NCBI RefSeq assembly: GCF_002197665.1
Contig: NZ_NBBJ01000003.1
Location: 124,001-188,000, forward strand
Direction: 5' to 3'
DNA: 64,000 bases
Source of the DNA: Sphingomonas mucosissima
GTDB taxonomy: Bacteria > Pseudomonadota > Alphaproteobacteria > Sphingomonadales > Sphingomonadaceae
The first letter of the stretch is position 1; every line of letters starts with the position of its first letter. Positions 1 to 64,000 of this stretch are shown here, piece by piece. The position numbers and the translations under genes are program-made. Under the pieces are notes generated by a model, which saw only the letters and a list, made by a program, of their open reading frames with translations, was not told the DNA's origin and made no database searches.

Positions 1-29
1 ACGCTATGGTGATGCGCGGAGAGGATCAG

Positions 30-1742
30 ATGACCGACCAGCCCCCGCCGCCGAGCCTCGCCGACCTCCAGCATTGGACATGGGTGATCGGGCGTGCACA
101 GCAGATGATGCTGGAGCAAGGGCTGGCGATGATCGAGTCGCCGCCGTCGGGCGAGTCGGCGGCCAAGGATGGGCCGGCGAATAAGACCGGTGATTTCTGG
201 TCGGAAAGCCTGTCGCTCTGGCAGCAGTTCCTCGGCACCGGCACCGCGCCTGCGCCGCAAGCTGGCGGCGGGCGGATCGACAAGCGCTTCGCCGCCGCCG
301 CCTGGCACCAGAACCCGCTGTTCGCGTGGATGAGGCGATCCTACGAACTGCTTGCCGATCACCTGCTGCGCAGCGTCGACACGATGGAGGGCCTGGGCGA
401 GGAGCAGCGGGCACAGCTTCGGTTCGCCATGCGCGGCTTCGTTGATGCGATCAGCCCCGCCAACTTCCCGTTCACCAATCCCGAAGTGATCCAGCGCACG
501 CTGGAAACGCGCGGCGAAAATCTGCTGAAGGGGCTGCAGCACATGCTGGCCGACATCAGCCGCGGCCAAATGACGCACACGCCGTCGGGCGCGTTCGAGA
601 TCGGCCGCAACCTTGCCACCACGCCGGGCAAGGTGATCCACCGCACGGACCTGTTCGAACTGATCCATTACGCGCCGACCACGCCCGAGGTGCTGGCCAC
701 CCCGCTGGTGATCTTTCCGCCCTGGATCAACCGTTTCTACATCCTGGATCTGACGCCGGAGAAAAGCTTCATCCGCTGGTGCCTGGATCAGGGGATCAGC
801 GTGTTCATGGTTTCCTGGAAGTCGGCCGACGCGAGCATGAAGGATGTGGTCTGGGCCGATTACATCACGGCACAGATCGAGGCGGTGGACCTGATCCGCG
901 GCCTGCTGGACGTGCCCTCGGTTCACGCCATCGGCTATTGCGTTGCGGGCACCACGCTGGCGGCGACGCTGGCGCTGCTCGCCGCGCGCGGGGAGGCCGA
1001 CAAGGTGGCGAGCGCCACCTTCTTCACCGCCCAGGTCGATTTCCGCAGCGCCGGCGACCTGAAGAGCTTCATCAGCGACGAACAATTGCAGCTGCTCGCC
1101 GCGATCTCGCCCGAGGGGTACCTCGACGGGCGCTACATGGCCGCGACGTTCAATCTGTTGCGCGGGCGCGACTTGATCTGGAACTATGTCACCAACAATT
1201 ACCTGCTCGGCAGTGACTATGTCCCGTTCGACCTGCTGCACTGGAACGGCGACACCACCAACCTGCCGGCGCGGTGGCACCAGAGCTATTTGAGCGACCT
1301 GTACCGCGACAATCTGCTCGTTTCCCCCGGCGCGCTTTCGATCGGGGGCACGCCGCTGGATCTGGGCAAGGTCGCTACTCCCAGCTTCGTTCAGGCCGGC
1401 CGCGAGGATCATATCGCGCCCGCCGAGAGCGTTTGGGAAATTACCCGCCACTTCCGCGGGCCGGTGGAATTCGTGCTCGCAGGCTCGGGCCATATCGCTG
1501 GCGTCGTAAACCCGCCTTCGGCCGGAAAATACCAATACTGGACCAACGATGCCCCCGTCGCGTCTCTGGACGAATTCATCGCCGGGGCGCGCGAAACCAA
1601 GGGCAGCTGGTGGCCGCACTGGCTCGGCTGGCTGCGGGGCCACGGAGACACCACCGTCGCCGCGCAGGGCGCGCGTATTCCGGGACAAGGCACACGCCCT
1701 GCGCTGGAGGACGCGCCGGGCAGCTACGTGCGGGGACGCTAA
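30..1742 (+). CDS. phaC: Class I poly(3-hydroxyalkanoate) synthase
   Basis: Polymerises (R)-3-hydroxyacyl-CoA into the carbon-storage polyester on granules. The 570-residue product has the usual class I length, an N-terminal PhaC_N-type region and an alpha/beta-hydrolase core. The lipase-like box reads GYCVAG with the catalytic Cys at residue 304; Asp460 (in GREDHIAP) and His488 (in GSGHIAG) complete the triad. An in-frame ATG lies 24 nt upstream, but the ATG at 30 is chosen because GGAGAGG sits 5 nt before it. A phasin gene follows on the same strand, which fits a granule locus. The first 29 bases of the window hold no other gene. Confidence 0.96.
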   Translation: MTDQPPPPSLADLQHWTWVIGRAQQMMLEQGLAMIESPPSGESAAKDGPANKTGDFWSESLSLWQQFLGTGTAPAPQAGGGRIDKRFAAAAWHQNPLFAWMRRSYELLADHLLRSVDTMEGLGEEQRAQLRFAMRGFVDAISPANFPFTNPEVIQRTLETRGENLLKGLQHMLADISRGQMTHTPSGAFEIGRNLATTPGKVIHRTDLFELIHYAPTTPEVLATPLVIFPPWINRFYILDLTPEKSFIRWCLDQGISVFMVSWKSADASMKDVVWADYITAQIEAVDLIRGLLDVPSVHAIGYCVAGTTLAATLALLAARGEADKVASATFFTAQVDFRSAGDLKSFISDEQLQLLAAISPEGYLDGRYMAATFNLLRGRDLIWNYVTNNYLLGSDYVPFDLLHWNGDTTNLPARWHQSYLSDLYRDNLLVSPGALSIGGTPLDLGKVATPSFVQAGREDHIAPAESVWEITRHFRGPVEFVLAGSGHIAGVVNPPSAGKYQYWTNDAPVASLDEFIAGARETKGSWWPHWLGWLRGHGDTTVAAQGARIPGQGTRPALEDAPGSYVRGR

Positions 1743-1902
1743 GCGTTCATGTTGCACCGCACAATGTTATTGAACAATGACTTGGACTGTATTATTTTGC
1801 GGCGCAGCATAACGTAACAAGGCGGCCGGCATCTTCCTGCACGAGACCGCCAATTGTGAGTGTCCCGCCCTCGGGGCGCTCCGCCGCGCGAAGGAACGGA
1901 CG
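1743..1902 (+). promoter_or_regulatory. phaC-phasin intergenic region, probable phasin promoter
   Basis: The spacer before the phasin gene is more AT-rich than its surroundings between 1765 and 1800 (TTGAAC and TATTAT elements, non-ideal spacing). Two TGC/GCA-type inverted motifs (TTGCACCGCA near 1755 and TTGCGGCGCA near 1797) resemble the kind of site bound by PhaR regulators. Promoter and operator are inferred by eye only. Confidence 0.3.
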
Positions 1903-2340
1903 ATGGTTGAAGCTTTCCACACGATGACCGAACAGACGAAGACGATGTTCGCGCAGGCGAACGAGCGCGCCAAGGCGCAGATGGAGCAGGGCGCCAAGGC
2001 GTTCGAGGACATGAACGCGTTCCAGAAGGCCAACCTCGAAGCCGTGGTCGAATCCTCCAAGATCGCCGCCAAGGGCTTCGAGCAGATCGGCCAGAACGCC
2101 ACCAGCTACCTCAAGACCTCCTATGAAAGCGCAACCGGCGCGTTCCGCTCGCTGAGCAGCGTCACCTCGCCCGCCGAGCTGTTCCAGCTCCAGAGCAACT
2201 TCGTGCGCGCTTCGTTCGATGCGTTCGTTGCGGAGGCCTCGCGCTCGACCCAGACGGCGCTGAAGCTGGCCGGCGAGATCGCCCAGCCGATCTCCAACCG
2301 CGTCGCCGTCACGGTGGAAAAGGCGAAAACCGCCGCCTGA
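1903..2340 (+). CDS. phaP: Phasin family protein
   Basis: Small amphipathic protein expected to coat polyhydroxyalkanoate granules. The 145 residues are almost entirely helix-forming, rich in Ala, Glu, Gln and Lys, and lack Cys. The block SPAELFQLQ in the second half is the recognisable phasin_2 signature. It starts at an ATG preceded by a purine-rich GAAGGAACGGA. It lies 160 bp after phaC on the same strand, which supports a granule role. The symbol is by family and context; other phasins could exist elsewhere in the genome. Confidence 0.88.
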   Translation: MVEAFHTMTEQTKTMFAQANERAKAQMEQGAKAFEDMNAFQKANLEAVVESSKIAAKGFEQIGQNATSYLKTSYESATGAFRSLSSVTSPAELFQLQSNFVRASFDAFVAEASRSTQTALKLAGEIAQPISNRVAVTVEKAKTAA

Positions 2341-2363
2341 GACGTCCTCGTCTTTGAGTGACC

Positions 2364-2390
2364 CGTCACCCCGGACTTGATCCGGGGTCT
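2364..2390 (+). repeat. 27-bp asymmetric palindrome, copy 1
   Basis: Arms ACCCCGGA (2368-2375) and TCCGGGGT (2381-2388) around the loop CTTGA, with CGTC on the left and CT on the right. It pairs with an inverted copy at 2422-2448. The intergenic stretch 2341-2710 holds this pair and the pnp terminator and no gene that I can support. Confidence 0.75.
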
Positions 2391-2421
2391 CGCTTCTGTC
2401 CGCGACGGCGGAGAGGACGCT

Positions 2422-2448
2422 GGACCCCGGCTCAGGGCCGGGGTTTCG
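2422..2448 (-). repeat. 27-bp asymmetric palindrome, copy 2 (inverted)
   Basis: Arms ACCCCGG (2424-2430) and CCGGGGT (2438-2444) around a 7-nt loop. Inverted relative to copy 1, so the two form a REPIN-like unit of about 85 bp downstream of the phasin gene and downstream of pnp, a convergent gene end. Confidence 0.6.
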
Positions 2449-2650
2449 TGCATTTGGGGGCACGCCGCCTCCCCTCCCGCTCGCGCCGAGCCTCGAAGGG
2501 GTGGCGTCGTGCAGCACGGTGAACGGAGATCGTGCACCCGAATGCCGCTCGTCCCGCGCATCGTCGAGGGAGAAGCCCCGGGCGCCTCCGCCTGAGGCCC
2601 GTGCATCGGCTACACGCGACACGAATGAGCCTAGTCGTCTCCCTAAACGA

Positions 2651-2684
2651 AGAAGGGCCCCGGCATCGCTGCCAGGGCCCTTCT
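2651..2684 (-). terminator. pnp terminator
   Basis: Perfect 10-bp stem AGAAGGGCCC (2651-2660) with GGGCCCTTCT (2675-2684), 14-nt loop, just past the pnp stop codon. On the minus strand the stem is followed by a moderately T-rich tract (TCGTTT). Confidence 0.75.
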
Positions 2685-2710
2685 CATGTCACCCGAAGGC
2701 GAGCGCGCGC

Positions 2711-5077
2711 TTAGTCGCGGTCGCGGTCGTTGGTCAGGAACGCCGGGGCGAACTCGGGCGCAGGGCCGTCATCATTGCCGCCGCCGTTGCCGCCTTCCGA
2801 ACGCTCGCGGCGCGGGCCGCGATCACGGCGCGGGCCGCTGCGATCACCACCACGGTCGCCGCCGCGATCACCGCCACGGCCACCACGATCACCGCCGCCT
2901 TCGCGACGCGGACCACGGTCGCCACGGTCACCACGCGGCTCGCGCGGTTCGCGTGCCGGACGGGTGTCCTCCAGCTCGGCGCCGGTTTCCTGGTCGACGA
3001 CGCGCATCGACAGGCGAACCTTGCCGCGCGGATCGATCTCGAGGACCTTGACCTTCACTTCCTGGCCTTCGGACACGACGTCACCGGGCTTCTCGACGCG
3101 CTCGTTCTTCATCTCGGAGACGTGGACGAGACCGTCCTTGCCACCCATGAAGTTCACGAATGCACCGAAGTCAACGATGTTGACGACCTTGCCGGTGTAG
3201 ATCTTGCCGACCTCGGCCTCTTCCACGATGCCCTTGATCCAGGCGATCGCCGCCTCGATCTGGCTGTGGTCGGAAGAGCTGATCTTCACCACGCCCTCGT
3301 CGTCGATGTCGACCTTGGCGCCGGTGGTGGCGACGATCTCCCGGATCACCTTGCCGCCCGTGCCGATGATGTCGCGGATCTTGGACTTGTCGACCTGCAG
3401 CGTTTCGATGCGGGGCGCATGCGCCGACAGCTCGCCGCGGGTCTCGCCCAGCGCCTTGTTCATCTCGCCCAGGATGTGCGCACGGCCTTCCTTGGCCTGG
3501 TGCAGCGCGGCTTCGAAGATCTCCTTGGTGATGCCGGCGATCTTGATGTCCATCTGCATCGTGGTGATGCCTTCGGACGTGCCCGCCACCTTGAAGTCCA
3601 TGTCGCCCAGATGATCCTCGTCACCCAGGATGTCGGACAGGATCGCGAAATCCTTGCCTTCCAGGATCAGGCCCATGGCGATGCCCGACACCGGGCGCGT
3701 GATCGGCACGCCCGCGTCCATCAGCGCCAGCGACCCACCGCACACCGACGCCATCGACGACGAGCCGTTGGACTCGGTGATGTCGCTGGTCAGACGGATG
3801 GTGTAGGGGAAGTCTTCCTTGCTGGGCAGCACCGGGTGCAGCGCACGCCATGCCAGCTTGCCATGGCCGACTTCGCGGCGGCCCGGCGCACCGAAGCGGC
3901 CCACTTCACCGACCGAATAGGGCGGGAAGTTATAGTGCAGCATGAAATGCTGGTACGACAGACCGTTCAGGCCGTCGATCATCTGCTCCGCATCGCGGGT
4001 ACCAAGCGTCGCGGTTGCGATCGTCTGGGTCTCGCCGCGCGTGAACAGCGCCGAGCCGTGGGCGCGCGGCAGGAAGTGCGTTTCCGCTTCGATCGGGCGG
4101 ATCTGCGTGGTGGAGCGGCCGTCGATGCGCTTGCCGTCCTTCAGGATCGCCTGACGGACGATGTTCGCCTCGAGCTTCTTCACCAGCTTCAGCGTGCCGA
4201 GATACTGGGCGGGATCGCTTTCCTTCAGGTCCGCGAATGCCTCGCGGGCCTTGGCGCGGGCCTCGTTCAGCGCGTTCTGGCGCTGCTGCTTGTCGGTCAG
4301 CTTGTAGGCGGCGGCGATGTCCTTGCCGATCGCCTTGTCGAGCTTCTTGAGCGTGGCCGACTTGTCGTCGACCGGCGCCAGATCCCACGGATCCTTGGCG
4401 GCCTGCTCGGCGAGCTTCACGATCGCCTTCACGATGTCACGGCAGGCATCGTGCGCGAACAGCACGGCGCCCAGCATGATCTCTTCCGACAGCTCCTTGG
4501 CTTCGGATTCGACCATCATGACCGCGTCGTAGGTCGCGGCCACGACCAGATCGAGCTCACCCTCTTCGACCTGCTTGTCGGTCGGGTTCAGGATATACTC
4601 GCCGTCGATATAGCCGACGCGTGCGGCGCCGATCGGGCCCATGAACGGCACGCCCGAGATGGTGAGCGCGGCGGACGCGGCGATCATCGAGAGGATGTCC
4701 GGCTCGTTCTCGCCGTCATAGCTCAGCACCTGAGCGATGGCGTTGATCTCGTTGTAGAAGCCTTCGGGGAACAGCGGGCGGATCGGGCGATCGATGAGAC
4801 GCGAAACCAGCGTCTCCTTTTCGGTCGCGCCACGCTCACGCTTGAAGAAGCCACCCGGGATACGACCGGCGGCGGAGAACTTTTCCTGATAGTGGACGGT
4901 GAGCGGGAAGAAATCCTGCCCTTCCTTGACCGTCTTGGCAGCGGTGACGGCGCACAGCACCACCGTTTCGCCGAGCGTCGCGATAACCGCGCCGTCAGCC
5001 TGGCGGGCGACCTTGCCCGTTTCGAGCGTCAGGGTCTTTCCGCCCCACTCGATGCTTACCGTTTTCTTGTCGAACAT
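2711..5077 (-). CDS. pnp: Polyribonucleotide nucleotidyltransferase (PNPase)
   Basis: 3'-5' phosphorolytic exoribonuclease of mRNA turnover. The 788 residues carry two RNase PH domains (the second includes [17 protein letters not shown] near residue 430), a KH domain with [12 protein letters not shown] near 570 and an S1 domain ([18 protein letters not shown]) at about 620-690. The last roughly 80 residues are an Arg/Gly/Asp-rich tail with repeated RGGDRGG units, longer than the tail of most enterobacterial PNPases and typical of alphaproteobacterial ones. The start ATG follows GAAGGAAA. It lies 159 bp downstream of rpsO, the conserved neighbour. Confidence 0.98.
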
Positions 5078-5205
5078 GTCGTTTCCTTCACTCCGGCCGC
5101 CCTATGCAGCCGGGGCCTGCTTGAGCCAGTCTTGGCTCGTGCCGGTCGGGCCTTATTGCCCCTGCGGCGTTGCACGCTCGCGTCACGCGCGAGGCGTATA
5201 TGCAA

Positions 5206-5230
5206 GAAGGGCGCCGCAAGGGCGCCCTTC
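5206..5230 (-). terminator. rpsO terminator / pnp leader hairpin
   Basis: Perfect 10-bp stem GAAGGGCGCC (5206-5215) with GGCGCCCTTC (5221-5230), loop GCAAG, directly after the rpsO stop. It sits in the rpsO-pnp spacer, where enterobacteria have a terminator and an RNase III-processed leader. Whether transcription reads through to pnp cannot be told. Confidence 0.7.
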
Positions 5231-5236
5231 CCGTGA

Positions 5237-5506
5237 TTACTTGCGAAGACCGAGCTTCGCGATGAGGGCGAGGTAGCGATCCCCGTCCTTCTTGCGGAGA
5301 TAGTCGAGAAGCGAGCGACGCTTGTTGACCATCATCAGCAGGCCGCGACGCGAATGGTTGTCCTTGGCGTGGCCCTTGAAGTGCTCGGTCAGGTTGCGGA
5401 TCCGCTCGGTCAGGATCGCGACCTGGACTTCCGGCGAACCGGTGTCGCCTTCGGCGCGGGCGTGATCCTTGATGACTTCCTGGCGGCGTTCTGCGGTGAT
5501 CGTCAC
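5237..5506 (-). CDS. rpsO: 30S ribosomal protein S15
   Basis: Primary 16S rRNA-binding protein of the small subunit. The product is 89 residues when begun at the GTG at 5506, the standard S15 length, starting [14 protein letters not shown] longer ATG-started frame from 5551 would add 15 residues unlike any S15, so the GTG, preceded by GAAGGAAAA, is preferred. Conserved features include [12 protein letters not shown] and the C-terminal IAKLGLRK. Gene order truB-rpsO-pnp is the classical one. Confidence 0.97.
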
Positions 5507-5525
5507 GTGTTTTCCTTCGACATCG

Positions 5526-6425
5526 TCATAAGTTGAAGCCGCGGACGACACGACCCTCGCGGGCCTGGACCTCGATCAGCGCCACCGGCACATCGTGCAG
5601 GCAGGCGAAATACTGGCCATCGTCGGCAACAATCCCGGCCAGAACGCGCCCCTGGCGGAGCGCCCCTGCCTGGTCGGGCGTGAGGGATAGAGCCGGGATG
5701 TCGTCCAGCCCCGCCCTCAACGGCAGGAGTAAGTGTTCAAGGGTGCGCGCCATAGCGGCTTCGCCCAAATTGTCCAGCGATATCGCGTGGTGAAGGCCGA
5801 ACGGACCTGCCTTCGTCCTCCTGAGATAGGTGACATGGCCGACGGTTCCAAGGGCGGCGGCGATGTCGCGGGCGAGCGAGCGGATATAGGTACCCTTGGA
5901 GACATGGGCGGTGAGCGCGATGTCCGCGACCGCATCCTCTCCCGCGCCCGCCTCATCCGCCATTGTGAGCGAAAACACCGTCACGTTGCGGGTCTTGAGC
6001 ACCACCTCTTCGCCCGCGCGCGCCAGATCATAGGCACGCTGCCCGTCCACCTTCAGCGCGGAGAAGGCGGGGGGCATCTGCTCGATCGGCCCGGTGAAAT
6101 CCGCCAGCACCGCCGCCACGTCGGCGCGCGTCGGGCGCACCTCGCTGGTCGCGATCACCTTGCCCTCTGCATCCAGCGTATCGGTCTGCTCGCCGAAGCG
6201 AACCGTGAAATCATACACCTTGTCGCTGTCGAGCATCCGCCCGGCGAGCTTCGTCGCCTCGCCGAGCGCGATCGGCAGCACGCCCGACGCCAGCGGATCG
6301 AGCGTGCCGCCATGACCCACCTTCGCCTTGCCATACCCGCCCTGGCGCAGCGCCCGCTTCACCGCGCTCACGCCCTGCGTCGATCCAAGCCCGAGCGGCT
6401 TGTCGAGGATCAACCATCCATGCAT
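5526..6425 (-). CDS. truB: tRNA pseudouridine(55) synthase TruB
   Basis: Makes pseudouridine 55 in the T-loop of tRNAs. The 299-residue protein starts [10 protein letters not shown]; the catalytic Asp is D43 in [11 protein letters not shown] frame extension of 10 residues upstream is rejected because the ATG at 6425 follows TGAGGACC. The C-terminal part is a small PUA-like region. The stop lies 19 nt before the rpsO start, and the M50 protease gene ends 10 nt upstream, so these genes are probably cotranscribed. Confidence 0.97.
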
Positions 6426-6435
6426 TGCGTGGTCC

Positions 6436-7122
6436 TCAGGCAAACAGCTGCGCAAAGGCGAGATACTGGCGGATCAGCCAGTTCGCGGGCGGGCCGACGA
6501 CCTTCGCGACGATGCTGGCGCTCGGCCAGATCATCGGCACCACCACCAGCAGCACGATGATCAGCGGGAAACCGAAGCGCGCCAGCTTCGCCCATTGCGC
6601 CGCCAGCGGGCGCGGCAGCACCCCTTCGACCACATGCCCGCCATCGAACGGCGGCAGCGGGAGGAGGTTGAAGACGGCCAGGAAGATGTTGATCAGCAGG
6701 AAGTTGACGAGGTTCGCCAGCACGAAGCCGGCCACACCCTCCGGCGGCGCCTCTATCTGACCGAACGTGACGCCGATCGCCACTGCTGCCACTGCCGCCA
6801 GCGCGAAGTTCATCCCCGGCCCGGCCAGCGCCACCGCCACCATGCCCCAGCGCGGATTGCGCAGCCGCCGGTGATCGACCGGCACCGGCTTCGCCCAGCC
6901 GAACACCGGCGCCTTGGCGAGCGCGAGGCCCAGCGGCAGGATGACGGTGCCGACCGGATCGACATGCCGCAGCGGGTTGAACGACAGCCGGTTGAGCTGC
7001 GCCGCGGTCGGATCGCCCAGCGCACGCGCCATCAGGCCGTGCGCCACCTCGTGAAACACGATCGCGATGATCAGCGGGATGATCCACACCGCCGCGGCGT
7101 AGATGGGATTGTCGGGTGTCAT
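6436..7122 (-). CDS. Site-2 protease family (M50) membrane metalloprotease
   Basis: Predicted intramembrane zinc protease. The 228 residues contain the zinc motif HEVAH (His24, Glu25, His28) inside the first hydrophobic segment and a later PPFDGGH motif, the metal-binding Asp of the family, plus four or so membrane spans. The length and lack of a PDZ domain match the minimal S2P-like group rather than RseP. The start at 7122 gives MTPDNPIYAAA; a frame extension to 7233 would run into repeat sequence and is rejected. It is 10 nt upstream of truB. The substrate is unknown. Confidence 0.9.
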   Translation of the reverse strand: MTPDNPIYAAAVWIIPLIIAIVFHEVAHGLMARALGDPTAAQLNRLSFNPLRHVDPVGTVILPLGLALAKAPVFGWAKPVPVDHRRLRNPRWGMVAVALAGPGMNFALAAVAAVAIGVTFGQIEAPPEGVAGFVLANLVNFLLINIFLAVFNLLPLPPFDGGHVVEGVLPRPLAAQWAKLARFGFPLIIVLLVVVPMIWPSASIVAKVVGPPANWLIRQYLAFAQLFA

Positions 7123-7242
7123 GATGCTCGCGAGATAGGGGGGCGGAGGGAGGAGCGCCAGCGGCCGTGATTGGCACGCCTCATCCGTTGGCCGCCCCGA
7201 GCTTGTAGAACGACGTGCCCCACACGACGGCAATGCTTGCCA

Positions 7243-7271
7243 GGTGCTTCAACCGGCTCAGCACATACGAG
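7243..7271. repeat. Degenerate copy of a second dispersed repeat (GCTTC...GGCTCAGCAC type)
   Basis: The stretch TGCTTCAACCGGCTCAGCAC resembles the dispersed element seen in many sphingomonad genomes (GCTTCGAC-AGGCTCAGCAC type). Related sequence occurs at 19017-19086 and inside imuB at 23284-23366. Recognition is from memory of the motif, not from a search. Confidence 0.4.
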
Positions 7272-7304
7272 GAGTGCGGTGCCGACCTCCAAGCCACCCA
7301 CCAC

Positions 7305-7331
7305 CGTCATGCAGGACTTGTCCCGGCATCC
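7305..7331 (+). repeat. 27-bp asymmetric palindrome, copy 3 (degenerate)
   Basis: Reads CGTCATGCAGGA, a short loop, then TCCCGGCATCC. The arms are imperfect. It pairs with the inverted copy at 7374-7400; the pair spans exactly 96 bp. Confidence 0.6.
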
Positions 7332-7373
7332 AGCGTGCCGCGCCCTTTCACGCCGCTGAGTGCGCGAGCCAGT

Positions 7374-7400
7374 GGACCCCGGCACAAGGCCGGGATGACG
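7374..7400 (-). repeat. 27-bp asymmetric palindrome, copy 4 (inverted)
   Basis: Reads GGACCCCGGC, loop ACAAG, GCCGGGATGACG, the reverse orientation of copy 3. The 42 bp between copies 3 and 4 resemble those between copies 9 and 10 near the GIY-YIG gene (shared TGAGT-CGCG core). Confidence 0.7.
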
Positions 7401-7487
7401 AGGTGCGTGCAACCCTACCCCTGTTCGTCCCGAGGCACTCGAGGGACACGCGTGCGGCAACGGCGGACGGGATGCACCTTCCCCACC

Positions 7488-7514
7488 CGTCATCCCGGAC
7501 TTGGTCCGGGATCC
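7488..7514 (+). repeat. 27-bp asymmetric palindrome, copy 5
   Basis: Perfect arms ATCCCGGA (7492-7499) and TCCGGGAT (7505-7512), loop CTTGG, flanked by CGTC and CC. No inverted partner is seen nearby. Confidence 0.7.
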
Positions 7515-7649
7515 ATCCCACCGCCCACGCTGTCGCACGCTGCTATAAGTGCATCCTGTGCGGCATCATGGTGTCCGGAACAACGAAGCGCATGGCAAGA
7601 CGCCACGCCCGACCCTTAACCCCCGCGCAGCCGACCGCTGGCTCCGCGA

Positions 7650-8240
7650 TCAGGCCGCCCCACCTCCCGAAAGCGCTGCCGCGAAATGCCGCCGGCAGAG
7701 CGCAACGTAGCGATCGTTGCCGCCGATCTCCGTCTGCGCGCCGGCCGCCACTGGCCGCCCATCGGCATCGACGCGCAGGTTCATCGTCGCCTTGCGCCCA
7801 CATTCGCACACCGACTTTATCTCGATCAGCGCGTCCGCCAGCGCCAGCAGCCGCGCTGATCCATCGAACAAAGCGCCCTGGAAATCGGTGCGCAAGCCAT
7901 AGGCCAGCACCGGGATCCCGTCCTCGTCCGCCAACCGCGCCAGCTGATCGACCTGCGCGGCGGTGAGGAACTGCGCCTCGTCCACCAGCACGCACGCCAC
8001 CGTCTCCTCGACGTGGCGATCGAGCACGCAGGCGGCGATGTTGGTGCTGGCGTCGAACATCGTCGCGGCCGCGGAAAGGCCGATGCGCGAGGTGATCGTG
8101 CCCGCGGCAAAGCGATCGTCGATCGCGGCGGTGAACAGCATCGTCGTCATGCCGCGCTCGCGGTAATTGAAATCGGCCTGCAACAGGTTGGTCGATTTCC
8201 CCGCGTTCATGCTGGCATAATAGAAATAAAGCTTGGCCAT
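7650..8240 (-). CDS. tdk: Thymidine kinase (type II)
   Basis: Phosphorylates thymidine to dTMP in the salvage pathway. The 196-residue protein begins MAKLYFYYASMNAGKST, with the P-loop at residues 11-17. The catalytic Glu is in LVDEAQFLT, and the structural zinc ligands are visible as CECGRK in the second half and CRRH near the C-terminus. Length and motif order match the tetrameric bacterial enzyme. It lies alone on the minus strand between repeat DNA and a divergent small gene. Confidence 0.96.
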   Translation of the reverse strand: MAKLYFYYASMNAGKSTNLLQADFNYRERGMTTMLFTAAIDDRFAAGTITSRIGLSAAATMFDASTNIAACVLDRHVEETVACVLVDEAQFLTAAQVDQLARLADEDGIPVLAYGLRTDFQGALFDGSARLLALADALIEIKSVCECGRKATMNLRVDADGRPVAAGAQTEIGGNDRYVALCRRHFAAALSGGGAA

Positions 8241-8346
8241 CCGCTCTTATCGGCGAACTGCGAAGCCTGCGCCAGCGCCGGATGGCCCCTTGACGGCTCC
8301 CTGCCCTCTCCGTTTACCATAAACGAGACCTTGGGGGACATCACTG

Positions 8347-8784
8347 ATGCGAATTGCGTTTCTGGCGGCCACGGCTGCCATGCTTGCGGCGCCCGCCGCT
8401 ACGGCCGAACCGCTGGCCCTCTCCCTCACTTGCCCCGGCAATGGCGACGGGCGCGAGATGGTGCGCAACATCGGCAAGAAAGAAAAGAACGATCCCACTT
8501 ATGTGTCGCGGCGCATCCCCGTCGCAGGAACGGCGCAGGTAAAGATCAATGGCGCCGAAGGACAGATCCTGTTGCCGCGCGCCTATGTCATCGATGGCGA
8601 CTGGCGCAACATCCGCAAGATGATGGTCACTGACACCGCCATCGAGGGCCGGGTGCAGATCGCGCTGATCACCAGCGCCGCGCTCAGCATCGATCGCACA
8701 TCGGGCACGCTGACTCTCACCAGCGATAGCGGCACGTTCGTGGCGCGGTGCACCGCTGCCGACGTGGCGAACCGGGCGTTCTGA
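8347..8784 (+). CDS. Hypothetical secreted protein
   Basis: Unrecognised 145-residue protein with a clear signal peptide (Ala-rich hydrophobic stretch, likely cleaved after ATA at residue 20) and therefore probably periplasmic. The mature part is beta-rich with two Cys residues, one near the start (LTCPGNGDG) and one near the end (VARCTAADV), which could form a disulfide. The start is preceded by GGGGGACAT. It stands between divergent tdk and a small membrane-protein gene. No function is assigned. Confidence 0.7.
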   Translation: MRIAFLAATAAMLAAPAATAEPLALSLTCPGNGDGREMVRNIGKKEKNDPTYVSRRIPVAGTAQVKINGAEGQILLPRAYVIDGDWRNIRKMMVTDTAIEGRVQIALITSAALSIDRTSGTLTLTSDSGTFVARCTAADVANRAF

Positions 8785-8858
8785 CGGGCAGCCTCGCCCA
8801 GCACAGGGATACGAAGCGTCGGCCGACCATTGTTCGCGTGAACTTCGGGAGACTAACG

Positions 8859-9323
8859 ATGCTGCGTTCCTATCTGATCGGACTGGCGGCCGGGCAGCGC
8901 GGCATCGTGCCGCTGGCGGCGCTGGCGGCGGCCGGCCGACGCGGTGCGCTGCCCGACGACATGCCGCTCGCGAGATTGTTCGGGAACCCGCTGATCGCCT
9001 GGGGCGCCGTAGCCCTGAGCGCAGCGGAAATGGCGGGCGACAAGCAAAAGACCGCGCCCGATCGGATTGTGCCGATCGGCCTCGCGGTGCGCAGCGTCAC
9101 CTCGGCCTATGCCGGCGCCGCGCTCGCGTCCAAGGGGCAGCGGGTCACCGGCGCCGCCGTCGCGCTGGGCACCGCGCTTGCAACGTCATGGGTCGGCTGG
9201 AAGCTGCGTTGTGCGTCGATGGAGCGCTACGGGCAGACGGCGACAGGCTTCGTCGAGGACGCAATGGTGCTGGCAACCGGCCTCGCGGCCGTCGACCCGC
9301 GCCTCACAGAGCGCACTGCCTAA
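8859..9323 (+). CDS. DUF4126-like small membrane protein
   Basis: A 154-residue protein starting MLRSYLIGLAAGQRG. It has several Ala/Gly/Leu-rich hydrophobic stretches and the motif AAEMAGDKQKTAPDRI followed by SAYAGAALAS, which I associate with the DUF4126 family of membrane proteins. The function is unknown. The frame is open further upstream, but the ATG at 8859 has GGGAGAC 5 nt before it and removes a non-hydrophobic leader that overlaps the preceding gene. Confidence 0.75.
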   Translation: MLRSYLIGLAAGQRGIVPLAALAAAGRRGALPDDMPLARLFGNPLIAWGAVALSAAEMAGDKQKTAPDRIVPIGLAVRSVTSAYAGAALASKGQRVTGAAVALGTALATSWVGWKLRCASMERYGQTATGFVEDAMVLATGLAAVDPRLTERTA

Positions 9324-9352
9324 GGAGCCCGGCGCACCGCCTGACCAGCAAC

Positions 9353-9435
9353 CGTCGTGCCGGCATCAACGGTGCCGCGTGCCGCCACATCGGCATGACA
9401 CGCAATAGTGGAGCCGGCACGCAAGCCGGCACCAC
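9353..9435. repeat. Cluster of degenerate GCCGGC palindromes
   Basis: Between the DUF4126-like gene and rbfA the sequence has several broken versions of the palindrome family: CGTCGTGCCGGC near 9353, CGGCATGACACG near 9391 and GCCGGC-ACGCAA-GCCGGC at 9412-9430. No intact 27-bp copy is present. Confidence 0.4.
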
Positions 9436-9442
9436 ATGGCGA

Positions 9443-9835
9443 TTACGCCTCGCCGTCGCCCAGATCGCGCGCCACCGTCGGCGAGCGCAGCAATTGATCA
9501 ATATGGCTGCCCTCGTCGAAGCTCTCGTCACCCAGGAACTTGAGCTTGGCGGCATATTTCATCTTCACCCGCCGCGCGACCTCGCGCTGGAGGAAAGCGG
9601 TGTTGGTGCGCAGCGCCTTCAGCACCTTTTCCTCGTCCTTGCCCAGCAGCGGCTTCACGAAGACGGTGGCGTGGCGCAGGTCCGGCGACATACGCACTTC
9701 GGTGATGCTCACCAGGTGCGTCGTCAGCACGTCATCATGCACGTCGCCGCGTTGCAGGATCTCGGACAGAATATGGCGCACCTGTTCGCCAACGCGCAGG
9801 GTGCGGACGGATTTTTCGGGTGCGTCGCCAGTCAT
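9443..9835 (-). CDS. rbfA: 30S ribosome-binding factor A
   Basis: Late 30S assembly factor acting on the 16S 5' region. The 130-residue product starts [20 protein letters not shown] and contains the KH-like core with [21 protein letters not shown] frame extension to 9898 would add 21 residues unlike the family and is rejected. The usual partner infB lies upstream on the same strand, but here 330 bp with a peptide ORF and two hairpins separate them, so rbfA may have its own promoter. Confidence 0.95.
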
Positions 9836-9907
9836 CTTGAACCAATATCCGCGGTGAAGTATATCGAACAGGTCACGATTGTTGATGGGCTGATGCAATC
9901 AGCTTCC

Positions 9908-9937
9908 TGAGCCCGAGCGCTGGAACGCTCGGGCTCA
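9908..9937. terminator. Strong hairpin, likely terminator
   Basis: Perfect 12-bp stem (9908-9919 with 9926-9937; arm GAGCCCGAGCG), loop CTGGAA, with AAATCGTTTTT on its plus-strand right side. It lies between the small peptide ORF and rbfA. The loop sequence recurs in the hairpins at 9951-9972 and 43090-43123. Confidence 0.65.
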
Positions 9938-9950
9938 AATCGTTTTTGGA

Positions 9951-9972
9951 GCCCGGCGCTGGAACACCGGGC
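9951..9972. terminator. Second hairpin sharing the loop motif
   Basis: GCCCGG (9951-9956) pairs with CCGGGC (9967-9972) around CGCTGGAACA. It begins 13 nt after the previous hairpin. On the minus strand it is the first structure after the small peptide stop codon and is followed by CCAAAAACG, so it may terminate that transcript. Confidence 0.45.
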
Positions 9973-9984
9973 CCCTCACTGGCC

Positions 9985-10086
9985 TTAGCGGCGACCCAGC
10001 TCGATAAGCTTGATCACCAATCCGACGAACGCGACGACAAGCATCGCGACGCCGATAACCAGAGTCACAATTGTTTCAGTTGCTAT
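9985..10086 (-). CDS. Small hydrophobic holin-like / type I toxin-like peptide ORF (start codon uncertain)
   Basis: A 33-codon frame downstream of infB. The residues after the first codon read ATETIVTLVIGVAMLVVAFV, then GLVIKLIELGRR: one transmembrane helix with a basic tail, resembling the putative holin-like toxin (Hol_Tox) and Fst-type peptides known mainly from Firmicutes. GGAGGTGA at 10092-10099 is a near-perfect ribosome binding site, but the codon at the right spacing is ATA (10086-10084); the only in-frame standard upstream codon is a GTG at 10095 inside that site, and GTG at 10068 is far away. It may therefore be inactive, start at ATA, or start at one of the GTGs. A hairpin abuts the binding site. 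Confidence 0.5.
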   Translation of the reverse strand: MATETIVTLVIGVAMLVVAFVGLVIKLIELGRR

Positions 10087-10097
10087 GCAAATCACCT

Positions 10098-10128
10098 CCC
10101 ATCAGGCCGCGAGATGCGACCTGATGGG
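10098..10128 (-). promoter_or_regulatory. Hairpin overlapping the ribosome binding site of the small peptide ORF
   Basis: Perfect 9-bp stem CCCATCAGG (10098-10106) with CCTGATGGG (10120-10128), 13-nt loop. Its inner end on the minus-strand transcript forms the first G residues of GGGAGGTGAT, so the structure could mask the ribosome binding site or act as the infB terminator. No T-run follows, which favours a regulatory or processing role. The role is inferred. Confidence 0.5.
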
Positions 10129-10166
10129 TAGCGTAGCGCATCATTCGAGCGCCCGGTAGCGCAGCC

Positions 10167-13030
<2,864 letters not shown>

Positions 13031-13034
<4 letters not shown>

Positions 13035-13777
13035 TCAAATTCCTCGTGTGTCGTCACGGCCGGTTCGTGCCCGGAAAGATCGGGCGCCGATGCGCCTTGC
13101 GCGGCCGTTGCGCAAGGTGCGGCAATCAGGTCGTCCATCAAAGCTTGGCCTTGAGGGGCTCCTACAGGGTCGGGGCCGATAAAGCGCCGCCAGCGGTCGA
13201 GTGCTTCGCCCAACCTGCCGGCCGCCATGCGGTCGGTGACGCCGATATGTACCACGTTTTCGCGGCCCAGCGCCATCGACAATATGGGGCGTGGTATTGG
13301 CAGAACCAAGCCCCCCAGATCAGAACCTTCACGGTCGGATCCGACACGCCACGCCTGGGCCAGCTTGCGCCGCCCATCTTCGGCCGCATCGGCCGCATGA
13401 TAGAGCGCGTGCAGCTTGCCCGAGCGCGCCGCGTCCGCGATCCGGTCCGATCCGGTGAGCAGCATTCCGCTGCGCGATTCCAGCCCCAGCCGGTCAAGCG
13501 CATGGCGCTCCAGCGCGGACGCGATCAGCTGCGGCAGATCGTCGGGGATGGTGAAATCCCCGGTCTTGAAGGCCCGCGCCAGCCCGCCGCGCAGCTTGCC
13601 CTTGGCCTGCGCCTTGGCCAGCTCGGCCGCATCAACGCCGATCCACGCCCCGCGCCCAGGCGCCTTGGCGCGCACATCGGGCAGCACACGCCCGTCAGGC
13701 GCCAGCACAAGTCGCACAAGGCCGTCCCGCGGCGCTTCTTCGCGCGAAAGGATGCAGGTGCGGGTCGGATCGCTCAT
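13031..13777 (-). CDS. ylxR: YlxR (DUF448) - L7Ae-like fused RNA-binding protein
   Basis: A 248-residue protein with an N-terminal YlxR domain (TCILSREEAPRDGLVRLVL and GRGAWIG) and a second domain from about residue 85 resembling the ribosomal L7Ae/YlxQ fold (GMLLTGSDRIADAARSGKL, LYHAADAAEDG). The fusion of the two RNA-binding domains between nusA and infB is common in alphaproteobacteria. It likely binds RNA in transcription/translation coupling; the exact job is not known. Its stop overlaps the infB start. Confidence 0.9.
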
Positions 13778-13820
13778 GCGCGCGCCTCCAGTTCACCGTC
13801 ACATCGGCGGCCAGTCTCCA

Positions 13821-13847
13821 CGTCACCCCGGCCTTGCGCCGGGGTCC
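13821..13847 (+). repeat. 27-bp asymmetric palindrome, copy 7 (upstream of GIY-YIG gene)
   Basis: Perfect arms ACCCCGGC (13825-13832) and GCCGGGGT (13838-13845), loop CTTGC, flanked by CGTC and CC. Same orientation as the next copy at 13896. (Numbering leaves 6 for the degenerate cluster at 9353-9435.). Confidence 0.75.
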
Positions 13848-13895
13848 AACGCTCCGCACAAACTGCCGCATGGGGGACAGGCAGCCGTGCCTCTT

Positions 13896-13922
13896 CGTCA
13901 TGCCGGCCTTGTGCCGGCATCC
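13896..13922 (+). repeat. 27-bp asymmetric palindrome, copy 8 (upstream of GIY-YIG gene)
   Basis: Perfect arms ATGCCGGC (13900-13907) and GCCGGCAT (13913-13920), loop CTTGT, flanked by CGTC and CC. It ends 22 nt before the ATG of the GIY-YIG gene. Confidence 0.8.
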
Positions 13923-13944
13923 AGCCAGCGGCAGTCTCAACAGC

Positions 13945-14250
13945 ATGAGGGAGCGCCAACCGTGCGTCTACATCCTGGCGAGCGGTAGGTACGGCACCTT
14001 GTATGTCGGCGTGACCTCGAACCTCGCCAGCCGGCTGATGCAGCATCGTGACGGCACCGTCGCCGGCTTCACGAGCCGTTACGGCGTTCTTCGACTCGTC
14101 TGGTATGATGTTGCTGACACAATGGAGTCCGCGATCACCGTCGAGAAACGCATCAAAAAGTGGCCCCGCGACTACAAGTTCAACCTGATCGAACGCGAGA
14201 ACCCCTTCTGGGAAGATCTGGCGACCAGCCTCGGCCTGCCGCCGCTCTAG
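13945..14250 (+). CDS. GIY-YIG nuclease superfamily protein
   Basis: Single-domain nuclease of 101 residues. The family signature appears as VYILASGRYGTLYVGVTSN near the N-terminus, followed by the catalytic-type Arg/His region SRLMQHRDG and the metal-binding Glu in TVEKRIKKW, then the conserved tail PRDYKFNLIERENPFW. This is the small YhbQ/URI-like class. The ATG at 13945 is preceded by AACAGC with no strong ribosome site; longer frames upstream enter palindrome DNA. It lies antisense inside the nusA-ylxR-infB transcription unit and has two palindrome copies on each side, unlike any neighbour. The biological substrate is unknown. Confidence 0.88.
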   Translation: MRERQPCVYILASGRYGTLYVGVTSNLASRLMQHRDGTVAGFTSRYGVLRLVWYDVADTMESAITVEKRIKKWPRDYKFNLIERENPFWEDLATSLGLPPL

Positions 14251-14259
14251 GCCGCCCCC

Positions 14260-14286
14260 CGTCATGCCGGCCAGGTGCCGGCATCC
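14260..14286 (+). repeat. 27-bp asymmetric palindrome, copy 9 (downstream of GIY-YIG gene)
   Basis: Perfect arms ATGCCGGC (14264-14271) and GCCGGCAT (14277-14284), loop CAGGT, starting 10 nt after the GIY-YIG stop. It forms a 96-bp inverted pair with copy 10. Confidence 0.8.
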
Positions 14287-14328
14287 CGGTATCCGCATCT
14301 TCAGCGGCCGGTGAGTCCGCGGACGGCT

Positions 14329-14355
14329 GGATGCCGGCACAAGGCCGGCATGACG
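14329..14355 (-). repeat. 27-bp asymmetric palindrome, copy 10 (inverted)
   Basis: Perfect arms ATGCCGGC (14331-14338) and GCCGGCAT (14344-14351), loop ACAAG, ending in GACG, the mirror orientation of copy 9. The pair 14260-14355 has the same total length (96 bp) as the pair 7305-7400. Confidence 0.8.
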
Positions 14356-14431
14356 ACGGAGACGTGACTCACCAACCCCTGACACACAGTCGGAGCGACC
14401 AACGTCAAGCTGCCTGGGCGAACCTAGCGAA

Positions 14432-14671
14432 TCATTGCGAGGAACCCGCATGCGCGTCTCCCTCGCTTGCCGGCACCTTCGGTGCGTCCCGATCAACGAT
14501 CAGCACGCCGCCGGCGCCGTAATTCTCTGTTGAAACCTCTTCGATCACGATTTGCACCGCGGCCGGGTTCTTGCCCAGCCGCGTGACGAGCGAGGCCGTG
14601 ACATCGGCCACGATCCCCGCCTTCTGCTCCTTGGTCGCGGAGCCCGCCATCCTGATCGATACGAACGGCAT
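14432..14671 (-). CDS. 4-oxalocrotonate tautomerase family protein
   Basis: Small 79-residue protein starting [17 protein letters not shown]; Pro at position 2 becomes the catalytic N-terminal Pro1 after Met removal, and VIEEVSTENYGAGG is the usual C-terminal core. The last 15 or so residues are an extra hydrophilic tail. Its ATG shares one base with the nusA stop (TGATG), so it is cotranslated with nusA. A tautomerase has no known role in transcription elongation, so its place here is odd; function by family only. Confidence 0.85.
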   Translation of the reverse strand: MPFVSIRMAGSATKEQKAGIVADVTASLVTRLGKNPAAVQIVIEEVSTENYGAGGVLIVDRDAPKVPASEGDAHAGSSQ

Positions 14672-16284
14672 CAGGCTTCCGATTCCTCCTCGGCAGCGGC
14701 AGGTGCCGCTTCCTCGTCGGCGAACCAATGCGCGCGCGCCGCCATGATGATCTCGTTGCCCTGCTCCTCGGTCAGGCCATATTGGCCCAGCACGCCACCC
14801 TTGTGCTCGGGGCGCTTGGGCGCGTCCTCGTTGCGGCGGCGCGGCTCGGCACGCTTCTTCTCGATCAGTTCGTCCGTGGCGAGGTCCGCGATGTCGTCCA
14901 GCGTCTTGAGACCGGCCTTGCCCAGCGTCACCAGCATCTCTTCCGTCAGGTGCGGCAGCTCGGCCACCGCATCCTCGACGCCCAGCGCCTGGCGCGCTTC
15001 GCGATTGGCCTGTTCGCGGCGCTCGATCGCCTCGGCGGCGCGGCTCTGCAGTTCCTGCGCGAGATCCTCGTCGAAGCCTTCGATCGCGGCGAGTTCGTCG
15101 AGCTCGACATAGGCCACTTCCTCCAGCTCGGTGAAGCCTTCGGCGACCAGCAGCTGCGCGAGCGTCTCGTCGACGTCGAGCTCGTTCTGGAACGTCTCGG
15201 TGCGGGTGACGAATTCCTGCTGACGCTTCTCCGACGAGTCGGTCTCCGTCATGATGTCGATCGCCTTGGCGGTCAGCTGCGAGGCAAGACGCACGTTCTG
15301 CCCGCGGCGGCCGATAGCAAGCGACAGCATGTCGTCCGGCACGACGACTTCGATCCGCTCCTCTTCCTCGTCGATGATCACGCGGCTGACGTTGGCCGGC
15401 TGCAGCGCGTTGACGACGAAGGTCGCGATATCCGGCGACCAGGGAATGATGTCGATCTTCTCGCCCTGCATCTCCTGCACGACGGCCTGCACGCGGCTGC
15501 CCTTCATGCCGACGCACGCGCCAACGGGGTCGATCGAGGAATCGTGCGAAATAACGCCGATCTTCGCGCGGCTGCCCGGGTCGCGGGCGGCGGCCTTGAT
15601 CTCGATGATGCCGTCGTAAATCTCGGGCACTTCCTGCGCGAACAGCTTCTTCATGAAGTCGGGGTGCGCACGGGAAAGGAAGATCTGCGGCCCGCGGTTC
15701 TCGCGCACCACCTTGAGGATCAGGCTGCGGATACGGTCGTTCACGCGCACCACTTCGCGCGGGATCTGCGCGTCGCGGCGGATCACGCCCTCGGCACGGC
15801 CGAGGTCGACGACGATGTGGCCGAATTCGACGCGCTTGACGACGCCGGTGATGATCTCACCCGCGCGGTCCTTGAACTCCTCATACTGGCGCTCGCGCTC
15901 GGCATCGCGGACCTTCTGGAAGATCGTCTGCTTGGCGGCCTGCGCCTGGATGCGGCCGAATTCGATCGGCGGCAGCGGATCGACCAGGAAGTCGCCAACG
16001 CTGGCGCCCGCCTGAAGCTTCTGCGCGCCCTTCACGTCGACCTGCTTGTAGATGTCGTCGACCTGCTCGACAACTTCCACCACACGCCACAGGCGAAGGT
16101 CGCCGTTGTTCGGGTCCAGCTTCGCGCGGATGTCCATTTCCTGGCCATAGCGCGTGCGCGCCGCACGCTGGATCGCGTCTTCCATCGCCTCGATGACGAT
16201 CGCCTTGTCGATCATCTTCTCGCTGGCGACGCTGTTGGCGATCGCGATCAGTTCCGCGCGGTTCGCGGTGACGCCGGTAGCCAT
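14671..16284 (-). CDS. nusA: Transcription termination/antitermination factor NusA
   Basis: RNA polymerase-associated elongation factor. The 537 residues show the N-terminal NusA domain, an S1 domain ([20 protein letters not shown] at about 135-155), KH domains with [17 protein letters not shown] and [15 protein letters not shown], and C-terminal acidic helix-hairpin-helix repeats ([35 protein letters not shown]). The acidic tail ends in EEESEA. The ATG overlaps the rimP stop by one base (TAATG). Confidence 0.98.
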
Positions 16285-16835
16285 TACTCGGTTTCCTCTG
16301 CTTCGATTTCTTCTTCTTCCGCACCCTCGACCGAGAGCGGGACGGTTGCAGCGATCAATTTGTCGGTCAGCACCAGCTTGGCGTCGACGATGCGTCCAAA
16401 GGGCACATTGGCGACCGTGCCGGTGCGGTTGCGGATGGCGATTTCCTCGCCTTCCACGCCGGCGATCTCGCCACGGAACTGCTTCTGCCCGTCGAGCGGC
16501 GCGTCCAGCGTCAGCTTCGCCTCATGCCCGGTCCAGTCGGTGTAGTCGGAGAGGCGCGTCAGCGGACGGTCGATCCCGGGGCTCGACACCTCGAGTCGGT
16601 ACGCGCCCTCGATCGGGTCACGCCCCTCTTCCTCCAGCTTGTCGAGCACGTCCGAAATGCGGCGCGACAGGTCGGCGCAATCGTCGATCGTCAGCTGCCG
16701 CGTATCCGGCCGCTCGGCCATCACCTGCAGCGTGCGCTCGTCACCCTTGCCGAACAGCGCGACACGCACGAGGTCGAAGCCGAGCGCCTCGGCCTCGGTA
16801 TCGATCAACTGGGTCAGCGCGGTAATATCCGCCAT
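16284..16835 (-). CDS. rimP: Ribosome maturation factor RimP
   Basis: Early 30S assembly factor. The 183-residue product starts MADITALTQLIDTEAEALG and contains the family core LEVSSPGIDRPLTR. The C-terminus is an acidic extension ending EEIEAEETE. An upstream extension of 39 residues to 16952 is rejected as unlike the family. It is the first gene of the nusA unit; the 260-bp spacer upstream to 17096 must hold its promoter, but I see no clear consensus. Confidence 0.96.
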   Translation of the reverse strand: MADITALTQLIDTEAEALGFDLVRVALFGKGDERTLQVMAERPDTRQLTIDDCADLSRRISDVLDKLEEEGRDPIEGAYRLEVSSPGIDRPLTRLSDYTDWTGHEAKLTLDAPLDGQKQFRGEIAGVEGEEIAIRNRTGTVANVPFGRIVDAKLVLTDKLIAATVPLSVEGAEEEEIEAEETE

Positions 16836-17042
16836 CGGGGCTCCACATACACACAGGTTTTTGCCGCCGCGGAGCCCTGCCCCGCGACCCCTTGCATCTG
16901 GCGATGTAAGAGAAAGCACGGTTGATATAGAACGAAGCCCGGCGAGACACAATCCCCGCCGCGGCGCCCGCGGATCGAAAGCAGCCGCCCCACCGCCAAG
17001 GCGCGCGTCGCAGCCAAAATCCCGTAAAGATTGTCACGCGTC

Positions 17043-17067
17043 GGAACGGCGCGTCCCCGGTCTCGTT
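17043..17067 (+). promoter_or_regulatory. EcfG-type general stress promoter
   Basis: GGAAC at 17043-17047, a 16-nt spacer, then CGTT at 17064-17067. This matches the alphaproteobacterial general stress sigma factor consensus (GGAAC-N16-17-CGTT). The predicted start would lie about 7 nt further, giving a short leader with AGAAAGGGA before the ATG at 17097. Confidence 0.65.
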
Positions 17068-17096
17068 CTCTTCACGTAACAGAAAGGGACAAGACG

Positions 17097-17240
17097 ATGT
17101 TGTGGACGATTGCAGTTATCCTGGTGATTCTCTGGTTGCTGGGGTTCAGCCTCAACGTCGCGGGCGGCCTGATCCACATCCTGCTGGTGATCGCGCTGAT
17201 CGTCGGGCTGGTGCAGCTGTTCACCGGCCGCCGGGTCTAG
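17097..17240 (+). CDS. Lmo0937-family small membrane protein (DUF5670-like)
   Basis: A 47-residue protein with two hydrophobic helices: MLWTIAVILVILWLLGF, then the break SLNVAGGLIH, then ILLVIALIVGLVQLF and the tail TGRRV. This pattern is the lmo0937-type membrane family, whose members are often stress induced but have no known biochemical role. An EcfG-like promoter lies just upstream and AGAAAGGGA precedes the start. A longer frame start at 17031 overlaps that promoter and is rejected. Confidence 0.85.
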   Translation: MLWTIAVILVILWLLGFSLNVAGGLIHILLVIALIVGLVQLFTGRRV

Positions 17241-17250
17241 CAGGAGCGTA

Positions 17251-17283
17251 GCCGGCGCGGCTGCTCGGTCAGCCGCGCTCGGC
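17251..17283. terminator. Bidirectional hairpin between convergent genes
   Basis: GCCGGCGCGGCTG (17251-17263) pairs with CAGCCGCGCTCGGC (17270-17283) with one bulged base, loop CTCGGT. It lies past the small membrane protein stop and overlaps the last codons of the convergent SRPBCC gene. Confidence 0.5.
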
Positions 17284-17667
17284 CAGCGCCTTCAGCGTCG
17301 CCAGGTCCTTGCGGACCCAGCGGCGATCGCGCGCAAACATCTCGTCATCCATGTCCGGCTGGCGAAACAGCGTCAGCTGCACCTCCGCGCCTTCGCCGTT
17401 GGCGATGATGCGCAGCGGCACGTGCACCGGCGCGCCGCCGTCCGGGATCACGCGATGATCCATCACGCCAAGATCGTTATGGCCTGTGAAAAAGACGCGG
17501 ATTGCGCCATCCGGCCCCTCGCCTACCCACGAGTCGCCATCCGGCCGAAGCGCCATGTCGCTCAGCCCCGAGGCCCAGCGCGGGAAGGCCTCCGGGCGCC
17601 AGAACGCCTCGTAGACTTCCCGCCACGGCCGCGCGATCGTGACCGACAGGACGATCGCCGGAAGCAT
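17269..17667 (-). CDS. SRPBCC family protein
   Basis: A 132-residue START/Bet v1-like protein: LSVTIARPWREVYEAFWRPEAFPRWASG is the typical N-terminal strand-helix of polyketide cyclase-like proteins, and PVHVPLRIIANGEGAEVQLTLF matches later strands. It likely binds a hydrophobic ligand; the ligand is unknown. The ATG at 17667 is preferred over 17679 because the upstream run GGGGGGGG sits at ribosome-site distance. It follows bkdB closely and may be cotranscribed with it. Confidence 0.8.
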   Translation of the reverse strand: MLPAIVLSVTIARPWREVYEAFWRPEAFPRWASGLSDMALRPDGDSWVGEGPDGAIRVFFTGHNDLGVMDHRVIPDGGAPVHVPLRIIANGEGAEVQLTLFRQPDMDDEMFARDRRWVRKDLATLKALAERG

Positions 17668-17680
17668 CACCCCCCCCACA

Positions 17681-19000
17681 TCAATCAGCGAACAGCAGCA
17701 CAGGCGTCTCCAGCAGCTTCTTCACCGCCTGGACGTAGCTTGCCGCATCCCAGCCATCGACCACGCGGTGGTCGCAGCTGATCGACAGATTCATCAGCTT
17801 CGCGCGCACGATGTCGTCGCCCCGGAAAACGGGCCGCTCGACGATCTTGTTCGGCCCGATGATCGCCACTTCGGGCCGGTTGATCACCGGCGTCGTTGCG
17901 ATCCCGCCGAGCGGCCCCAGCGAGGTGACGGTGATCGTGCCGCCGCCCAGCTCCTCCGGCTTCAGCTTCTGCGTCCGCGCGGCTTCCGCCAGCCGCCCGA
18001 TCTCGGCCGCGAGCTGCCAGACATTCTTGTCCTGCGCGTCGCGGATCACCGGCACGGTCAGGCCAGCGTCGGTCTGCGCCGCCATGCCCAGATGCACCCG
18101 GCCCGACCGCGTCACCACGCCCGCCTCATCGTCATAGCGCGCGTTGAGCATCGGGAAGTCAGGAAGCGTGCGGCAGATCGCGACGATCAGGAACGGCAGC
18201 ATGGTCAGCTTCGGCCGCCCGCCGCGGTTCTCGTTCAAATCGCCGCGCATCTCTTCCAGCGCCGTCACGTCGATCTCGTCGACATAGGTGAAATGCGGGA
18301 TGTTGCGCTTCGATGCGGCCATGTTCTCGGCAATACGGCGACGCATCCCGATCACCTTCACCTGCTCGTCCGGCCGCGCCCGGCTTGCATGCGGCGCGTG
18401 ATAGCCCTGCCCACCGGCATAGCGCAGATACGCATCGAGGTCGGCGTGGCGGATACGATCGCCCTCCGACACCTTCACCTGCGAAAGGTCGACCCCCAGG
18501 TCCTTCGCCCGCGCGCGCACCGCAGGGGAGGCAAGGACGGGAGCCGCGGCCGAAGCGCCCTCATCGGCAGCCGGGGTAGCGGCCGGGGCAGGCGCGGGTG
18601 CAACCGGCGCAGGTGCGGGCGCGGCAGGCGCCGGCGCTTCCACCACCTCCTCGACACCCGGATTCTCCGCCTCGAACGCCTCGACCTCGTCCGCGCCGCC
18701 CAGCTTCTGCGCGACATCCGCGGCCGCGCCGACTTGCGGCTCCGCCGCAGCCTCGTCGCCGTCGGTCTCGATCACCACCAGCATCGCGCCGATCGCGATC
18801 TGGTCGCCAACCTCACCCGCCAGCTCGACCACGGTGCCGGAAACCGGCGATTCCATTTCCACCGTCGCCTTGTCGGTCATCATGTCGGCGATATTCTGGT
18901 CTTCCTCGACCCGGTCGCCGACCTGGACGTGCCAGCCGACGATCTCCGCCTCGGCAATGCCTTCGCCGATGTCCGGCAGCTTGAAGGTAAAACGCGCCAT
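17681..19000 (-). CDS. bkdB: Branched-chain 2-oxoacid dehydrogenase E2 (dihydrolipoyl acyltransferase)
   Basis: E2 core of the complex that oxidatively decarboxylates the 2-oxoacids from Leu, Ile and Val. The 439 residues contain one lipoyl domain with the lipoyl Lys44 in MMTDKATVEM, an Ala/Pro-rich linker (about 120-160), a peripheral-subunit-binding domain (SPAVRARAKDLGVDLSQV) and the catalytic acyltransferase domain ending with SISCDHRVVDGWDAA (HxxxDG motif). A frame extension to 19168 runs through a dispersed repeat and is rejected. Specificity for branched-chain substrates is inferred from the E1 subunits. Confidence 0.93.
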   Translation of the reverse strand: MARFTFKLPDIGEGIAEAEIVGWHVQVGDRVEEDQNIADMMTDKATVEMESPVSGTVVELAGEVGDQIAIGAMLVVIETDGDEAAAEPQVGAAADVAQKLGGADEVEAFEAENPGVEEVVEAPAPAAPAPAPVAPAPAPAATPAADEGASAAAPVLASPAVRARAKDLGVDLSQVKVSEGDRIRHADLDAYLRYAGGQGYHAPHASRARPDEQVKVIGMRRRIAENMAASKRNIPHFTYVDEIDVTALEEMRGDLNENRGGRPKLTMLPFLIVAICRTLPDFPMLNARYDDEAGVVTRSGRVHLGMAAQTDAGLTVPVIRDAQDKNVWQLAAEIGRLAEAARTQKLKPEELGGGTITVTSLGPLGGIATTPVINRPEVAIIGPNKIVERPVFRGDDIVRAKLMNLSISCDHRVVDGWDAASYVQAVKKLLETPVLLFAD

Positions 19001-19016
19001 AGCCTGATCCAAATCC

Positions 19017-19086
19017 GTTCGTGTCGAGCGAAGTCGAGACACCGTCTCGAGAAACCCCGCCCCTCGACTTCGCTCGGGACGGACGG
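19017..19086. repeat. Dispersed inverted-repeat element between bkdA2 and bkdB
   Basis: TCGAGCGAAGTCGAG near 19025 and CTCGACTTCGCTCGG near 19064 form an inverted pair. The sequence belongs to the TCGAGC-GAAGTCGA type dispersed in sphingomonads. It fills most of the spacer between the E1 beta stop and the E2 start. Confidence 0.6.
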
Positions 19087-19104
19087 GGCGGGCGGGACTG
19101 GGTG

Positions 19105-20187
19105 TCAGTCCTTCATGATCTTCTTCAGCGCCATGCTGATCCGCACGGGGCCGGGGAAATAGGCCCATTCCAGGCTGTGCGGATAGGGCGTGTCAAAGCC
19201 GGTCACGCGCTCCACCGGCGCCTCCAGGTGATAGAAGCACCGCTCCTGCACCAATGCCGAAAGCTCCGCGCCAAAGCCGCCGGTGCGCGTCGCCTCATGC
19301 ACGATCAGGCAGCGCCCGGTCTTCTTCACGCTCTCCTCGATGGTCTCGATGTCGAGCGGCACCAGGCTGCGCAGATCGATGATCTCGGCGTCGATGCCAG
19401 TATCCTCGACCACTTGCGCGCACACATGCACCATCGTGCCATAAGCGAGCATCGTCACCGCCTGGCCCTCACGCACCACCGCGGCCTTGCCGAGCGGGAT
19501 CTTGTAATAGCCGGTCGGCACCTCGCCGCCGGGATGCTTCGACCAGTTCGCCGCCGGGCGATCCCAATGGCCGTTGAACGGGCCGTTGTAGATGCGCTTG
19601 GGCTCGAAGAAGATCGTCGGATCATTGTCCTCGATCGCCGAGATGAGCAGCCCCTTGGCGTCGTACGGCGTCGACGGGATCACCGTCTTCAGGCCCGAGA
19701 CATGGGTGAAGATGCCCTCGGGGCTTTGCGAGTGCGTCTGCCCGCCAAAGATGCCGCCGCCAAAGGGCGAGCGCACGGTGATCGGCGCGGTGAACTCCCC
19801 GCCCGAGCGATAGCGCAGCCGCGCCGCTTCGCTGACGAGCTGGTCGAGCGCGGGATAGATGTAATCGGCGAACTGGATCTCGGGCACCGGACGCAGGCCA
19901 TAGGCGCCCATGCCGATCGACACGCCGATGATCCCGATCTCGGTGATCGGCGTGTCAAACACGCGCGTCTTGCCGTATTTCGCCTGCAGGCCGGCCGTGG
20001 CGCGGAACACGCCGCCGAAATAGCCCACGTCCTCGCCCATCACCACGACGCCAGCGTCGCGTTCCATCATCACGTCCATGGCGGAATTGATCGCCTGGAT
20101 CATGTTCATGCGCGCGGTGGTGTCGGTGGTGGTCTCCGCCTCGGCCGGCATCACCGTTGCATCGTCTGTTCCGGTCACGTCGCTCAC
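19105..20187 (-). CDS. bkdA2: Branched-chain 2-oxoacid dehydrogenase E1 beta subunit
   Basis: Partner of E1 alpha in the thiamine-diphosphate decarboxylase. The conserved core begins NMIQAINSAMDVMMERDAGV and includes GEDVGYFGGVFRATAGL, SPFGGGIFGGQTHSQSPE, FFEPKRIYNGPF and the C-terminal HEATRTGGFGAEL. The length is about 360 residues. The true start is unclear: the GTG at 20187 or the ATG at 20151 are both possible, while an ATG at 20226 would start inside a palindrome copy (codons from the repeat) and is doubtful. Confidence 0.93.
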   Translation of the reverse strand: MSDVTGTDDATVMPAEAETTTDTTARMNMIQAINSAMDVMMERDAGVVVMGEDVGYFGGVFRATAGLQAKYGKTRVFDTPITEIGIIGVSIGMGAYGLRPVPEIQFADYIYPALDQLVSEAARLRYRSGGEFTAPITVRSPFGGGIFGGQTHSQSPEGIFTHVSGLKTVIPSTPYDAKGLLISAIEDNDPTIFFEPKRIYNGPFNGHWDRPAANWSKHPGGEVPTGYYKIPLGKAAVVREGQAVTMLAYGTMVHVCAQVVEDTGIDAEIIDLRSLVPLDIETIEESVKKTGRCLIVHEATRTGGFGAELSALVQERCFYHLEAPVERVTGFDTPYPHSLEWAYFPGPVRISMALKKIMKD

Positions 20188-20198
20188 CAAACCCACTC

Positions 20199-20224
20199 CG
20201 TCATCCCCGCGAAGGCGGGAATCC
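20199..20224 (+). repeat. Palindrome copy 11, at the start of bkdA2
   Basis: Reads CGTCATCCCCGC, loop GAAG, GCGGGAATCC (arms TCCCCGC and GCGGGAA). It is a variant of the same family with 26 bp. It sits in the bkdA1-bkdA2 spacer, immediately upstream of the likely bkdA2 start and within an operon. Confidence 0.65.
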
Positions 20225-20326
20225 ATTGCCGCTTAGGCTGCGGCTCCATCGATGCGTTGCGTATCTGGATCCCCCCGGAGGGAATAGCGATGCTGGCAAA
20301 ACCGCTTCGGCTTCGGTCCACACGCA

Positions 20327-21610
20327 TCACTTCCGATCCCACGGCCGGCCGCTCTCGGTTTCCTCCGCCACCATCTGCGCCTGCTGCTCGCGCAAATGCC
20401 ACGGCATCTCCTCGAACACCCCGTCGAACAGGGTATCGAGCGGCTGGTGCAGGCCATGGCCCAGAATGCCGTTCTTCTCGGCTTCCTTTTGCGCGGCCTT
20501 CACCTCGTCGGCGACTTCCTTGTCCATCGCCGCCTGCCGCTCCTCGTCCCATTCGCCGATGGTGATGAGGTGGTCCTTCAGCCGGCGGATCGGATCACCC
20601 AGCGGCCACGCCGTCGGCTCGCCCGCGCTGCGATATTGCGACGGATCGTCCGACGTGGAGTGCCCTTCGGCACGATAGGTGAAATGCTCGATCAGCGTCG
20701 GCCCGGCATTGGTCCGCGCACGCTCCGCCGCCCATTGCGTGGCGGCATAGACGGCCAGCGCGTCATTGCCGTCGACGCGAAGGCCCGCGATGCCATAGCC
20801 CACGGCGCGCGCGGCAAAGGTCGTCGCCTCGGCGCCGGCAAAGCCCGAGAAGCTCGAAATCGCCCACTGATTGTTCACGACGTTGAAGATCACCGGCGCG
20901 CGATAAACGGTGGCAAAGGTCAAGGCGGAGTGGAAGTCGCCTTCCGCCGTCGATCCCTCGCCGCACCAGGTGGCGGCGATGCGCGTGTCGCCCTTCGATG
21001 CCGATGCCATCGCCCAGCCTACGGCCTGCGGATATTGCGTCGTCAGGTTGCCCGAGATCGAGAAGAAGCTGAAGCGCTTTTCCGAATACATGATCGGCAG
21101 CTGCTTGCCCTGCAGCTTGTCGCCCCGGTTCGAATAGATCTGGTTCATCATGTCGACCAGCGGGCAACCGCGCGCGATCAGCAGGCCCTGCTGGCGATAT
21201 GACGGGAAGCACATGTCGTCGGCGTCCAGCGCATAGGCCTGCGGCACGGCCACCGCCTCCTCGCCCAGCGACTTCATGTAGAAGCTCGTCTTGCCCTGCC
21301 GCTGCGCGCGGAACATGCGCTCGTCGAATGCGCGCACCATTGCCATGTGGCGCAGCATGCGGCGCAGCGTGTCGGGCGACAGCTTGGGATCCCACGGGCC
21401 GACCGCGCGATTGTCCTCATCGAGCACGCGCACCATGGTATAAACAAGGTCGGTGAAACCGCGCGCGTCATCGGCCGTGTCGGGTCGGCGCGCTGCGCCG
21501 GCGGCGGGGATTTCAACGTCCGCGAAATCGACGGTGTCGCCGGGGCGGAACTTGGGCTCGGGCACATGCAGCGCGAGCGGGGGCAAATTGCTGCGGGCGG
21601 CGTCCGCCAT
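20327..21610 (-). CDS. bkdA1: Branched-chain 2-oxoacid dehydrogenase E1 alpha subunit
   Basis: Thiamine-diphosphate-binding subunit. The 427 residues include an N-terminal extension, the E1 signature RMFRAQRQGKTSFYMKSLGE, the ThDP motif around GEGSTAEGDFHSAL and NNQWAIS, and the phosphorylation-loop-like YRAEGHSTSDDPSQYRS. These are the BCKDH-type sequences rather than those of pyruvate dehydrogenase. It is first of three genes bkdA1-bkdA2-bkdB. The 260-bp upstream spacer, shared with imuA, contains an AT-rich patch near 21668-21680. Confidence 0.95.
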   Translation of the reverse strand: MADAARSNLPPLALHVPEPKFRPGDTVDFADVEIPAAGAARRPDTADDARGFTDLVYTMVRVLDEDNRAVGPWDPKLSPDTLRRMLRHMAMVRAFDERMFRAQRQGKTSFYMKSLGEEAVAVPQAYALDADDMCFPSYRQQGLLIARGCPLVDMMNQIYSNRGDKLQGKQLPIMYSEKRFSFFSISGNLTTQYPQAVGWAMASASKGDTRIAATWCGEGSTAEGDFHSALTFATVYRAPVIFNVVNNQWAISSFSGFAGAEATTFAARAVGYGIAGLRVDGNDALAVYAATQWAAERARTNAGPTLIEHFTYRAEGHSTSDDPSQYRSAGEPTAWPLGDPIRRLKDHLITIGEWDEERQAAMDKEVADEVKAAQKEAEKNGILGHGLHQPLDTLFDGVFEEMPWHLREQQAQMVAEETESGRPWDRK

Positions 21611-21837
21611 GATCTCTCCGGTTTACAAACGCGTCAGCAAAACGCTGGGACGCGTCTTCCCCACCTTGTTATAAAATTTCAAGCGGCCGCGCTAGTGATG
21701 GTTGCACATGAGACGATCTGGGGGTGCTGGCCGGCGCGGTCTTGAACGCGGCCGATTGTCGCCGCCAGTGATCTGTTCACCTCCGGAGAGCGGCCAACGC
21801 TCATTGCGAGTCGGCCAGTTGACTCCATCGTTAATCG

Positions 21838-21852
21838 GAACAAAAAGGGAAC
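21838..21852 (+). promoter_or_regulatory. LexA (SOS) box upstream of imuA
   Basis: GAAC, seven bases (AAAAAGG), GAAC. This is the complement of GTTC-N7-GTTC, the direct-repeat LexA operator of alphaproteobacteria. It ends 18 nt before the imuA start, a position suited to repression of the imuA-imuB-dnaE2 cassette. Confidence 0.85.
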
Positions 21853-21870
21853 GACTGTTTTAATCGAGTC

Positions 21871-22629
21871 GTGCCTGTGTCCTCTCCTGCCATCATTGCC
21901 GAGCTTCGCGAAACGCTCCGCGCCATTGAAGGCGATGGCTATCGGCGGCGTGAAACCCTGCCGTTCGGCATTGCGCAAGTCGATTCGCGGCTGGCCGATG
22001 GCGGGCTGCGGCTGGACGGGCTGCATGAGGTGGCGGCCGGCGGCGCGGACATGAGCAACGACGCTGCCGCCACCCTCTTCATGGCCGGGATCGCCGCCCG
22101 CGCCTGGGGCCCGATCCTATGGGTCGTGCGTCGGCGCGATCTGTTCGCCCCCGGCCTCTACCAGGCGGGCCTCTCCCCCGAACGCGTCCTGTATGCCGAG
22201 GCGCGCGACGATGCCGAACTACTCGCGCTGATGGAAGAAGGGCTGCGCCATCGCGGCCTTGGCGCCGTGATCGGCGAGGTGAAACGCGCCGGCATGGCCG
22301 CCACCCGCCGCTTGCAACTCGCCGCCGAAGGGGGCCGCACGATCGCGCTCCTGATGCGCCGCCATGCCCGCGAGGGCGCCGATCCGCTGGGCGCGCCCTC
22401 GGCGGCGCTTACCCGCTGGCGCGTTGCTGCGGCACCGTCCGTTCCCTTGCGCAGCGGCGGCATGGGCCGTCCGCGCTGGTCCGTCTCGCTGGTGCGGCAA
22501 CGCAGCGGCGAACCTTTCGACACCTTGCTGGAGGCCTGCGATGACACGGGTCGTCTCGCTCTACCTGCCGCACTGGGCGATCGATCGCGTGCGCCGGGCA
22601 GAGCGTCGCCGCGCACCGCCGCGGCCTGA
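21871..22629 (+). CDS. imuA: ImuA, SOS mutagenesis cassette protein
   Basis: RecA/SulA-like protein of 252 residues working with ImuB and DnaE2 in damage-induced translesion synthesis. The N-terminal region FGIAQVDSRLADGGLRLDGLHEV matches the ImuA/RecA-like start, although the Walker A lysine is lacking; ARAWGPILWVVRRRDLFAPGLYQAGL is also typical. It begins with GTG at 21871, 18 nt after a LexA box. Its last 89 nt overlap the imuB start in another frame, so translation is coupled. The C-terminal tail inside the overlap looks non-conserved. Confidence 0.9.
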   Translation: MPVSSPAIIAELRETLRAIEGDGYRRRETLPFGIAQVDSRLADGGLRLDGLHEVAAGGADMSNDAAATLFMAGIAARAWGPILWVVRRRDLFAPGLYQAGLSPERVLYAEARDDAELLALMEEGLRHRGLGAVIGEVKRAGMAATRRLQLAAEGGRTIALLMRRHAREGADPLGAPSAALTRWRVAAAPSVPLRSGGMGRPRWSVSLVRQRSGEPFDTLLEACDDTGRLALPAALGDRSRAPGRASPRTAAA

Positions 22630-24973
22630 AGCCGGCACCCCGCTCGATCTCGCGCCGCTCGCCGCGGCGGTGGCCGAGGAGCAGGTGCTGCAATGCGACG
22701 CGCCGAAGAACACCGGCTGGCGCCCCGGCGCCCGCTGGGCGCGCTCGGACGCGGCTGCGCCTGCCGATACGTCTCCGCTCAACAAGCCCTCCCTCGACAA
22801 GCCCTGGTCGCAATCGACGCGCGCTGACGTGGCGCGCCGGATCGAGGCCATGCCCGCGCACCAGCGCCCGCCGATGCGCGAAATGGGCCGCCGCAGCGAG
22901 GCTGCCGACCATCCCTTTCGCGCGATGCCGCCAGATGAAGGCGCGCCCCCCGTGCCCACGACATTACCCGTACGCCCCGATCCGGAGGACGTGCCCAACA
23001 CCCGCTGGCGCGGCTTCGACGGCCTTGATCCCGATGCCGACGATCGCGCCGCCGCCGCGCTGGCGCGGTGGAACGCCCCCGCGGCAGCGCGTCAGCGGCA
23101 GGCGCTCAGCACCGGCATTCCGGCGGTTCGCTACCCCGGCGAAGGGCCGCGTCCGGACAAGCATGCCCGCTGCGGCTCCAACGATGCCGGGGCGCAAGTG
23201 CCGGGCGTCGCCGCCTTTTTCGACACCGGTCGCACGCTTGGCGGCATGGTGGCACGGGTATGCGAACCAGCCACCCCCGCCTCCGTCCGCCCTGAGCCTG
23301 CCGAGGGACGTGTCCCGAGAACAGCGCTCGCGTCACGCACTTCGACACGCTCGGCGCGAACGGAACAAGGAAGCATTCCCTCCCCGTTCGTATCTAGCGA
23401 AGTCGGACCACAGGGCGCACGCTCTGCACGTCGCCACCCATCCCTCACCTGTGCTCATGACGAAGAGATGGCGAAGGCCCCGCCTCTCATCACCGTCCAC
23501 AAGGTCGGCAGCCGCATCGAGATCGCCGCCGCTTCGCCCGAAGCACGGGCGCTGGGCCTCACGCCTGGCATGGCGCTGACTCAGGCGCGCGCCGCCGTCC
23601 CCGATTGCGACGTGCGTGATGCTGATGCAGCGGGCGATCTCGCTGACCTGCAACGCCTCGCCACCGCGCTCGCCCGGCGCTGGTGCCCGGTGGTCGCGCT
23701 GTCCGGCAATGACGGCCTGTTCCTCGAGATCAGCGGCACCGCGCACCTCCACGGCGGCGAAGCAGCGATGGCACACCGCCTCCTCCGCCTGCTCGCCCGG
23801 CTCGGCATCACGGCGCAGCTGGCGATCGCCGACACCACCGGCGCCGCCTGGGCATTTGCGCGCCAGGCCGCGCCCGCCGCGATCATCCCGCCCGGCGCGC
23901 ATGGCGCCGCACTCCAGCCCTTGTCAGTCGCCGCGTTGCGCCTCGACGAGGCCGCACGCGAATTGCTCGCCCGGCTTGGCGTCGATACGATTGGCGAACT
24001 CATGGCGATGCCCCGCGCGCCGCTCGTCCGCCGCTTCGGCAAGGTAATCGCGCAGCGCCTCGACCAGGCGACCGGCGCCCTGCCCGAACCGCTCGATCCG
24101 ATCATCCCGATGCAGCCGATCGCCGTCACCCGCCGCTTCGCCGAGCCGATCGCCACCGCCGATGCGATCGGGCATTGGCTCGCCGGCCTCGTCGACGATC
24201 TGGCGGATGCGCTGGCCAAGGCAGGGGTCGGCGCCCGCGCGCTCGCCTTTGTCGCCGCGCGTGTCGATTCCACCGATCAGGTGATCCGGATCGGCCTTGC
24301 CCGCGCCAGCCGCGAGCCTTCGCATCTGCTGCGCCTCATCACTCGCCGGATTGAGGAGATCGACGTCGGCTATGGCCTCGACGCGCTGACGCTGCATCTC
24401 GTCCGCGCCGATCCGCTCGGCCCCGAGACGCTGGGCGCCGCGCTTGCGGAACAGCAGGCGCCCGATCTCGCGCCGCTGGTCGATACGCTCGCCAATCGCA
24501 TCGGGCCTGCGCGATTGTGGCGCCAGCAGCCGATCGAAAGCGACGTCCCCGAACGCTCGGTCGCCCCCCTGCCCCCGCTCGATCCTCCCGCGACGGCGGC
24601 CGCGCGCCTGAAACGCGATGACGTGCGCCAACTCGATACCCGCGCACCCGACCATCCCTGGCACCCGCGCTGGCCGCGCCCCACCCGGCTGCTGCGCCGC
24701 CCCGAACCGATCGACCACGTCATAGCCGAGATGCCGGACCATGCGCCGAAGCGCTTCAGCTGGCGCGGCCAGCGGCATGTCGTGCTTCACGCCGATGGCC
24801 CAGAGCGGATCACCGGCGAATGGTGGCGCCGCCGGGGCGAGCGCGACGCGGTGCGCGATTATTTCCGGGTCGAGGACGAACAGGGCCACCGTTTCTGGCT
24901 TTTCCGCCGCGGGGACGGCCTGCGCGCCGAAACGGGCGATCTCAGCTGGTACATCCATGGCACCTTTGCGTGA
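22541..24973 (+). CDS. imuB: ImuB, catalytically inactive Y-family polymerase-like protein (with long insertion)
   Basis: Hub protein that recruits ImuA and DnaE2 through the beta clamp. The start MTRVVSLYLPHWAIDRVRR is canonical. Then about 280 residues (roughly 30-311) do not fit the family; the core resumes at PPLITVHKVGSRIEIAAAS and continues with RLATALARRWCPVVAL, HLHGGEAAMAHRLLRLLARLGI and LLARLGVDTIGELMAMPR. The total of 810 residues compares with about 500 usually. The insertion is Pro/Arg/Ala-rich and includes dispersed-repeat DNA near 23284-23366, still in frame. It could be a real linker or result from element insertion. Confidence 0.88.
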   Translation: MTRVVSLYLPHWAIDRVRRAERRRAPPRPEAGTPLDLAPLAAAVAEEQVLQCDAPKNTGWRPGARWARSDAAAPADTSPLNKPSLDKPWSQSTRADVARRIEAMPAHQRPPMREMGRRSEAADHPFRAMPPDEGAPPVPTTLPVRPDPEDVPNTRWRGFDGLDPDADDRAAAALARWNAPAAARQRQALSTGIPAVRYPGEGPRPDKHARCGSNDAGAQVPGVAAFFDTGRTLGGMVARVCEPATPASVRPEPAEGRVPRTALASRTSTRSARTEQGSIPSPFVSSEVGPQGARSARRHPSLTCAHDEEMAKAPPLITVHKVGSRIEIAAASPEARALGLTPGMALTQARAAVPDCDVRDADAAGDLADLQRLATALARRWCPVVALSGNDGLFLEISGTAHLHGGEAAMAHRLLRLLARLGITAQLAIADTTGAAWAFARQAAPAAIIPPGAHGAALQPLSVAALRLDEAARELLARLGVDTIGELMAMPRAPLVRRFGKVIAQRLDQATGALPEPLDPIIPMQPIAVTRRFAEPIATADAIGHWLAGLVDDLADALAKAGVGARALAFVAARVDSTDQVIRIGLARASREPSHLLRLITRRIEEIDVGYGLDALTLHLVRADPLGPETLGAALAEQQAPDLAPLVDTLANRIGPARLWRQQPIESDVPERSVAPLPPLDPPATAAARLKRDDVRQLDTRAPDHPWHPRWPRPTRLLRRPEPIDHVIAEMPDHAPKRFSWRGQRHVVLHADGPERITGEWWRRRGERDAVRDYFRVEDEQGHRFWLFRRGDGLRAETGDLSWYIHGTFA
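23284..23366. repeat. Dispersed repeat inside the imuB reading frame
   Basis: CCCTGAGCCTGCCGAGGGACG at the left and GCACTTCGACACGCTCGGCG at the right match the inverted ends of the GCTTCGAC/CTGAGC-type dispersed repeat. It lies within the extra segment of imuB and keeps the frame open. Confidence 0.55.
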
Positions 24974-24988
24974 TCCGCACGGTGCCGC

Positions 24989-27900
24989 GTGACATACAGC
25001 GAGCTTCAGGTGACCACGCATTTCTCGTTCCTGCGCGGCGCCTCCTCGTGCGAGGAATTGTTCTCCACCGCCGCGCTGATGGGAATGCCGGCGCTCGGCA
25101 TCACCGATCGCAACTCGGTCGCCGGCGTGGTCCGCGCGCTCTACGCTACCGAACAGGTGCGCAAGGATCAGGGGCTGGAGATCCGCGCCATCCCCGGCTG
25201 CCGGCTCGATCTCGTCACGGGAGAATCTTTGCTCGTCTGGCCGGAGGATCGCGCCGCTTGGAGCCGGCTCACCCGTCTCCTCACGCTCGGCAAATCGCGT
25301 GCGGACGCGCAGCGCGGTGAAAAGGGCCAATGCTTCCTTTATTGGGAGGACGTCGCCGCTTACGCCGAGGGTCTGGTCGCCGCACTAGTGCCGGGGCGCA
25401 GCGGCACGGCGGCGACTGCGCTTGCCGCCACCGCCGACATCTTCGGCACCCGCGGCCATATATGCCTCACACCGTGGCGCCGACCGGGCGAGCGCCGCCG
25501 CTGGCACGAGACTGCGCAGGCTGCCGAGGCGCATGGCCTCACCCCGCTCGCCACCGGCGACGTGCTCTATCACACGCCCGATCGCCGGATGCTGCAGGAC
25601 GTCGTCACTGCGATTCGCGAGAAATGCACGATCGACGAGCTCGGTTTCCGGCGCGAACGCCACGCTGATCGCCATCTCCAGCCCCCAGAAGAGATGACGC
25701 GCCGCTTCGCCGAGCACCCACAGGCGCTCGCAGCAGTCGAGGCGATCGTCCAACGCTGCACCTTCTCGCTGCGCGATCTCGATTACCAATATCCCGATGA
25801 GATCATCATGTCCGGCCGCAGCGCGCAGGAGGCGCTGGAACGCCTGTCCCGCAACGCATTGGCCAATCGCTTCGATGGCCCCCCGCCTGAGGCCTATACC
25901 AAGCAGCTCGAGCACGAACTCTCGCTCGTCGCGAAGATGGGCTATGCGCCGTACTTCCTCACGGTGAATTCGATCGTCAGCTATGCGCGCTCGATCGACA
26001 TCCTGTGCCAGGGCCGTGGCAGCGCCGCCAACTCGGTGATCTGCTTCGTGCTGGGCATCACCTCGATCGATCCGATCAAGCACCAATTGCTCTTCGAGCG
26101 CTTCGTCTCGGAGGAACGCCGCGAGCCGCCCGATATCGACATCGATTTCGAGCATGAGCGGCGTGAGGAAGTGATCCAGTGGATCTACGAAACTTATGGC
26201 CGCGATCATGCCGCGCTGACCGCGGTGGTCAGCCGCTTCCGCACCCGCGGCGCGATCCGCGAAGTGGGCAAGGTGCTCGGCCTGCCTGAGGACATGACAT
26301 CTGCATTGGCCGGCCAGGTGTGGGGCTGGTCGAACGAAGGCGTGCCCGACAGCCATGTGGAAGCGCTCAATCTCGACGCGGGCGAACCGCGCCTTGCCCT
26401 TGCGCTGGAACTCGCGCGCGATCTGATCGGCACGCCGCGGCACCTGTCGCAGCACCCCGGCGGCTTCGTGCTGACGCGCGATCCCCTCCACGATCTCGTG
26501 CCGATCGAACCCGCCGCCATGGTCGACCGCCATGTCATCGAATGGGAAAAGGAGGATATCGAACATCTCGGCTTCATGAAGGTCGACATCCTCGGGCTCG
26601 GCATGCTCGGCTGCATGCGCCGCGCGTTCGATCTCCTCGCCGAGCACAAAGGTCTGTCGCTGACGATGGCAAGCGATGCGCTGCAGGACGACGACAAGCC
26701 GACATTTAAGATGATTCAGCAGGCGGACACACTGGGCGTGTTCCAGATCGAAAGCCGCGCGCAGATGAGCATGCTGCCGCGCATGAGGCCGACCGAATTC
26801 TACGATCTCGCCATTCAGGTCGCGATCGTGCGCCCCGGCCCGATCCAGGGCGACATGGTGCATCCATACCTCAAGCGCCGCGCGCTATCCAAGGCGGACC
26901 AGGCGAAGATCGAATACCCCAGCCCCAAGCTGAAGCATGTGCTCGAAAAGACACTCGGCGTGCCGCTCTTCCAGGAACAGGCGATGCAGGTCGCGATCCT
27001 CGGCGCCGGCTTCACCCCGGGCGAGGCGGACCTGCTGCGCCGCGCGATGGCAACGTTCAAGATGACCGGCGGCGTCGGCGAGTTCCGCGACAAGCTGATC
27101 TCCGGCATGCGCGCCAACGGCATCGCACTCGATTTCGCCGAACGATTGGTGAAGCAGATCGAGGGGTTCGGCAGCTATGGCTTTCCCGAAAGCCATGCGG
27201 CCAGCTTCGCCAAGATCGCCTATGCCTCATCCTGGATGAAATGCCATCATCCCGACGTATTCTGCGCGGCCTTGCTCAACGCCCAGCCGATGGGCTTTTA
27301 CGCCCCGGCGCAGATCGTCCGGGACGCTCGCGCGCATGGCGTCGAGATCCTGCCGGTGTGTGTGCTGACGAGCGAGTGGGACACGACGCTGCTTAAGCCA
27401 CAGCCTTCTTCTCCTTCTTCCCTCCGGGGGCACGGGCATTCAGAAGTCCCAAACACCGGCACCGCCGCTTCGCCCGACACTGCCCCGCTTCCCACCAGCG
27501 AGGCGAGGGAGACCCGTCACCCCCTTCGCCTCGGCTTGCGCATCGTGCATGGTCTATCCGCCGCTGACGCCGGCAAGATCCTCGCTGCCCGCGCCCTCCG
27601 CCCCTTTACCTCGGTTGAGGACGTGTGGCGCCGCTCGGGCGTGCCGCTCGCTGCGCTGGAGAAACTCGCCAAGGCCGATGCTTTTGCCGGCATGGGGCTC
27701 GACCGGCGGCAAGCATTATGGGCGATCCGCGGCCTGGGCGACACGCCGCTCCCGCTGCTCGCCGCAATCGAAACAAAGGAAGATCCGGTCCACCTGCGCG
27801 CGCTCACCGCCGGGCGCGAAGTGGTGGAGGATTATCGCGCCACTCAGCTCACGCTGCGCCAGCACCCGCTCACCTTTCTGCGCGATCGCTTGTACCAGCG

Positions 27901-28363
27901 TCGCTGCGTGCGCTGTGAAGAGCTCAAGACCATCAAGGAAGGCACGCTGGTCGATGTCGCCGGCATCATCCTCGTTCGCCAGCGGCCCGGCAGCGCGAAG
28001 GGCGTCCTGTTCATCACCATCGAGGACGAAACCGGCGTCGCCAACGGCATCCTGTGGCCCGACCGTTTCGAGGCGCAGCGCCGCACGGTGATGTCCTCCG
28101 CGATGGTCAGCATCCGCGGCCGCGTGCAGAAGGAAGGCATCGTGATCCACGTCGTTGCGGATCTCGTCACGGACCTCACCTGGATGCTGCGCGAGGTGGG
28201 CGAGATCGACCTGCCTTCCCTTGTGGCGCGCGGCGACGGCGCGACCCACCCCGGTGCACCCGATCGCGGCGACGCCGGCTGGAAGAACAAAGGGCGCACC
28301 GACTATCATTATCGGGACAGGCCGGAAGATGTGATTCCCATCCGCAGCCACGACTTCCATTGA
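24989..28363 (+). CDS. dnaE2: Error-prone DNA polymerase III alpha subunit DnaE2
   Basis: SOS-induced C-family polymerase that performs translesion synthesis with ImuA/ImuB. The 1124 residues begin with a PHP domain (VTTHFSFLRGASSCEEL, GITDRNSVAGVVRA), then the palm with GRGSAANSVICFVLGIT and EPPDIDIDFEHERREEV, fingers, the tandem HhH region and an OB fold (VDVAGIILVRQRPGSAKGV). A Ser/Pro-rich stretch of about 45 residues near 800-845 (LKPQPSSPSSLRGHGH) looks inserted. The GTG start lies 15 nt after the imuB stop. Confidence 0.96.
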   Translation: MTYSELQVTTHFSFLRGASSCEELFSTAALMGMPALGITDRNSVAGVVRALYATEQVRKDQGLEIRAIPGCRLDLVTGESLLVWPEDRAAWSRLTRLLTLGKSRADAQRGEKGQCFLYWEDVAAYAEGLVAALVPGRSGTAATALAATADIFGTRGHICLTPWRRPGERRRWHETAQAAEAHGLTPLATGDVLYHTPDRRMLQDVVTAIREKCTIDELGFRRERHADRHLQPPEEMTRRFAEHPQALAAVEAIVQRCTFSLRDLDYQYPDEIIMSGRSAQEALERLSRNALANRFDGPPPEAYTKQLEHELSLVAKMGYAPYFLTVNSIVSYARSIDILCQGRGSAANSVICFVLGITSIDPIKHQLLFERFVSEERREPPDIDIDFEHERREEVIQWIYETYGRDHAALTAVVSRFRTRGAIREVGKVLGLPEDMTSALAGQVWGWSNEGVPDSHVEALNLDAGEPRLALALELARDLIGTPRHLSQHPGGFVLTRDPLHDLVPIEPAAMVDRHVIEWEKEDIEHLGFMKVDILGLGMLGCMRRAFDLLAEHKGLSLTMASDALQDDDKPTFKMIQQADTLGVFQIESRAQMSMLPRMRPTEFYDLAIQVAIVRPGPIQGDMVHPYLKRRALSKADQAKIEYPSPKLKHVLEKTLGVPLFQEQAMQVAILGAGFTPGEADLLRRAMATFKMTGGVGEFRDKLISGMRANGIALDFAERLVKQIEGFGSYGFPESHAASFAKIAYASSWMKCHHPDVFCAALLNAQPMGFYAPAQIVRDARAHGVEILPVCVLTSEWDTTLLKPQPSSPSSLRGHGHSEVPNTGTAASPDTAPLPTSEARETRHPLRLGLRIVHGLSAADAGKILAARALRPFTSVEDVWRRSGVPLAALEKLAKADAFAGMGLDRRQALWAIRGLGDTPLPLLAAIETKEDPVHLRALTAGREVVEDYRATQLTLRQHPLTFLRDRLYQRRCVRCEELKTIKEGTLVDVAGIILVRQRPGSAKGVLFITIEDETGVANGILWPDRFEAQRRTVMSSAMVSIRGRVQKEGIVIHVVADLVTDLTWMLREVGEIDLPSLVARGDGATHPGAPDRGDAGWKNKGRTDYHYRDRPEDVIPIRSHDFH

Positions 28364-28434
28364 TCTTGCTGAAACACTCGGCTTAGGTTTCGCGTGAGCC
28401 GGCGCTGACCGGCAGCATGGAGAGGAAACACCGC

Positions 28435-29744
28435 ATGGCCACCGCCGCCCTTAGCAAAGAGCCCCAGATCGGCCTGACCCCGCACGTCCCTTCACCAAGC
28501 GACAAGGCCGCTTTCGATGCCGCCATCGTCGATCCCGACAGCTATGCGCATGAGGAACGCTACCACGCGATCTTCAAATACCTGCGCGCGGAAGCGCCCG
28601 TCTATTGGTGCGAGCCGGAGGGCTATCGCCCGTTCTGGACCGTTTCGCGCCACGCCGACATCCGCCGTGTCGAGTTCGACAACGAAACCTTCCTCAACGA
28701 TCCGCGCCTGACGCTTGCCACCATTGCCGACGAGGAGCGCATCATGGCGCTGACGGGCGGCAACAAGCTGACGCGCAACCTCGTCAGCATGGACAATCCC
28801 GATCACAAGCACTTCCGTGGGATGACGCAGAATTACTTCTCGCCCAAGCACATGAAGCAGCTAGAGGAGGACATTCACACCCTCGCCCGCGACAGCGTCG
28901 ACCATATGGCGGCGCTCGGCGACAGGTGCGATTTCGCCGCCGAAGTCGCGATCTGGTTCCCCTTGCGCGTCATCATGCTCACGCTCGGCGTGCCGCGCGA
29001 GGACGAGCAGTTCCTGATGAAGATCACTCAGGAAGTGTTCGGCGCGCAGGATTTCGATCACATGCGACCCGAGGAAATGGGCGGGCTGTTCGCAACCATC
29101 GCCGAGTTCAACGCCTGGTGCGATCGCATTACTGCCGACCGCAAGGCGAACCCGCGCGAGGACGTTTCCACCATCATCGCCAATGCCACGCTCACCGATG
29201 GCTCGCCAATGGGGAACATGGAGGCGATGAGCTATTACCTCATCATCGCTGCTGCCGGGCATGACACCACCAGTTCTTCCTCTTCCGCCGGTCTGCTTGA
29301 GCTGATCCGCAACCCCGCCGAAATGCAGAAGCTGCGCAACGATCCCTCGCTGTTGCCGAATGCCGTGGAGGAAATGATCCGCTGGGCCAGCCCGGTGAAG
29401 CACTTCTTCCGCACCGCCGCGGTGGATACGGAGGTTGCCGGCGTGCCGATCAAGGCGGGTGATGGCCTTGTCATGGCTTACCCTTCCGCCAATCGCGACG
29501 CGGCCGTATTCGACGATCCCTTCGCCTTCCGGGTTGACCGCGCCAATGTGCGGCAGCACCTGGCATTCGATATGGCCCGCATCTGTGCCTGGGCCAGCAC
29601 CTCGCCAAATTGGAGATGCGTATCCTGTTTGAAGAACTGCTCGCCCGCTTCGACGATTTCGAGCTCGCCGGTGACCCCTCCTGGACCCGCGCCAGCTTCG
29701 TCAGCGGCATGAAACACCTGCCGATCCGGTACCGCGCCAAGTGA
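28435..29744 (+). pseudogene. Cytochrome P450 with a 1-nt deletion in the heme-binding loop
   Basis: The N-terminal 377 codons encode a normal bacterial P450: I-helix AGHDTTSSSSS, ExxR in EEMIRWASP. At 29566-29571 the sequence reads TTCGATATGG where TTCGGATATGG would encode the heme loop FGYGPHLCLGQHL. The missing G shifts the frame; read as is, the protein ends in an unrelated tail at 29712 without the proper Cys ligand motif. In the restored frame the gene continues LAKLEMRILFEELL and ends at 29744, its TGA overlapping the next gene start. It is either a recent pseudogene or a sequencing error. The ATG at 28435 follows GGAGAGG. Confidence 0.85.
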
Positions 29745-30610
29745 GCCGACACGATCCGGAAAAACTCTATCCCGGCTTCCCGGGCACCGAGCCGAGCGAA
29801 CATATCCGCACCATTCCGGCGTGCGCGGCGCTTGGCATGCGGCAGCGCGCCACGATCGGTGAACCGGTCTCGACCTCGCTCGATGCCGCCCTGCCTGCGG
29901 CATGCGATGCGGAAGGACGGGTCTCGCGCGGAGCGGCTCTGGTGCTGGCGGACCAAGCCACCGCCGGCGGCGTGTTCACCACGCTAATGCGGCCGACGCC
30001 GATGATGACGCTGGACCTGCGCGTCGACTGGTTCGGCCCGCTGCCCGCTTCGCCGATCAGTTGCACGATCGACGAGGTAACGCGTGAGGGCGATCTGGCG
30101 CTGGCCCGCGGGCGGATCGTTTCAGAGGGAAAATCGGTCGGTGCGGCGGTGGCGCGTTACCTCATCGGATCGATGCCAGGCGGCACGCCAGGCCGCATGG
30201 ACGGCCGGGACGAAATACTGCCGCCCTCCCCGGCCGCAAGCTTCGCTGATTACCTGAGCGCCGACGCGACGGCGGACGGTATGACGATGCAGCCTCGGCC
30301 GGAGCATGTCGGCGCACCGCTCCCCGCCTATCACGGCGGCGTCATCGCCGGGCTGCTCGAACAGGCCGGCGTTGCAGCAATCGATCCCGCCTTTCGCCCG
30401 CTCGATATCGAGATCCGCTTCCTGGCGCCCGCGCTCGCCACGTTGCCGCTCGTCGCCCGCGTGGTGCCGCGACGCACTGGCCGCCGCGCCATCACGCTCG
30501 ATATCGACGCGCACCAGGGGGATCCGAACCGTCCCGTCGCGATCGCTCGCATGCTCGCCATCACCGACCCCGCTGGCGATCCCGTCCGATACGATCTGCC
30601 ACGCGGATAG
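29741..30610 (+). CDS. Double hotdog acyl-CoA thioesterase family protein
   Basis: A 289-residue protein with two hotdog folds: the first around SRGAALVLADQATAGGVFTTL and LDLRVDWFGP, the second around APLPAYHGGVIAGLLEQAG and DIEIRFLAPA. This is the PaaI/acyl-CoA thioesterase arrangement; the Asp/Gly-containing helix starts are conserved. It starts with a GTG at 29741 that overlaps the corrected P450 stop (GTGA), so it was coupled to that gene. It would hydrolyse an acyl-CoA thioester; substrate unknown. Confidence 0.85.
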   Translation: MSRHDPEKLYPGFPGTEPSEHIRTIPACAALGMRQRATIGEPVSTSLDAALPAACDAEGRVSRGAALVLADQATAGGVFTTLMRPTPMMTLDLRVDWFGPLPASPISCTIDEVTREGDLALARGRIVSEGKSVGAAVARYLIGSMPGGTPGRMDGRDEILPPSPAASFADYLSADATADGMTMQPRPEHVGAPLPAYHGGVIAGLLEQAGVAAIDPAFRPLDIEIRFLAPALATLPLVARVVPRRTGRRAITLDIDAHQGDPNRPVAIARMLAITDPAGDPVRYDLPRG

Positions 30611-30648
30611 GAACACCGGCGGGTCCTCACCGCCCGGCGTCCGACTAT

Positions 30649-31653
30649 TCAGCCGCCGACGGTCTGCTCGATCACCCCGAAGATCGGGTGGTGGCGATCA
30701 TCCTCGGCCCAGATGCGTACGGTGTCGCCCTTCTTCAGGAACGGCGTCACCGGCTTGCCGCCCGCGATCGTCTCGATCGTGCGGACTTCGGCGATGCAGG
30801 AGTAGCCGACACCGCCCTCGGCGATCGGCTTGCCCGGTCCGCCATCGGCGTCGCGGTTTGATACCGTGCCCGAACCGACGATCGTGCCCGCACCCAGCGC
30901 GCGCGTCCTCGCTGCATGCGCCACCAGCGTGCCGAAGTCGAAGGTCATGTCCTCGCCCGCGTCGGCGCGGCCGAACGGCTGGCCGTTAAGGTCGACCATC
31001 AGCTTGCGATGCAGCTTGCCGTCCTGCCACCAGTCGCCCAGCGCATCGGGCGTTACGAACACCGGCGAGAACGCCGATGCCGGCTTTGACTGGAAGAAGC
31101 CAAAGCCCTTGGCGAGTTCGCCCGGGATCAGGTTGCGCAGCGACACGTCGTTGGTGAGGCCGACCAGCCGGATGGCCGCCATCGCCTCCTCACGGCTCGC
31201 ACCCATCGGCACGTCGCCGGTTACGACCACCACCTCGGCCTCAAGGTCGCACCCCCAGCTTTCGTCGGCGAGCGGGATGGGATCGCGCGGCGCCAGGAAG
31301 CCGTCCGATCCGCCCTGGTACATCAGCGGATCGTGCCAGAACGTCTCTGGCATCTCCGCGCCGCGCGCCTGCCGCACCAACGCGACGTGGTTCACATAGG
31401 CCGAGCCATCCGCCCACTGATAGGCACGCGGCAAGGGAGAGGCAGCGTCGCGCTCGTGGAAGCGCTCACGCGGGATCACCTCATGATCAAGATCGGTGGC
31501 GAGGTTCTGCAGGTCCGGCTGAAGCCGGTCCCAATCATCCAGCGCCGCCTGCAGCGTCGGCGCGATATGCGACGCATCGGCGCACCACGCGAGATCGGTC
31601 GATACCACGACAAGCTTGCCGTCACGGCCATGCTTCAGGCTCGCAAGTTTCAT
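30649..31653 (-). CDS. Fumarylacetoacetate hydrolase family protein
   Basis: A 334-residue FAH-family enzyme expected to cleave a C-C bond in a diketo acid or hydrate/decarboxylate a related aromatic breakdown product. The metal-binding region is seen in WGCDLEAEVVVVTGDVP and later LTNDVSLRNLIPGELAKGFG and FQSKPASAFSPVFVTP. The N-terminal part KLASLKHGRDGKLVVVS fits the FAHD-type. It stands convergent to the thioesterase gene and no other homogentisate-pathway gene is in the window, so the substrate is open. Confidence 0.88.
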   Translation of the reverse strand: MKLASLKHGRDGKLVVVSTDLAWCADASHIAPTLQAALDDWDRLQPDLQNLATDLDHEVIPRERFHERDAASPLPRAYQWADGSAYVNHVALVRQARGAEMPETFWHDPLMYQGGSDGFLAPRDPIPLADESWGCDLEAEVVVVTGDVPMGASREEAMAAIRLVGLTNDVSLRNLIPGELAKGFGFFQSKPASAFSPVFVTPDALGDWWQDGKLHRKLMVDLNGQPFGRADAGEDMTFDFGTLVAHAARTRALGAGTIVGSGTVSNRDADGGPGKPIAEGGVGYSCIAEVRTIETIAGGKPVTPFLKKGDTVRIWAEDDRHHPIFGVIEQTVGG

Positions 31654-31714
31654 CCGTTACCTCTCTTTCCCCACCGGCATAGGCCCGCGCGGCGGCTGAA
31701 GTCGAGGGCCTCGA

Positions 31715-33646
31715 TCAGGGCATGCTGAATACGATCGCGCGTTGCTGCCCTGAACATGCGAGCGCGCCTTCCGGGCGATAGCTGCTGGTGAAACGCGCGC
31801 CGCGCACCACCCCCATTGCGGCATCGTTGAAGATAAAGGGCGGATAGGCTGCAACGGCACGCTGCGTCGCCGTGCGTCCATCGGCGGTGACATCGAACTC
31901 TGCCCGCACCCAGCCTTCGAAGCCGAACTGAAACGCCGCATCGGGATAGTCCGAACTGCCGCCCCCCGCCCGGGTCAATGCGGGCGTGAGCCCGAACAAG
32001 GAGCATTGCTCCGCCGTCAGCCCGGTTTGCTGAAACGCCGCCTGCGCCCCTGCATAATCCCGCGCCTGCGCCAGGACGTCGGCTTTGCTCAGCAGCGCGG
32101 CGATCTTCAACGGGTGGTTTGCAGGGAATGGCGCGGCAATCACCGGTTCAAGCAACGCGAGTGCGTCTGCCGGCGGCTTGGCCTTGTAGCGCGGAGCGGC
32201 AATGGCCAGCCGCAGCGTCGCGGCGGAGATCGGATCGGCCGCGACGCGCGGGTCGGCCAACGTCTGGCGCAACGCCGCGCGATATTTGGCGCCATCATAG
32301 TTCTTCATGTCGTAACCGCTCAGCAGCACTTGGGCCGCTGGTGGTGCACCGACTTCTGCGGCGCGCGCCAATGCGCGTGCGCTCATGGCCTCGCGCTCCT
32401 TCCGTTCTGCTAGCGGGCTCAGCGCGACTGCCATCATGCCGCGCAGCCCGGCAATACCTGCTTCATCCGCAGCAGTGCGTTGCAACGGCAAAGCGCGCGC
32501 TTCGGGCATGTCCGCCCAAGCGGGCCGACCAAGGCCGCGGCTGTCGAACCACGTGTTCATCACCTCCTGTGACGGAGTGAATATCGACGGCGCCTCCGGC
32601 GCGCGGAGGCAGCGCAGTTCGATTCGCGTTGAAGCGCGGAAGATCAGCGGGATCGCCTTCGCATCCTCCGGCTTCCACGACCAATCGCGCACCGCCTCTG
32701 TGAAGGCGATTGCGCTGGCCCGGCCGCCAGTGGTGAAGATGGGGGTGACGTCCGACACGTGGCCATCGGTGTCGAGCGTGAACTCGACGATTGCGACATC
32801 CTCGGGCTTCACACCGGCGGCAGGATTGCAGGCGGGCGGCTCCATGTCGACCGCGCGCGAGAAGGGCTGGTCCTTCATTCGACCCGCACCGGTGTAGACG
32901 AGATATCGGCGGGCCGCTTCGACATCCTTGTTGCGCAGCGCGGCAATGGCGAGATCGGAGCGTGTGGCAATGTCATCCAGCGACACCTTCAGGCCCAGCC
33001 CGCCTTGTTTGGCCAGGCTGTCACGCAGCACGGCATACGCTTCCTTGTCTCGCCCCTCGTTCAGCAGGACGCGCGCGTAGATCGTCTGCACGCGCGCGAC
33101 ATCACGCTTGCTGAGCCCCGGTGTGGTGGTAACGATCGTCCGCGCCTCTTCGGCATGGCGCAGCGCGCGGCCGTCGTGATCGAACATCAGCGTTTGCGCC
33201 ATCAGGAGCAGCGGCAGGATGCGCTGCGTGCCTTCCGAGCCATCGAGCGCGCGCTGATACTCGGCGACGGCAGCGTCGTAATCCGATCGCCGGACGGCGG
33301 CCTGCCCAAGCATAATGTTGGCTTCGCGCACATCGTCGGCGAAGCTGGCACCGCGCGCCTGCAATTGCGGCAAGCCCCGCTTGATCGCAGTTTCGCCCTC
33401 CGCATCGCGCCCGACCGTCACAAGGCAGCGCCCCTTGCGAACGTCGATCGCGGCGGCAACGAGCGCATTGCGCCGGGCGGCGCCGGATCGCTCGATCGCT
33501 TCAAAGCCGGCGATCGCTTCCTCGCATCGTCCTGGACGCGCCGCCGCCTGGCTCGCCGCATCGAAGCGTTGTTGCAGGCTGGCCGCCCCGGGCGGCGCTG
33601 GTGCGGCGGCTTGACCGGCCGCCAGCAACGCAAGCAGATACAGCAT
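31715..33646 (-). CDS. TPR protein with two TonB C-terminal-like domains
   Basis: A 643-residue exported protein: signal peptide MLYLLALLAAGQAAA, TPR-like helical repeats (about 20-240), a TonB_C-like segment (VAIVEFTLDTDGHVSDVTPI) near 280-330, a second helical region and another TonB_C-like segment at the end (EGWVRAEFDVTADGR). No membrane anchor or Pro-rich spacer of TonB proper is seen, so it is likely a periplasmic protein rather than an energy transducer. The start at 33646 is preferred over 33688 because it begins the signal peptide. Divergent from a thioredoxin-like gene. Confidence 0.78.
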   Translation of the reverse strand: MLYLLALLAAGQAAAPAPPGAASLQQRFDAASQAAARPGRCEEAIAGFEAIERSGAARRNALVAAAIDVRKGRCLVTVGRDAEGETAIKRGLPQLQARGASFADDVREANIMLGQAAVRRSDYDAAVAEYQRALDGSEGTQRILPLLLMAQTLMFDHDGRALRHAEEARTIVTTTPGLSKRDVARVQTIYARVLLNEGRDKEAYAVLRDSLAKQGGLGLKVSLDDIATRSDLAIAALRNKDVEAARRYLVYTGAGRMKDQPFSRAVDMEPPACNPAAGVKPEDVAIVEFTLDTDGHVSDVTPIFTTGGRASAIAFTEAVRDWSWKPEDAKAIPLIFRASTRIELRCLRAPEAPSIFTPSQEVMNTWFDSRGLGRPAWADMPEARALPLQRTAADEAGIAGLRGMMAVALSPLAERKEREAMSARALARAAEVGAPPAAQVLLSGYDMKNYDGAKYRAALRQTLADPRVAADPISAATLRLAIAAPRYKAKPPADALALLEPVIAAPFPANHPLKIAALLSKADVLAQARDYAGAQAAFQQTGLTAEQCSLFGLTPALTRAGGGSSDYPDAAFQFGFEGWVRAEFDVTADGRTATQRAVAAYPPFIFNDAAMGVVRGARFTSSYRPEGALACSGQQRAIVFSMP

Positions 33647-33706
33647 CTTATAATCCCCCTGTTGCGGCAGAAAAACCATGATTTCCATTTCGAGTCGAGA
33701 CGTGAG

Positions 33707-34138
33707 GTGAGACGCTGGCTCGCGACCATCGCAGCCGTGATGGCGTGCGGGTTTTCACCGGCTGCAGCCCAAGCAGGACCAGCAGGGCCGTATCCACCAA
33801 ATACGGTGCTGCTGCTGGTGGCGAGCTGGTGTGCGCCCTGTCACGCAGAGCTGGCGCAGCTCGAAGCGATCTCTAAGGCGGCCTCGCCCTTCGCTGTTCG
33901 CGTCATGCTGGTCGACGATAGCCGGCACAGTCGCCGCATGGTCGCCGCTATACCACCGCAACGCCAGTGGGCGCCCGATCCCAGCGCTATGACGGCAGCG
34001 CGCAAAGACCTCCTCGCCCGCACACCGGGCCTGCCCTATGCCGTTGCCATTGGCGCTGGCGGGCAGCCGTGCGCAGATCACCGGGGCGGGATCGATCCGC
34101 AGCGGGTCAAATCACTGGTCGCGCAATGCCATCGATAA
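33707..34138 (+). CDS. Thioredoxin-like periplasmic protein
   Basis: A 143-residue protein beginning with GTG: VRRWLATIAAVMACGFSPAAAQA is a signal peptide, followed by VLLLVASWCAPCHAELAQLE with the redox motif WCAPC of TlpA/thioredoxin-fold proteins. A second Cys pair (QPCADH and VAQCHR) lies in the C-terminal part. It probably reduces or oxidises disulfides in the periplasm. The cis-Pro loop is seen as LPYAVAIG. It shares a 60-bp divergent spacer with the TPR/TonB-like gene. Confidence 0.8.
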   Translation: MRRWLATIAAVMACGFSPAAAQAGPAGPYPPNTVLLLVASWCAPCHAELAQLEAISKAASPFAVRVMLVDDSRHSRRMVAAIPPQRQWAPDPSAMTAARKDLLARTPGLPYAVAIGAGGQPCADHRGGIDPQRVKSLVAQCHR

Positions 34139-34229
34139 GGATGGTCACCCGGCCATAACAAAAGTTACTTGACCCTTTCCGCCTCCGTCGCGACAATCGC
34201 GCATCAGTTCTCCGGAGAGGTTTCTTTTC

Positions 34230-35384
34230 ATGTCGCTCGACCAGATCGCGGGCCGTTTCGCTTACAACGAAGATCACGAGGCGTTTCGTCAGACCGTCCG
34301 CAGCTTCCTGGCAAAGGAAGGCGTGCCATATGCCGATCAGTGGGAGAAGGATCGCCTTGTTCCCAAGAGCTTCTGGCAGAAGGCCGGCGAAGTCGGCATG
34401 CTTTGCCCGACGGTGCCGGAGGAATATGGCGGCCTTGGGCTCGATTTCGGGTACAACGCGATCGTCGACGAGGAAATGGCCTATTCGGGCGTGCCCGCCG
34501 GCTTTTCGCTCCAGTCGGATATCGTCGCCGGCTACATGGAGCATTACGGCTCCGAAGAGCAGAAGAAGGAATGGCTGCCCAAGATGGTCTCGGGCGACGT
34601 GATCACCGCGATCGCGATGACCGAACCAGGCACGGGCAGCGACCTTCAATCGATCCGCACCACCGCGAAGAAGGACGGCAATCACTACGTCATCAACGGG
34701 TCGAAGACGTATATCACCAACGGCCAGAACACCGATCTGACGCTGGTCGTCGCGAAGACCGATCCCGATGCCCAGCCCGCCTACAAGGGCATGTCGATCA
34801 TCCTGGTGGAAAGCGATCGCGAGGGCTTCAGCAAGGGCCGCAAGCTCGACAAGATCGGCCAGGACGCCGCCGACACCTCCGAGCTGTTTTTTGAAGACGT
34901 GCGCGTGCCGATCACCAACTGCCTTGGTGAAGAAGGCATGGGCTTCATCTACCTGATGAGCCAGCTACCGCAGGAGCGCCTGTCGATCGCCGTCTCAACC
35001 CACGCCTCGGCACAAAAGGCGTTCGACGACACCGTTGCGTTCGTGAAGGAGCGCAAGGCGTTCAAGGGCACGGTGTTCGACTTCCAGAACACCAAGTTTG
35101 TCCTCGCCGACCTTAAAGCGAAGCTGCAGATCGGCTGGGCGCACCTGGACTGGGCGATCGCGCGCCATCTGAAGGGCGAACTGACCAATGAGGAAGGCGC
35201 TGCGGCCAAGCTGTGGCATACCGACCTTCAGTGGGAAGTCATGGACAAATGCCTCCAGCTGCACGGCGGCGCCGGCTACATGAACGAATATCCGATCGCC
35301 AAGATGTGGCGCGGCGCACGGGTCAGCCGGATCTACGGCGGCACGAACGAGATCATGAAGGAAGTGATCAGCCGCAAGCTGTAA
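34230..35384 (+). CDS. Acyl-CoA dehydrogenase family protein
   Basis: FAD enzyme for the first step of fatty-acid or branched-chain acyl-CoA oxidation. The 384 residues show the N-terminal helical domain, the beta domain signature AIAMTEPGTGSDLQSI and YVINGSKTYITNG, and the C-terminal signature LQLHGGAGYMNEYPIAKMWR, ending IYGGTNEIMKEVISRKL. The Glu of the medium-chain enzymes (IYEGT) is Gly here, as in the long-chain type, so the base lies elsewhere. The ATG follows a GGAGAGG site. A double hairpin terminates the gene. Confidence 0.94.
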   Translation: MSLDQIAGRFAYNEDHEAFRQTVRSFLAKEGVPYADQWEKDRLVPKSFWQKAGEVGMLCPTVPEEYGGLGLDFGYNAIVDEEMAYSGVPAGFSLQSDIVAGYMEHYGSEEQKKEWLPKMVSGDVITAIAMTEPGTGSDLQSIRTTAKKDGNHYVINGSKTYITNGQNTDLTLVVAKTDPDAQPAYKGMSIILVESDREGFSKGRKLDKIGQDAADTSELFFEDVRVPITNCLGEEGMGFIYLMSQLPQERLSIAVSTHASAQKAFDDTVAFVKERKAFKGTVFDFQNTKFVLADLKAKLQIGWAHLDWAIARHLKGELTNEEGAAAKLWHTDLQWEVMDKCLQLHGGAGYMNEYPIAKMWRGARVSRIYGGTNEIMKEVISRKL

Positions 35385-35390
35385 ACACGT

Positions 35391-35451
35391 GGGTGCGCCA
35401 GCGCCCGCACCCGTCAATCAGCAGAAGGCGGATGCGACCCATCCGCCTTCT
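35391..35451 (+). terminator. Tandem hairpin terminator of the acyl-CoA dehydrogenase gene
   Basis: Two stems in a row: GGGTGCG (35391-35397) with CGCACCC (35406-35412), and AGAAGGCGGAT (35423-35433) with ATCCGCCTTCT (35441-35451). The second is an 11-bp perfect stem followed by TCGCATTC. Confidence 0.7.
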
Positions 35452-35498
35452 TCGCATTCAAGGCGCTTCCGCCACCAGGGGCGTGCACCTTATGTTCG

Positions 35499-37034
35499 TC
35501 AGGCAGCCTTGCTGCCGCCGCGCAGCTGATCCACGAAGCCATCGGTGCTGCGCCGCAGGCTGCGGGCATGGTCGGACAGCGTTCCTGCGGCAGCGCGCAC
35601 TTGGCTCGCCAGCGTATTCGTCTCGTTCGCTACCGTCGCCACGCGCGCAATCCGCTGCTCGATCATGTCGACCCCGCGTGCGGCCTCATGCGCCGTGCGC
35701 TCGATGTCGGCCGCAACCTCGCGTTGCCCCGCCACGGCGCCCTTGATGTCGGACGCAGCGTGCGCGACGCGCGAGGCCGCGTCCGCGGCACCGACGATGT
35801 TCGCCTCCGTCGCGCGCACCGCATCGCGGACGCTTTCGATCAGCGCCACGATCTTGTCGCTGGCCCGCGCGGTCCCGCCTGCAAGCTGCTTCACCTCTCC
35901 CGCGACCACCGCAAAGCCGCGCCCGGCATCGCCGGCCCGTGCCGCCTCGATCGAGGCGTTGAGCGCGAGCAGGTTCGTACGGGTCGAGATCTCGTGAATC
36001 TCTCCGACGAGCCCGCCGATATCCCCCGCGCGTTCCGCCAAGTCCTGCACCTTGCCTTTGCCGGCGTCGGCATCGCGCTGCACGGTGCCGGTAAGCGTCG
36101 CCTGTGCGCTGGCGCTTTCCGCAATGTCGCCGATCGAATCGGTCAGCCGCCGAACCGCTTCGGCGACGCCCTGCGTTGCCCCCGCTGCCTGAGCGGCGCC
36201 CGCAGCGACCTCGCTGGACTGCCGCCCGGCGTCGGACGCGATCCGGGTCAGCGTTGCTGCCGATCCCTCCAGCGCCGATGCAGCGCTTTCAATCGCGATC
36301 GCGACGCTCGAAACGGAAGCCTCAAAATCGTCGGCCAGCGCCATCAAGGCCTCGCGCTGTTCGCTCGCTAGGCGCGCTTCCGCCCGCACCCGACGCTCCC
36401 GCTCGTCCGCCGATCGCTGCTCTGCCTCTTTCACCGCAGCCAGCGACACCAACGCGTTTTCGCGCTCCGCCTGCGCAATCGCCGCCAGCCGCTCACTATC
36501 GGCGCGCGCTTCGTCCTGCGCCACGATCAGGCGCCGGAGCCGCACGCTAAGGTAGGTCAAGGCAGCGCATTGCGCGGCCACCGCGAGCCCGTGGAACAGG
36601 ACGCGCGAGATCGCACCGCCGTTTTCGAACACCCAGGCGGGTAACACACAGGATAGCAACAGATGGTGTAAGAGGATCAGCAGCGATGCCAGCAGCAGCG
36701 GGCGCCAATCGCACATCACCGCAAGCGTCGAGAGCGCGACGAAGAAGTACATGTGCGCGTCCATCTGCCACGCGTTGTCGGCGAGCAGGTAGACGTAGAT
36801 CGCAGGTAGCACCGCGGCGAGGATCGCGAAGCTCATTCGCGTGGCGAGCGAATGCGGCGCACGCAGCGCCAGGAACAACGGAACGATATTGGCGAAGGCC
36901 GCTGCCGTGACGGCGGGCACCGTGTTGGCCAGCTCGAACATGATGCCGCATACGAACATGGTCGGGACGCACAGGCACCCAGCGATCGCCAGTACCCGAA
37001 CCGCGCGCTCATGCAAGACGTCAAGTGACGACAT
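35499..37034 (-). CDS. Methyl-accepting chemotaxis-type protein with multi-span membrane sensor
   Basis: A 511-residue signalling protein. The N-terminal 190 residues have about six hydrophobic helices and no large periplasmic loop, so it probably senses membrane or intracellular cues. A coiled-coil linker (about 195-240) precedes the MCP signalling domain with the hairpin tip [20 protein letters not shown] and [16 protein letters not shown]. No HAMP domain is obvious. The ATG at 37034 overlaps the stop of the upstream small ORF (TGATG); a start at 37052 is also possible. No che genes are in the window. Confidence 0.9.
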
Positions 37035-37441
37035 CAGCGCTGGCCCCAACATAACGATTTGGGTGATGCGATTGTCAGCACACCCACCCGGAGAAGGGGC
37101 CAGAACAATGCGGCGCGATCTCCCCGCACGATCAGCGCGTCGCCGGGGCCACGAGCGAGCAGCAACGCGTCGCTGCGGCGAACAAGGCGTGCAACCGGCG
37201 CCCCGCTGACGAGCGGCATCAGCAGCATCTCGCCGCGCGCCGGTGGTGCGAACGCTAGAAGGCCTAGGCTCGCCGCCCCAACGGTAAACTGGGCAGCAAG
37301 CAACAATGTCGTTTTAAAGGGAAAGCGGGTCACCGGCGTATCGATAGGCGGTAACAGTTGAGGCACGGTAAAGGGCAGGAAGGGGCTGCTCGCGGCGCAG
37401 CGACGGCCGCGCAACTTGACTTTCTCGACCGTTGATAGCAT
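37034..37441 (-). CDS. Hypothetical protein upstream of the chemotaxis-type gene
   Basis: Unrecognised product of up to 135 residues with one hydrophobic segment ([20 protein letters not shown]) followed by an Ala/Leu/Arg-rich part ([21 protein letters not shown]). The first roughly 35 residues are poorly organised, and the GTG at 37333 is an alternative start just before the membrane segment. The stop overlaps the start of the next gene by one base (TGATG), the main reason to believe it is translated. It may be a signal-anchored exported protein; the function is unknown. Confidence 0.5.
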
Positions 37442-37596
37442 TTAGAACGGCATCGAGACGTTGGCAGCGTGATCGGGCCTTTGGCCCCGGCTCCGTCTCG
37501 GTCGATTAACCGGCTTCCCAGATCACGCGGGGGTGTCAATTTCCCCGCTTCTCGCGTGCCTTCAGGTGCGCGGGCCGCTACCATATAGGTATTTTC

Positions 37597-38991
37597 ATGT
37601 CTTTCTCTGACCTTGGCCTTGCCGAGCCGCTCGTCCGCGCGCTTGAGACAAAAGGCTATTCCACGCCCACGCCGATCCAGCGTGACGCGATCCCGACGGT
37701 GCTGACAGGCCGCGACCTGCTCGGCATTGCGCAGACCGGCACCGGCAAGACGGCCGCATTCGTGCTTCCCTCGATCCAGCGCCTGCTGGGCAGCGAGAAG
37801 CGCGTACTGCCGACCCATGCCCGCATGCTCGTGCTGGCCCCGACGCGCGAACTGGCGAACCAGATCGCCGACAATGCGCGGCTCTACGCCAAGAATTCGC
37901 GGCTGACCGTCGCTACCGTGTTCGGCGGCACCAGCATCAACAAGAATCGGCAGGATCTGTCGCGCGGCGTCGACATCCTGGTCGCTACCCCCGGTCGCCT
38001 GCTCGACCTGGTCGAACAGGGTTTCTGCAACCTGACGATGCTCGAGATCCTGGTGCTCGACGAGGCCGACCAGATGATGGACCTCGGCTTCATTCACGCG
38101 CTGAAGAAGATCGTTCGCATGGTGCCGCGCCGCCGTCAGACGCTTTTCTTCTCGGCGACCATGCCGACCTCCATTCGCGAACTGGCAAACCAGTTTCTCA
38201 CCGATCCGCAAACCGTGTCGGTTGTGCCGGCATCGACCACTGCCGAGCGGGTCGAGCAGCAGGTGGTGCTGGTGAACCAGGCCGAGAAGCAGGCGCTGCT
38301 GACGATCCTGATTCAGGAGGAAGGCATTGATCGTGCGCTCGTGTTCACCCGCACCAAGCACGGCGCCGATCGCGTTGTGAAGCTGCTGGCAGGCAACGGC
38401 ATTGCGGCGAACGCAATTCACGGAAACAAGAGCCAGCCGCAGCGCGAGCGTGCACTCGCCGCGTTCAAGAGCGGCGAAGTGCCGATCCTGGTCGCAACCG
38501 ACATCGCCGCCCGCGGGATCGACATTTCGGGCGTGAGCCACGTGTTCAACTTCGAGCTGCCGAACGTGCCGGAGCAGTATGTTCACCGCATCGGCCGCAC
38601 GGCCCGCGCGGGGGCAAGCGGCATCGCCATCTCCTTCTGCGCCGATGACGAGCGGCCGTACCTGAAGGATATCGAGAAGCTGACCCGTCAGAAGCTGCCA
38701 CAGCGCGCGCTGCCGGGTGATTTCATGAAGCGTGGCGAGGCGCTGAAGGCTGCACGGGTAAAGCTGATCGGCAACGATCCGGCCCCGCGCGAGGATCGCC
38801 CACGTCAGCAGCGCGGACCGGCGCGGCCGAAGGCGACCCACGCACCCACTGCGACACGCGACTATGCCAACGCCAGCCGTCGTAGCAGCACCAGTGCTGG
38901 TGGGGGCGGTCGACCGGCCGGCGGTGGGCGTGGCCGCGGCGGGCGTGGCCGTGGCGGCAGCGGCGGTGCGCGCACGGCAATGCAGGGCTGA
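37597..38991 (+). CDS. DEAD-box RNA helicase (RhlE-like)
   Basis: ATP-dependent RNA helicase of 464 residues. Motifs in order: Q motif (GYSTPTPIQRDAIP), Walker A AQTGTGKT, PTREL, TPGR, DEAD in LVLDEADQMMD, SAT, then the second RecA domain with ATDIAARGID and HRIGRTARAG. The last 70 residues are an Arg/Gly-rich tail (GGRGRGGRGRGGSGG). Such helicases act in cold adaptation and ribosome or mRNA work. The 155-bp leader upstream and a hairpin after the stop make it monocistronic. Confidence 0.95.
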   Translation: MSFSDLGLAEPLVRALETKGYSTPTPIQRDAIPTVLTGRDLLGIAQTGTGKTAAFVLPSIQRLLGSEKRVLPTHARMLVLAPTRELANQIADNARLYAKNSRLTVATVFGGTSINKNRQDLSRGVDILVATPGRLLDLVEQGFCNLTMLEILVLDEADQMMDLGFIHALKKIVRMVPRRRQTLFFSATMPTSIRELANQFLTDPQTVSVVPASTTAERVEQQVVLVNQAEKQALLTILIQEEGIDRALVFTRTKHGADRVVKLLAGNGIAANAIHGNKSQPQRERALAAFKSGEVPILVATDIAARGIDISGVSHVFNFELPNVPEQYVHRIGRTARAGASGIAISFCADDERPYLKDIEKLTRQKLPQRALPGDFMKRGEALKAARVKLIGNDPAPREDRPRQQRGPARPKATHAPTATRDYANASRRSSTSAGGGGRPAGGGRGRGGRGRGGSGGARTAMQG

Positions 38992-38999
38992 CCGGCAAT

Positions 39000-39030
39000 C
39001 ACGCCGCGCCGTGCAACCCGGCGCGACGTG
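39000..39030 (+). terminator. Hairpin after the DEAD-box helicase gene
   Basis: CACGCCGCGCCG pairs with CGGCGCGACGTG with an internal 2-nt mismatch and a 7-nt loop (TGCAACC). It begins 9 nt after the stop. Confidence 0.55.
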
Positions 39031-39065
39031 ATCGGTTGCTTCTCCACACAAAGGGAGAAGCGATC

Positions 39066-39326
39066 ATGGATATTGCGAATGGCGCGCTGGTGGAACGCAT
39101 CGCCCGCGTGCTCGCTGGCGAGCGGCTGAGCGCGAACGGCCAGGGGGATCAAGAGTCCGCAGGGCGGGCGGTGAATGCTTCGTGGCAGGATTATCGCCCC
39201 GAGGCGCTCGCGGTACTGCACACGCTGCGGGCGCCAAGCGCAGCCATGGCTGCGGCAGGCGATCCGGCGGTGTGGGAGCGCATGGTGCTTGCCGCCATCG
39301 CCGAGGCGCAGCCCGACGCCTCTTGA
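39066..39326 (+). CDS. Hypothetical protein (86 aa)
   Basis: Soluble, helix-rich protein starting MDIANGALVERIARVLAGERL, with no Cys and no signal peptide; I do not recognise it. The ATG at 39066 has AAGGGAGAAG upstream, a good ribosome site, which supports expression. It lies between the helicase terminator and a strong convergent hairpin, so it is probably a single-gene unit. The residues SWQDYRPEALAVLHTLRAPS suggest a small helical domain. No function is assigned. Confidence 0.65.
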   Translation: MDIANGALVERIARVLAGERLSANGQGDQESAGRAVNASWQDYRPEALAVLHTLRAPSAAMAAAGDPAVWERMVLAAIAEAQPDAS

Positions 39327-39333
39327 GCACTTT

Positions 39334-39375
39334 CGCGAGGCCGTTATCCCGCTACGGTGGGATCACGGCCTCGCG
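39334..39375. terminator. Strong bidirectional terminator hairpin
   Basis: CGCGAGGCCGTTATCCC (39334-39350) pairs over 17 positions, with one G-T wobble, with 39359-39375; 8-nt loop. It lies between two convergent genes and should stop transcription from both. Confidence 0.75.
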
Positions 39376-39381
39376 GTGAGA

Positions 39382-40047
39382 TCAGGCAAACACCGTTAGC
39401 CATTCCTCCTCGGGCGCCCGCGGGCTACGCGTGCGGTTCGCCGGCTCCTCGGGATCCTCATAGCCGATCGCGACGCCGCAGAAGAGCATCCGCTCGGGAG
39501 GGGTGCCGAGGAAGGATTCAACGGTGTTGGGATAAACTGCCCAGCATTCCTGCGGGCAGGTGGCCAGCCCCTTTTCGACCGCAAGCAGCATCAGGTTCTG
39601 GAGGTACATCCCCAGATCGGACCATTGCGGCGGCCCCATGCGGCGGTCAACGGTGACGAAATAAGCCGAGGGCGCGCCGAAAAACTGGAAGTTGCGCGCA
39701 AACCACTGCGCCCGCGCCGCCTTGTCCTCGCGCGGAATACCAAGGTGGCCGTACATGATCTCACCGATCTGGAAGGTGCGCTTCTTCGTCGCCTCGGTCA
39801 TTTCGCGCGGGTAGATGTCGTAGCCCGGCGTCTCCTTCTCGCGCCGTTCAAGCTTGCCGCGCATGATCGCCTTCAGCTCGTCCATCTTCGCACCGGTGAC
39901 GATGTCGATGTGCCAGGGCTGAATGTTGCCGCCCGTCGCCGCGCGTGCGGAGCGGAGCGCCAGTTCCTTCAGCACCTCCAGCGGCACCTCCTTGTCGAGG
40001 AACCCACGTACCGAGCGCCGCTCGATCACTGCATCAGATACGTTCAT
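39382..40047 (-). CDS. Nitroreductase family protein
   Basis: FMN/NAD(P)H-dependent reductase of 221 residues. The start MNVSDAVIERRSVRGFLDKE is the usual flavin-binding N-terminus; ATGGNIQPWHIDIVTG binds FMN phosphate, and LATCPQECWAVYP and MLFCGVAIGYEDPEEPANRTRS match the C-terminal half of the NfnB/BluB-like group. It may reduce nitroaromatics, quinones or enones. It is divergent from the thiolase gene with an 81-bp spacer. Confidence 0.9.
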   Translation of the reverse strand: MNVSDAVIERRSVRGFLDKEVPLEVLKELALRSARAATGGNIQPWHIDIVTGAKMDELKAIMRGKLERREKETPGYDIYPREMTEATKKRTFQIGEIMYGHLGIPREDKAARAQWFARNFQFFGAPSAYFVTVDRRMGPPQWSDLGMYLQNLMLLAVEKGLATCPQECWAVYPNTVESFLGTPPERMLFCGVAIGYEDPEEPANRTRSPRAPEEEWLTVFA

Positions 40048-40128
40048 TCACCTCTCCACCTCTTGCCGAGCGCGTCAAACCGCGCCACATGACGCACCGG
40101 GATAACATCTGTTATGGAGAGTCGGAAG

Positions 40129-41334
40129 ATGGCCGAGGCGTATATCGTCGACGCAGTTCGGACGGCTGGTGGTCGTCGCGGGGGTAAGCTCGCGGGTGTC
40201 CATCCAGTTGATCTGGCAGCGAAGGTTCTGGATGCGGTGATCGAGCGCTCGGGAATTCCCGGCGACGCCGTCGACGACGTGGTGATGGGCTGCGTCAGCC
40301 AGGGCGGCGAGCAGGCTGGCCAGGTCGGCCGCAACGCGGTGCTCGCGTCGAAGAAGCTCGCTCAGTCGACCCCGGCGGTCACGATCGATCGTCAGTGCGG
40401 CTCGTCGCAGCAGGCGATCCAGTTTGCGGCCCAGGCGATCATGTCGGGCACGCAGGACGTGGTGATCGCGGCCGGCGTCGAAAGCATGACGCGCGTGCCG
40501 ATGGGCTCGACCTATAAGCTGTTCTACGATGCCGGCCTCGGCAAGAACAAATCGCCGGGCCTCGAGGAGAAGTTCCCGGGCATCAACTTCAACCAGTTCG
40601 CTGGTGCGGAGATGATCGCCAAGAAGTACGGCTTCACCCGCGAGCAGCTCGACGAGTTCTCGTTGAACTCGCATCGCAAGGCAGTGGCCGCGACGCAGGG
40701 TGGCAAGTTCAAGGGCGAGATCGTTCCGGTCGAGATCGAGACGCCCGAGGGCAAGGATCTGCACACCTCCGACGAAGGCATCCGCTACGACGCTTCGGCT
40801 GAGGGGATGGCGGGCGTGAAGAAGCTGTCCGAGGAAGGCGTGCTCACCGCCGCTTCGTCCAGCCAGATCTGCGACGGCGCCAGCGCGGTGCTGATCGTCA
40901 GCAAGGAAGCGCTGAAGAAGTACAACCTCAAGCCGCTGGCGAAGATCGTCAACCTCACCGTTACTGCCGGCGATCCGGTCGTGATGCTCGAAGAGCCGCT
41001 GTTCGCGACCGACAAGGCGCTAAAGAAGGCCGGGCTCTCGATCGACGACATCGACCTTTATGAAGTGAACGAAGCGTTTGCTTCTGTACCGGTCGCATGG
41101 CTGGAGCATACCAAGGCCGATCCGAACAAGCTCAACGTCAATGGCGGCGCCATCTCGCTCGGCCACCCGCTGGGCGCGTCGGGCACGAAGCTGATGGCGA
41201 CGCTGGTGCACGAACTGCGTCGCCGTGGCGGCCGCTACGGTCTGCAGACGATGTGCGAAGGCGGCGGTGTCGCCAACGTGACCATCATCGAGAATTGCGA
41301 CTGGCAGGGCGACGTCGCGCAAGCGGCAGAGTAA
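40129..41334 (+). CDS. Acetyl-CoA acetyltransferase (thiolase)
   Basis: Thiolase of 401 residues that either condenses two acetyl-CoA or cleaves 3-ketoacyl-CoA. The nucleophile is Cys90 in DRQCGSSQQ. His and Cys of the C-terminal half are in GGAISLGHPLGASG and MCEGGGVANVTI. The start at 40129 is preferred over an ATG at 40114 because GGAGAG precedes it. The neighbours (acyl-CoA dehydrogenase, short-chain dehydrogenase, enoyl-CoA hydratase) suggest beta-oxidation, but phaC in the same window would also allow a supply role. Confidence 0.93.
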   Translation: MAEAYIVDAVRTAGGRRGGKLAGVHPVDLAAKVLDAVIERSGIPGDAVDDVVMGCVSQGGEQAGQVGRNAVLASKKLAQSTPAVTIDRQCGSSQQAIQFAAQAIMSGTQDVVIAAGVESMTRVPMGSTYKLFYDAGLGKNKSPGLEEKFPGINFNQFAGAEMIAKKYGFTREQLDEFSLNSHRKAVAATQGGKFKGEIVPVEIETPEGKDLHTSDEGIRYDASAEGMAGVKKLSEEGVLTAASSSQICDGASAVLIVSKEALKKYNLKPLAKIVNLTVTAGDPVVMLEEPLFATDKALKKAGLSIDDIDLYEVNEAFASVPVAWLEHTKADPNKLNVNGGAISLGHPLGASGTKLMATLVHELRRRGGRYGLQTMCEGGGVANVTIIENCDWQGDVAQAAE

Positions 41335-41353
41335 TCACAGCCGAGTAGCCACA

Positions 41354-41397
41354 CCCCGCCGTGGACGCCGGCCTCCGTGCCCGGGTCCGCGGTGGGG
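41354..41397 (+). terminator. Terminator hairpin after the thiolase gene
   Basis: CCCCGCCGTGGAC (41354-41366) pairs with GTCCGCGGTGGGG (41385-41397), with wobble pairs and an 18-nt loop that itself is GC-rich. Confidence 0.5.
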
Positions 41398-41448
41398 CTT
41401 GGCCTGTCGTTACCGGTAAAGTCGCTGCATAGCGTCAGGATCATGTGT

Positions 41449-41475
41449 AGATGCCGGAACCAGCCTGGCATGACG
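41449..41475 (-). repeat. 27-bp asymmetric palindrome, copy 12 (degenerate, inverted)
   Basis: Reads AGATGCCGG, AACCAG, CCTGGCATGACG. The arms are imperfect but the GACG end and the 27-bp length match the family. It lies just upstream of the short-chain dehydrogenase gene. Confidence 0.55.
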
Positions 41476-41494
41476 AATTGGGGAGGGATTTCCT

Positions 41495-42277
41495 ATGAAG
41501 CTCGACAATAATGTTTCCGCGGTCATCACCGGCGGCGCGTCCGGCCTTGGTGCCGCAACTGCCCGCATGCTCGCCGCAAAAGGCGTGAAGGTCGCGATTT
41601 TCGACCTTCAGGAAGAAAAGGGCGAGGCGCTTGCCCAGGAACTCGGCGGCGTTTTCTGCAAGGTCAACGTGACGGACGAGGCGTCGGTCGACGCCGGCTT
41701 CGCCAAGGCTCGCGAGGCAATCGGCCAGGAGCGGATCCTCGTGAACTGCGCCGGCACCGGCAACGCGATCAAGACCGCCAGCCGCAGCAAGGAAGACGGC
41801 TCGATCAAGCACTTCCCGCTCGATGCGTTCAACTGGATCATCCAGATCAACCTCGTCGGCACCTTCCGTTGCATCGCCAAGTCGGCCGCTGGCATGATGA
41901 CGCTCGATCCGCTGCCGGATGGCGATCGCGGCGCGATCGTCAACACCGCGTCGGTTGCAGCTGAGGATGGCCAGATCGGCCAGGCCGCCTATTCGGCGTC
42001 AAAGGGCGGCGTCGTCGGCATGACCCTGCCGATCGCGCGCGACCTCATGAGCGAAGGCATTCGCGTCAACACCATCCTGCCGGGCATCTTCAACACGCCG
42101 CTGCTGCAGGGTGCGCCGCAGAACGTGAAGGATGCGCTTTCCGCTTCCGTCCCGTTCCCGAAGCGCCTCGGCAATCCGGAGGAATATGCCGCACTCGCCA
42201 CGCTGATGATCGAGAACGGCTATTTCAACGGCGAGGACGTCCGCCTCGACGGCGCCATCCGCATGGCACCGCGCTGA
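41495..42277 (+). CDS. Short-chain dehydrogenase, 3-hydroxyacyl-CoA dehydrogenase-like
   Basis: NAD(H)-dependent SDR of 260 residues. The cofactor motif GGASGLG is at residues 13-19 and the catalytic Tyr166/Lys170 are in AAYSASKGG. The long loop with LDPLPDGDRGAIVNTASVAA and the ending RLDGAIRMAPR resemble the HSD10-type 3-hydroxyacyl-CoA dehydrogenases, fitting the beta-oxidation genes around it. The ATG is preceded by a GGGAGG site. A strong hairpin follows. Confidence 0.92.
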   Translation: MKLDNNVSAVITGGASGLGAATARMLAAKGVKVAIFDLQEEKGEALAQELGGVFCKVNVTDEASVDAGFAKAREAIGQERILVNCAGTGNAIKTASRSKEDGSIKHFPLDAFNWIIQINLVGTFRCIAKSAAGMMTLDPLPDGDRGAIVNTASVAAEDGQIGQAAYSASKGGVVGMTLPIARDLMSEGIRVNTILPGIFNTPLLQGAPQNVKDALSASVPFPKRLGNPEEYAALATLMIENGYFNGEDVRLDGAIRMAPR

Positions 42278-42283
42278 GCCGAA

Positions 42284-42316
42284 GCGCAGCCGCGTGCATG
42301 CTGCACGCGGCTGCGC
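42284..42316 (+). terminator. Hairpin after the short-chain dehydrogenase gene
   Basis: GCGCAGCCGCGTGCA (42284-42298) and TGCACGCGGCTGCGC (42302-42316) form a perfect 15-bp stem with a 3-nt loop, 6 nt past the stop. No T-run follows. Confidence 0.65.
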
Positions 42317-42487
42317 CCGACGCCGGACAGCGCGGCAACGGCGCCGCGTCTGACGTCACGGGACCGCTCTCGTGACGGCCATCACGACCGATTGCTCCCC
42401 GGCGCAGGCCCTGGCTCAGTAGCGGTCAATCCGTCGCTGGGCCGGGTCTCTGCCGGGGAACGTCATTTCAGAACGACGGAACCTGTT

Positions 42488-42937
42488 ATGTCCCGCCCCG
42501 CCCCCTGGCGCCTCGACCCTGCGTCCTATCCCAAGCTCGAGGTGAAGCAGACCCGCTTCCAAGATCTGGATACCATGGGCCACCTCAACAATGTCGCTTA
42601 CGCATCGTTGTTTGAAGATGCTCGGGTCCGCATGAACCAGCAGCTTGGCCGCGTGAATGGCGGCAAAATGGCGGAAGGCGCGTTTCGTGCCGTGGTCGCG
42701 CGCAACGTTATCAACTACCTTGCCGAAGGCAGCTTTCCCGAGGATGTCGAGATCGCCTTGGGGATCGGCCGGGTCGGCAACCGAAGCTTCGAGATGCTTG
42801 CGGCGATGTTCCAGTCGGGGAAATGCATCGCGACGTGTGACACGACCATTGTCATGACTGACCCGAAGGGCGTTGGCCTGCCTGCGGAGTTCGTCGCTCG
42901 GCTTGAGGCCGTTCGGGTAAAAAGCGACGAGCTTTAG
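42488..42937 (+). CDS. 4-hydroxybenzoyl-CoA thioesterase-like (hotdog) protein
   Basis: Hotdog-fold acyl-CoA thioesterase of 149 residues. The active-site region QDLDTMGHLNNVAYASLFEDAR is the 4HBT/YbgC-type signature with the catalytic Asp. It starts at the ATG at 42488; upstream frame sequence is rejected as it lacks conserved residues. It follows the short-chain dehydrogenase by 210 bp with a terminator between, so it likely has its own promoter. Probable role: hydrolysis of an acyl-CoA. Confidence 0.9.
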   Translation: MSRPAPWRLDPASYPKLEVKQTRFQDLDTMGHLNNVAYASLFEDARVRMNQQLGRVNGGKMAEGAFRAVVARNVINYLAEGSFPEDVEIALGIGRVGNRSFEMLAAMFQSGKCIATCDTTIVMTDPKGVGLPAEFVARLEAVRVKSDEL

Positions 42938-43089
42938 GGAAGCTTCAGCACGCCGGCTGGAGAGCGGTGCAATAGCCGCTCTAGCGAGGTGATCGCCGCG
43001 CGACAGCATAGCTCGACATGTCGGTCGAGCCGCTGCTTGATACCGCCTCGATCTAACGCCACGACCGCGAAGCAGCGTCATTGAGAAGC

Positions 43090-43123
43090 GGCGCGTGCGA
43101 GCGCTGGAAAGCTCGCACGCGCC
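43090..43123. terminator. 13-bp hairpin downstream of the CsbD-like gene
   Basis: Perfect stem GGCGCGTGCGAGC (43090-43102) with GCTCGCACGCGCC (43111-43123), loop GCTGGAAA. It lies 17 nt beyond the CsbD-like stop. The loop shares GCTGGAA with the hairpins at 9908 and 9951. The 42938-43139 spacer holds no gene. Confidence 0.6.
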
Positions 43124-43139
43124 ATTGTTCTGTGAGCGG

Positions 43140-43409
43140 TTACTTCCCGCGCAGCGTCCCAAGCGTTGCCAGGCCGAGCACGCCGACCAGTGCAGCCGTT
43201 GCCCACGGACGCTCCTTGGCAAATGCCTTTGCCTGGCCCATCATCTGAGGCTGTCCGTCAGCGCCAGGTGCCATCGCCTTCTGCACTGCGCCCTTCACCT
43301 GATCGACCATGCCGCCAGCCTGCATCGAACGGTCACCCGTCGCGGCGCCCGCGGTTTCCTTCACCTTGCCAGTGACACTATTCGCGGTGCCCGTCAGTGC
43401 GTCAGCCAT
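43140..43409 (-). CDS. CsbD-like stress protein with C-terminal membrane segment
   Basis: An 89-residue protein. The first half (LTGTANSVTGKVKETAGAATG, QAGGMVDQVKGAVQKA) resembles CsbD-type repeats, and the C-terminus has one hydrophobic helix (ATAALVGVLGLATLGTL) ending in RGK. The ATG at 43409 follows GGGAGA; a TTG six bases upstream is less likely. On the minus strand GGCAC-N17-GTT near 43469-43445 is a weak match to the EcfG stress promoter. Function beyond a stress association is unknown. Confidence 0.78.
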   Translation of the reverse strand: MADALTGTANSVTGKVKETAGAATGDRSMQAGGMVDQVKGAVQKAMAPGADGQPQMMGQAKAFAKERPWATAALVGVLGLATLGTLRGK

Positions 43410-43480
43410 GTTCAATCTCCCATCATCATTGGATCGGGGGACTCAACCGACGACGATGGCTTTTGTGCCACGCAACGTAA

Positions 43481-43511
43481 ATGGCGCCCATGAAACATCC
43501 ATGAGCGCCAT
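43481..43511 (-). terminator. Hairpin after the enoyl-CoA hydratase gene
   Basis: ATGGCGC (43481-43487) pairs with GCGCCAT (43505-43511) and an inner ATG/CAT pair continues the stem around AAACATC. It is downstream of the enoyl-CoA hydratase stop on the minus strand. Confidence 0.5.
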
Positions 43512-43559
43512 CCGGCCCACGCAGGCAAGCGCCGGCCGGAAGCTTGCCCAACCGAAGCC

Positions 43560-44342
43560 TCAGTCGGCAAAGACGGGCGCGCGCTTTTCCATGTTCGCCC
43601 GCACGGCCTCGATCTGATTTGGTGAGCGCATCAGCTTGATCTGTTCGTCGCTCTCCGCCTGGAGCATGGTTGCCGTGTCACCGTCAGCCATCAGGTTGAT
43701 GAGGCGCTTGGATGCCTTCACCGCATCGGGATTACGCCCGGCAATCTCACGCGCCAGCTCGAATGCGGCGGCGCGGGGATCATCCGACAGCCGGGTGATG
43801 AAGCCATAACGCTCCCCCTGCTCGGCAGTGAACTCACGCGCGCTATAGGTGAGATCGCGGAGCACATCGTCGCGGGCTATCGTCCGCCACAATGCAAGTC
43901 CGGCCATGTCCGGCACCAGCCCCCAGTAGGTTTCGCGGATCGACAGCCGCACGTCCGGGCGCGCAATGCGCACGCAGGCACCCGACATGATCTGGAAACC
44001 GCCGCCCAGCGCCACGCCGTGCACTGCGGCGATCACCGGCATCGGCAACGCACGCCACCCCCACGCAACGTTCTGAGCCGTATTCGCCATGCCGTGGCTA
44101 CGCGCGCCAAGATCGTTGCCCGATCCACCTGCTGCCATGGACCCCATGTCGAGCCCGGCACAGAACGCACGCCCCTCGCCCGACAGAACGGCCACGCGGA
44201 CGTCCTTCATGGCGGAGAGCTTCTCGATCGCCGCGTTCAGGCCAGCGAACATGGCGGGGTCGAGCGCATTCATCTTGTCCGGCCGGTTGAGCCGCACGTC
44301 GGCAATGCCGGCATCCACCGTGATCGTTACGCGCTCTTCCAT
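43560..44342 (-). CDS. Enoyl-CoA hydratase/isomerase (crotonase) family protein
   Basis: Crotonase-fold enzyme of 260 residues. The oxyanion-hole segments are GEGRAFCAGLDMGSM and AAVHGVALGGGFQIMSGA. The usual catalytic Glu positions are in VRLSIRETYWGLVPDM. The protein begins MEERVTITVDAGIADVRLNRPDKMNALD. In this neighbourhood it would hydrate or isomerise an enoyl-CoA. It is divergent from the PaaI pair with a 102-bp spacer. Confidence 0.93.
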   Translation of the reverse strand: MEERVTITVDAGIADVRLNRPDKMNALDPAMFAGLNAAIEKLSAMKDVRVAVLSGEGRAFCAGLDMGSMAAGGSGNDLGARSHGMANTAQNVAWGWRALPMPVIAAVHGVALGGGFQIMSGACVRIARPDVRLSIRETYWGLVPDMAGLALWRTIARDDVLRDLTYSAREFTAEQGERYGFITRLSDDPRAAAFELAREIAGRNPDAVKASKRLINLMADGDTATMLQAESDEQIKLMRSPNQIEAVRANMEKRAPVFAD

Positions 44343-44444
44343 GTCACTCTCCCGCAGATTGATACGATCGACTTAGATGACCGGGCGGCATGCATCAATG
44401 CCGCGGATGTTGCACCACCGTCAGGCCGGTGTAACACCGCGACC

Positions 44445-44882
44445 ATGAAGATCGACGAGGCTTTAAGCGATATTCCCGGCATGGAGGACGTGCGTTTCGG
44501 CGGGCACGGCGGCCGGCTCGGTATCGCCTATCACGCGCATGGGGAGGATTGGTGCGAGCTGGCGCTGCCCTATCAGGAAGACATGATCGGCGACGAGGAA
44601 TCAGGCGTGATTGCCTCCGGGCCCATCTTTGCCCTGATGGACATCGCCACCAGCCTCGCCACGATGCGCAAGCTCGGCCGCTTCGTTCCGCATGCCACGC
44701 TCGACTTGCGCGTTGATTATCTCCGCCCGGCCAAGCCGGGCCACACGGTCATCGGGCATGGCGAATGCTATGCGATCAAGCGCTCGATCAGCTTCGTGCG
44801 TGGCCAGGCGCACGATGGCGATCCGAACGATCCGGTCGCGCATGTCTCCGGCACGTTCATGTTCCTGGGAGACGGCGCGTGA
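44445..44882 (+). CDS. PaaI-family thioesterase (first of a pair)
   Basis: Hotdog acyl-CoA thioesterase of 145 residues starting MKIDEALSDIPGMEDVRFGG. The core SGVIASGPIFALMDIATSLA and PHATLDLRVDYLRPAKPGHTV matches the PaaI family with the conserved Asp/Gly region. Upstream in-frame codons to 44019 are antisense to the crotonase gene and are rejected. The stop overlaps the GTG of the next gene by 3 nt (GTGA), so the two hotdog proteins are coupled and may form a heteromer. Confidence 0.88.
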   Translation: MKIDEALSDIPGMEDVRFGGHGGRLGIAYHAHGEDWCELALPYQEDMIGDEESGVIASGPIFALMDIATSLATMRKLGRFVPHATLDLRVDYLRPAKPGHTVIGHGECYAIKRSISFVRGQAHDGDPNDPVAHVSGTFMFLGDGA

Positions 44883-45259
44883 AGCTGCCTCCTTATGCGG
44901 ATCTGCTGGGTGCCACGTTGCAGTGGGAGGAAGGCCTGCCGGTGCTCGCCATGCCGTTCGGCCCCGATGTGCTCGGCCGCCCGGGCTTCGTCCAGGGCGG
45001 CGCGATCACCGGCCTGATCGAAGTGGCCGCCCTTGCGGCGCTTCGCCACCAGCTGGCGGGTGAGGGCGGCGGCCGAGTGAAGCCGATCAACGTCACCATC
45101 GATTTCATGCGTGGCGGGCGCCAGCGGGTCACTTATGCCGCTGGCACCGTCACCCGGCTCGGCAACCGCATCGCCAACGTCGAGGCGATCGCCTGGCAGG
45201 AAAGCCGGGACAAGCCGATCGCCTCGGCGCGCATGAACTATCTCATCGCGCGGGGGTAA
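44879..45259 (+). CDS. PaaI-family thioesterase (second of a pair)
   Basis: A 126-residue hotdog protein beginning with GTG: KLPPYADLLGATLQWEEGLP. It has GRPGFVQGGAITGLIEVAALAA and KPINVTIDFMRGGRQRVTYA, the PaaI core. It is a paralogue of the gene before it and overlaps its stop. The C-terminal end overlaps the convergent PQQ-type dehydrogenase gene by 17 nt. Substrate unknown. Confidence 0.86.
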   Translation: MKLPPYADLLGATLQWEEGLPVLAMPFGPDVLGRPGFVQGGAITGLIEVAALAALRHQLAGEGGGRVKPINVTIDFMRGGRQRVTYAAGTVTRLGNRIANVEAIAWQESRDKPIASARMNYLIARG

Positions 45260-46403
45260 GGCGGATCATCCTGCCCTGGGAGCCCTGCGCGCCGTCCTCC
45301 AGCACATAGATCGAGCCATCGGGCGCCTGCTCCACTTCACGGATGCGGGCGCCCATGTCCCATTGATCGCCCTTGCGCGCGTTCGTGCCGTCCAGATCGA
45401 CGCGGACCAGCGCCTTTGACGAAAGGCCGCCGATAAACGCGTCGCCCTTCCATTGCGGAAACAGGTCCCCGGAATAAATCATCAGCCCGCCCGGCGAGAT
45501 CACCGGTGTCCACCAGACCTTGGGCGCCTCAAACCCATCGCCTGGGGCATGGTCAGGGATCGGCTTGCCATCATAATGATCGCCGTTCGACACCTTGGGA
45601 TAGCCGTAGTTGCGGCCGGGAAGCACGAGGTTCAGCTCATCGCCGCCCTTCGGCCCCATCTCCTGTTCCCACAGGTTGCCGGCCGCATCAAAGGCGATGC
45701 CCAGCAGGTTGCGATGGCCATAGCTCCACACAGCCGGATGGAAGCCTTTGGCGGCGAGCGGGTTGCCGGGCGCGGGCCTGCCGTCTGGCGTCAGGCGCAG
45801 CACCTTGCCAAGCGTCGCCTTCGGATCTTGCGCGGGATCAAACTTCTGTCGCTCGCCATTGGTGAAGAAGAGGTAGCGGCCATCGGGCGAGAACGCGATC
45901 CGACCGGAATAATGGCCGGCGCCTGACACGAAGGGCGTGGCGCGGAACAGCACTTCGATCTGGCGCAGCTTTTCCCCACCCGCCGTTGCATCGTCGAGCA
46001 CGCCGCGCGCGAGCACCACACCCTTGCCGCCCGCTTCTGCTGCGGACCAGCTGAGATAGACGCGCTTCGATCGCGTAAAGTCGGGCGCCAGCACGACGTC
46101 CATCAACCCACCCTGCCCTTCGGCATCCACCGGCAGTGTGGCAAGCTGCACGCGGCTCTTCCCATCGGCAGCGACAAGCAGGAGCGCGCCCTGCTTCTCT
46201 GTTACCAGCATTCGGCCGTCCGGTAGGAACGTCATGGCCCACGGCTGGTCAAAGTCGGCAATCACCGTCTCGACAAACGGCTTACCCGTTGACGCGGTGG
46301 CAGCGCCGTTCTGTGCCTCCGCCGCGGGGTCGGCGGGCTGCGGCTCGGCAGAGCAGGCGGTGGCGGCCAGCAGACCGGCAACGAAAAGGCTGCGTGAGAT
46401 CAC
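45243..46403 (-). CDS. PQQ-dependent sugar dehydrogenase-like lipoprotein
   Basis: A 386-residue beta-propeller of the soluble aldose dehydrogenase (YliI/Asd-like) family. The N-terminal stretch ISRSLFVAGLLAATACS is a signal peptide with a Cys suited to lipid attachment, although its lipobox is weak. Propeller motifs follow: QPWAMTFLPDGRMLVTEK, GQGGLMDVVLAPDF, SGRIAFSPDGRYLFF, GHRNLLGIAFDAAGNLWEQEMGPKG. The GTG at 46403 is chosen because AAGGAG precedes it, over an ATG 21 nt upstream. It would oxidise a sugar in the periplasm using PQQ made elsewhere or taken up. Confidence 0.9.
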   Translation of the reverse strand: MISRSLFVAGLLAATACSAEPQPADPAAEAQNGAATASTGKPFVETVIADFDQPWAMTFLPDGRMLVTEKQGALLLVAADGKSRVQLATLPVDAEGQGGLMDVVLAPDFTRSKRVYLSWSAAEAGGKGVVLARGVLDDATAGGEKLRQIEVLFRATPFVSGAGHYSGRIAFSPDGRYLFFTNGERQKFDPAQDPKATLGKVLRLTPDGRPAPGNPLAAKGFHPAVWSYGHRNLLGIAFDAAGNLWEQEMGPKGGDELNLVLPGRNYGYPKVSNGDHYDGKPIPDHAPGDGFEAPKVWWTPVISPGGLMIYSGDLFPQWKGDAFIGGLSSKALVRVDLDGTNARKGDQWDMGARIREVEQAPDGSIYVLEDGAQGSQGRMIRLTPAR

Positions 46404-46488
46404 GGTAACTCCTTGGGTCGGCATGGCGTCAAAATCCTCCGGAAGCCGCAGCAGTTCCCCATCCCCTATCTGCGCTCACGCGCAGACG

Positions 46489-46929
46489 TCATGCAGCTGA
46501 CGGGCGGTCCGCATCATTCTTCCAAAGCCCGGGGGTGGCGAGTTCCAAGACATGGCCGTCGGGATCGTTGAAGTAGAGGCTCCGCCCGCCCGCCGGCCAC
46601 GAGACTTCCTGCGTGATCGCAACACCATGCGTCGCCAACTGCGCGCGCCACGGTTCGTAATCGGCAGCAATGATGGCAAACGCCATGTGCAAAGGGCCAA
46701 GTCCGTCATGGCCCGGGATCGTCCCGCGCGGCGTCACCACATCCTCAATGGATTTTCCTCGGGCGAACACGAGCAACACGCCGCCATGCCCCGCATCAAA
46801 AGCAGTAAGACGGTCGCTCTCGAACATCGGGGAAAGCCCCAGCACATCGCGGAAGAACGCTGCCGACCGCGCCATGTCGTCGACATAGAGCGCCGTTTCC
46901 AGAACCCCCGCGATGCCCGGCCGGGTCAC
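46489..46929 (-). CDS. VOC (glyoxalase/bleomycin-resistance fold) protein
   Basis: A 146-residue single VOC protein: VLETALYVDDMARSAAFFRDVLG at the N-terminus and GPLHMAFAI, SLYFNDPDGHVLELATPGL near the C-terminus, supplying the His/Glu metal ligands. It begins at a GTG (46929) whose GTGA overlaps the UDP-glucose dehydrogenase stop. Upstream in-frame codons inside ugd are rejected. Substrate unknown; a lyase, dioxygenase or resistance role is possible. Confidence 0.85.
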   Translation of the reverse strand: MTRPGIAGVLETALYVDDMARSAAFFRDVLGLSPMFESDRLTAFDAGHGGVLLVFARGKSIEDVVTPRGTIPGHDGLGPLHMAFAIIAADYEPWRAQLATHGVAITQEVSWPAGGRSLYFNDPDGHVLELATPGLWKNDADRPSAA

Positions 46930-48230
46930 CGGCCGATAGCCGTATAGCTGAAGCCGGCACGCTCTGCATCCTGACGCTCGTAGATGTTGCGCAGGTCGAC
47001 AAGCACGGGTGCCTTCATCGTCCGCTTGAGCCGCGCCAGATCGAGCGCACGAAACGCGTCCCATTCGGTAACGATCGCCACCGCATCAGCGCCGTCTGCC
47101 GCCTCGTACGGATCCCCACAATAGACCAGCGATGCCGGCATCACGCCCTTGGCGGCATCCATCCCCTCCGGATCATAAGCCTTCACGGTCACGCCGGCAT
47201 CGATCAGGCTCTGCACAATCGCGATCGAGGGCGCGTCGCGCATGTCGTCGGTGTTGGGCTTGAAGGTAAGGCCGAGGACCGCAACGGTCCTGCCGCGGGG
47301 ATCTGCGCCAAGCGCGGCGACGACCTTGCGGCCCATTGCGCGCTTTCGGACGTCATTCACCTTCACGACGGCTTCGACGACGTGCACCGGCGTGTCGAAA
47401 TCCTCCGCCGTCTTCAGCAACGCCAGCGTGTCCTTCGGGAAGCACGAGCCGCCATAGCCCGGCCCGGCGTGGAGGAACTTGCGCCCGATCCGATTGTCGA
47501 GCCCGATGCCGCGGGCCACGTCCTTCACGTCGGCGCCTACCGCTTCGCAAAGGTTCGCTATTTCGTTGATGAAGGTGATCTTGGTCGCCAGAAAGGCATT
47601 GGCGGCATATTTGGTGAGCTCGGACGTGCGGCGTCCCGTGAACAGGATCGGGCTCTCGCCAAGATAGAGCGGCCGATAGATTTCGCGCATCACCTCGCGC
47701 GCACGCTCGTCATCCGTACCGATGACGATGCGATCCGGCCGCTTGAAGTCTCCGATCGCGGCGCCCTCGCGCAGGAACTCCGGATTGGACACGACCGCGA
47801 ACTCAATATCCGGGCGGGTATCGCGCAGGATCTGCTCCACCCGGTCACCCGTGCCAACCGGAACGGTCGATTTGGTGACGACCACGAGCGGACCCGTTGC
47901 GGCCCGTGCGATCTCCTCGGTGGCGGCATAGACGTACGACAGGTCGGCATGGCCATCGCCGCGGCGCGACGGCGTGCCGACGGCAATGAACACGGCATCC
48001 GCGCCCGCCACGCCAGACGCCAGATCGGTGGTGAAAGTCAGCCGGCCCGCCGCGACATTGCTGGCGACCAGCTGGTCTAGACCCGGCTCATAGATCGGCA
48101 TGCGTCCGGCGTGCAGCGCGTCAATCTTGCCCGCATCCTTGTCGACGCAGCATACGGCGTGGCCGAAATCAGCGAAGCACGCCCCCGACACGAGCCCGAC
48201 GTACCCCGAGCCGATCATCGTAATGCGCAT
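46926..48230 (-). CDS. ugd: UDP-glucose 6-dehydrogenase
   Basis: Oxidises UDP-glucose to UDP-glucuronate, a precursor of exopolysaccharides. The 434 residues start MRITMIGSGYVGLVSGACF (NAD motif), contain the catalytic Cys263 in GYGGSCFPKDTLAL, and VLGLTFKPNTDDMRDAPS in the C-terminal domain. Length and motifs fit the bacterial UGD/TuaD type. The start at 48230 is the family start; upstream frame sequence is unrelated. A sugar-nucleotide epimerase lies upstream, suggesting a polysaccharide locus remnant. Confidence 0.97.
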   Translation of the reverse strand: MRITMIGSGYVGLVSGACFADFGHAVCCVDKDAGKIDALHAGRMPIYEPGLDQLVASNVAAGRLTFTTDLASGVAGADAVFIAVGTPSRRGDGHADLSYVYAATEEIARAATGPLVVVTKSTVPVGTGDRVEQILRDTRPDIEFAVVSNPEFLREGAAIGDFKRPDRIVIGTDDERAREVMREIYRPLYLGESPILFTGRRTSELTKYAANAFLATKITFINEIANLCEAVGADVKDVARGIGLDNRIGRKFLHAGPGYGGSCFPKDTLALLKTAEDFDTPVHVVEAVVKVNDVRKRAMGRKVVAALGADPRGRTVAVLGLTFKPNTDDMRDAPSIAIVQSLIDAGVTVKAYDPEGMDAAKGVMPASLVYCGDPYEAADGADAVAIVTEWDAFRALDLARLKRTMKAPVLVDLRNIYERQDAERAGFSYTAIGR

Positions 48231-48407
48231 ATGCTGATGCCCCCTTCGATAGCCTGCCTCGGCGCTGCCCGGCCTTGCTCTACGTAGTGCACCGGATTTC
48301 ATCAACCGGTGGCGTCTGTATCTCCGAAGCGGATCAGACCAGCCAACCCTCAGCGAAGCACTGCGGCGGCCCCGGCCGCGTCTTGCTGCAGGTTCAGGCA
48401 CTGGCAG

Positions 48408-49340
48408 TCAGCCAGCGATCAGCCCAAATGATGCGGTATATTGACGGATACCGTCTTCGAGCGGCCGATTCTGGTGGAGCCCCATTTGGCGTAGTCGCTC
48501 CACATTAAGGACTAGTCGGGGCACGTCCGCCGGACGTGCAGGAAGGAAATTTAGGGGCATGCCGCGGCCAGTCACCTGCTCAACGATGCGCACGACATCC
48601 AATAACGAATGCCCCTCGCCACTACCGATGTTCAACGTCATGCCAACCGCATCCTGCGCGATCAGCGCGCCGACCATCGCAACAAGATCGTCGATATGGA
48701 TATAGTCGCGCGTACTGGAGCCATCCCCCCAGACATCAAGCGCACGCCTGTCGCGGATGCGCCCCAGCAGCACGGAAACAAGACCCTGTCCCCCGTCGAG
48801 CGGCTGCCCTGGCCCGTAGGGGTTGGATGGCCGGAGGATCAGCGTCCGCAGCCCGCATGAGCGCTCCAGAAATCGAAGGTGAAGCTCCGTCTCCAGCTTG
48901 GACTGGCCATAGAAGCTGATCGGCGCGCAGGGGTCGTCTTCCGAGGCAAGCCCTTCGACCCCCGCGCCGTAGACCGTGCCGCCCGAGGAAAAGTAGATCA
49001 GGCGCGCACCCGCATCGGCGAGCGCACGCCCCAACCGGATCGTTGGCGTCAGTACCGCTTCCCGTTCCGCGAGATAATCGGACAGGCCGCTCGACGGCTT
49101 CAATCCCGAAACCAGGTGAACAACCGTGTCGACCGCCTCGCGCCGGACAAGCGCGGCAAGGTCCTCAACCGCCTTCAGCGCGAACGGCATAGGCAGTACC
49201 GCTGCCGATCGCGGGACGTGATCCGTTGTGCGCGCCGCCACAAAAACCTTGTGACCAGCCGCAACGAGCGAACGGCCAAGATTGGTGCCGATGAATCCCG
49301 TGCCACCCAGCAATAGGATCGTTCGCTGCCGGGTGGTCAC
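48408..49340 (-). CDS. NAD-dependent epimerase/dehydratase
   Basis: Extended SDR of 310 residues acting on a nucleotide sugar. The Rossmann motif is LLLGGTGFIGTNLG near residue 10, the catalytic region IYFSSGGTVYG and YGQSKLETE (YxxxK), and DGSSTRDYIHIDDLV is the substrate-binding region. The GTG at 49340 is chosen because its GTGA overlaps the TGA of a short upstream frame; an ATG 45 nt upstream is less likely. It probably takes part in surface polysaccharide synthesis with ugd; the sugar is not known. Confidence 0.9.
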   Translation of the reverse strand: MTTRQRTILLLGGTGFIGTNLGRSLVAAGHKVFVAARTTDHVPRSAAVLPMPFALKAVEDLAALVRREAVDTVVHLVSGLKPSSGLSDYLAEREAVLTPTIRLGRALADAGARLIYFSSGGTVYGAGVEGLASEDDPCAPISFYGQSKLETELHLRFLERSCGLRTLILRPSNPYGPGQPLDGGQGLVSVLLGRIRDRRALDVWGDGSSTRDYIHIDDLVAMVGALIAQDAVGMTLNIGSGEGHSLLDVVRIVEQVTGRGMPLNFLPARPADVPRLVLNVERLRQMGLHQNRPLEDGIRQYTASFGLIAG

Positions 49341-49508
49341 GCGGCTCTCATCAGGTGACGCAACCGTGCCCCAGGCCTGTGCCACACGGCCAAGTGGATC
49401 GCCCGCTTGACCTTGGCGGCGGGATCAAGGTCGCCCATCGCCGCCTCGCCAGATACAGCCAGTCGCCAGTGATAGCGCCACGAACACAAGCAAGCCCTCT
49501 GCCTCCTT
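49337..49508 (-). pseudogene. Possible C-terminal remnant of a polysaccharide gene
   Basis: The minus-strand frame that ends in TGA at 49337 reads WRYHWRLAVSGEAAMGDLDP and ends RPGARLRHLMRAA; a stop precedes it near 49508. The GTGA overlap with the epimerase is the kind of junction kept by real gene pairs, and the composition looks like the end of a glycosyltransferase or similar enzyme whose body is gone. A 33-residue start at MGDLD is alternatively possible. Identity is an inference. Confidence 0.3.
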
Positions 49509-49830
49509 CACGCCCGTTCCCATCACCACTCGGCCGGATTCGTAAGGGCGAACCAGTGCGATTGTAAGGCGGTTGTTCGGCGCAGCCGATCGAACGCGCC
49601 GAAGAGTCAGCCGGCGGGTGATTGCCTGCCCGAGCCGTCACTCAGGCGCAGGAGGCTATGATGTTGTTTTCGCACCCTTCGGCGCTCATCACTCGGTAGC
49701 TGCGCTCGATCACTTCCGTCCGGCCTTATCACATGTGCGGTGATCGTGCGTGGCAGGCCGCATACCCAAAGCAGCGACCTGCGCGTCCTGGACACGCATT
49801 CTGGCGAACCAAACGCCCCGCCTTGAGCCC
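49509..49830. other. Intergenic region between the epimerase remnant and cobT
   Basis: No gene is supportable here. The region contains short open frames in several phases and is less GC-biased by codon position than its surroundings. It may be decayed coding DNA left by a deletion in the polysaccharide locus. Confidence 0.4.
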
Positions 49831-51654
49831 CTATTCCGCGTCGAACAGCGCGGCGAGTTGCTCGATGATCGTGCCGCCCAATTGCTCCGCATCCATGATC
49901 GTCACCGCGCGGCTGTAATAGCGCGTCACGTCATGCCCGATCCCGATCGCGATGAGCTCCACGGGAGACTTGCGCTCGATCCAGTCGATCACTTGGCGCA
50001 GGTGCCGCTCCAGATAGGAGCCGCTGTTCACCGACAGCGTTGAATCATCCACCGGCGCACCGTCGGAGATCACCATGAGGATCCGCCGCTCCTCCGGTCG
50101 CGCGATCAGGCGGGTGTGCGCCCACAGCAGCGCCTCGCCGTCGATATTCTCCTTCAGCAGCCCTTCGCGCATCATCAGGCCGAGCGAATTGCGCGCCCGC
50201 CGCCATGGTTCGTCCGCCATTTTGTAAACGATATGGCGCACGTCGTTCAGCCGGCCCGGCTGCGGCGGTCGTCCGGCAGCAAGCCATGTTTCCCGGCTCT
50301 GCCCACCCTTCCAGGCGCGGGTCGTGAAGCCCAGGATCTCCGTCTTCACGCCGCACCGTTCCAGCGTGCGGGCGAGGATGTCCGCGCTGATCGCCGCAAT
50401 CGAGATTGGCCGCCCGCGCATCGATCCCGAATTGTCGATCAGCAGCGTGACCACCGTGTCCTTGAACTCGGTGTCCTTTTCCACCTTGTACGACAGCGAC
50501 TGCATCGGGTTGATGACGACCCGTGCCAAACGGGCCGCGTCCAGCAGGCCCTCCTCCTGGTCGAAATTCCATGACCGGTTCTGCTGCGCCATCAGTCGGC
50601 GTTGCAGGCGGTTGGCGAGACGCGACACGACCGCCTGCAAGGGCACGAGCTGCTGATCGAGATAGCCGCGCAGTCGTGCCAGCTCGTCATTGTCGCACAA
50701 TTCGGAGGCTGCGATCACCTCATCGAATTGCGTGGTCCACGCCTTGTATTCGAACTGCGGCGACCAATCCGCCGGCGGGCGGTTCGGGCGCACGGGCTGC
50801 ATGCCCTCCTCACCATCGTCGCCCGGCTCGCCGTCGAGATCGTCGTAGCTTTCCTCGCCCTGCTCCTGGCCTTCGCCGTCGCTGTCATCCGACTCGCGCT
50901 GCTCGCCGCGCTGCTCCGATTCGGCCTGCCCCTCGCCGTCCTGGCTCTCGCCTTCCTCGCCCTCGTCCTGCTGCTCGCTGTCGGTGCCTTCGTCCTCGTT
51001 GCCGCCGTCGTCGCTTTCCTCGGGCGCCTGATCACCCTCAACGAGTTCGAGATCCTCCAGCAGCTTCATCGCGAGCGACTGAAAGGCGCGCTGATCGTCC
51101 AGCGCAAAGGCGAGGTTTGACAGATCGGCGCGCTGCTCGATCCACTCGCGGACCAGGGCAAGTCCCGGCTGGGCAGCGTCGGGCGATTGCTCGCCGGTCA
51201 GCGCCTCGCGCACCAGCAGCCCAAGCGCGGTCGACAGCGGCACCTCGTCGCGCGTCCGGGCGCGGGTGATCGGATCCGCCCGCAGCCGCACGTCCAGCGC
51301 CCGCGCCAGGTTATCGGTGATCCCCTGATAGCCACGGCTGCCAAGCGCCTCGACACGCGCGCCTTCCACCGCGTCGAACACCGCCCGCGCCAGTGCCTCC
51401 TGCGGCGCGCCGCGCTGGTGGAGCGCAATATCGTGATGCTTCAGCCGCAGCGCGAAACCATCGGCGAATCCACGCGCCTCCGCCACCTGATCGGCAGGCA
51501 GACTGCGGGCCGGCATCGGCACCTTGAGATGCTTGCCGGACTGGGTCGGCGCGTCGGCGGTGAAGGCAAGCTCCACCTCCTGCTCCTCGGACAGCGCACG
51601 CGACGCGCCGCCAAGAACGTTCTTGAACCGGTCGAGAGGCGTTTCGGTGGCCAT
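49831..51654 (-). CDS. cobT: Cobaltochelatase subunit CobT
   Basis: Part of the ATP-dependent aerobic cobaltochelatase with CobS and CobN. The 607 residues comprise an N-terminal helical domain, a very acidic Glu/Asp/Gln/Ser-rich linker at about 205-280, and a C-terminal von Willebrand A domain with MIDAS motif DNSGSM near residue 405. The VWA also includes [14 protein letters not shown]. Length matches typical CobT. It is separated from cobS by a sulfotransferase gene, a break in the usual adjacent pair. No cobN or other corrin genes are in the window. Confidence 0.96.
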
Positions 51655-51696
51655 GGCTTTATCCTAATCTCATCGTGGCTGCACACAAGCGGCGCT

Positions 51697-52959
51697 CTAT
51701 TTAGGATCGAGTTGGTCGCGGAGCGCGAGAAGGTGCGCATTGTCGGGCACCTCACGAAGCCCGGCCGCGACCGCTTCACGCGCGTCTTCGGTCCGCCCGG
51801 CGCCGTGAAGAATGTCGGCCAGGACATTCCAATAGGCGGCAGACTGCGGCCGCAGCAGCACCGCTTCGCGGATCTCCGCCTCGGCAAGGTCGATACGGTT
51901 CCCGCGGCGATGATGGAGGGCACGATAGTAACGGGTCTCGGCGCGGGATTGGGCCTCTCTATCGATAACGCTGAGAAGTGCGTCGATCAGCGCGACCGAA
52001 GCGTCACGCCACGTCCGCACCGCCGGCTCGGGCCGCTCCGGATAATCGTCGAACCGATCGTCGAACAATGTTTGACGATCGGGAAACCAGCGACGACATA
52101 TCTCGGCTTCGTCCTGCGCGTAGCCTTGAACAAAGCTCATCGCCTGATCGCGCGCGACAGGCAAGGCGCTGGCGCGATCAGGCCGCAACGTCTCCGCAAC
52201 CGCTTCGCGCACGGCCAGTTGCTGTGCCTTCGGCAGGTCGGCCGAAGCCTTGTCGATCACGCGAAGCACGGCCTGGCCGCTCGGATCGAGCGAAACGTTC
52301 TGATCGTCGACGGGTGTCAGCGCCGGAAGCTCGAAGCGTGTCGTGAAGTCGTCGAGAATTGAACCGTTGATGAGATCGGGTCGATGGAAAATGCCGACGT
52401 GAACGTGCTCCTCGCCGAAAACTCGCGCCCAGCGATCGAGCAACACCGGGTAATCGAGCAGCGTCGACCCCGCGAAACGCGCAAAGGAAAAGGACGGTCC
52501 CGGTCCGTTGCGCATCGCCGTTGCATGAAAGCTCATCGCCATCCGGTCCCACCGTCGGAGATAAACGGCAACTTCAACCGTGTCGAAATACCGTGCGAGC
52601 AGTGCCTGAAGTTGCTGCAGAGATGCCGCGCTGATGAGCCGAGACTGCGCATGTTCGGTGGAAAAGACAAAGCGCGCGCCACTATGCGCGGCGATTTCGG
52701 CGGCGAGGCGCTCTTCCAAACGCCTGACAAAAGCGGCGTGCGATTCGCCTGACATCAGGCCGATATGCGGCGCTAGGTCAGCGACCTGTGTGTCGGCGTC
52801 CGCCGCCGCGTAGACCAGCGCCGCATGGCCCGCTCCGCCAAGATCGGGGTAGCGAACCCCAAGATCGGCCAGCCGTGCAGCATCCCTACAAAACGCCGTC
52901 TGCAGCGTGGTGGTACCGGTCTTCTCCGCGCCGATGTGCAGGATGGCGCGGCGCGTCAT
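51697..52959 (-). CDS. Sulfotransferase-like protein with C-terminal TPR
   Basis: A 420-residue protein starting MTRRAILHIGAEKTGTTTLQ; GAEKTGTTTLQ is the PAPS-binding P-loop of sulfotransferases. RFVFSTEHAQSRL and VEVAVYLRRWDRMAMSFHA fit the 3'-phosphate binding region. The last 85 residues read as TPR helices (YYRALHHRRGNRIDLAEAEI, YWNVLADILHGAGRTEDA). It could sulfate a surface glycan or small metabolite. It sits between cobS and cobT on the same strand with short spacers (10 and 42 nt), so it is probably cotranscribed with them. Confidence 0.82.
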   Translation of the reverse strand: MTRRAILHIGAEKTGTTTLQTAFCRDAARLADLGVRYPDLGGAGHAALVYAAADADTQVADLAPHIGLMSGESHAAFVRRLEERLAAEIAAHSGARFVFSTEHAQSRLISAASLQQLQALLARYFDTVEVAVYLRRWDRMAMSFHATAMRNGPGPSFSFARFAGSTLLDYPVLLDRWARVFGEEHVHVGIFHRPDLINGSILDDFTTRFELPALTPVDDQNVSLDPSGQAVLRVIDKASADLPKAQQLAVREAVAETLRPDRASALPVARDQAMSFVQGYAQDEAEICRRWFPDRQTLFDDRFDDYPERPEPAVRTWRDASVALIDALLSVIDREAQSRAETRYYRALHHRRGNRIDLAEAEIREAVLLRPQSAAYWNVLADILHGAGRTEDAREAVAAGLREVPDNAHLLALRDQLDPK

Positions 52960-52969
52960 CGCTCGCGCA

Positions 52970-53974
52970 TCAGCCCTTTCCGACCACGCTCTCCGGCAGG
53001 TCCTTCCCGAACACGCGCTGGTAATATTCCGCCACCAGCGGCCGCTCGGCCTCATCGCACTTGTTGAGGAACGACAGGCGGAATGCGAAGCCGACGTCCT
53101 TGAAGATCAGCGTGTTCTGCGCCCAGGTGATCACCGTGCGCGGGCTCATCACGGTGGAGATGTCGCCGTTGATGAAGCCCTTGCGCGTCAGGTCGGCCAC
53201 GCGGACCATGTCTTCGACCTGCTTCTTGCCGTCGGGCTTGTCATATTCGCCCGACTTCGCGAGCACGATGTTCGCCTCGGTCGCGGCCGGCAGATAGTTC
53301 AGCGTGACGACGATGTTCCAGCGGTCCATCTGGCCCTGATTGATCTGCTGCGTGCCATGATACAGCCCGCTCGTATCGCCCAGGCCGACCGTGTTGGCGG
53401 TGGCGAACAGGCGAAAATAGGGGTTCGGCCGGATCACGCGATTCTGGTCGAGCAACGTCAGCTTGCCCTCTGTTTCCAGCACGCGCTGGATCACGAACAT
53501 CACATCCGGGCGCCCGGCGTCATATTCGTCGAAGACGAGCGCGGTCGGCGTCTGCAGCGCCCAGGGCAGCAGGCCTTCGCGGAATTCGGTGATCTGCTGG
53601 CCGTCCTTCAGCACGATCGCGTCGCGGCCAATGAGGTCGATACGGCTGATGTGCGCATCGAGGTTGATGCGGATGCACGGCCATTTCAGCCGCGCCGCGA
53701 CCTGCTCGATGTGCGTCGACTTGCCGGTGCCGTGATAGCCCTGCACCATCACGCGGCGGTTGTGCGCAAAGCCGGCCAGCACCGCCATGGTCGTGTCCGG
53801 ATCGAACACATAGGCGGGGTCGAGATCCGGCACCCGCTCGTCCGCCTCGCTGAAGGCGGGGCATTGCATGTCGCTGTCGATGCCGAACATCTCGCGCACG
53901 CTCACCATCTTGTCGGGCGCGTCGAGGATCGTGGTCTCGCGGCTGTCGGGAAGCGTATTCGGAATGTCGGTCAT
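52970..53974 (-). CDS. cobS: Cobaltochelatase subunit CobS (AAA+ ATPase)
   Basis: AAA+ partner of CobT. The 334 residues include an N-terminal adaptor-like region ([20 protein letters not shown]), Walker [10 protein letters not shown] at about 79-87, Walker [11 protein letters not shown] and the sensor region [16 protein letters not shown]. Length and motifs match the CobS family. The gene ends 10 nt before the sulfotransferase start. No cobalamin riboswitch was recognised in the short upstream spacer. Confidence 0.97.
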
Positions 53975-54020
53975 GCGCGCCTCGAAAGTAACACGAATGC
54001 CTTAGGCGGTGTTTCGCGGG

Positions 54021-54719
54021 TTATTCAACCTCTGCTTTCGTCGGTAGCCTGAAGAGATCGATGAAGCGTGCCGCCAGTTCCCGGTCCCCGGTGAACACCA
54101 ATTCGCCCGCGGCTTCGGCTTCGGTGATCGGCCATTTGCCATAGGTCAGGTTCGCCATGATCCGCGGCGTGGTGGCGAAATGCACGTCCACCGCCGCACT
54201 CCCGCGCACGATCGGCAAGTCGCCACACTCCAGCCGCGCAACGAACGATTCCGGCCCGAAGGTGAACCCCACCGCCATATCCGGCATCGCCCGCGCCGCC
54301 GCCACATCGATCATCGTGCGCAGCGACAGCATCATCGACGCTGCCGACAACGGCAGCATCGGATCATGATCCGGAGAGCGCGCCGCCCAGGCGCCAAGCG
54401 CCTTGATCGGCTCCTCCGCTTGGTATCCCCAGGCGGTCAGCCCATAAACCTGCACATTGGCAGGCGGCGGCAGCCGTTCGCGCTTCACGATATGCGCGCG
54501 CTCCAGCCCCTCGAGCCGCTGCGTCAGCACATTGGCGCTGATCCCGCCGAGTGACGCCTTCAACTCGCCAAAGCGGCGCGGCCCGAACATCAGCTCGCGC
54601 ACGATCAGCAAGGACCAGCGCTCCCCCACCAACTCCATCGCCAGCGCGGTGCCGCATGCATCGTCATACCACCGTTTTACCGCCCCACTTTCGCCGTTCG
54701 TCATTTTTTCTAACTTCAT
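54021..54719 (-). CDS. HxlR-family transcriptional regulator with C-terminal SCP2-like domain
   Basis: A 232-residue regulator. The N-terminal winged helix shows the HxlR signature CGTALAMELVGERWSLLIVRELMFGPRRFGELKASLGGIS and LTQRLEGLERAHIV. From about residue 130 a second domain (MPDMAVGFTFGPESFVARLE, ANLTYGKWPITEAEAAGELV) looks like a sterol-carrier-type lipid-binding domain. It is divergent from a run of detoxification-type genes and a palindrome lies in the shared spacer, so it probably controls them and itself. Confidence 0.88.
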   Translation of the reverse strand: MKLEKMTNGESGAVKRWYDDACGTALAMELVGERWSLLIVRELMFGPRRFGELKASLGGISANVLTQRLEGLERAHIVKRERLPPPANVQVYGLTAWGYQAEEPIKALGAWAARSPDHDPMLPLSAASMMLSLRTMIDVAAARAMPDMAVGFTFGPESFVARLECGDLPIVRGSAAVDVHFATTPRIMANLTYGKWPITEAEAAGELVFTGDRELAARFIDLFRLPTKAEVE

Positions 54720-54724
54720 GGTTG

Positions 54725-54740
54725 TTTTAGATAACTAAAT
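54725..54740. promoter_or_regulatory. Candidate HxlR operator
   Basis: Inverted repeat TTTAG-ATAA-CTAAA (54726-54739) in the 65-bp spacer between the divergent HxlR and VOC genes. It is the only AT-rich dyad there and lies 6 nt from the HxlR start codon. Operator function is inferred from position. Confidence 0.5.
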
Positions 54741-54784
54741 GCTCCAGAAATCTCAAGCATCGAGTCGCAAACGGAGCGTTTCGC

Positions 54785-55219
54785 ATGACCAAGATGATCT
54801 TCGTGAACCTGCCAGTCGCCAATGTCGCTGCCGCCACTGCCTTCTACGAGGCGCTGGGCTTCACCAAGAACCCGATGTTCTCCAATGAACAAGCGTCGTC
54901 GATGGTCTGGTCAGACGCGATCAGCGTGATGCTGCTCGACACCGCTTTCTACGCCACCTTCACCAACAAGACGCTGATCGACGCGCACACCACCAGCGGC
55001 GTGCTGCTCGCCCTTTCGTTCGACAGCCGGGCCGCCGTGGACGCGATCACCGAGGCGGCGATTGCCGCCGGCGGCCGCGAGACGCGCGACCGGCAGGATC
55101 TCGGCTTCATGTACGGCCGCGCCTTCGAGGATCTCGACGGCCACACCTGGGAGCCGGCGTTCATGGACATGGAAGCGGCCGCGGCAACCATGGATCCCAC
55201 CGCAGCAACCAGCGCCTGA
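54785..55219 (+). CDS. VOC family protein
   Basis: A 144-residue VOC protein starting MTKMIFVNLPVANVAAATAF. The fold markers are ATAFYEALGFTKNPMFS and GRAFEDLDGHTWEPAFMDM. This subgroup is often annotated as a glyoxalase/extradiol-type stress protein; the catalytic metal site is not certain. First gene of a run of nine codirectional genes with short spacers, divergent from the HxlR regulator. Confidence 0.88.
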   Translation: MTKMIFVNLPVANVAAATAFYEALGFTKNPMFSNEQASSMVWSDAISVMLLDTAFYATFTNKTLIDAHTTSGVLLALSFDSRAAVDAITEAAIAAGGRETRDRQDLGFMYGRAFEDLDGHTWEPAFMDMEAAAATMDPTAATSA

Positions 55220-55230
55220 GGAGACGGATC

Positions 55231-55461
55231 ATGTCGTTCCAGGCGTATCTCGACACGATCGAGAAGAAGACCGGCAAGACCCCGGCGGACCTGCGCGCGA
55301 TGGGCGCGGAAAAGGGTTGGACGCAGGGCGGGACGCTGGCCGCCGGCATTCGCCCGATGGCCATTGTCGAGGCGCTGAAGACCGATCTGGGGCTGGGCCA
55401 CGGCCATGCCATGGCCGTGGTGGCGCTGCTCAAAGGCCAGAAGAAAGAGGGCGACGCCTGA
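55231..55461 (+). CDS. DUF4287 domain protein
   Basis: A 76-residue protein starting MSFQAYLDTIEKKTGKTPAD, which is the DUF4287 signature, and ending GHGHAMAVVALLKGQKKEGDA. The function is unknown, but such genes often travel with VOC and AHSA1-like genes, as here. It begins 11 nt after the VOC stop. Confidence 0.88.
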   Translation: MSFQAYLDTIEKKTGKTPADLRAMGAEKGWTQGGTLAAGIRPMAIVEALKTDLGLGHGHAMAVVALLKGQKKEGDA

Positions 55462-55499
55462 CGATCCGGATGCTGGTCAGCCGCCGAAGGGAGACGATC

Positions 55500-55607
55500 A
55501 TGCCCCTTGATCATCGCGCCGTGCTTGGCGGCCTTTGCGCCTTTGCCGTGACCGCTCTGGCGATCCTGCTGATTGCAGCGGCGCAGGGTGCAGGGCCGTT
55601 CGCCTGA
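55500..55607 (+). CDS. Small single-span membrane protein (35 aa)
   Basis: Short ORF starting MPLDHRAVLGGLCAF with one transmembrane helix (AVTALAILLIAAAQGAG). A strong AAGGGAGACG ribosome site lies just upstream of the ATG at 55500. It sits between the DUF4287 and GST genes on the same strand with short spacers. No family is recognised. Confidence 0.6.
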   Translation: MPLDHRAVLGGLCAFAVTALAILLIAAAQGAGPFA

Positions 55608-55625
55608 AATGGAGAGGAAGATAGG

Positions 55626-56321
55626 ATGAACAAGCCGATCATCACCGCCTTCGATTGGGTGCCGCCGTTTGCCCGCGGACAGGTCCGGGACCTGCGCGTG
55701 CGCTGGGCGCTGGAAGAAGTCGGTCAGCCCTATGACGTGCTATACTTGGCTCAGGGGAGCCAGAGGCACCCGCCGCATCGCGCGCGCCAGCCGTTCGGCC
55801 AAGTGCCGACCTACCAGGAAGGCGACCTTACCCTGTTTGAGTCGGGTGCCATCGTGCTTCACATCGCAGATCGGCACGGCAAGCTGCTGCCGACCGACCC
55901 GGCGGCCCGCTCCCGCGCGATCGAATGGATGTTCGCCGCGCTGAACACGGTGGAGCCGCCGATAATGGATCACGCAATCGCCACCTTGTTCGAAGCAGAC
56001 GCGCCATGGTCAAAGCCGCGCCTCCCCTCCGTAAACGCGCGCATCGACGGGCGTTTGGGCGAGTTGTCCGATCGCCTTGGTGACGACACGTGGCTGGAAG
56101 GGGACACCTTCACCGCCGGCGACCTCCTGATGGTATCGGTGCTGCGCATCGTCGCTGGCGACGGCCACCTCGACGCTTACCCGAACCTTCAGGCCTATGT
56201 TGAGCGCGGCACCGCCCGCCCGGCCTTTGAACGTGCGCTGGCGGATCAGCTCGCGGGCTTCACGGGTCAGCCACCTGCCGAACTGCGCGCCTGGCTCGAA
56301 AAGATGGGGGAAGCGGCATGA
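55626..56321 (+). CDS. Glutathione S-transferase family protein
   Basis: A 231-residue GST. The N-terminal thioredoxin-like domain begins ITAFDWVPPFARGQVRDLRVRWALEEVG, and QPFGQVPTYQEGDLTLFESGAI is the glutathione-binding loop with the cis-Pro and Glu-Ser pair. The all-alpha domain follows with DTWLEGDTFTAGDLLMVSVL. It likely conjugates or reduces electrophiles. The stop overlaps the next gene by 4 nt (ATGA). Confidence 0.9.
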   Translation: MNKPIITAFDWVPPFARGQVRDLRVRWALEEVGQPYDVLYLAQGSQRHPPHRARQPFGQVPTYQEGDLTLFESGAIVLHIADRHGKLLPTDPAARSRAIEWMFAALNTVEPPIMDHAIATLFEADAPWSKPRLPSVNARIDGRLGELSDRLGDDTWLEGDTFTAGDLLMVSVLRIVAGDGHLDAYPNLQAYVERGTARPAFERALADQLAGFTGQPPAELRAWLEKMGEAA

Positions 56322-57031
56322 CCTACGTGGACGGGTTCGTGGTCGCGGTGCCGACCGCCAACAAGCAGAAATATGTCGATCATGCGGAGGGTGCGCTTGA
56401 TCTGTTCAAGGAGTTCGGCGCCGCTCGCATGGTCGAAGGCTGGGGTGACGACGTGCCGCGCGGCGAGGTGAACGACCTCTACCGCGCCGTGCAGGCCAAG
56501 GATGACGAGACCGTCCTGTTCAGCTGGGTGGAATATCCGAACAAGGCCACCCGCGACTCCGCCGGCCAGAAGATGATGAGCGATCCGCGCATGGAGAAGA
56601 TGGGCGACATGCCGTTCGACGGGAAGCGCATGATCTACGGCGGGTTCGAGCTGCTGCACGAAGCCGGCGCAGGCGGCGATTGCGGCTATATCGACGGCGT
56701 GATCCTGCCTGTGCCGCAGGACAGGAAAGAGGCTTATCGCGCCTTTTCACAAACCTCCGCCGCCGCATTCCTCGATCACGGCGCGACCCGTGTGGTCGAT
56801 ACCTGGGGCAATGACGTGCCCGACGGCAAGGTCACGGACTTCCGTCGCGCGGCAAAGGCCGAGGATGGCGACACAGTCGCGCTTGGCTGGATCGAGTGGC
56901 CGTCGAAGCAGGTCCGCGACGCCGCTTGGGAGCAGCTGATGAGCGACACGCGATTGTCGGGTGGAGGCGATCGCCCCTTCGACGGCAAGCGCATGATGTT
57001 CGGCGGGTTCGCGCCCGTGGTCGATCGCTGA
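56318..57031 (+). CDS. Tandem DUF1428 protein
   Basis: A 237-residue protein made of two DUF1428 (YbaA-like) domains: YVDGFVVAVPTANKQKYVDHA with PFDGKRMIYGGFE at 1-115, and YIDGVILPVPQDRKEAYRAF with PFDGKRMMFGGFAPV at 125-237. The family function is unknown, with an alpha-beta barrel fold. Single-domain proteins of about 120 residues are usual, so this is a duplicated, fused form. It overlaps the GST stop (ATGA). Confidence 0.9.
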   Translation: MTYVDGFVVAVPTANKQKYVDHAEGALDLFKEFGAARMVEGWGDDVPRGEVNDLYRAVQAKDDETVLFSWVEYPNKATRDSAGQKMMSDPRMEKMGDMPFDGKRMIYGGFELLHEAGAGGDCGYIDGVILPVPQDRKEAYRAFSQTSAAAFLDHGATRVVDTWGNDVPDGKVTDFRRAAKAEDGDTVALGWIEWPSKQVRDAAWEQLMSDTRLSGGGDRPFDGKRMMFGGFAPVVDR

Positions 57032-57047
57032 GCAAGGGAGAGCGACG

Positions 57048-57827
57048 ATGCGCAACACCCATGGCACGCCGATCTGGTACGAACTCCTGTCCACCGACCC
57101 CGACGCGTCCAAGACTTTTTACGAGGCCGTGATCGGCTGGACGGTAGGGCCGAAGCCTGAAGGCGAGATGGACTACCGGATGATCGAAGCGGCGTCTGGC
57201 GACGCGGTAGGCGGCCTGATGCGCCTCTCGCCGGAGATGGTGCAGGGCGGCGGCAGGCCGATGTGGTTGTTCTACGTCGGCGTCGATGATGTCGATGCAA
57301 CGGTCGCCCGGATCAATCAAGCCGGTGGCAGCGTCCAACTACCCGCCTTTGACATGCCGGGCGTTGGCCGAATGGCAATGGTCGCCGACCCTCAGGGCAA
57401 TCCGCTCTACGTCATGCGGGGTGAAAGCGACGAGCCAAGCCATTCGTGGGAGCGCACCGGCATGGGCAAGTGCAATTGGCACGAGCTTTCCACCACCGAT
57501 CAGGCCGGCAGCAATGGCTTTTATGCCGACGTGTTCGGCTGGACCTATCCCGACCGGATGACGATGCCCGGTGACATGGGCGACTATGTCTTTGCTGCCG
57601 TGAACGCAGAGGTCATTGGCGCCACGATGAAGGCCGGCAGCCAGCCGCCCGGCTGGCTCTTCTACTTCCGCGTCCCGAATATTGAAGAAGCCGCGGCGAA
57701 GGTGAAGGCCGGCGGTGGCATGGTCCACGCGGGCCCGATGGAGGTGCCCGGCGGCGATCGGGTGATCGTCGCCAGCGATCCTCACGGTGCCGCCTTCGGT
57801 GTCGTCGCGCCGGGAGCGCCAGCCTGA
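57048..57827 (+). CDS. Tandem VOC family protein
   Basis: A 259-residue protein with two VOC domains: TPIWYELLSTDPDASKTFYEAV with PMWLFYVGVDDVDATV, and KCNWHELSTTDQAGSNGFYADVFGWT (from the sequence GKCNWHELS) with GWLFYFRVPNIEEAAAKV. The two halves are clearly related. This tandem class is close to glyoxalases annotated with AHSA1/DUF1428 neighbours. It begins 16 nt after the DUF1428 stop; substrate unknown. Confidence 0.88.
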   Translation: MRNTHGTPIWYELLSTDPDASKTFYEAVIGWTVGPKPEGEMDYRMIEAASGDAVGGLMRLSPEMVQGGGRPMWLFYVGVDDVDATVARINQAGGSVQLPAFDMPGVGRMAMVADPQGNPLYVMRGESDEPSHSWERTGMGKCNWHELSTTDQAGSNGFYADVFGWTYPDRMTMPGDMGDYVFAAVNAEVIGATMKAGSQPPGWLFYFRVPNIEEAAAKVKAGGGMVHAGPMEVPGGDRVIVASDPHGAAFGVVAPGAPA

Positions 57828-57848
57828 CACCGTCTTGGTGGGAGAGAG

Positions 57849-58352
57849 ATGATGACTGAGGACAAGCTCGTGACCTGCGTCTGGTTTGATCGGGGGCAAG
57901 CACGCGAAGCCGCCAGCTTCTACGCCAGCGTATTCCCGGACAGCCATGTCGGCGCGGCACAGAATTCGCCGGCAGACAATCCATCCATGGCCGCCGGCGG
58001 GGAGCTGACCGTTATGTTCAGCGTGCTTGGCCGTCCTTTCCTCGGCCTCAATGGCGGACCCAACTTCACCCCCAATGAGGCGGTCAGCTTCATGGTGCTG
58101 ACCGATGATCAGGAGGAAACCGATCGTTACTGGAATGCGGTCGTCGGCAACGGCGGCGTGGAGAGCGACTGCGGCTGGTGCAAGGACCGGTGGGGCTTCT
58201 CCTGGCAGATCACACCCCGCGCGCTGATGGCGGCGCTGGCCGATCCGGACCCTGCCGCCGCCAGGCGTGCAATGGAGGCCATGATGACGATGAAGAAGAT
58301 CGACATCGCCGCGATCGAACGCGCTCGTGCCGGGGATTCGGCGGGTGCGTAA
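57849..58352 (+). CDS. VOC/PhnB-like protein
   Basis: A 167-residue protein of the PhnB/3-demethylubiquinone methyltransferase-like VOC group, despite that name not a methyltransferase. It has KLVTCVWFDRGQAREAASFY, LGLNGGPNFTPNEAVSFMV and DCGWCKDRWGFSWQITPRAL. It overlaps the start of the DHFR-like gene (GTG at 58345 inside its end) and follows the tandem VOC gene by 21 nt. Substrate unknown. Confidence 0.88.
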   Translation: MMTEDKLVTCVWFDRGQAREAASFYASVFPDSHVGAAQNSPADNPSMAAGGELTVMFSVLGRPFLGLNGGPNFTPNEAVSFMVLTDDQEETDRYWNAVVGNGGVESDCGWCKDRWGFSWQITPRALMAALADPDPAAARRAMEAMMTMKKIDIAAIERARAGDSAGA

Positions 58353-58959
58353 GGTCATCGGTGGGCTTTTCATGTCGGTCGACGGTGTGGTGCAGGCACC
58401 CGGTGGGCCGGACGAGGATCGGAGCGGCGGCTTCGCTTATGGCGGATGGGCGGCGGGATATTCGGACCAAACGACCGACGCCTTTATTGCCGAGCATATC
58501 GAGGGCGCTGAATATGACCTGCTGCTCGGCCGGCGCACGTACGATATCTTTGCCGATTACTGGCCGCGCCACCTCGTCAACCCGATCGGGGAACGCTTTG
58601 ACCGCATCACCAAATATGTCGTCACCTCTCGCCCCGACACGCTCGGCTGGCGCAGATCGCAGCCGCTGGTCGGCAATCCCGTGCGAACGGCGGCCGCCTT
58701 GCGCAACAGCGAAGGCCCGGACCTGCTGATCCAGGGCAGTAGCCAGCTTTACCCCGCGCTGTTCGGCGCAGGGCTGATCGACCGATTGTTCCTCACGGTC
58801 ATGCCCATCATCCTGGGCGCGGGCAAACGCGTGCTCACTGGTGATGCCGCGTCCGCCACTGGTCTGCGCCTCGTGGATCACCGCGTCAGCGACACGGGGG
58901 TGGTGATGAGCGTCTATGATCGCAGCGGCCCGGTGCGCACTGGCGATTTCACGAACTAA
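58345..58959 (+). CDS. Dihydrofolate reductase-like (RibD C-terminal) family protein
   Basis: A 204-residue protein beginning VRKVIGGLFMSVDGVVQAPGG, with the fold markers LLGRRTYDIFADYWP, ITKYVVTSRPDTLGW, LLIQGSSQLYPALF and DRLFLTVMPIILGAGKRV. This group resembles RibD reductase domains; true DHFR activity is not implied. The GTG at 58345 is preferred because it begins at the conserved residues and overlaps the previous stop; a GTG at 58327 is possible. Confidence 0.87.
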   Translation: MRKVIGGLFMSVDGVVQAPGGPDEDRSGGFAYGGWAAGYSDQTTDAFIAEHIEGAEYDLLLGRRTYDIFADYWPRHLVNPIGERFDRITKYVVTSRPDTLGWRRSQPLVGNPVRTAAALRNSEGPDLLIQGSSQLYPALFGAGLIDRLFLTVMPIILGAGKRVLTGDAASATGLRLVDHRVSDTGVVMSVYDRSGPVRTGDFTN

Positions 58960-58969
58960 GGAACAGAGG

Positions 58970-59413
58970 ATGCACGAGCTGAAGATCGAACGCCTGATCG
59001 ACGCGCCGATCGCAACCGTCTGGAGGGCGTGGACCGAGCATTTCGCCGAATGGTTCGTCCCGCGTCCATGGTCGGTCGAGGTGATCGAACAGGATCTGCG
59101 CGCCGGTGGCCGCAGCGCGATGGTGATGCGCGGGCCGAACGGCGAGGAACAACCCTCCGAGGGTGTTTATCTGGAGGTGGTGCCCGAGCGCCTGATCGTC
59201 AGTACGGACGCCTTTCTGCCGGGTTGGATGCCCGCGGGGCCGTTCATGGTCCGTATCGACAGTTTCGCGGACCAGGGTGGCAAGACGCGGTACACCGCGA
59301 TTGCCCGTCATTGGACAAAGGACGCCCGCGACCAGCATGAAGCCATGGGCTTCGAGGCCGGCTGGAACGCAGCAACCGACCAGCTCGAAGAGGTCGTCGC
59401 GCGTATCAAGTGA
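58970..59413 (+). CDS. SRPBCC/AHSA1-like protein
   Basis: A 147-residue START/Bet v1-fold protein of the Hsp90 ATPase activator (AHSA1)-like group: LKIERLIDAPIATVWRAWTEH, FVPRPWSVEVIEQDLRAGGR and MGFEAGWNAATDQLEEVV. It may bind a lipid or aromatic ligand. The ATG at 58970 follows GGAACAGAGG. It is the last gene of the nine-gene run; a terminator hairpin follows. Confidence 0.88.
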   Translation: MHELKIERLIDAPIATVWRAWTEHFAEWFVPRPWSVEVIEQDLRAGGRSAMVMRGPNGEEQPSEGVYLEVVPERLIVSTDAFLPGWMPAGPFMVRIDSFADQGGKTRYTAIARHWTKDARDQHEAMGFEAGWNAATDQLEEVVARIK

Positions 59414-59447
59414 TCAACCGATGCCGGGCGGCGCCGCAAACTACATC

Positions 59448-59476
59448 CATTGCCCCGGCCAGTTGCCGGGGCAATG
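59448..59476. terminator. Bidirectional terminator hairpin
   Basis: Perfect 12-bp stem CATTGCCCCGGC (59448-59459) with GCCGGGGCAATG (59465-59476), loop CAGTT. On the plus strand it is followed by CTCATTTCTC. It separates the AHSA1-like gene from the convergent small gene. Confidence 0.7.
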
Positions 59477-59488
59477 CTCATTTCTCGA

Positions 59489-59791
59489 TCAGCCGACCCG
59501 CGTGCCGGTCAGCGGGAAACTGCCGAACGCACCAGCGCCGACGTTGCCGGTCACCGTGTCGCCGTCGATGGTGACATTCATGTCCAGCGTCATCGGCATC
59601 GGCACGGTCATCTGCTGCTTCCACGTCAGCGTGTTGCCGTTCACTTCGCCCGATACGTCGGACGCGCCCATGGCGCCGGAATTGGTGCCGGTGAACGTGT
59701 TGCCGTCGCTCTTCACTGTCAGCGTCGACTTCTGGTCGCCCAGCGGGGACTTCACAGTGACGTCGTAGGTACCGTCCACTCCAGCCATCAT
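59489..59791 (-). CDS. Hypothetical beta-rich protein (100 aa)
   Basis: Unrecognised protein of 100 residues, rich in Thr, Gly and Val, predicted beta-sheet throughout: YDVTVKSPLGDQKSTLTVKS, then NTFTGTNSGAMGASDVSG and TLTWKQQMTVPMPMTLD. Alternating strands with Gly/Asn turns suggest a lipocalin-like or FMN-split barrel-like fold. No signal peptide is seen. It starts at MMAGVDGTYD and ends 13 nt before a terminator. It lies 1 nt downstream of the M16 protease stop, so it may be cotranscribed. Confidence 0.65.
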   Translation of the reverse strand: MMAGVDGTYDVTVKSPLGDQKSTLTVKSDGNTFTGTNSGAMGASDVSGEVNGNTLTWKQQMTVPMPMTLDMNVTIDGDTVTGNVGAGAFGSFPLTGTRVG

Positions 59792-62650
59792 TCACTCTCC
59801 TTGGGGTACGTCCGTGACGGACGCGGCACGCATTACCTCGACGGGCAGTCCCAACGAGTCAAGCTGCGGCCGAACCGTCTTGGCGTCGCCGATCACGATC
59901 CAGACGAAGCGGTTCGGATCAATGACGCTACGGATCGCGCCATTGAGCTGGTCGCGGGTCATGGCGCGATACCGCTGGGTGATGGTGCCATAATAATCGT
60001 CCGGCCGACGATACAGATCGTTCGCCTGCATCGCGCTCAGCACCGCCCTCGACGTCTCGAAGTTCCCAGCGAGCGACCGAGTCGCGCCGGTAATCGTGCG
60101 CTGAAACTCCGCCTGGGTCATCGGGCGGTCACCGACGAACGCGGCCATCTCGGTCCGCATGGCCGCGATGGACGCACCCGTCTTGTCCGCCTGAACAGGC
60201 GCACGAAGCTGGTAGGATGCCTCTTCGGCGTGGCGGCCGAAGCCCCCGTACGCGCCGTAGGACCAATGCTTCGTTTCGCGCAGGTCCATGTTGATGCGGC
60301 CAAGGAAATCGCCGCCCAGCGCATCATTGGCGGTGATGACGGGCAGGAGATCGTCCGTGCCGCGCATACCGGTACGAAGCAGGCCGGAGATCCGCGACTG
60401 CGGCGAATTCGGCCGATCCGCGAGCACGATGCGCGGCGTCGGCGCCGGGCGATCCTTGAGGAATAGCTTGGTGCCCGCCGTGCCCTCGCCCTTCCAGCCG
60501 GCCAGCACGCGGTTCAACCCGGCCTGCACTTCGGCGAGCGGGCGGTCGGACACCACGAACACCTTCGCCTTTTCCGGGCGCAGCCAAGCACGATGAAAGG
60601 CGACAAGATCGGCGCGCGTCAACGCCGCCACGGCCTTTGCATCGCCGCTGCCCTGGTTCTTCGCATACGGGTGCGACGGGCCGTAGAGGATCGGCGGCGC
60701 GATGCGCTGCTCGATCCCTTCGGGGTCGGTCTGCTCCTGCGCGATCTGGGTCAGCATCTGCGCACGAACGCGCGCCAGCTCGCTGTCGGGGAATGACGGC
60801 GCGCGCAGCAGATCGGCCCAAAGGTCCAGCGCTGGCGCCAGATTGGCGCTTGGCGCGCGGAAACTGACGGTGGTGCGGTCGGCGGAAGAGCCGGTGAAGA
60901 TGTCGAGGCCGAGCCGCTCCTTTGCCTCGGCTAGCTGGATCGAATTGAGCCGCGCGGTCCCCTCATCGATCATGGCGAGCGTCATGCTCTGCGTCCCCAG
61001 CTTGTCCGCCACGTCGGCGGCAGCACCAGCGTCGAAGCTCGCCACCATCTGCGTGACCGGCACGGTGGTGCGCTGCGCATAGACAAGCTCGACGCCGTTC
61101 GAGAGCCGCGCGCGTTCCACCTTCGGGAAGGCAAGCGCGCCCACGTCGCCCACCGCCGGCATCGGCTCACGCGTGCCTTTGGCTGCGACGTCGGGCGCCG
61201 GCGCCTGCTCCGCTGGCGGCGGCACCTGCGCTTCCTCGTACGCATCGCGATCGCCGGGCACCACGGTCAGGCTGTAGCTCGGGCGCTTCAGCCAGTGCTG
61301 CACGGCCGCCTTCACGCTGGCCGGTGTCTGCAGGGCCAGCGCGGCGAGCTGCTTTTTGTAAAAGCCCGGATCGTTCGAATAAAGCGCACCTTCCGCCAGC
61401 GCGACTGCCTTGCCGCCGCTGCCGCCGACCGCCTCCAGCCCACCAAGCCGGCGCGAGATCGTGCTGGTTAGCGTGCGCTGCACCTCATCCGCCGTCGGTC
61501 CGTTGCGGATGAACTCGGCGACGAGCTCGTCCAGACGCCGCGAGACGATCGCGGGGTCGACGTCGGGGCGAACCAGCGCCTGGATGGTGAACGTGCCGAC
61601 CTGCGCGAAATCGGAATAGCTCGCGCTCACCTGAACGGCCGTCTTGTCCCCCTTCACCAGCGCATTGTCGAAGCGCGAGCTGGCGAGGCCGCCCAGCACC
61701 GCTGCCGCAACCTCAAGCGCCGGCGCTGCCGCATCGTTCAGGCCGGGCACGGGCCAGCTCTTCACCACCAGCGGCGCGGCAACCCGGTCCTTCATCACCT
61801 CGTTGCGCGGCTGCGCCAGCGCCGGCACCGCCGCTTGCGGCGCGACGCTCTTTGGCCCCGGCTTGATCGCTCCGAAGTATTTTTCGGTCAGCCGCCGCGC
61901 GGTCGGTACATCGATGTCGCCGGCCAGCACCAGCACGGCATTGTTGGGGCCATAGTGATCGCGGAACCAGTCCTTTACATCCTGAACGCTGGCGCGATCG
62001 AGATCCGCCATCGAGCCGATCGTGCTGTGGCCATAAGGATGACCTTTCGGGAACACGCCTTCGATCAATTTGTAGCTGACCAGGCCATAAGGCTCGTTAT
62101 CACCCTGGCGCTTCTCGTTCTGGACAACCCCGCGCTGCTCATCGAGCACCGCCTGCGATATGGCGCCGGTGAGCCAGCCCATGCGGTCGCTTTCCAGGTA
62201 CAGCGCCTGCTCCAGCGCGGCGGCAGGCACGGTCTCGAAATAATTGGTGCGGTCGAAATAGGTGGTCCCGTTCAGGTCGGTCGCGCCCACCTGCTTCAGC
62301 GGTTCGAAGAAGTCGCCCGGCGCATTCTCGCTGCCGTTGAACATGAGATGTTCGAACAAGTGCGCGAAGCCGGTCTTCCCCGCCGGCTCATGCTTGGAGC
62401 CGACGTCATACCAGACGGACACCGCGACCACCGGCGCCTTGCGGTCGGTATGCACCACAACGCGAAGGCCGTTCGTCAGCGTGAACTGCTCAAAGGGGAT
62501 ATCGATCGCCTTCACCAGGTCGGCGACTGGCGCTGGCTTGGCGGGGGAGGCTGCCGCGCCCGCGTGCGGCTGCGTCGTCGACTGGGCAACGGCGGGAGAA
62601 ACAAGGGCGAGCGCCGCGACGCTGGCAGTCAGGGAAATCGACAAACGCAA
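59792..62650 (-). CDS. M16 family zinc metalloprotease
   Basis: A 952-residue periplasmic or secreted M16 (pitrilysin-like) protease with two homologous halves. The signal peptide is ISLTASVAALALVSPAVAQ, and the inverted zinc motif HLFEH occupies residues 97-101 (His97, Glu100, His101). The third ligand Glu lies downstream (near residue 177). The second half lacks the zinc motif, as is normal. The product is typical of insulinase-like peptidases of sphingomonads. It is codirectional with the 100-aa gene after it. Confidence 0.94.
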   Translation of the reverse strand: MRLSISLTASVAALALVSPAVAQSTTQPHAGAAASPAKPAPVADLVKAIDIPFEQFTLTNGLRVVVHTDRKAPVVAVSVWYDVGSKHEPAGKTGFAHLFEHLMFNGSENAPGDFFEPLKQVGATDLNGTTYFDRTNYFETVPAAALEQALYLESDRMGWLTGAISQAVLDEQRGVVQNEKRQGDNEPYGLVSYKLIEGVFPKGHPYGHSTIGSMADLDRASVQDVKDWFRDHYGPNNAVLVLAGDIDVPTARRLTEKYFGAIKPGPKSVAPQAAVPALAQPRNEVMKDRVAAPLVVKSWPVPGLNDAAAPALEVAAAVLGGLASSRFDNALVKGDKTAVQVSASYSDFAQVGTFTIQALVRPDVDPAIVSRRLDELVAEFIRNGPTADEVQRTLTSTISRRLGGLEAVGGSGGKAVALAEGALYSNDPGFYKKQLAALALQTPASVKAAVQHWLKRPSYSLTVVPGDRDAYEEAQVPPPAEQAPAPDVAAKGTREPMPAVGDVGALAFPKVERARLSNGVELVYAQRTTVPVTQMVASFDAGAAADVADKLGTQSMTLAMIDEGTARLNSIQLAEAKERLGLDIFTGSSADRTTVSFRAPSANLAPALDLWADLLRAPSFPDSELARVRAQMLTQIAQEQTDPEGIEQRIAPPILYGPSHPYAKNQGSGDAKAVAALTRADLVAFHRAWLRPEKAKVFVVSDRPLAEVQAGLNRVLAGWKGEGTAGTKLFLKDRPAPTPRIVLADRPNSPQSRISGLLRTGMRGTDDLLPVITANDALGGDFLGRINMDLRETKHWSYGAYGGFGRHAEEASYQLRAPVQADKTGASIAAMRTEMAAFVGDRPMTQAEFQRTITGATRSLAGNFETSRAVLSAMQANDLYRRPDDYYGTITQRYRAMTRDQLNGAIRSVIDPNRFVWIVIGDAKTVRPQLDSLGLPVEVMRAASVTDVPQGE

Positions 62651-62729
62651 TTCGAAACTCCTCGAGGACGCGGGCAGCCTAGTGGCCGACCCGCGCGCTG
62701 GAAAGACGGCAACATTTCGTCACAAAGGA

Positions 62730-62760
62730 TTGACTGCCGCGGCAACCATTGCCTAAGCAA
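62730..62760 (+). promoter_or_regulatory. Candidate promoter and MarR operator
   Basis: TTGACT at 62730-62735 looks like a -35 element, and the dyad TTGC-CTAA-GCAA at 62749-62760 overlaps the expected -10 region. The dyad ends 5 nt before the GTG of the MarR gene. The operator-promoter overlap fits MarR self-repression and could mean a leaderless transcript. Role inferred. Confidence 0.5.
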
Positions 62761-62765
62761 CCAAT

Positions 62766-63242
62766 GTGTTGTTCACCGACTCGTCTTTCTCGCCGGAAAC
62801 GTCGCCTGGTTATCTGGTGCGCATGATCCACCAGATGAACGTCGCTGCAGTTGATCGGGCGCTCGCAGAGGATGGCCTCACCGCGATGCAATGGACCACG
62901 CTGGTCTCGCTCTTCTTTCGGCACGCCGACACGTGCGGGGGCCTCGCGCGCAAGCTGGGGCACGACAAGGGCGCGATGACCCGGCTGATCGACCAGATGG
63001 AAGCGAAGGGTTGGGTCTCGCGGCAGCGCGACGATGAGGATCGCCGGCTGATCCGCCTCACGCTGACGCCGGCCGGTACCGAAACGGCACTTGCCGCCAA
63101 GCGCAAGGTGATCGCGTGTTGGAACGGCTTCCTCGCGGACTGGAGCGATGCCGACGTGGCCGAGATGATCGCGATGCTGCAGCGGCTGCGCCATACCATG
63201 GAGGAAAAGATGGCGGAGGAGAGCGACGCATGCGCCGCATGA
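62766..63242 (+). CDS. MarR family transcriptional regulator
   Basis: A 158-residue winged-helix repressor. It begins with GTG at 62766 and contains LTAMQWTTLVSLFFRHADTCGGLARKLGHDKGAMTRLIDQMEAKGWVSRQRD, the MarR HTH and wing. DDEDRRLIRLTLTPAGTE is the wing region. The start is close to a dyad and no ribosome site is visible; an ATG at 62823 is possible but would delete conserved N-terminal residues. It overlaps the efflux gene by 13 nt and probably controls it. Confidence 0.92.
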   Translation: MLFTDSSFSPETSPGYLVRMIHQMNVAAVDRALAEDGLTAMQWTTLVSLFFRHADTCGGLARKLGHDKGAMTRLIDQMEAKGWVSRQRDDEDRRLIRLTLTPAGTETALAAKRKVIACWNGFLADWSDADVAEMIAMLQRLRHTMEEKMAEESDACAA

Positions 63243-64000
63243 ATGTCATGCCGCGCCGCCGCGGCGCTGGCCGTGCAATCGGCACCGCCGCCTTGGTCGC
63301 GCTGCTCGCCGCCTGCACGCCGCCCGATACTGCGCCGCAGCTCAGCCAAAAAGCACCGCTGGACCTTGGCCTCACCGGCGCCCCGATGCCGGCGATCGAT
63401 CCAAGCTGGTGGACGGCGTTCGGCGATCCGCAGCTCGACCGTATTGTCGCGGACGCGCTCAGCGGCAGCCCCGATCTCGATGCCGCGCTCGCGCGCGTCC
63501 GCCAGGCGCAGGCCGTGATAGCTCGCCGCGAGGCCGAAACAGGGCCGGAAATCACCGCGGACGCCAATGCGCAGGCCGCGCGTCTCTCCGGCCGCTACAC
63601 CATTCCACCCCCCTTCGGCGGCAGCGTCCGCTTCCTCGGCACGGCGCAGGCAAACCTGTCGTGGAACCTCGACCTGTTCGGTCGCCAGCGCGCCGCCATC
63701 GAGGGCGCCCGCGCCTCGCTCACCGCCGCCACCTATGACGCTGATGCCGCACGGCTGATGCTCGCTGGCTCAATCGTCACGACCTATGCCGAAGTCGCCC
63801 GTGCCGAGCGCATCGCCGCGCTCGCCCGCCAGACGATCGCCACCCGCGAGCGTGCCGTGCGCCTCGTTAACACGCGGGCGCGCAACCAGCTCGCCAGCCA
63901 ACTTGACGTTCAAGCCGCCACCACCCTGCTCGCCCAGGCACGCGTTGCGCTGACCCGAGCGGAGGCGGCACGCGTCATTGCCGTTGATGCGCTGGCGGCG
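63230..64000 (+). CDS. RND efflux outer-membrane lipoprotein (NodT/TolC-like), partial
   Basis: Outer-membrane factor of a tripartite efflux system, cut by the window edge; 257 codons are visible. The signal GTAALVALLAACTPP is a lipobox with Cys at residue 29, so it is a lipoprotein. Then PSWWTAFGDPQLDRIVADAL and ALARVRQAQAVIARREAETGPEI are typical NodT-family helical regions. The ATG at 63230 overlaps the MarR stop by 13 nt. The rest of the operon (fusion protein and transporter) is expected beyond 64000. Confidence 0.92.
   Translation, partial: MRRMNVMPRRRGAGRAIGTAALVALLAACTPPDTAPQLSQKAPLDLGLTGAPMPAIDPSWWTAFGDPQLDRIVADALSGSPDLDAALARVRQAQAVIARREAETGPEITADANAQAARLSGRYTIPPPFGGSVRFLGTAQANLSWNLDLFGRQRAAIEGARASLTAATYDADAARLMLAGSIVTTYAEVARAERIAALARQTIATRERAVRLVNTRARNQLASQLDVQAATTLLAQARVALTRAEAARVIAVDALAA

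Follow-up and report, generated by a model that had tools for sequence, protein, structure and literature searches.

A cassette of nine genes faces a divergent regulator of the HxlR/DUF24 family in the window, i.e. the whole 64,000-nucleotide stretch of Sphingomonas mucosissima DNA analysed here, and a conserved pair of boxes lies in and beside the spacer that they share. Comparison across genomes shows that this box pair is coupled to the presence of the regulator. We consider it probable (roughly 60%) that the cassette is a detoxification regulon under a one-cysteine HxlR/DUF24 repressor with an SCP2-fold pocket, the inducer being a lipophilic electrophile, a quinone or a phenolic.

A gene cassette that recurs beside the regulator

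All nine genes lie on the plus strand, and each was compared with 140 loci carrying the HxlR regulator. The first, VOC1 (54785..55219; Pfam Glyoxalase, glyoxalase/bleomycin-resistance fold), has a relative in 100 of the 140 loci. It is followed by a DUF4287 gene (55231..55461), a peripheral member with relatives in 4/140, and by an ORF for a 35-aa hydrophobic peptide (55500..55607). Further downstream are a glutathione S-transferase (GST) gene (55626..56321; 67/140), a two-domain DUF1428 gene related to E. coli YbaA (2okq), matched by Pfam over two stretches (56318..57031; 117/140), and a two-domain VOC gene related to Rv0577 (3oxh), likewise with two Pfam stretches (57048..57827; 90/140); the latter protein scored 18.6 bits against an extradiol dioxygenase model, far under the 450-bit cut-off. 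The remaining three encode a PhnB-like protein (57849..58352; 106/140) of PF06983, a VOC-like family in spite of its methyltransferase-derived name, a RibD_C/DHFR-like reductase (58345..58959, with a possible start at 58327; 34/140) and an AHSA1-type (SRPBCC) protein (58970..59413; 56/140). A hairpin scan found a stem-loop with a weak T run at 59448..59476 (plus strand), possibly a terminator on either strand; the scan returned 6 sites against 3.2 expected in shuffles. None of the ten window proteins had an above-cut-off NCBIfam match, and the PADLOC models for anti-phage defence matched 0/9 proteins.

An earlier note, made from the letters of this DNA, had described these ten genes, and all are present in the ORF list and Pfam families, the 35-aa ORF by its position. 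This ORF is a weakly supported gene: it has no Pfam match and a relative in 1/140 loci, from which it differs by 9 synonymous and 13 nonsynonymous codons, and its standing as a conserved gene is thus unsupported.

The regulator was found in 134 of the 298 sampled family genomes (137 places, plus the second pieces of two split genes). The 140 loci comprise 60 of these places, mostly the best-scoring, and the best 80 of 577 related loci; some genomes occur in both sets, and the unique spacers number 105 and 29. Cassette families adjoin the regulator in the 140 examined loci, which span two classes, with their content and order reshuffled, and a DoxX gene is present in 19/140. Among the DUF1428 matches listed for genomes that have the regulator, 91 of 101 are no more than 10 kb away from it. 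The family itself is spread more widely, with at least 150 individual matches and presence in 216/298 genomes versus 134/298 for the regulator. These data indicate that the gene set is real. Of the nine genes named in the earlier note, DUF4287 (4/140) and the 35-aa peptide (1/140) are peripheral members.

An HxlR-type regulator with an SCP2-like fold

The regulator gene (54021..54719, minus strand) encodes 232 amino acids. Its winged-helix domain (residues 30-115) scored 70 bits against the Pfam HxlR cut-off of 20.8, and fold and alignment comparison placed the N-terminal half nearest to YodB, HypR and HxlR. Cys22, which aligns with Cys14 of HypR, is kept in 61/61 aligned regulators; a second conserved cysteine was not found in these 61, in which neither Cys165 nor any other cysteine column is conserved. 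The extra SCP2-like domain claimed by the earlier note stayed below the curated Pfam cut-off (PF02036; 14.8 versus 21.3 bits) but emerged from the fold. In an AlphaFold2 model (mean pLDDT 88.8), residues 109-228 match PisA1, an alkylsulfatase, in its C-terminal part (VIA Z 14.1, rmsd 1.8, 110 residues), and Foldseek also paired the C-terminal half with entries for UbiJ and for sterol carrier protein 2. According to the predicted structure, the C-terminal half of the regulator is thus an SCP2-like fold, matched over most of the domain.

A conserved box pair as candidate operator

Two boxes spaced by 21 bp, GTYNYTTTTTNTAAC, are conserved where the regulator and the cassette face each other: box A, GTCATTTTTTCTAAC, lies within the first codons of the regulator (54700..54714), and box B, GTTGTTTTAGATAAC, at 54721..54735 (both given on the plus strand). 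With the spacing fixed at 21 bp, the pair scored at least 20 of 30 in 141/141 loci, whereas 1249 control windows reached a maximum of 18 and none of 141 shuffled spacers reached 20; control windows, shuffles and other spacings were scored separately. For the 61 loci from which the consensus was built, this score is partly circular, and the other 80 include many close relatives, with some genomes occurring in both sets. When the spacing is set to values different from 21, between 41 and 97 of the 141 loci still reach 20, since the boxes are T-rich. In the host genome, box A and box B co-occur in this spacer only. Single boxes with one mismatch number 13 genome-wide versus 29 for the reversed control; we therefore claim no wider regulon.

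A different signal had been proposed in the earlier note, namely a TTTAG-ATAA-CTAAA dyad as the only one in the spacer. The dyad is present at 54726-54739, but TTTAG-N2-6-CTAAA is kept in 1/141 spacers, that of the window itself, which removes it as an operator candidate; nor is it the sole signal, as the two conserved boxes are also there. A repeat search on the window spacer returned no repeats.

Box B overlaps both the predicted -10 of the regulator and the candidate -35 of the operon. The predicted regulator promoter, TTGAGA-17-TATCTA (54728..54756, minus strand; -35 at 54751-54756, -10 at 54728-54733), is the best-scoring register over the 105 and 29 unique spacers. The candidate operon promoter, TTGTTT-17-CAGAAA (54722..54750, plus strand), is a weak guess from sequence reading and column frequencies and falls outside the best registers of the promoter scan. 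As the regulator promoter is the better supported of the two, the regulator could also be an activator instead of a repressor. The pattern TTGAC-N17-19-TATNNT was dropped as a yardstick because it was no commoner than its reversed form in 21 genomes.

Cassette genes beside a different regulator

Loci that carry cassette genes and lack the HxlR regulator were sampled at 20 of the 45 genomes listed. The box pair was found in 0/20 of them; by the strict pattern, it is present in 105/140 HxlR loci versus 0/20. A TetR regulator occurs in 8/20, and a palindrome in 10/20 versus 0/140 HxlR loci. These TetR regulators have LmrA/YxaF-like C-terminal Pfam matches, and the palindrome adjoins them. The other 10 loci have neither the box pair nor the TetR-type palindrome, and control of the cassette genes by one of the two is thus not obligatory. 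As judged from these comparisons, the box pair is a conserved operator-like signal coupled to the presence of the regulator and a putative binding site, and the cassette behaves as a unit: some other Sphingomonadaceae have the same families next to a regulator of TetR type, which comes with a palindrome of its own. Except for the dyad and the two peripheral genes, the earlier reading, in which linked detoxification-type genes stand behind a divergent regulator whose extra domain is of lipid-pocket type, is supported by the conserved neighbourhoods, the box pair and the lack of that pair in 20/20 regulator-less loci.

A conserved GANTC site in Sphingomonadales

The spacer also holds CGAGTCG (54761..54767, plus strand), a CcrM-type GANTC site within a YGAKTCG motif. 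Counted in a region of 60 nt starting 10 nt past box B, GANTC is present in 106/112 Sphingomonadales loci, and YGAKTCG occurs in 99 of the 105 unique Sphingomonadales spacers, in 90 of them oriented with the operon. In an ortholog-matched control, whose 63 rows include repeated families and shadow ORFs, the share with GANTC within 90 nt upstream reached 0.85-0.91 in regulator rows, 0.77-0.87 in VOC1 rows and 0.63 for one extended regulator ORF; no other row exceeded 0.42.

It is possible, though doubtful, that this site is a working input, in which CcrM methylation, read by GcrA or the polymerase, would set the expression of the cassette and/or the regulator through the cell cycle. Such a role is consistent with the conservation above, with the GcrA and CcrM-type genes of the host genome, with the GANTC lying within 37 nt of the palindrome start at 9/10 TetR-type palindromes, and with YGAKTCG being the motif of GcrA-activated methylated promoters according to one study (PMC7987155). 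The same study, however, reports that the extended motif was not found for GcrA-activated promoters of Brevundimonas, and activation in Caulobacter accompanies a site between -35 and -10 according to another (PMC4287350), whereas the window motif would lie outside the predicted -35/-10 of both promoters. Further points against this role are that the site is missing in 6/6 Caulobacterales and 10/11 Hyphomicrobiales loci, that it falls in the first codons of TetR at one locus (L193), that the CcrM and GcrA scores are under the cut-offs of the NCBIfam models, and that 3/7 non-cassette promoter sites in the compared loci (L056, L058 and L132, all related) had GANTC too, a number too small to judge. 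We think it rather unlikely that electrophile defence in Sphingomonadales is tied to the cell cycle as a whole, with a methylated YGAKTCG read by GcrA or the polymerase beside the cassette promoter under either repressor (HxlR-SCP2 or TetR), so that replication would gate or prime detoxification and the exchangeable repressor would add chemical sensing. Apart from this, the Hyphomicrobiales locus with GANTC (L098, 'Microvirga sp. SRT01') has a cobS 92% identical to that of the window and may be misnamed.

Proposed mechanism and alternatives

In the favoured reading, the repressor would sit on box B when no inducer is present, blocking its own -10 and the likely operon -35, and would also occupy box A, which is offset by two helical turns and faces the same side of the DNA; binding to the two boxes is probably cooperative. 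A lipophilic electrophile, quinone or phenolic would enter the SCP2 pocket and/or modify Cys22 and thereby release the repressor. The VOC and PhnB-like, GST, DUF1428, RibD-like and AHSA1 proteins of the derepressed operon may then act on these compounds by binding, reduction or conjugation. The cassette genes probably neutralise reactive chemicals. In Sphingomonadales, the conserved CcrM-type site may add methylation or GcrA input.

The pocket alone might instead sense an endogenous lipophile, such as an isoprenoid quinone or a fatty acid, in which case the genes would serve the upkeep of quinones or lipids in the membrane and not the removal of xenobiotics. The matches of the SCP2-fold half to UbiJ, a protein of ubiquinone synthesis, and to alkyl-binding alkylsulfatase domains fit this idea, as does the want of a second conserved cysteine, but the invariant Cys22, the detoxification-type GST, VOC and reductase families and the lack of any known quinone-synthesis gene in the cassette make it improbable. 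We also hold it unlikely that small stress genes with a promoter each are only loosely assembled at the locus, the regulator controlling only itself and VOC1. Variable gene content and order would be expected of such an assembly, and VOC1 is usually first where present; on the other hand, the window genes are separated by short gaps or overlap, the loci keep the genes on a single strand, DUF1428 occurs in more of them than VOC1 does, and the set also persists beside a different regulator.

Relation to known systems

CatE is a VOC-type enzyme, CatD is a DoxX-type protein, and HypR (YybR) is a two-cysteine disulfide switch. The present regulator has its Cys22 at the HypR Cys14 position and no second conserved cysteine, so a HypR-type disulfide switch is not available to it. 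Among relatives of the DUF24 family, CatR and YodB repress the catechol dioxygenase operon catDE of Bacillus subtilis with two CatR boxes (PMC6212828); the DUF24 fold, the two boxes per regulator at the target promoter and a small operon with a VOC-type enzyme and, in 19/140 of the present loci, a DoxX gene are common to both systems. The present regulator differs in its fused SCP2-fold domain and its divergent, self-overlapping arrangement, and the present gene set is much larger and reshuffled, with a conserved GANTC in Sphingomonadales.

Similar small families are carried by ECF41/ECF42 loci. Unlike ECF42 sigma factors with a YCII neighbour (PMC8999054), the window cassette has no YCII or sigma gene by Pfam, and its candidate repressors are one-component. 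The alternative TetR regulators, which adjoin a palindrome and are absent from the window, are linked to the flavonoid repressors LmrA/QdoR (YxaF; PMC8481877) by a Pfam label only. The YGAKTCG motif and the GcrA and CcrM-type genes resemble Caulobacter GcrA/CcrM promoters (PMC7987155, PMC4287350), apart from the predicted position of the window site outside -35/-10. In the literature searched, with most subscription journals outside it, we found no paper on HxlR with glyoxalase genes in Sphingomonas (only a Bacillus genome paper was met), no relevant one on HxlR joined to SCP2 or sterol carrier domains and none on ECF42 with DGPF.

Overall, the locus offers a testable candidate operator, regulator and gene set for the little-known families DUF1428, PhnB-like VOC and DUF4287, and a natural regulator swap (HxlR-SCP2 versus TetR) around one cassette. 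It also suggests that regulators of the DUF24 family may use a fused SCP2 pocket for sensing, and, if the GANTC site works, Sphingomonadales would have a link between chemical defence and the methylation cell cycle.

A conserved cassette beside the HxlR regulator

The gene reading of the earlier note, an HxlR-type regulator (54021–54719, minus strand) divergent from nine detoxification-type genes (54785–59413, plus strand), proved good, with all ten genes found in place. A CobS-type AAA protein is encoded upstream of this locus, and past a stem-loop lie a 100-aa ORF (59489–59791, convergent with the operon, no Pfam match) and an M16 peptidase gene, both on the opposite strand. In a record titled Microvirga sp. 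SRT01 (locus L098), which may be a misnamed sphingomonad, a cobS gene 92% identical to that of the window adjoins the cassette.

Of 298 genomes sampled from the family, 134 have the regulator. We compared 140 loci, 60 fetched from regulator-bearing family genomes and 80 from named genomes (the best 80 of 577 related loci, among which Sphingomonas sp. IC-11 has the closest named regulator, 91% identical); at least one cassette family adjoins the regulator on the opposite strand in these loci, in varying order. Matches with E up to 1e-6 at any place in the fetched stretch, some genomes being counted twice, were found for DUF1428 (117/140), PhnB-like (106), VOC1 (100), two-domain VOC (90), GST (67), AHSA1 (56), RibD-like (34), DUF4287 (4) and the 35-aa peptide (1), and also for pirin (38), alpha/beta hydrolase (21), DUF899 (20), DoxX (19), SDR (17) and MPAB-type oxygenase (11); these counts are presences and do not prove co-transcription. 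MPAB/rubber-oxygenase-type genes also accompany the cassette at L195:8155–9045 and L196:6352–7194. DUF1428 is commoner than the regulator (216 of 298 genomes). Of the 150 matches listed, 101 were in regulator-bearing genomes (in 91 cases the regulator lay no more than 10 kb away, in 10 it did not) and 49 in 45 genomes without it. Two Lysobacterales (Gammaproteobacteria) loci, L110 and L113, carry the regulator, its box pair and cassette genes but lack GANTC, a content that suggests transfer between classes.

Pfam places the HxlR domain at residues 30–115, and the remainder of the regulator matches SCP2 below the cut-off. Structural comparison of the AlphaFold2 model (mean pLDDT 88.8) gave a match to the C-terminal portion of PisA1, an alkylsulfatase (Z 14.1, rmsd 1.8, 110 residues), as well as to UbiJ and SCP2 entries in Foldseek; by its predicted fold, the non-HxlR part is SCP2-like. 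Cys22, aligned to Cys14 of HypR, occurs in all 61 aligned regulators, and no second conserved cysteine was found in this alignment. The protein is most naturally read as a DUF24 sensor with a single cysteine, extended by a domain of the hydrophobic-pocket type.

A tandem box pair that follows the regulator

The dyad TTTAG-ATAA-CTAAA had been proposed as the operator, which was wrong: the aligned spacers conserve two tandem boxes, GTYNYTTTTTNTAAC, with a 21-bp period (box A, 54700–54714, and box B, 54721–54735, in the window). With the spacing fixed at 21, every one of the 141 loci (window included) reached a score of 20 of 30 or more, the median being 25. None of the 1249 control windows or the 141 shuffled spacers scored above 18; the score is partly circular for 61 loci, because the consensus was derived from them. 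Since the boxes are T-rich, 41 to 97 loci reached 20 at other spacings (17 to 26), with mean scores of 18.6–20.4 compared with 24.9 at 21. When each box was located independently of the other, 88 of 141 loci gave the 21-bp spacing. Within the whole genome both boxes occur together at the window locus only, and across the class the strict pair was found in 4 of 385 genomes and the reversed pair in none.

In each of the two groups of spacers, 105 from Sphingomonadales and 29 others, the best promoter register was that of the regulator, TTG-17-TAT on the minus strand; in the window the predicted promoter is TTGAGA-17-TATCTA, its -10 inside box B. In 129 of 141 loci a start codon is found at a constant position between the two boxes, so the regulator mRNA is predicted to be leaderless, with box A read as codons. 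TTGTTT-17-CAGAAA is a weaker guess for the operon promoter. A repressor sitting on box B would cover both promoters.

We also sampled 20 loci with DUF1428 in genomes that lack the regulator, out of 45 such genomes listed. The same cassette families were found there, beside cobS in four loci. The strict box pair was absent from all 20, compared with its presence in 105 of 140 HxlR loci under the same pattern, whereas the palindrome ATACC-N8-GGTAT was found in 10 of the 20 and in none of the 140; the other 10 had neither. A related TetR is encoded in eight of the 20, all of them with the palindrome. Five of six TetR candidates sent to Pfam matched TetR_N with LmrA/YxaF-type C-terminal matches (including L193:4488–5123, L195:7442–8134 and L180:2781–3467, each with palindrome and cassette), and the sixth, L186, gave no Pfam match over the ORF as sent. 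That the operator tracks the regulator type gives the strongest computational support in this analysis for assigning the boxes to the regulator and for viewing the cassette as a regulated unit.

A conserved CcrM-type site in the spacer

GANTC conservation in the spacer is strong. Over the 60 nt that start 10 nt past box B, the site (CGAGTCG, 54761–54767, in the window) occurred in 106 of 112 Sphingomonadales loci. The comparison values were 0.0016 per base within the coding sequence of the regulator and 19/63 for the 120 nt upstream of cobS. Among unique Sphingomonadales spacers it was present in 99 of 105, always as YGAKTCG in one orientation or the other, in the operon's direction in 90. In an ortholog-matched control (63 rows, 90 nt upstream), the share with GANTC was 0.85–0.91 for the regulator, 0.77–0.87 for VOC1, 0.63 for an extended regulator ORF; it did not exceed 0.42 in any of the remaining rows. 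By order, in the named set (best 80 of 577 loci), the counts of loci with the site were as follows: Sphingomonadales (49/51), Caulobacterales (0/6), Hyphomicrobiales (1/11), Acetobacterales (1/4), Rhodobacterales (2/2), Lysobacterales (0/2) and unplaced loci (2/4).

The genome encodes GcrA (Pfam) and a CcrM-type methyltransferase, both with NCBIfam matches below the model cut-offs. PMC7987155 quotes YGAKTCG from another paper as the motif present at methylated promoters that GcrA activates, and reports that the extended motif was not found in Brevundimonas. In Caulobacter, as described in PMC4287350, GANTC between -35 and -10 accompanies activation and GANTC outside them accompanies a minimum at that time; unlike in those activated promoters, the cassette-spacer site lies outside -35/-10 of the predicted promoters. 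GANTC also lay within 37 nt of the palindrome start in 9 of 10 TetR-type palindromes, falling within the first TetR codons in L193. Three related loci (L056, L058 and L132) have a further, distinct promoter-like site (TTGAC ... TATTGT or TAATGT) where GATTC or GAGTC stands just before an ATG, so GANTC at promoters may extend beyond the cassette.

A regulon for detoxification-type genes

In Bacillus, CatR senses catechols and YodB controls quinone and diamide detoxification genes (PMC6212828), and quercetin is a signal for QdoR (PMC8481877); by analogy with these ligands, the inducers would be phenolic or quinone-like. The stress or xenobiotic response proposed for the cassette in the earlier note is a plausible inference. 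Overall, the regulon is real and conserved. Its kind is known, small detoxification genes under DUF24-type control, and its new traits are the fused SCP2-fold domain, the tandem box pair, the exchangeable regulator and the conserved CcrM-type site.
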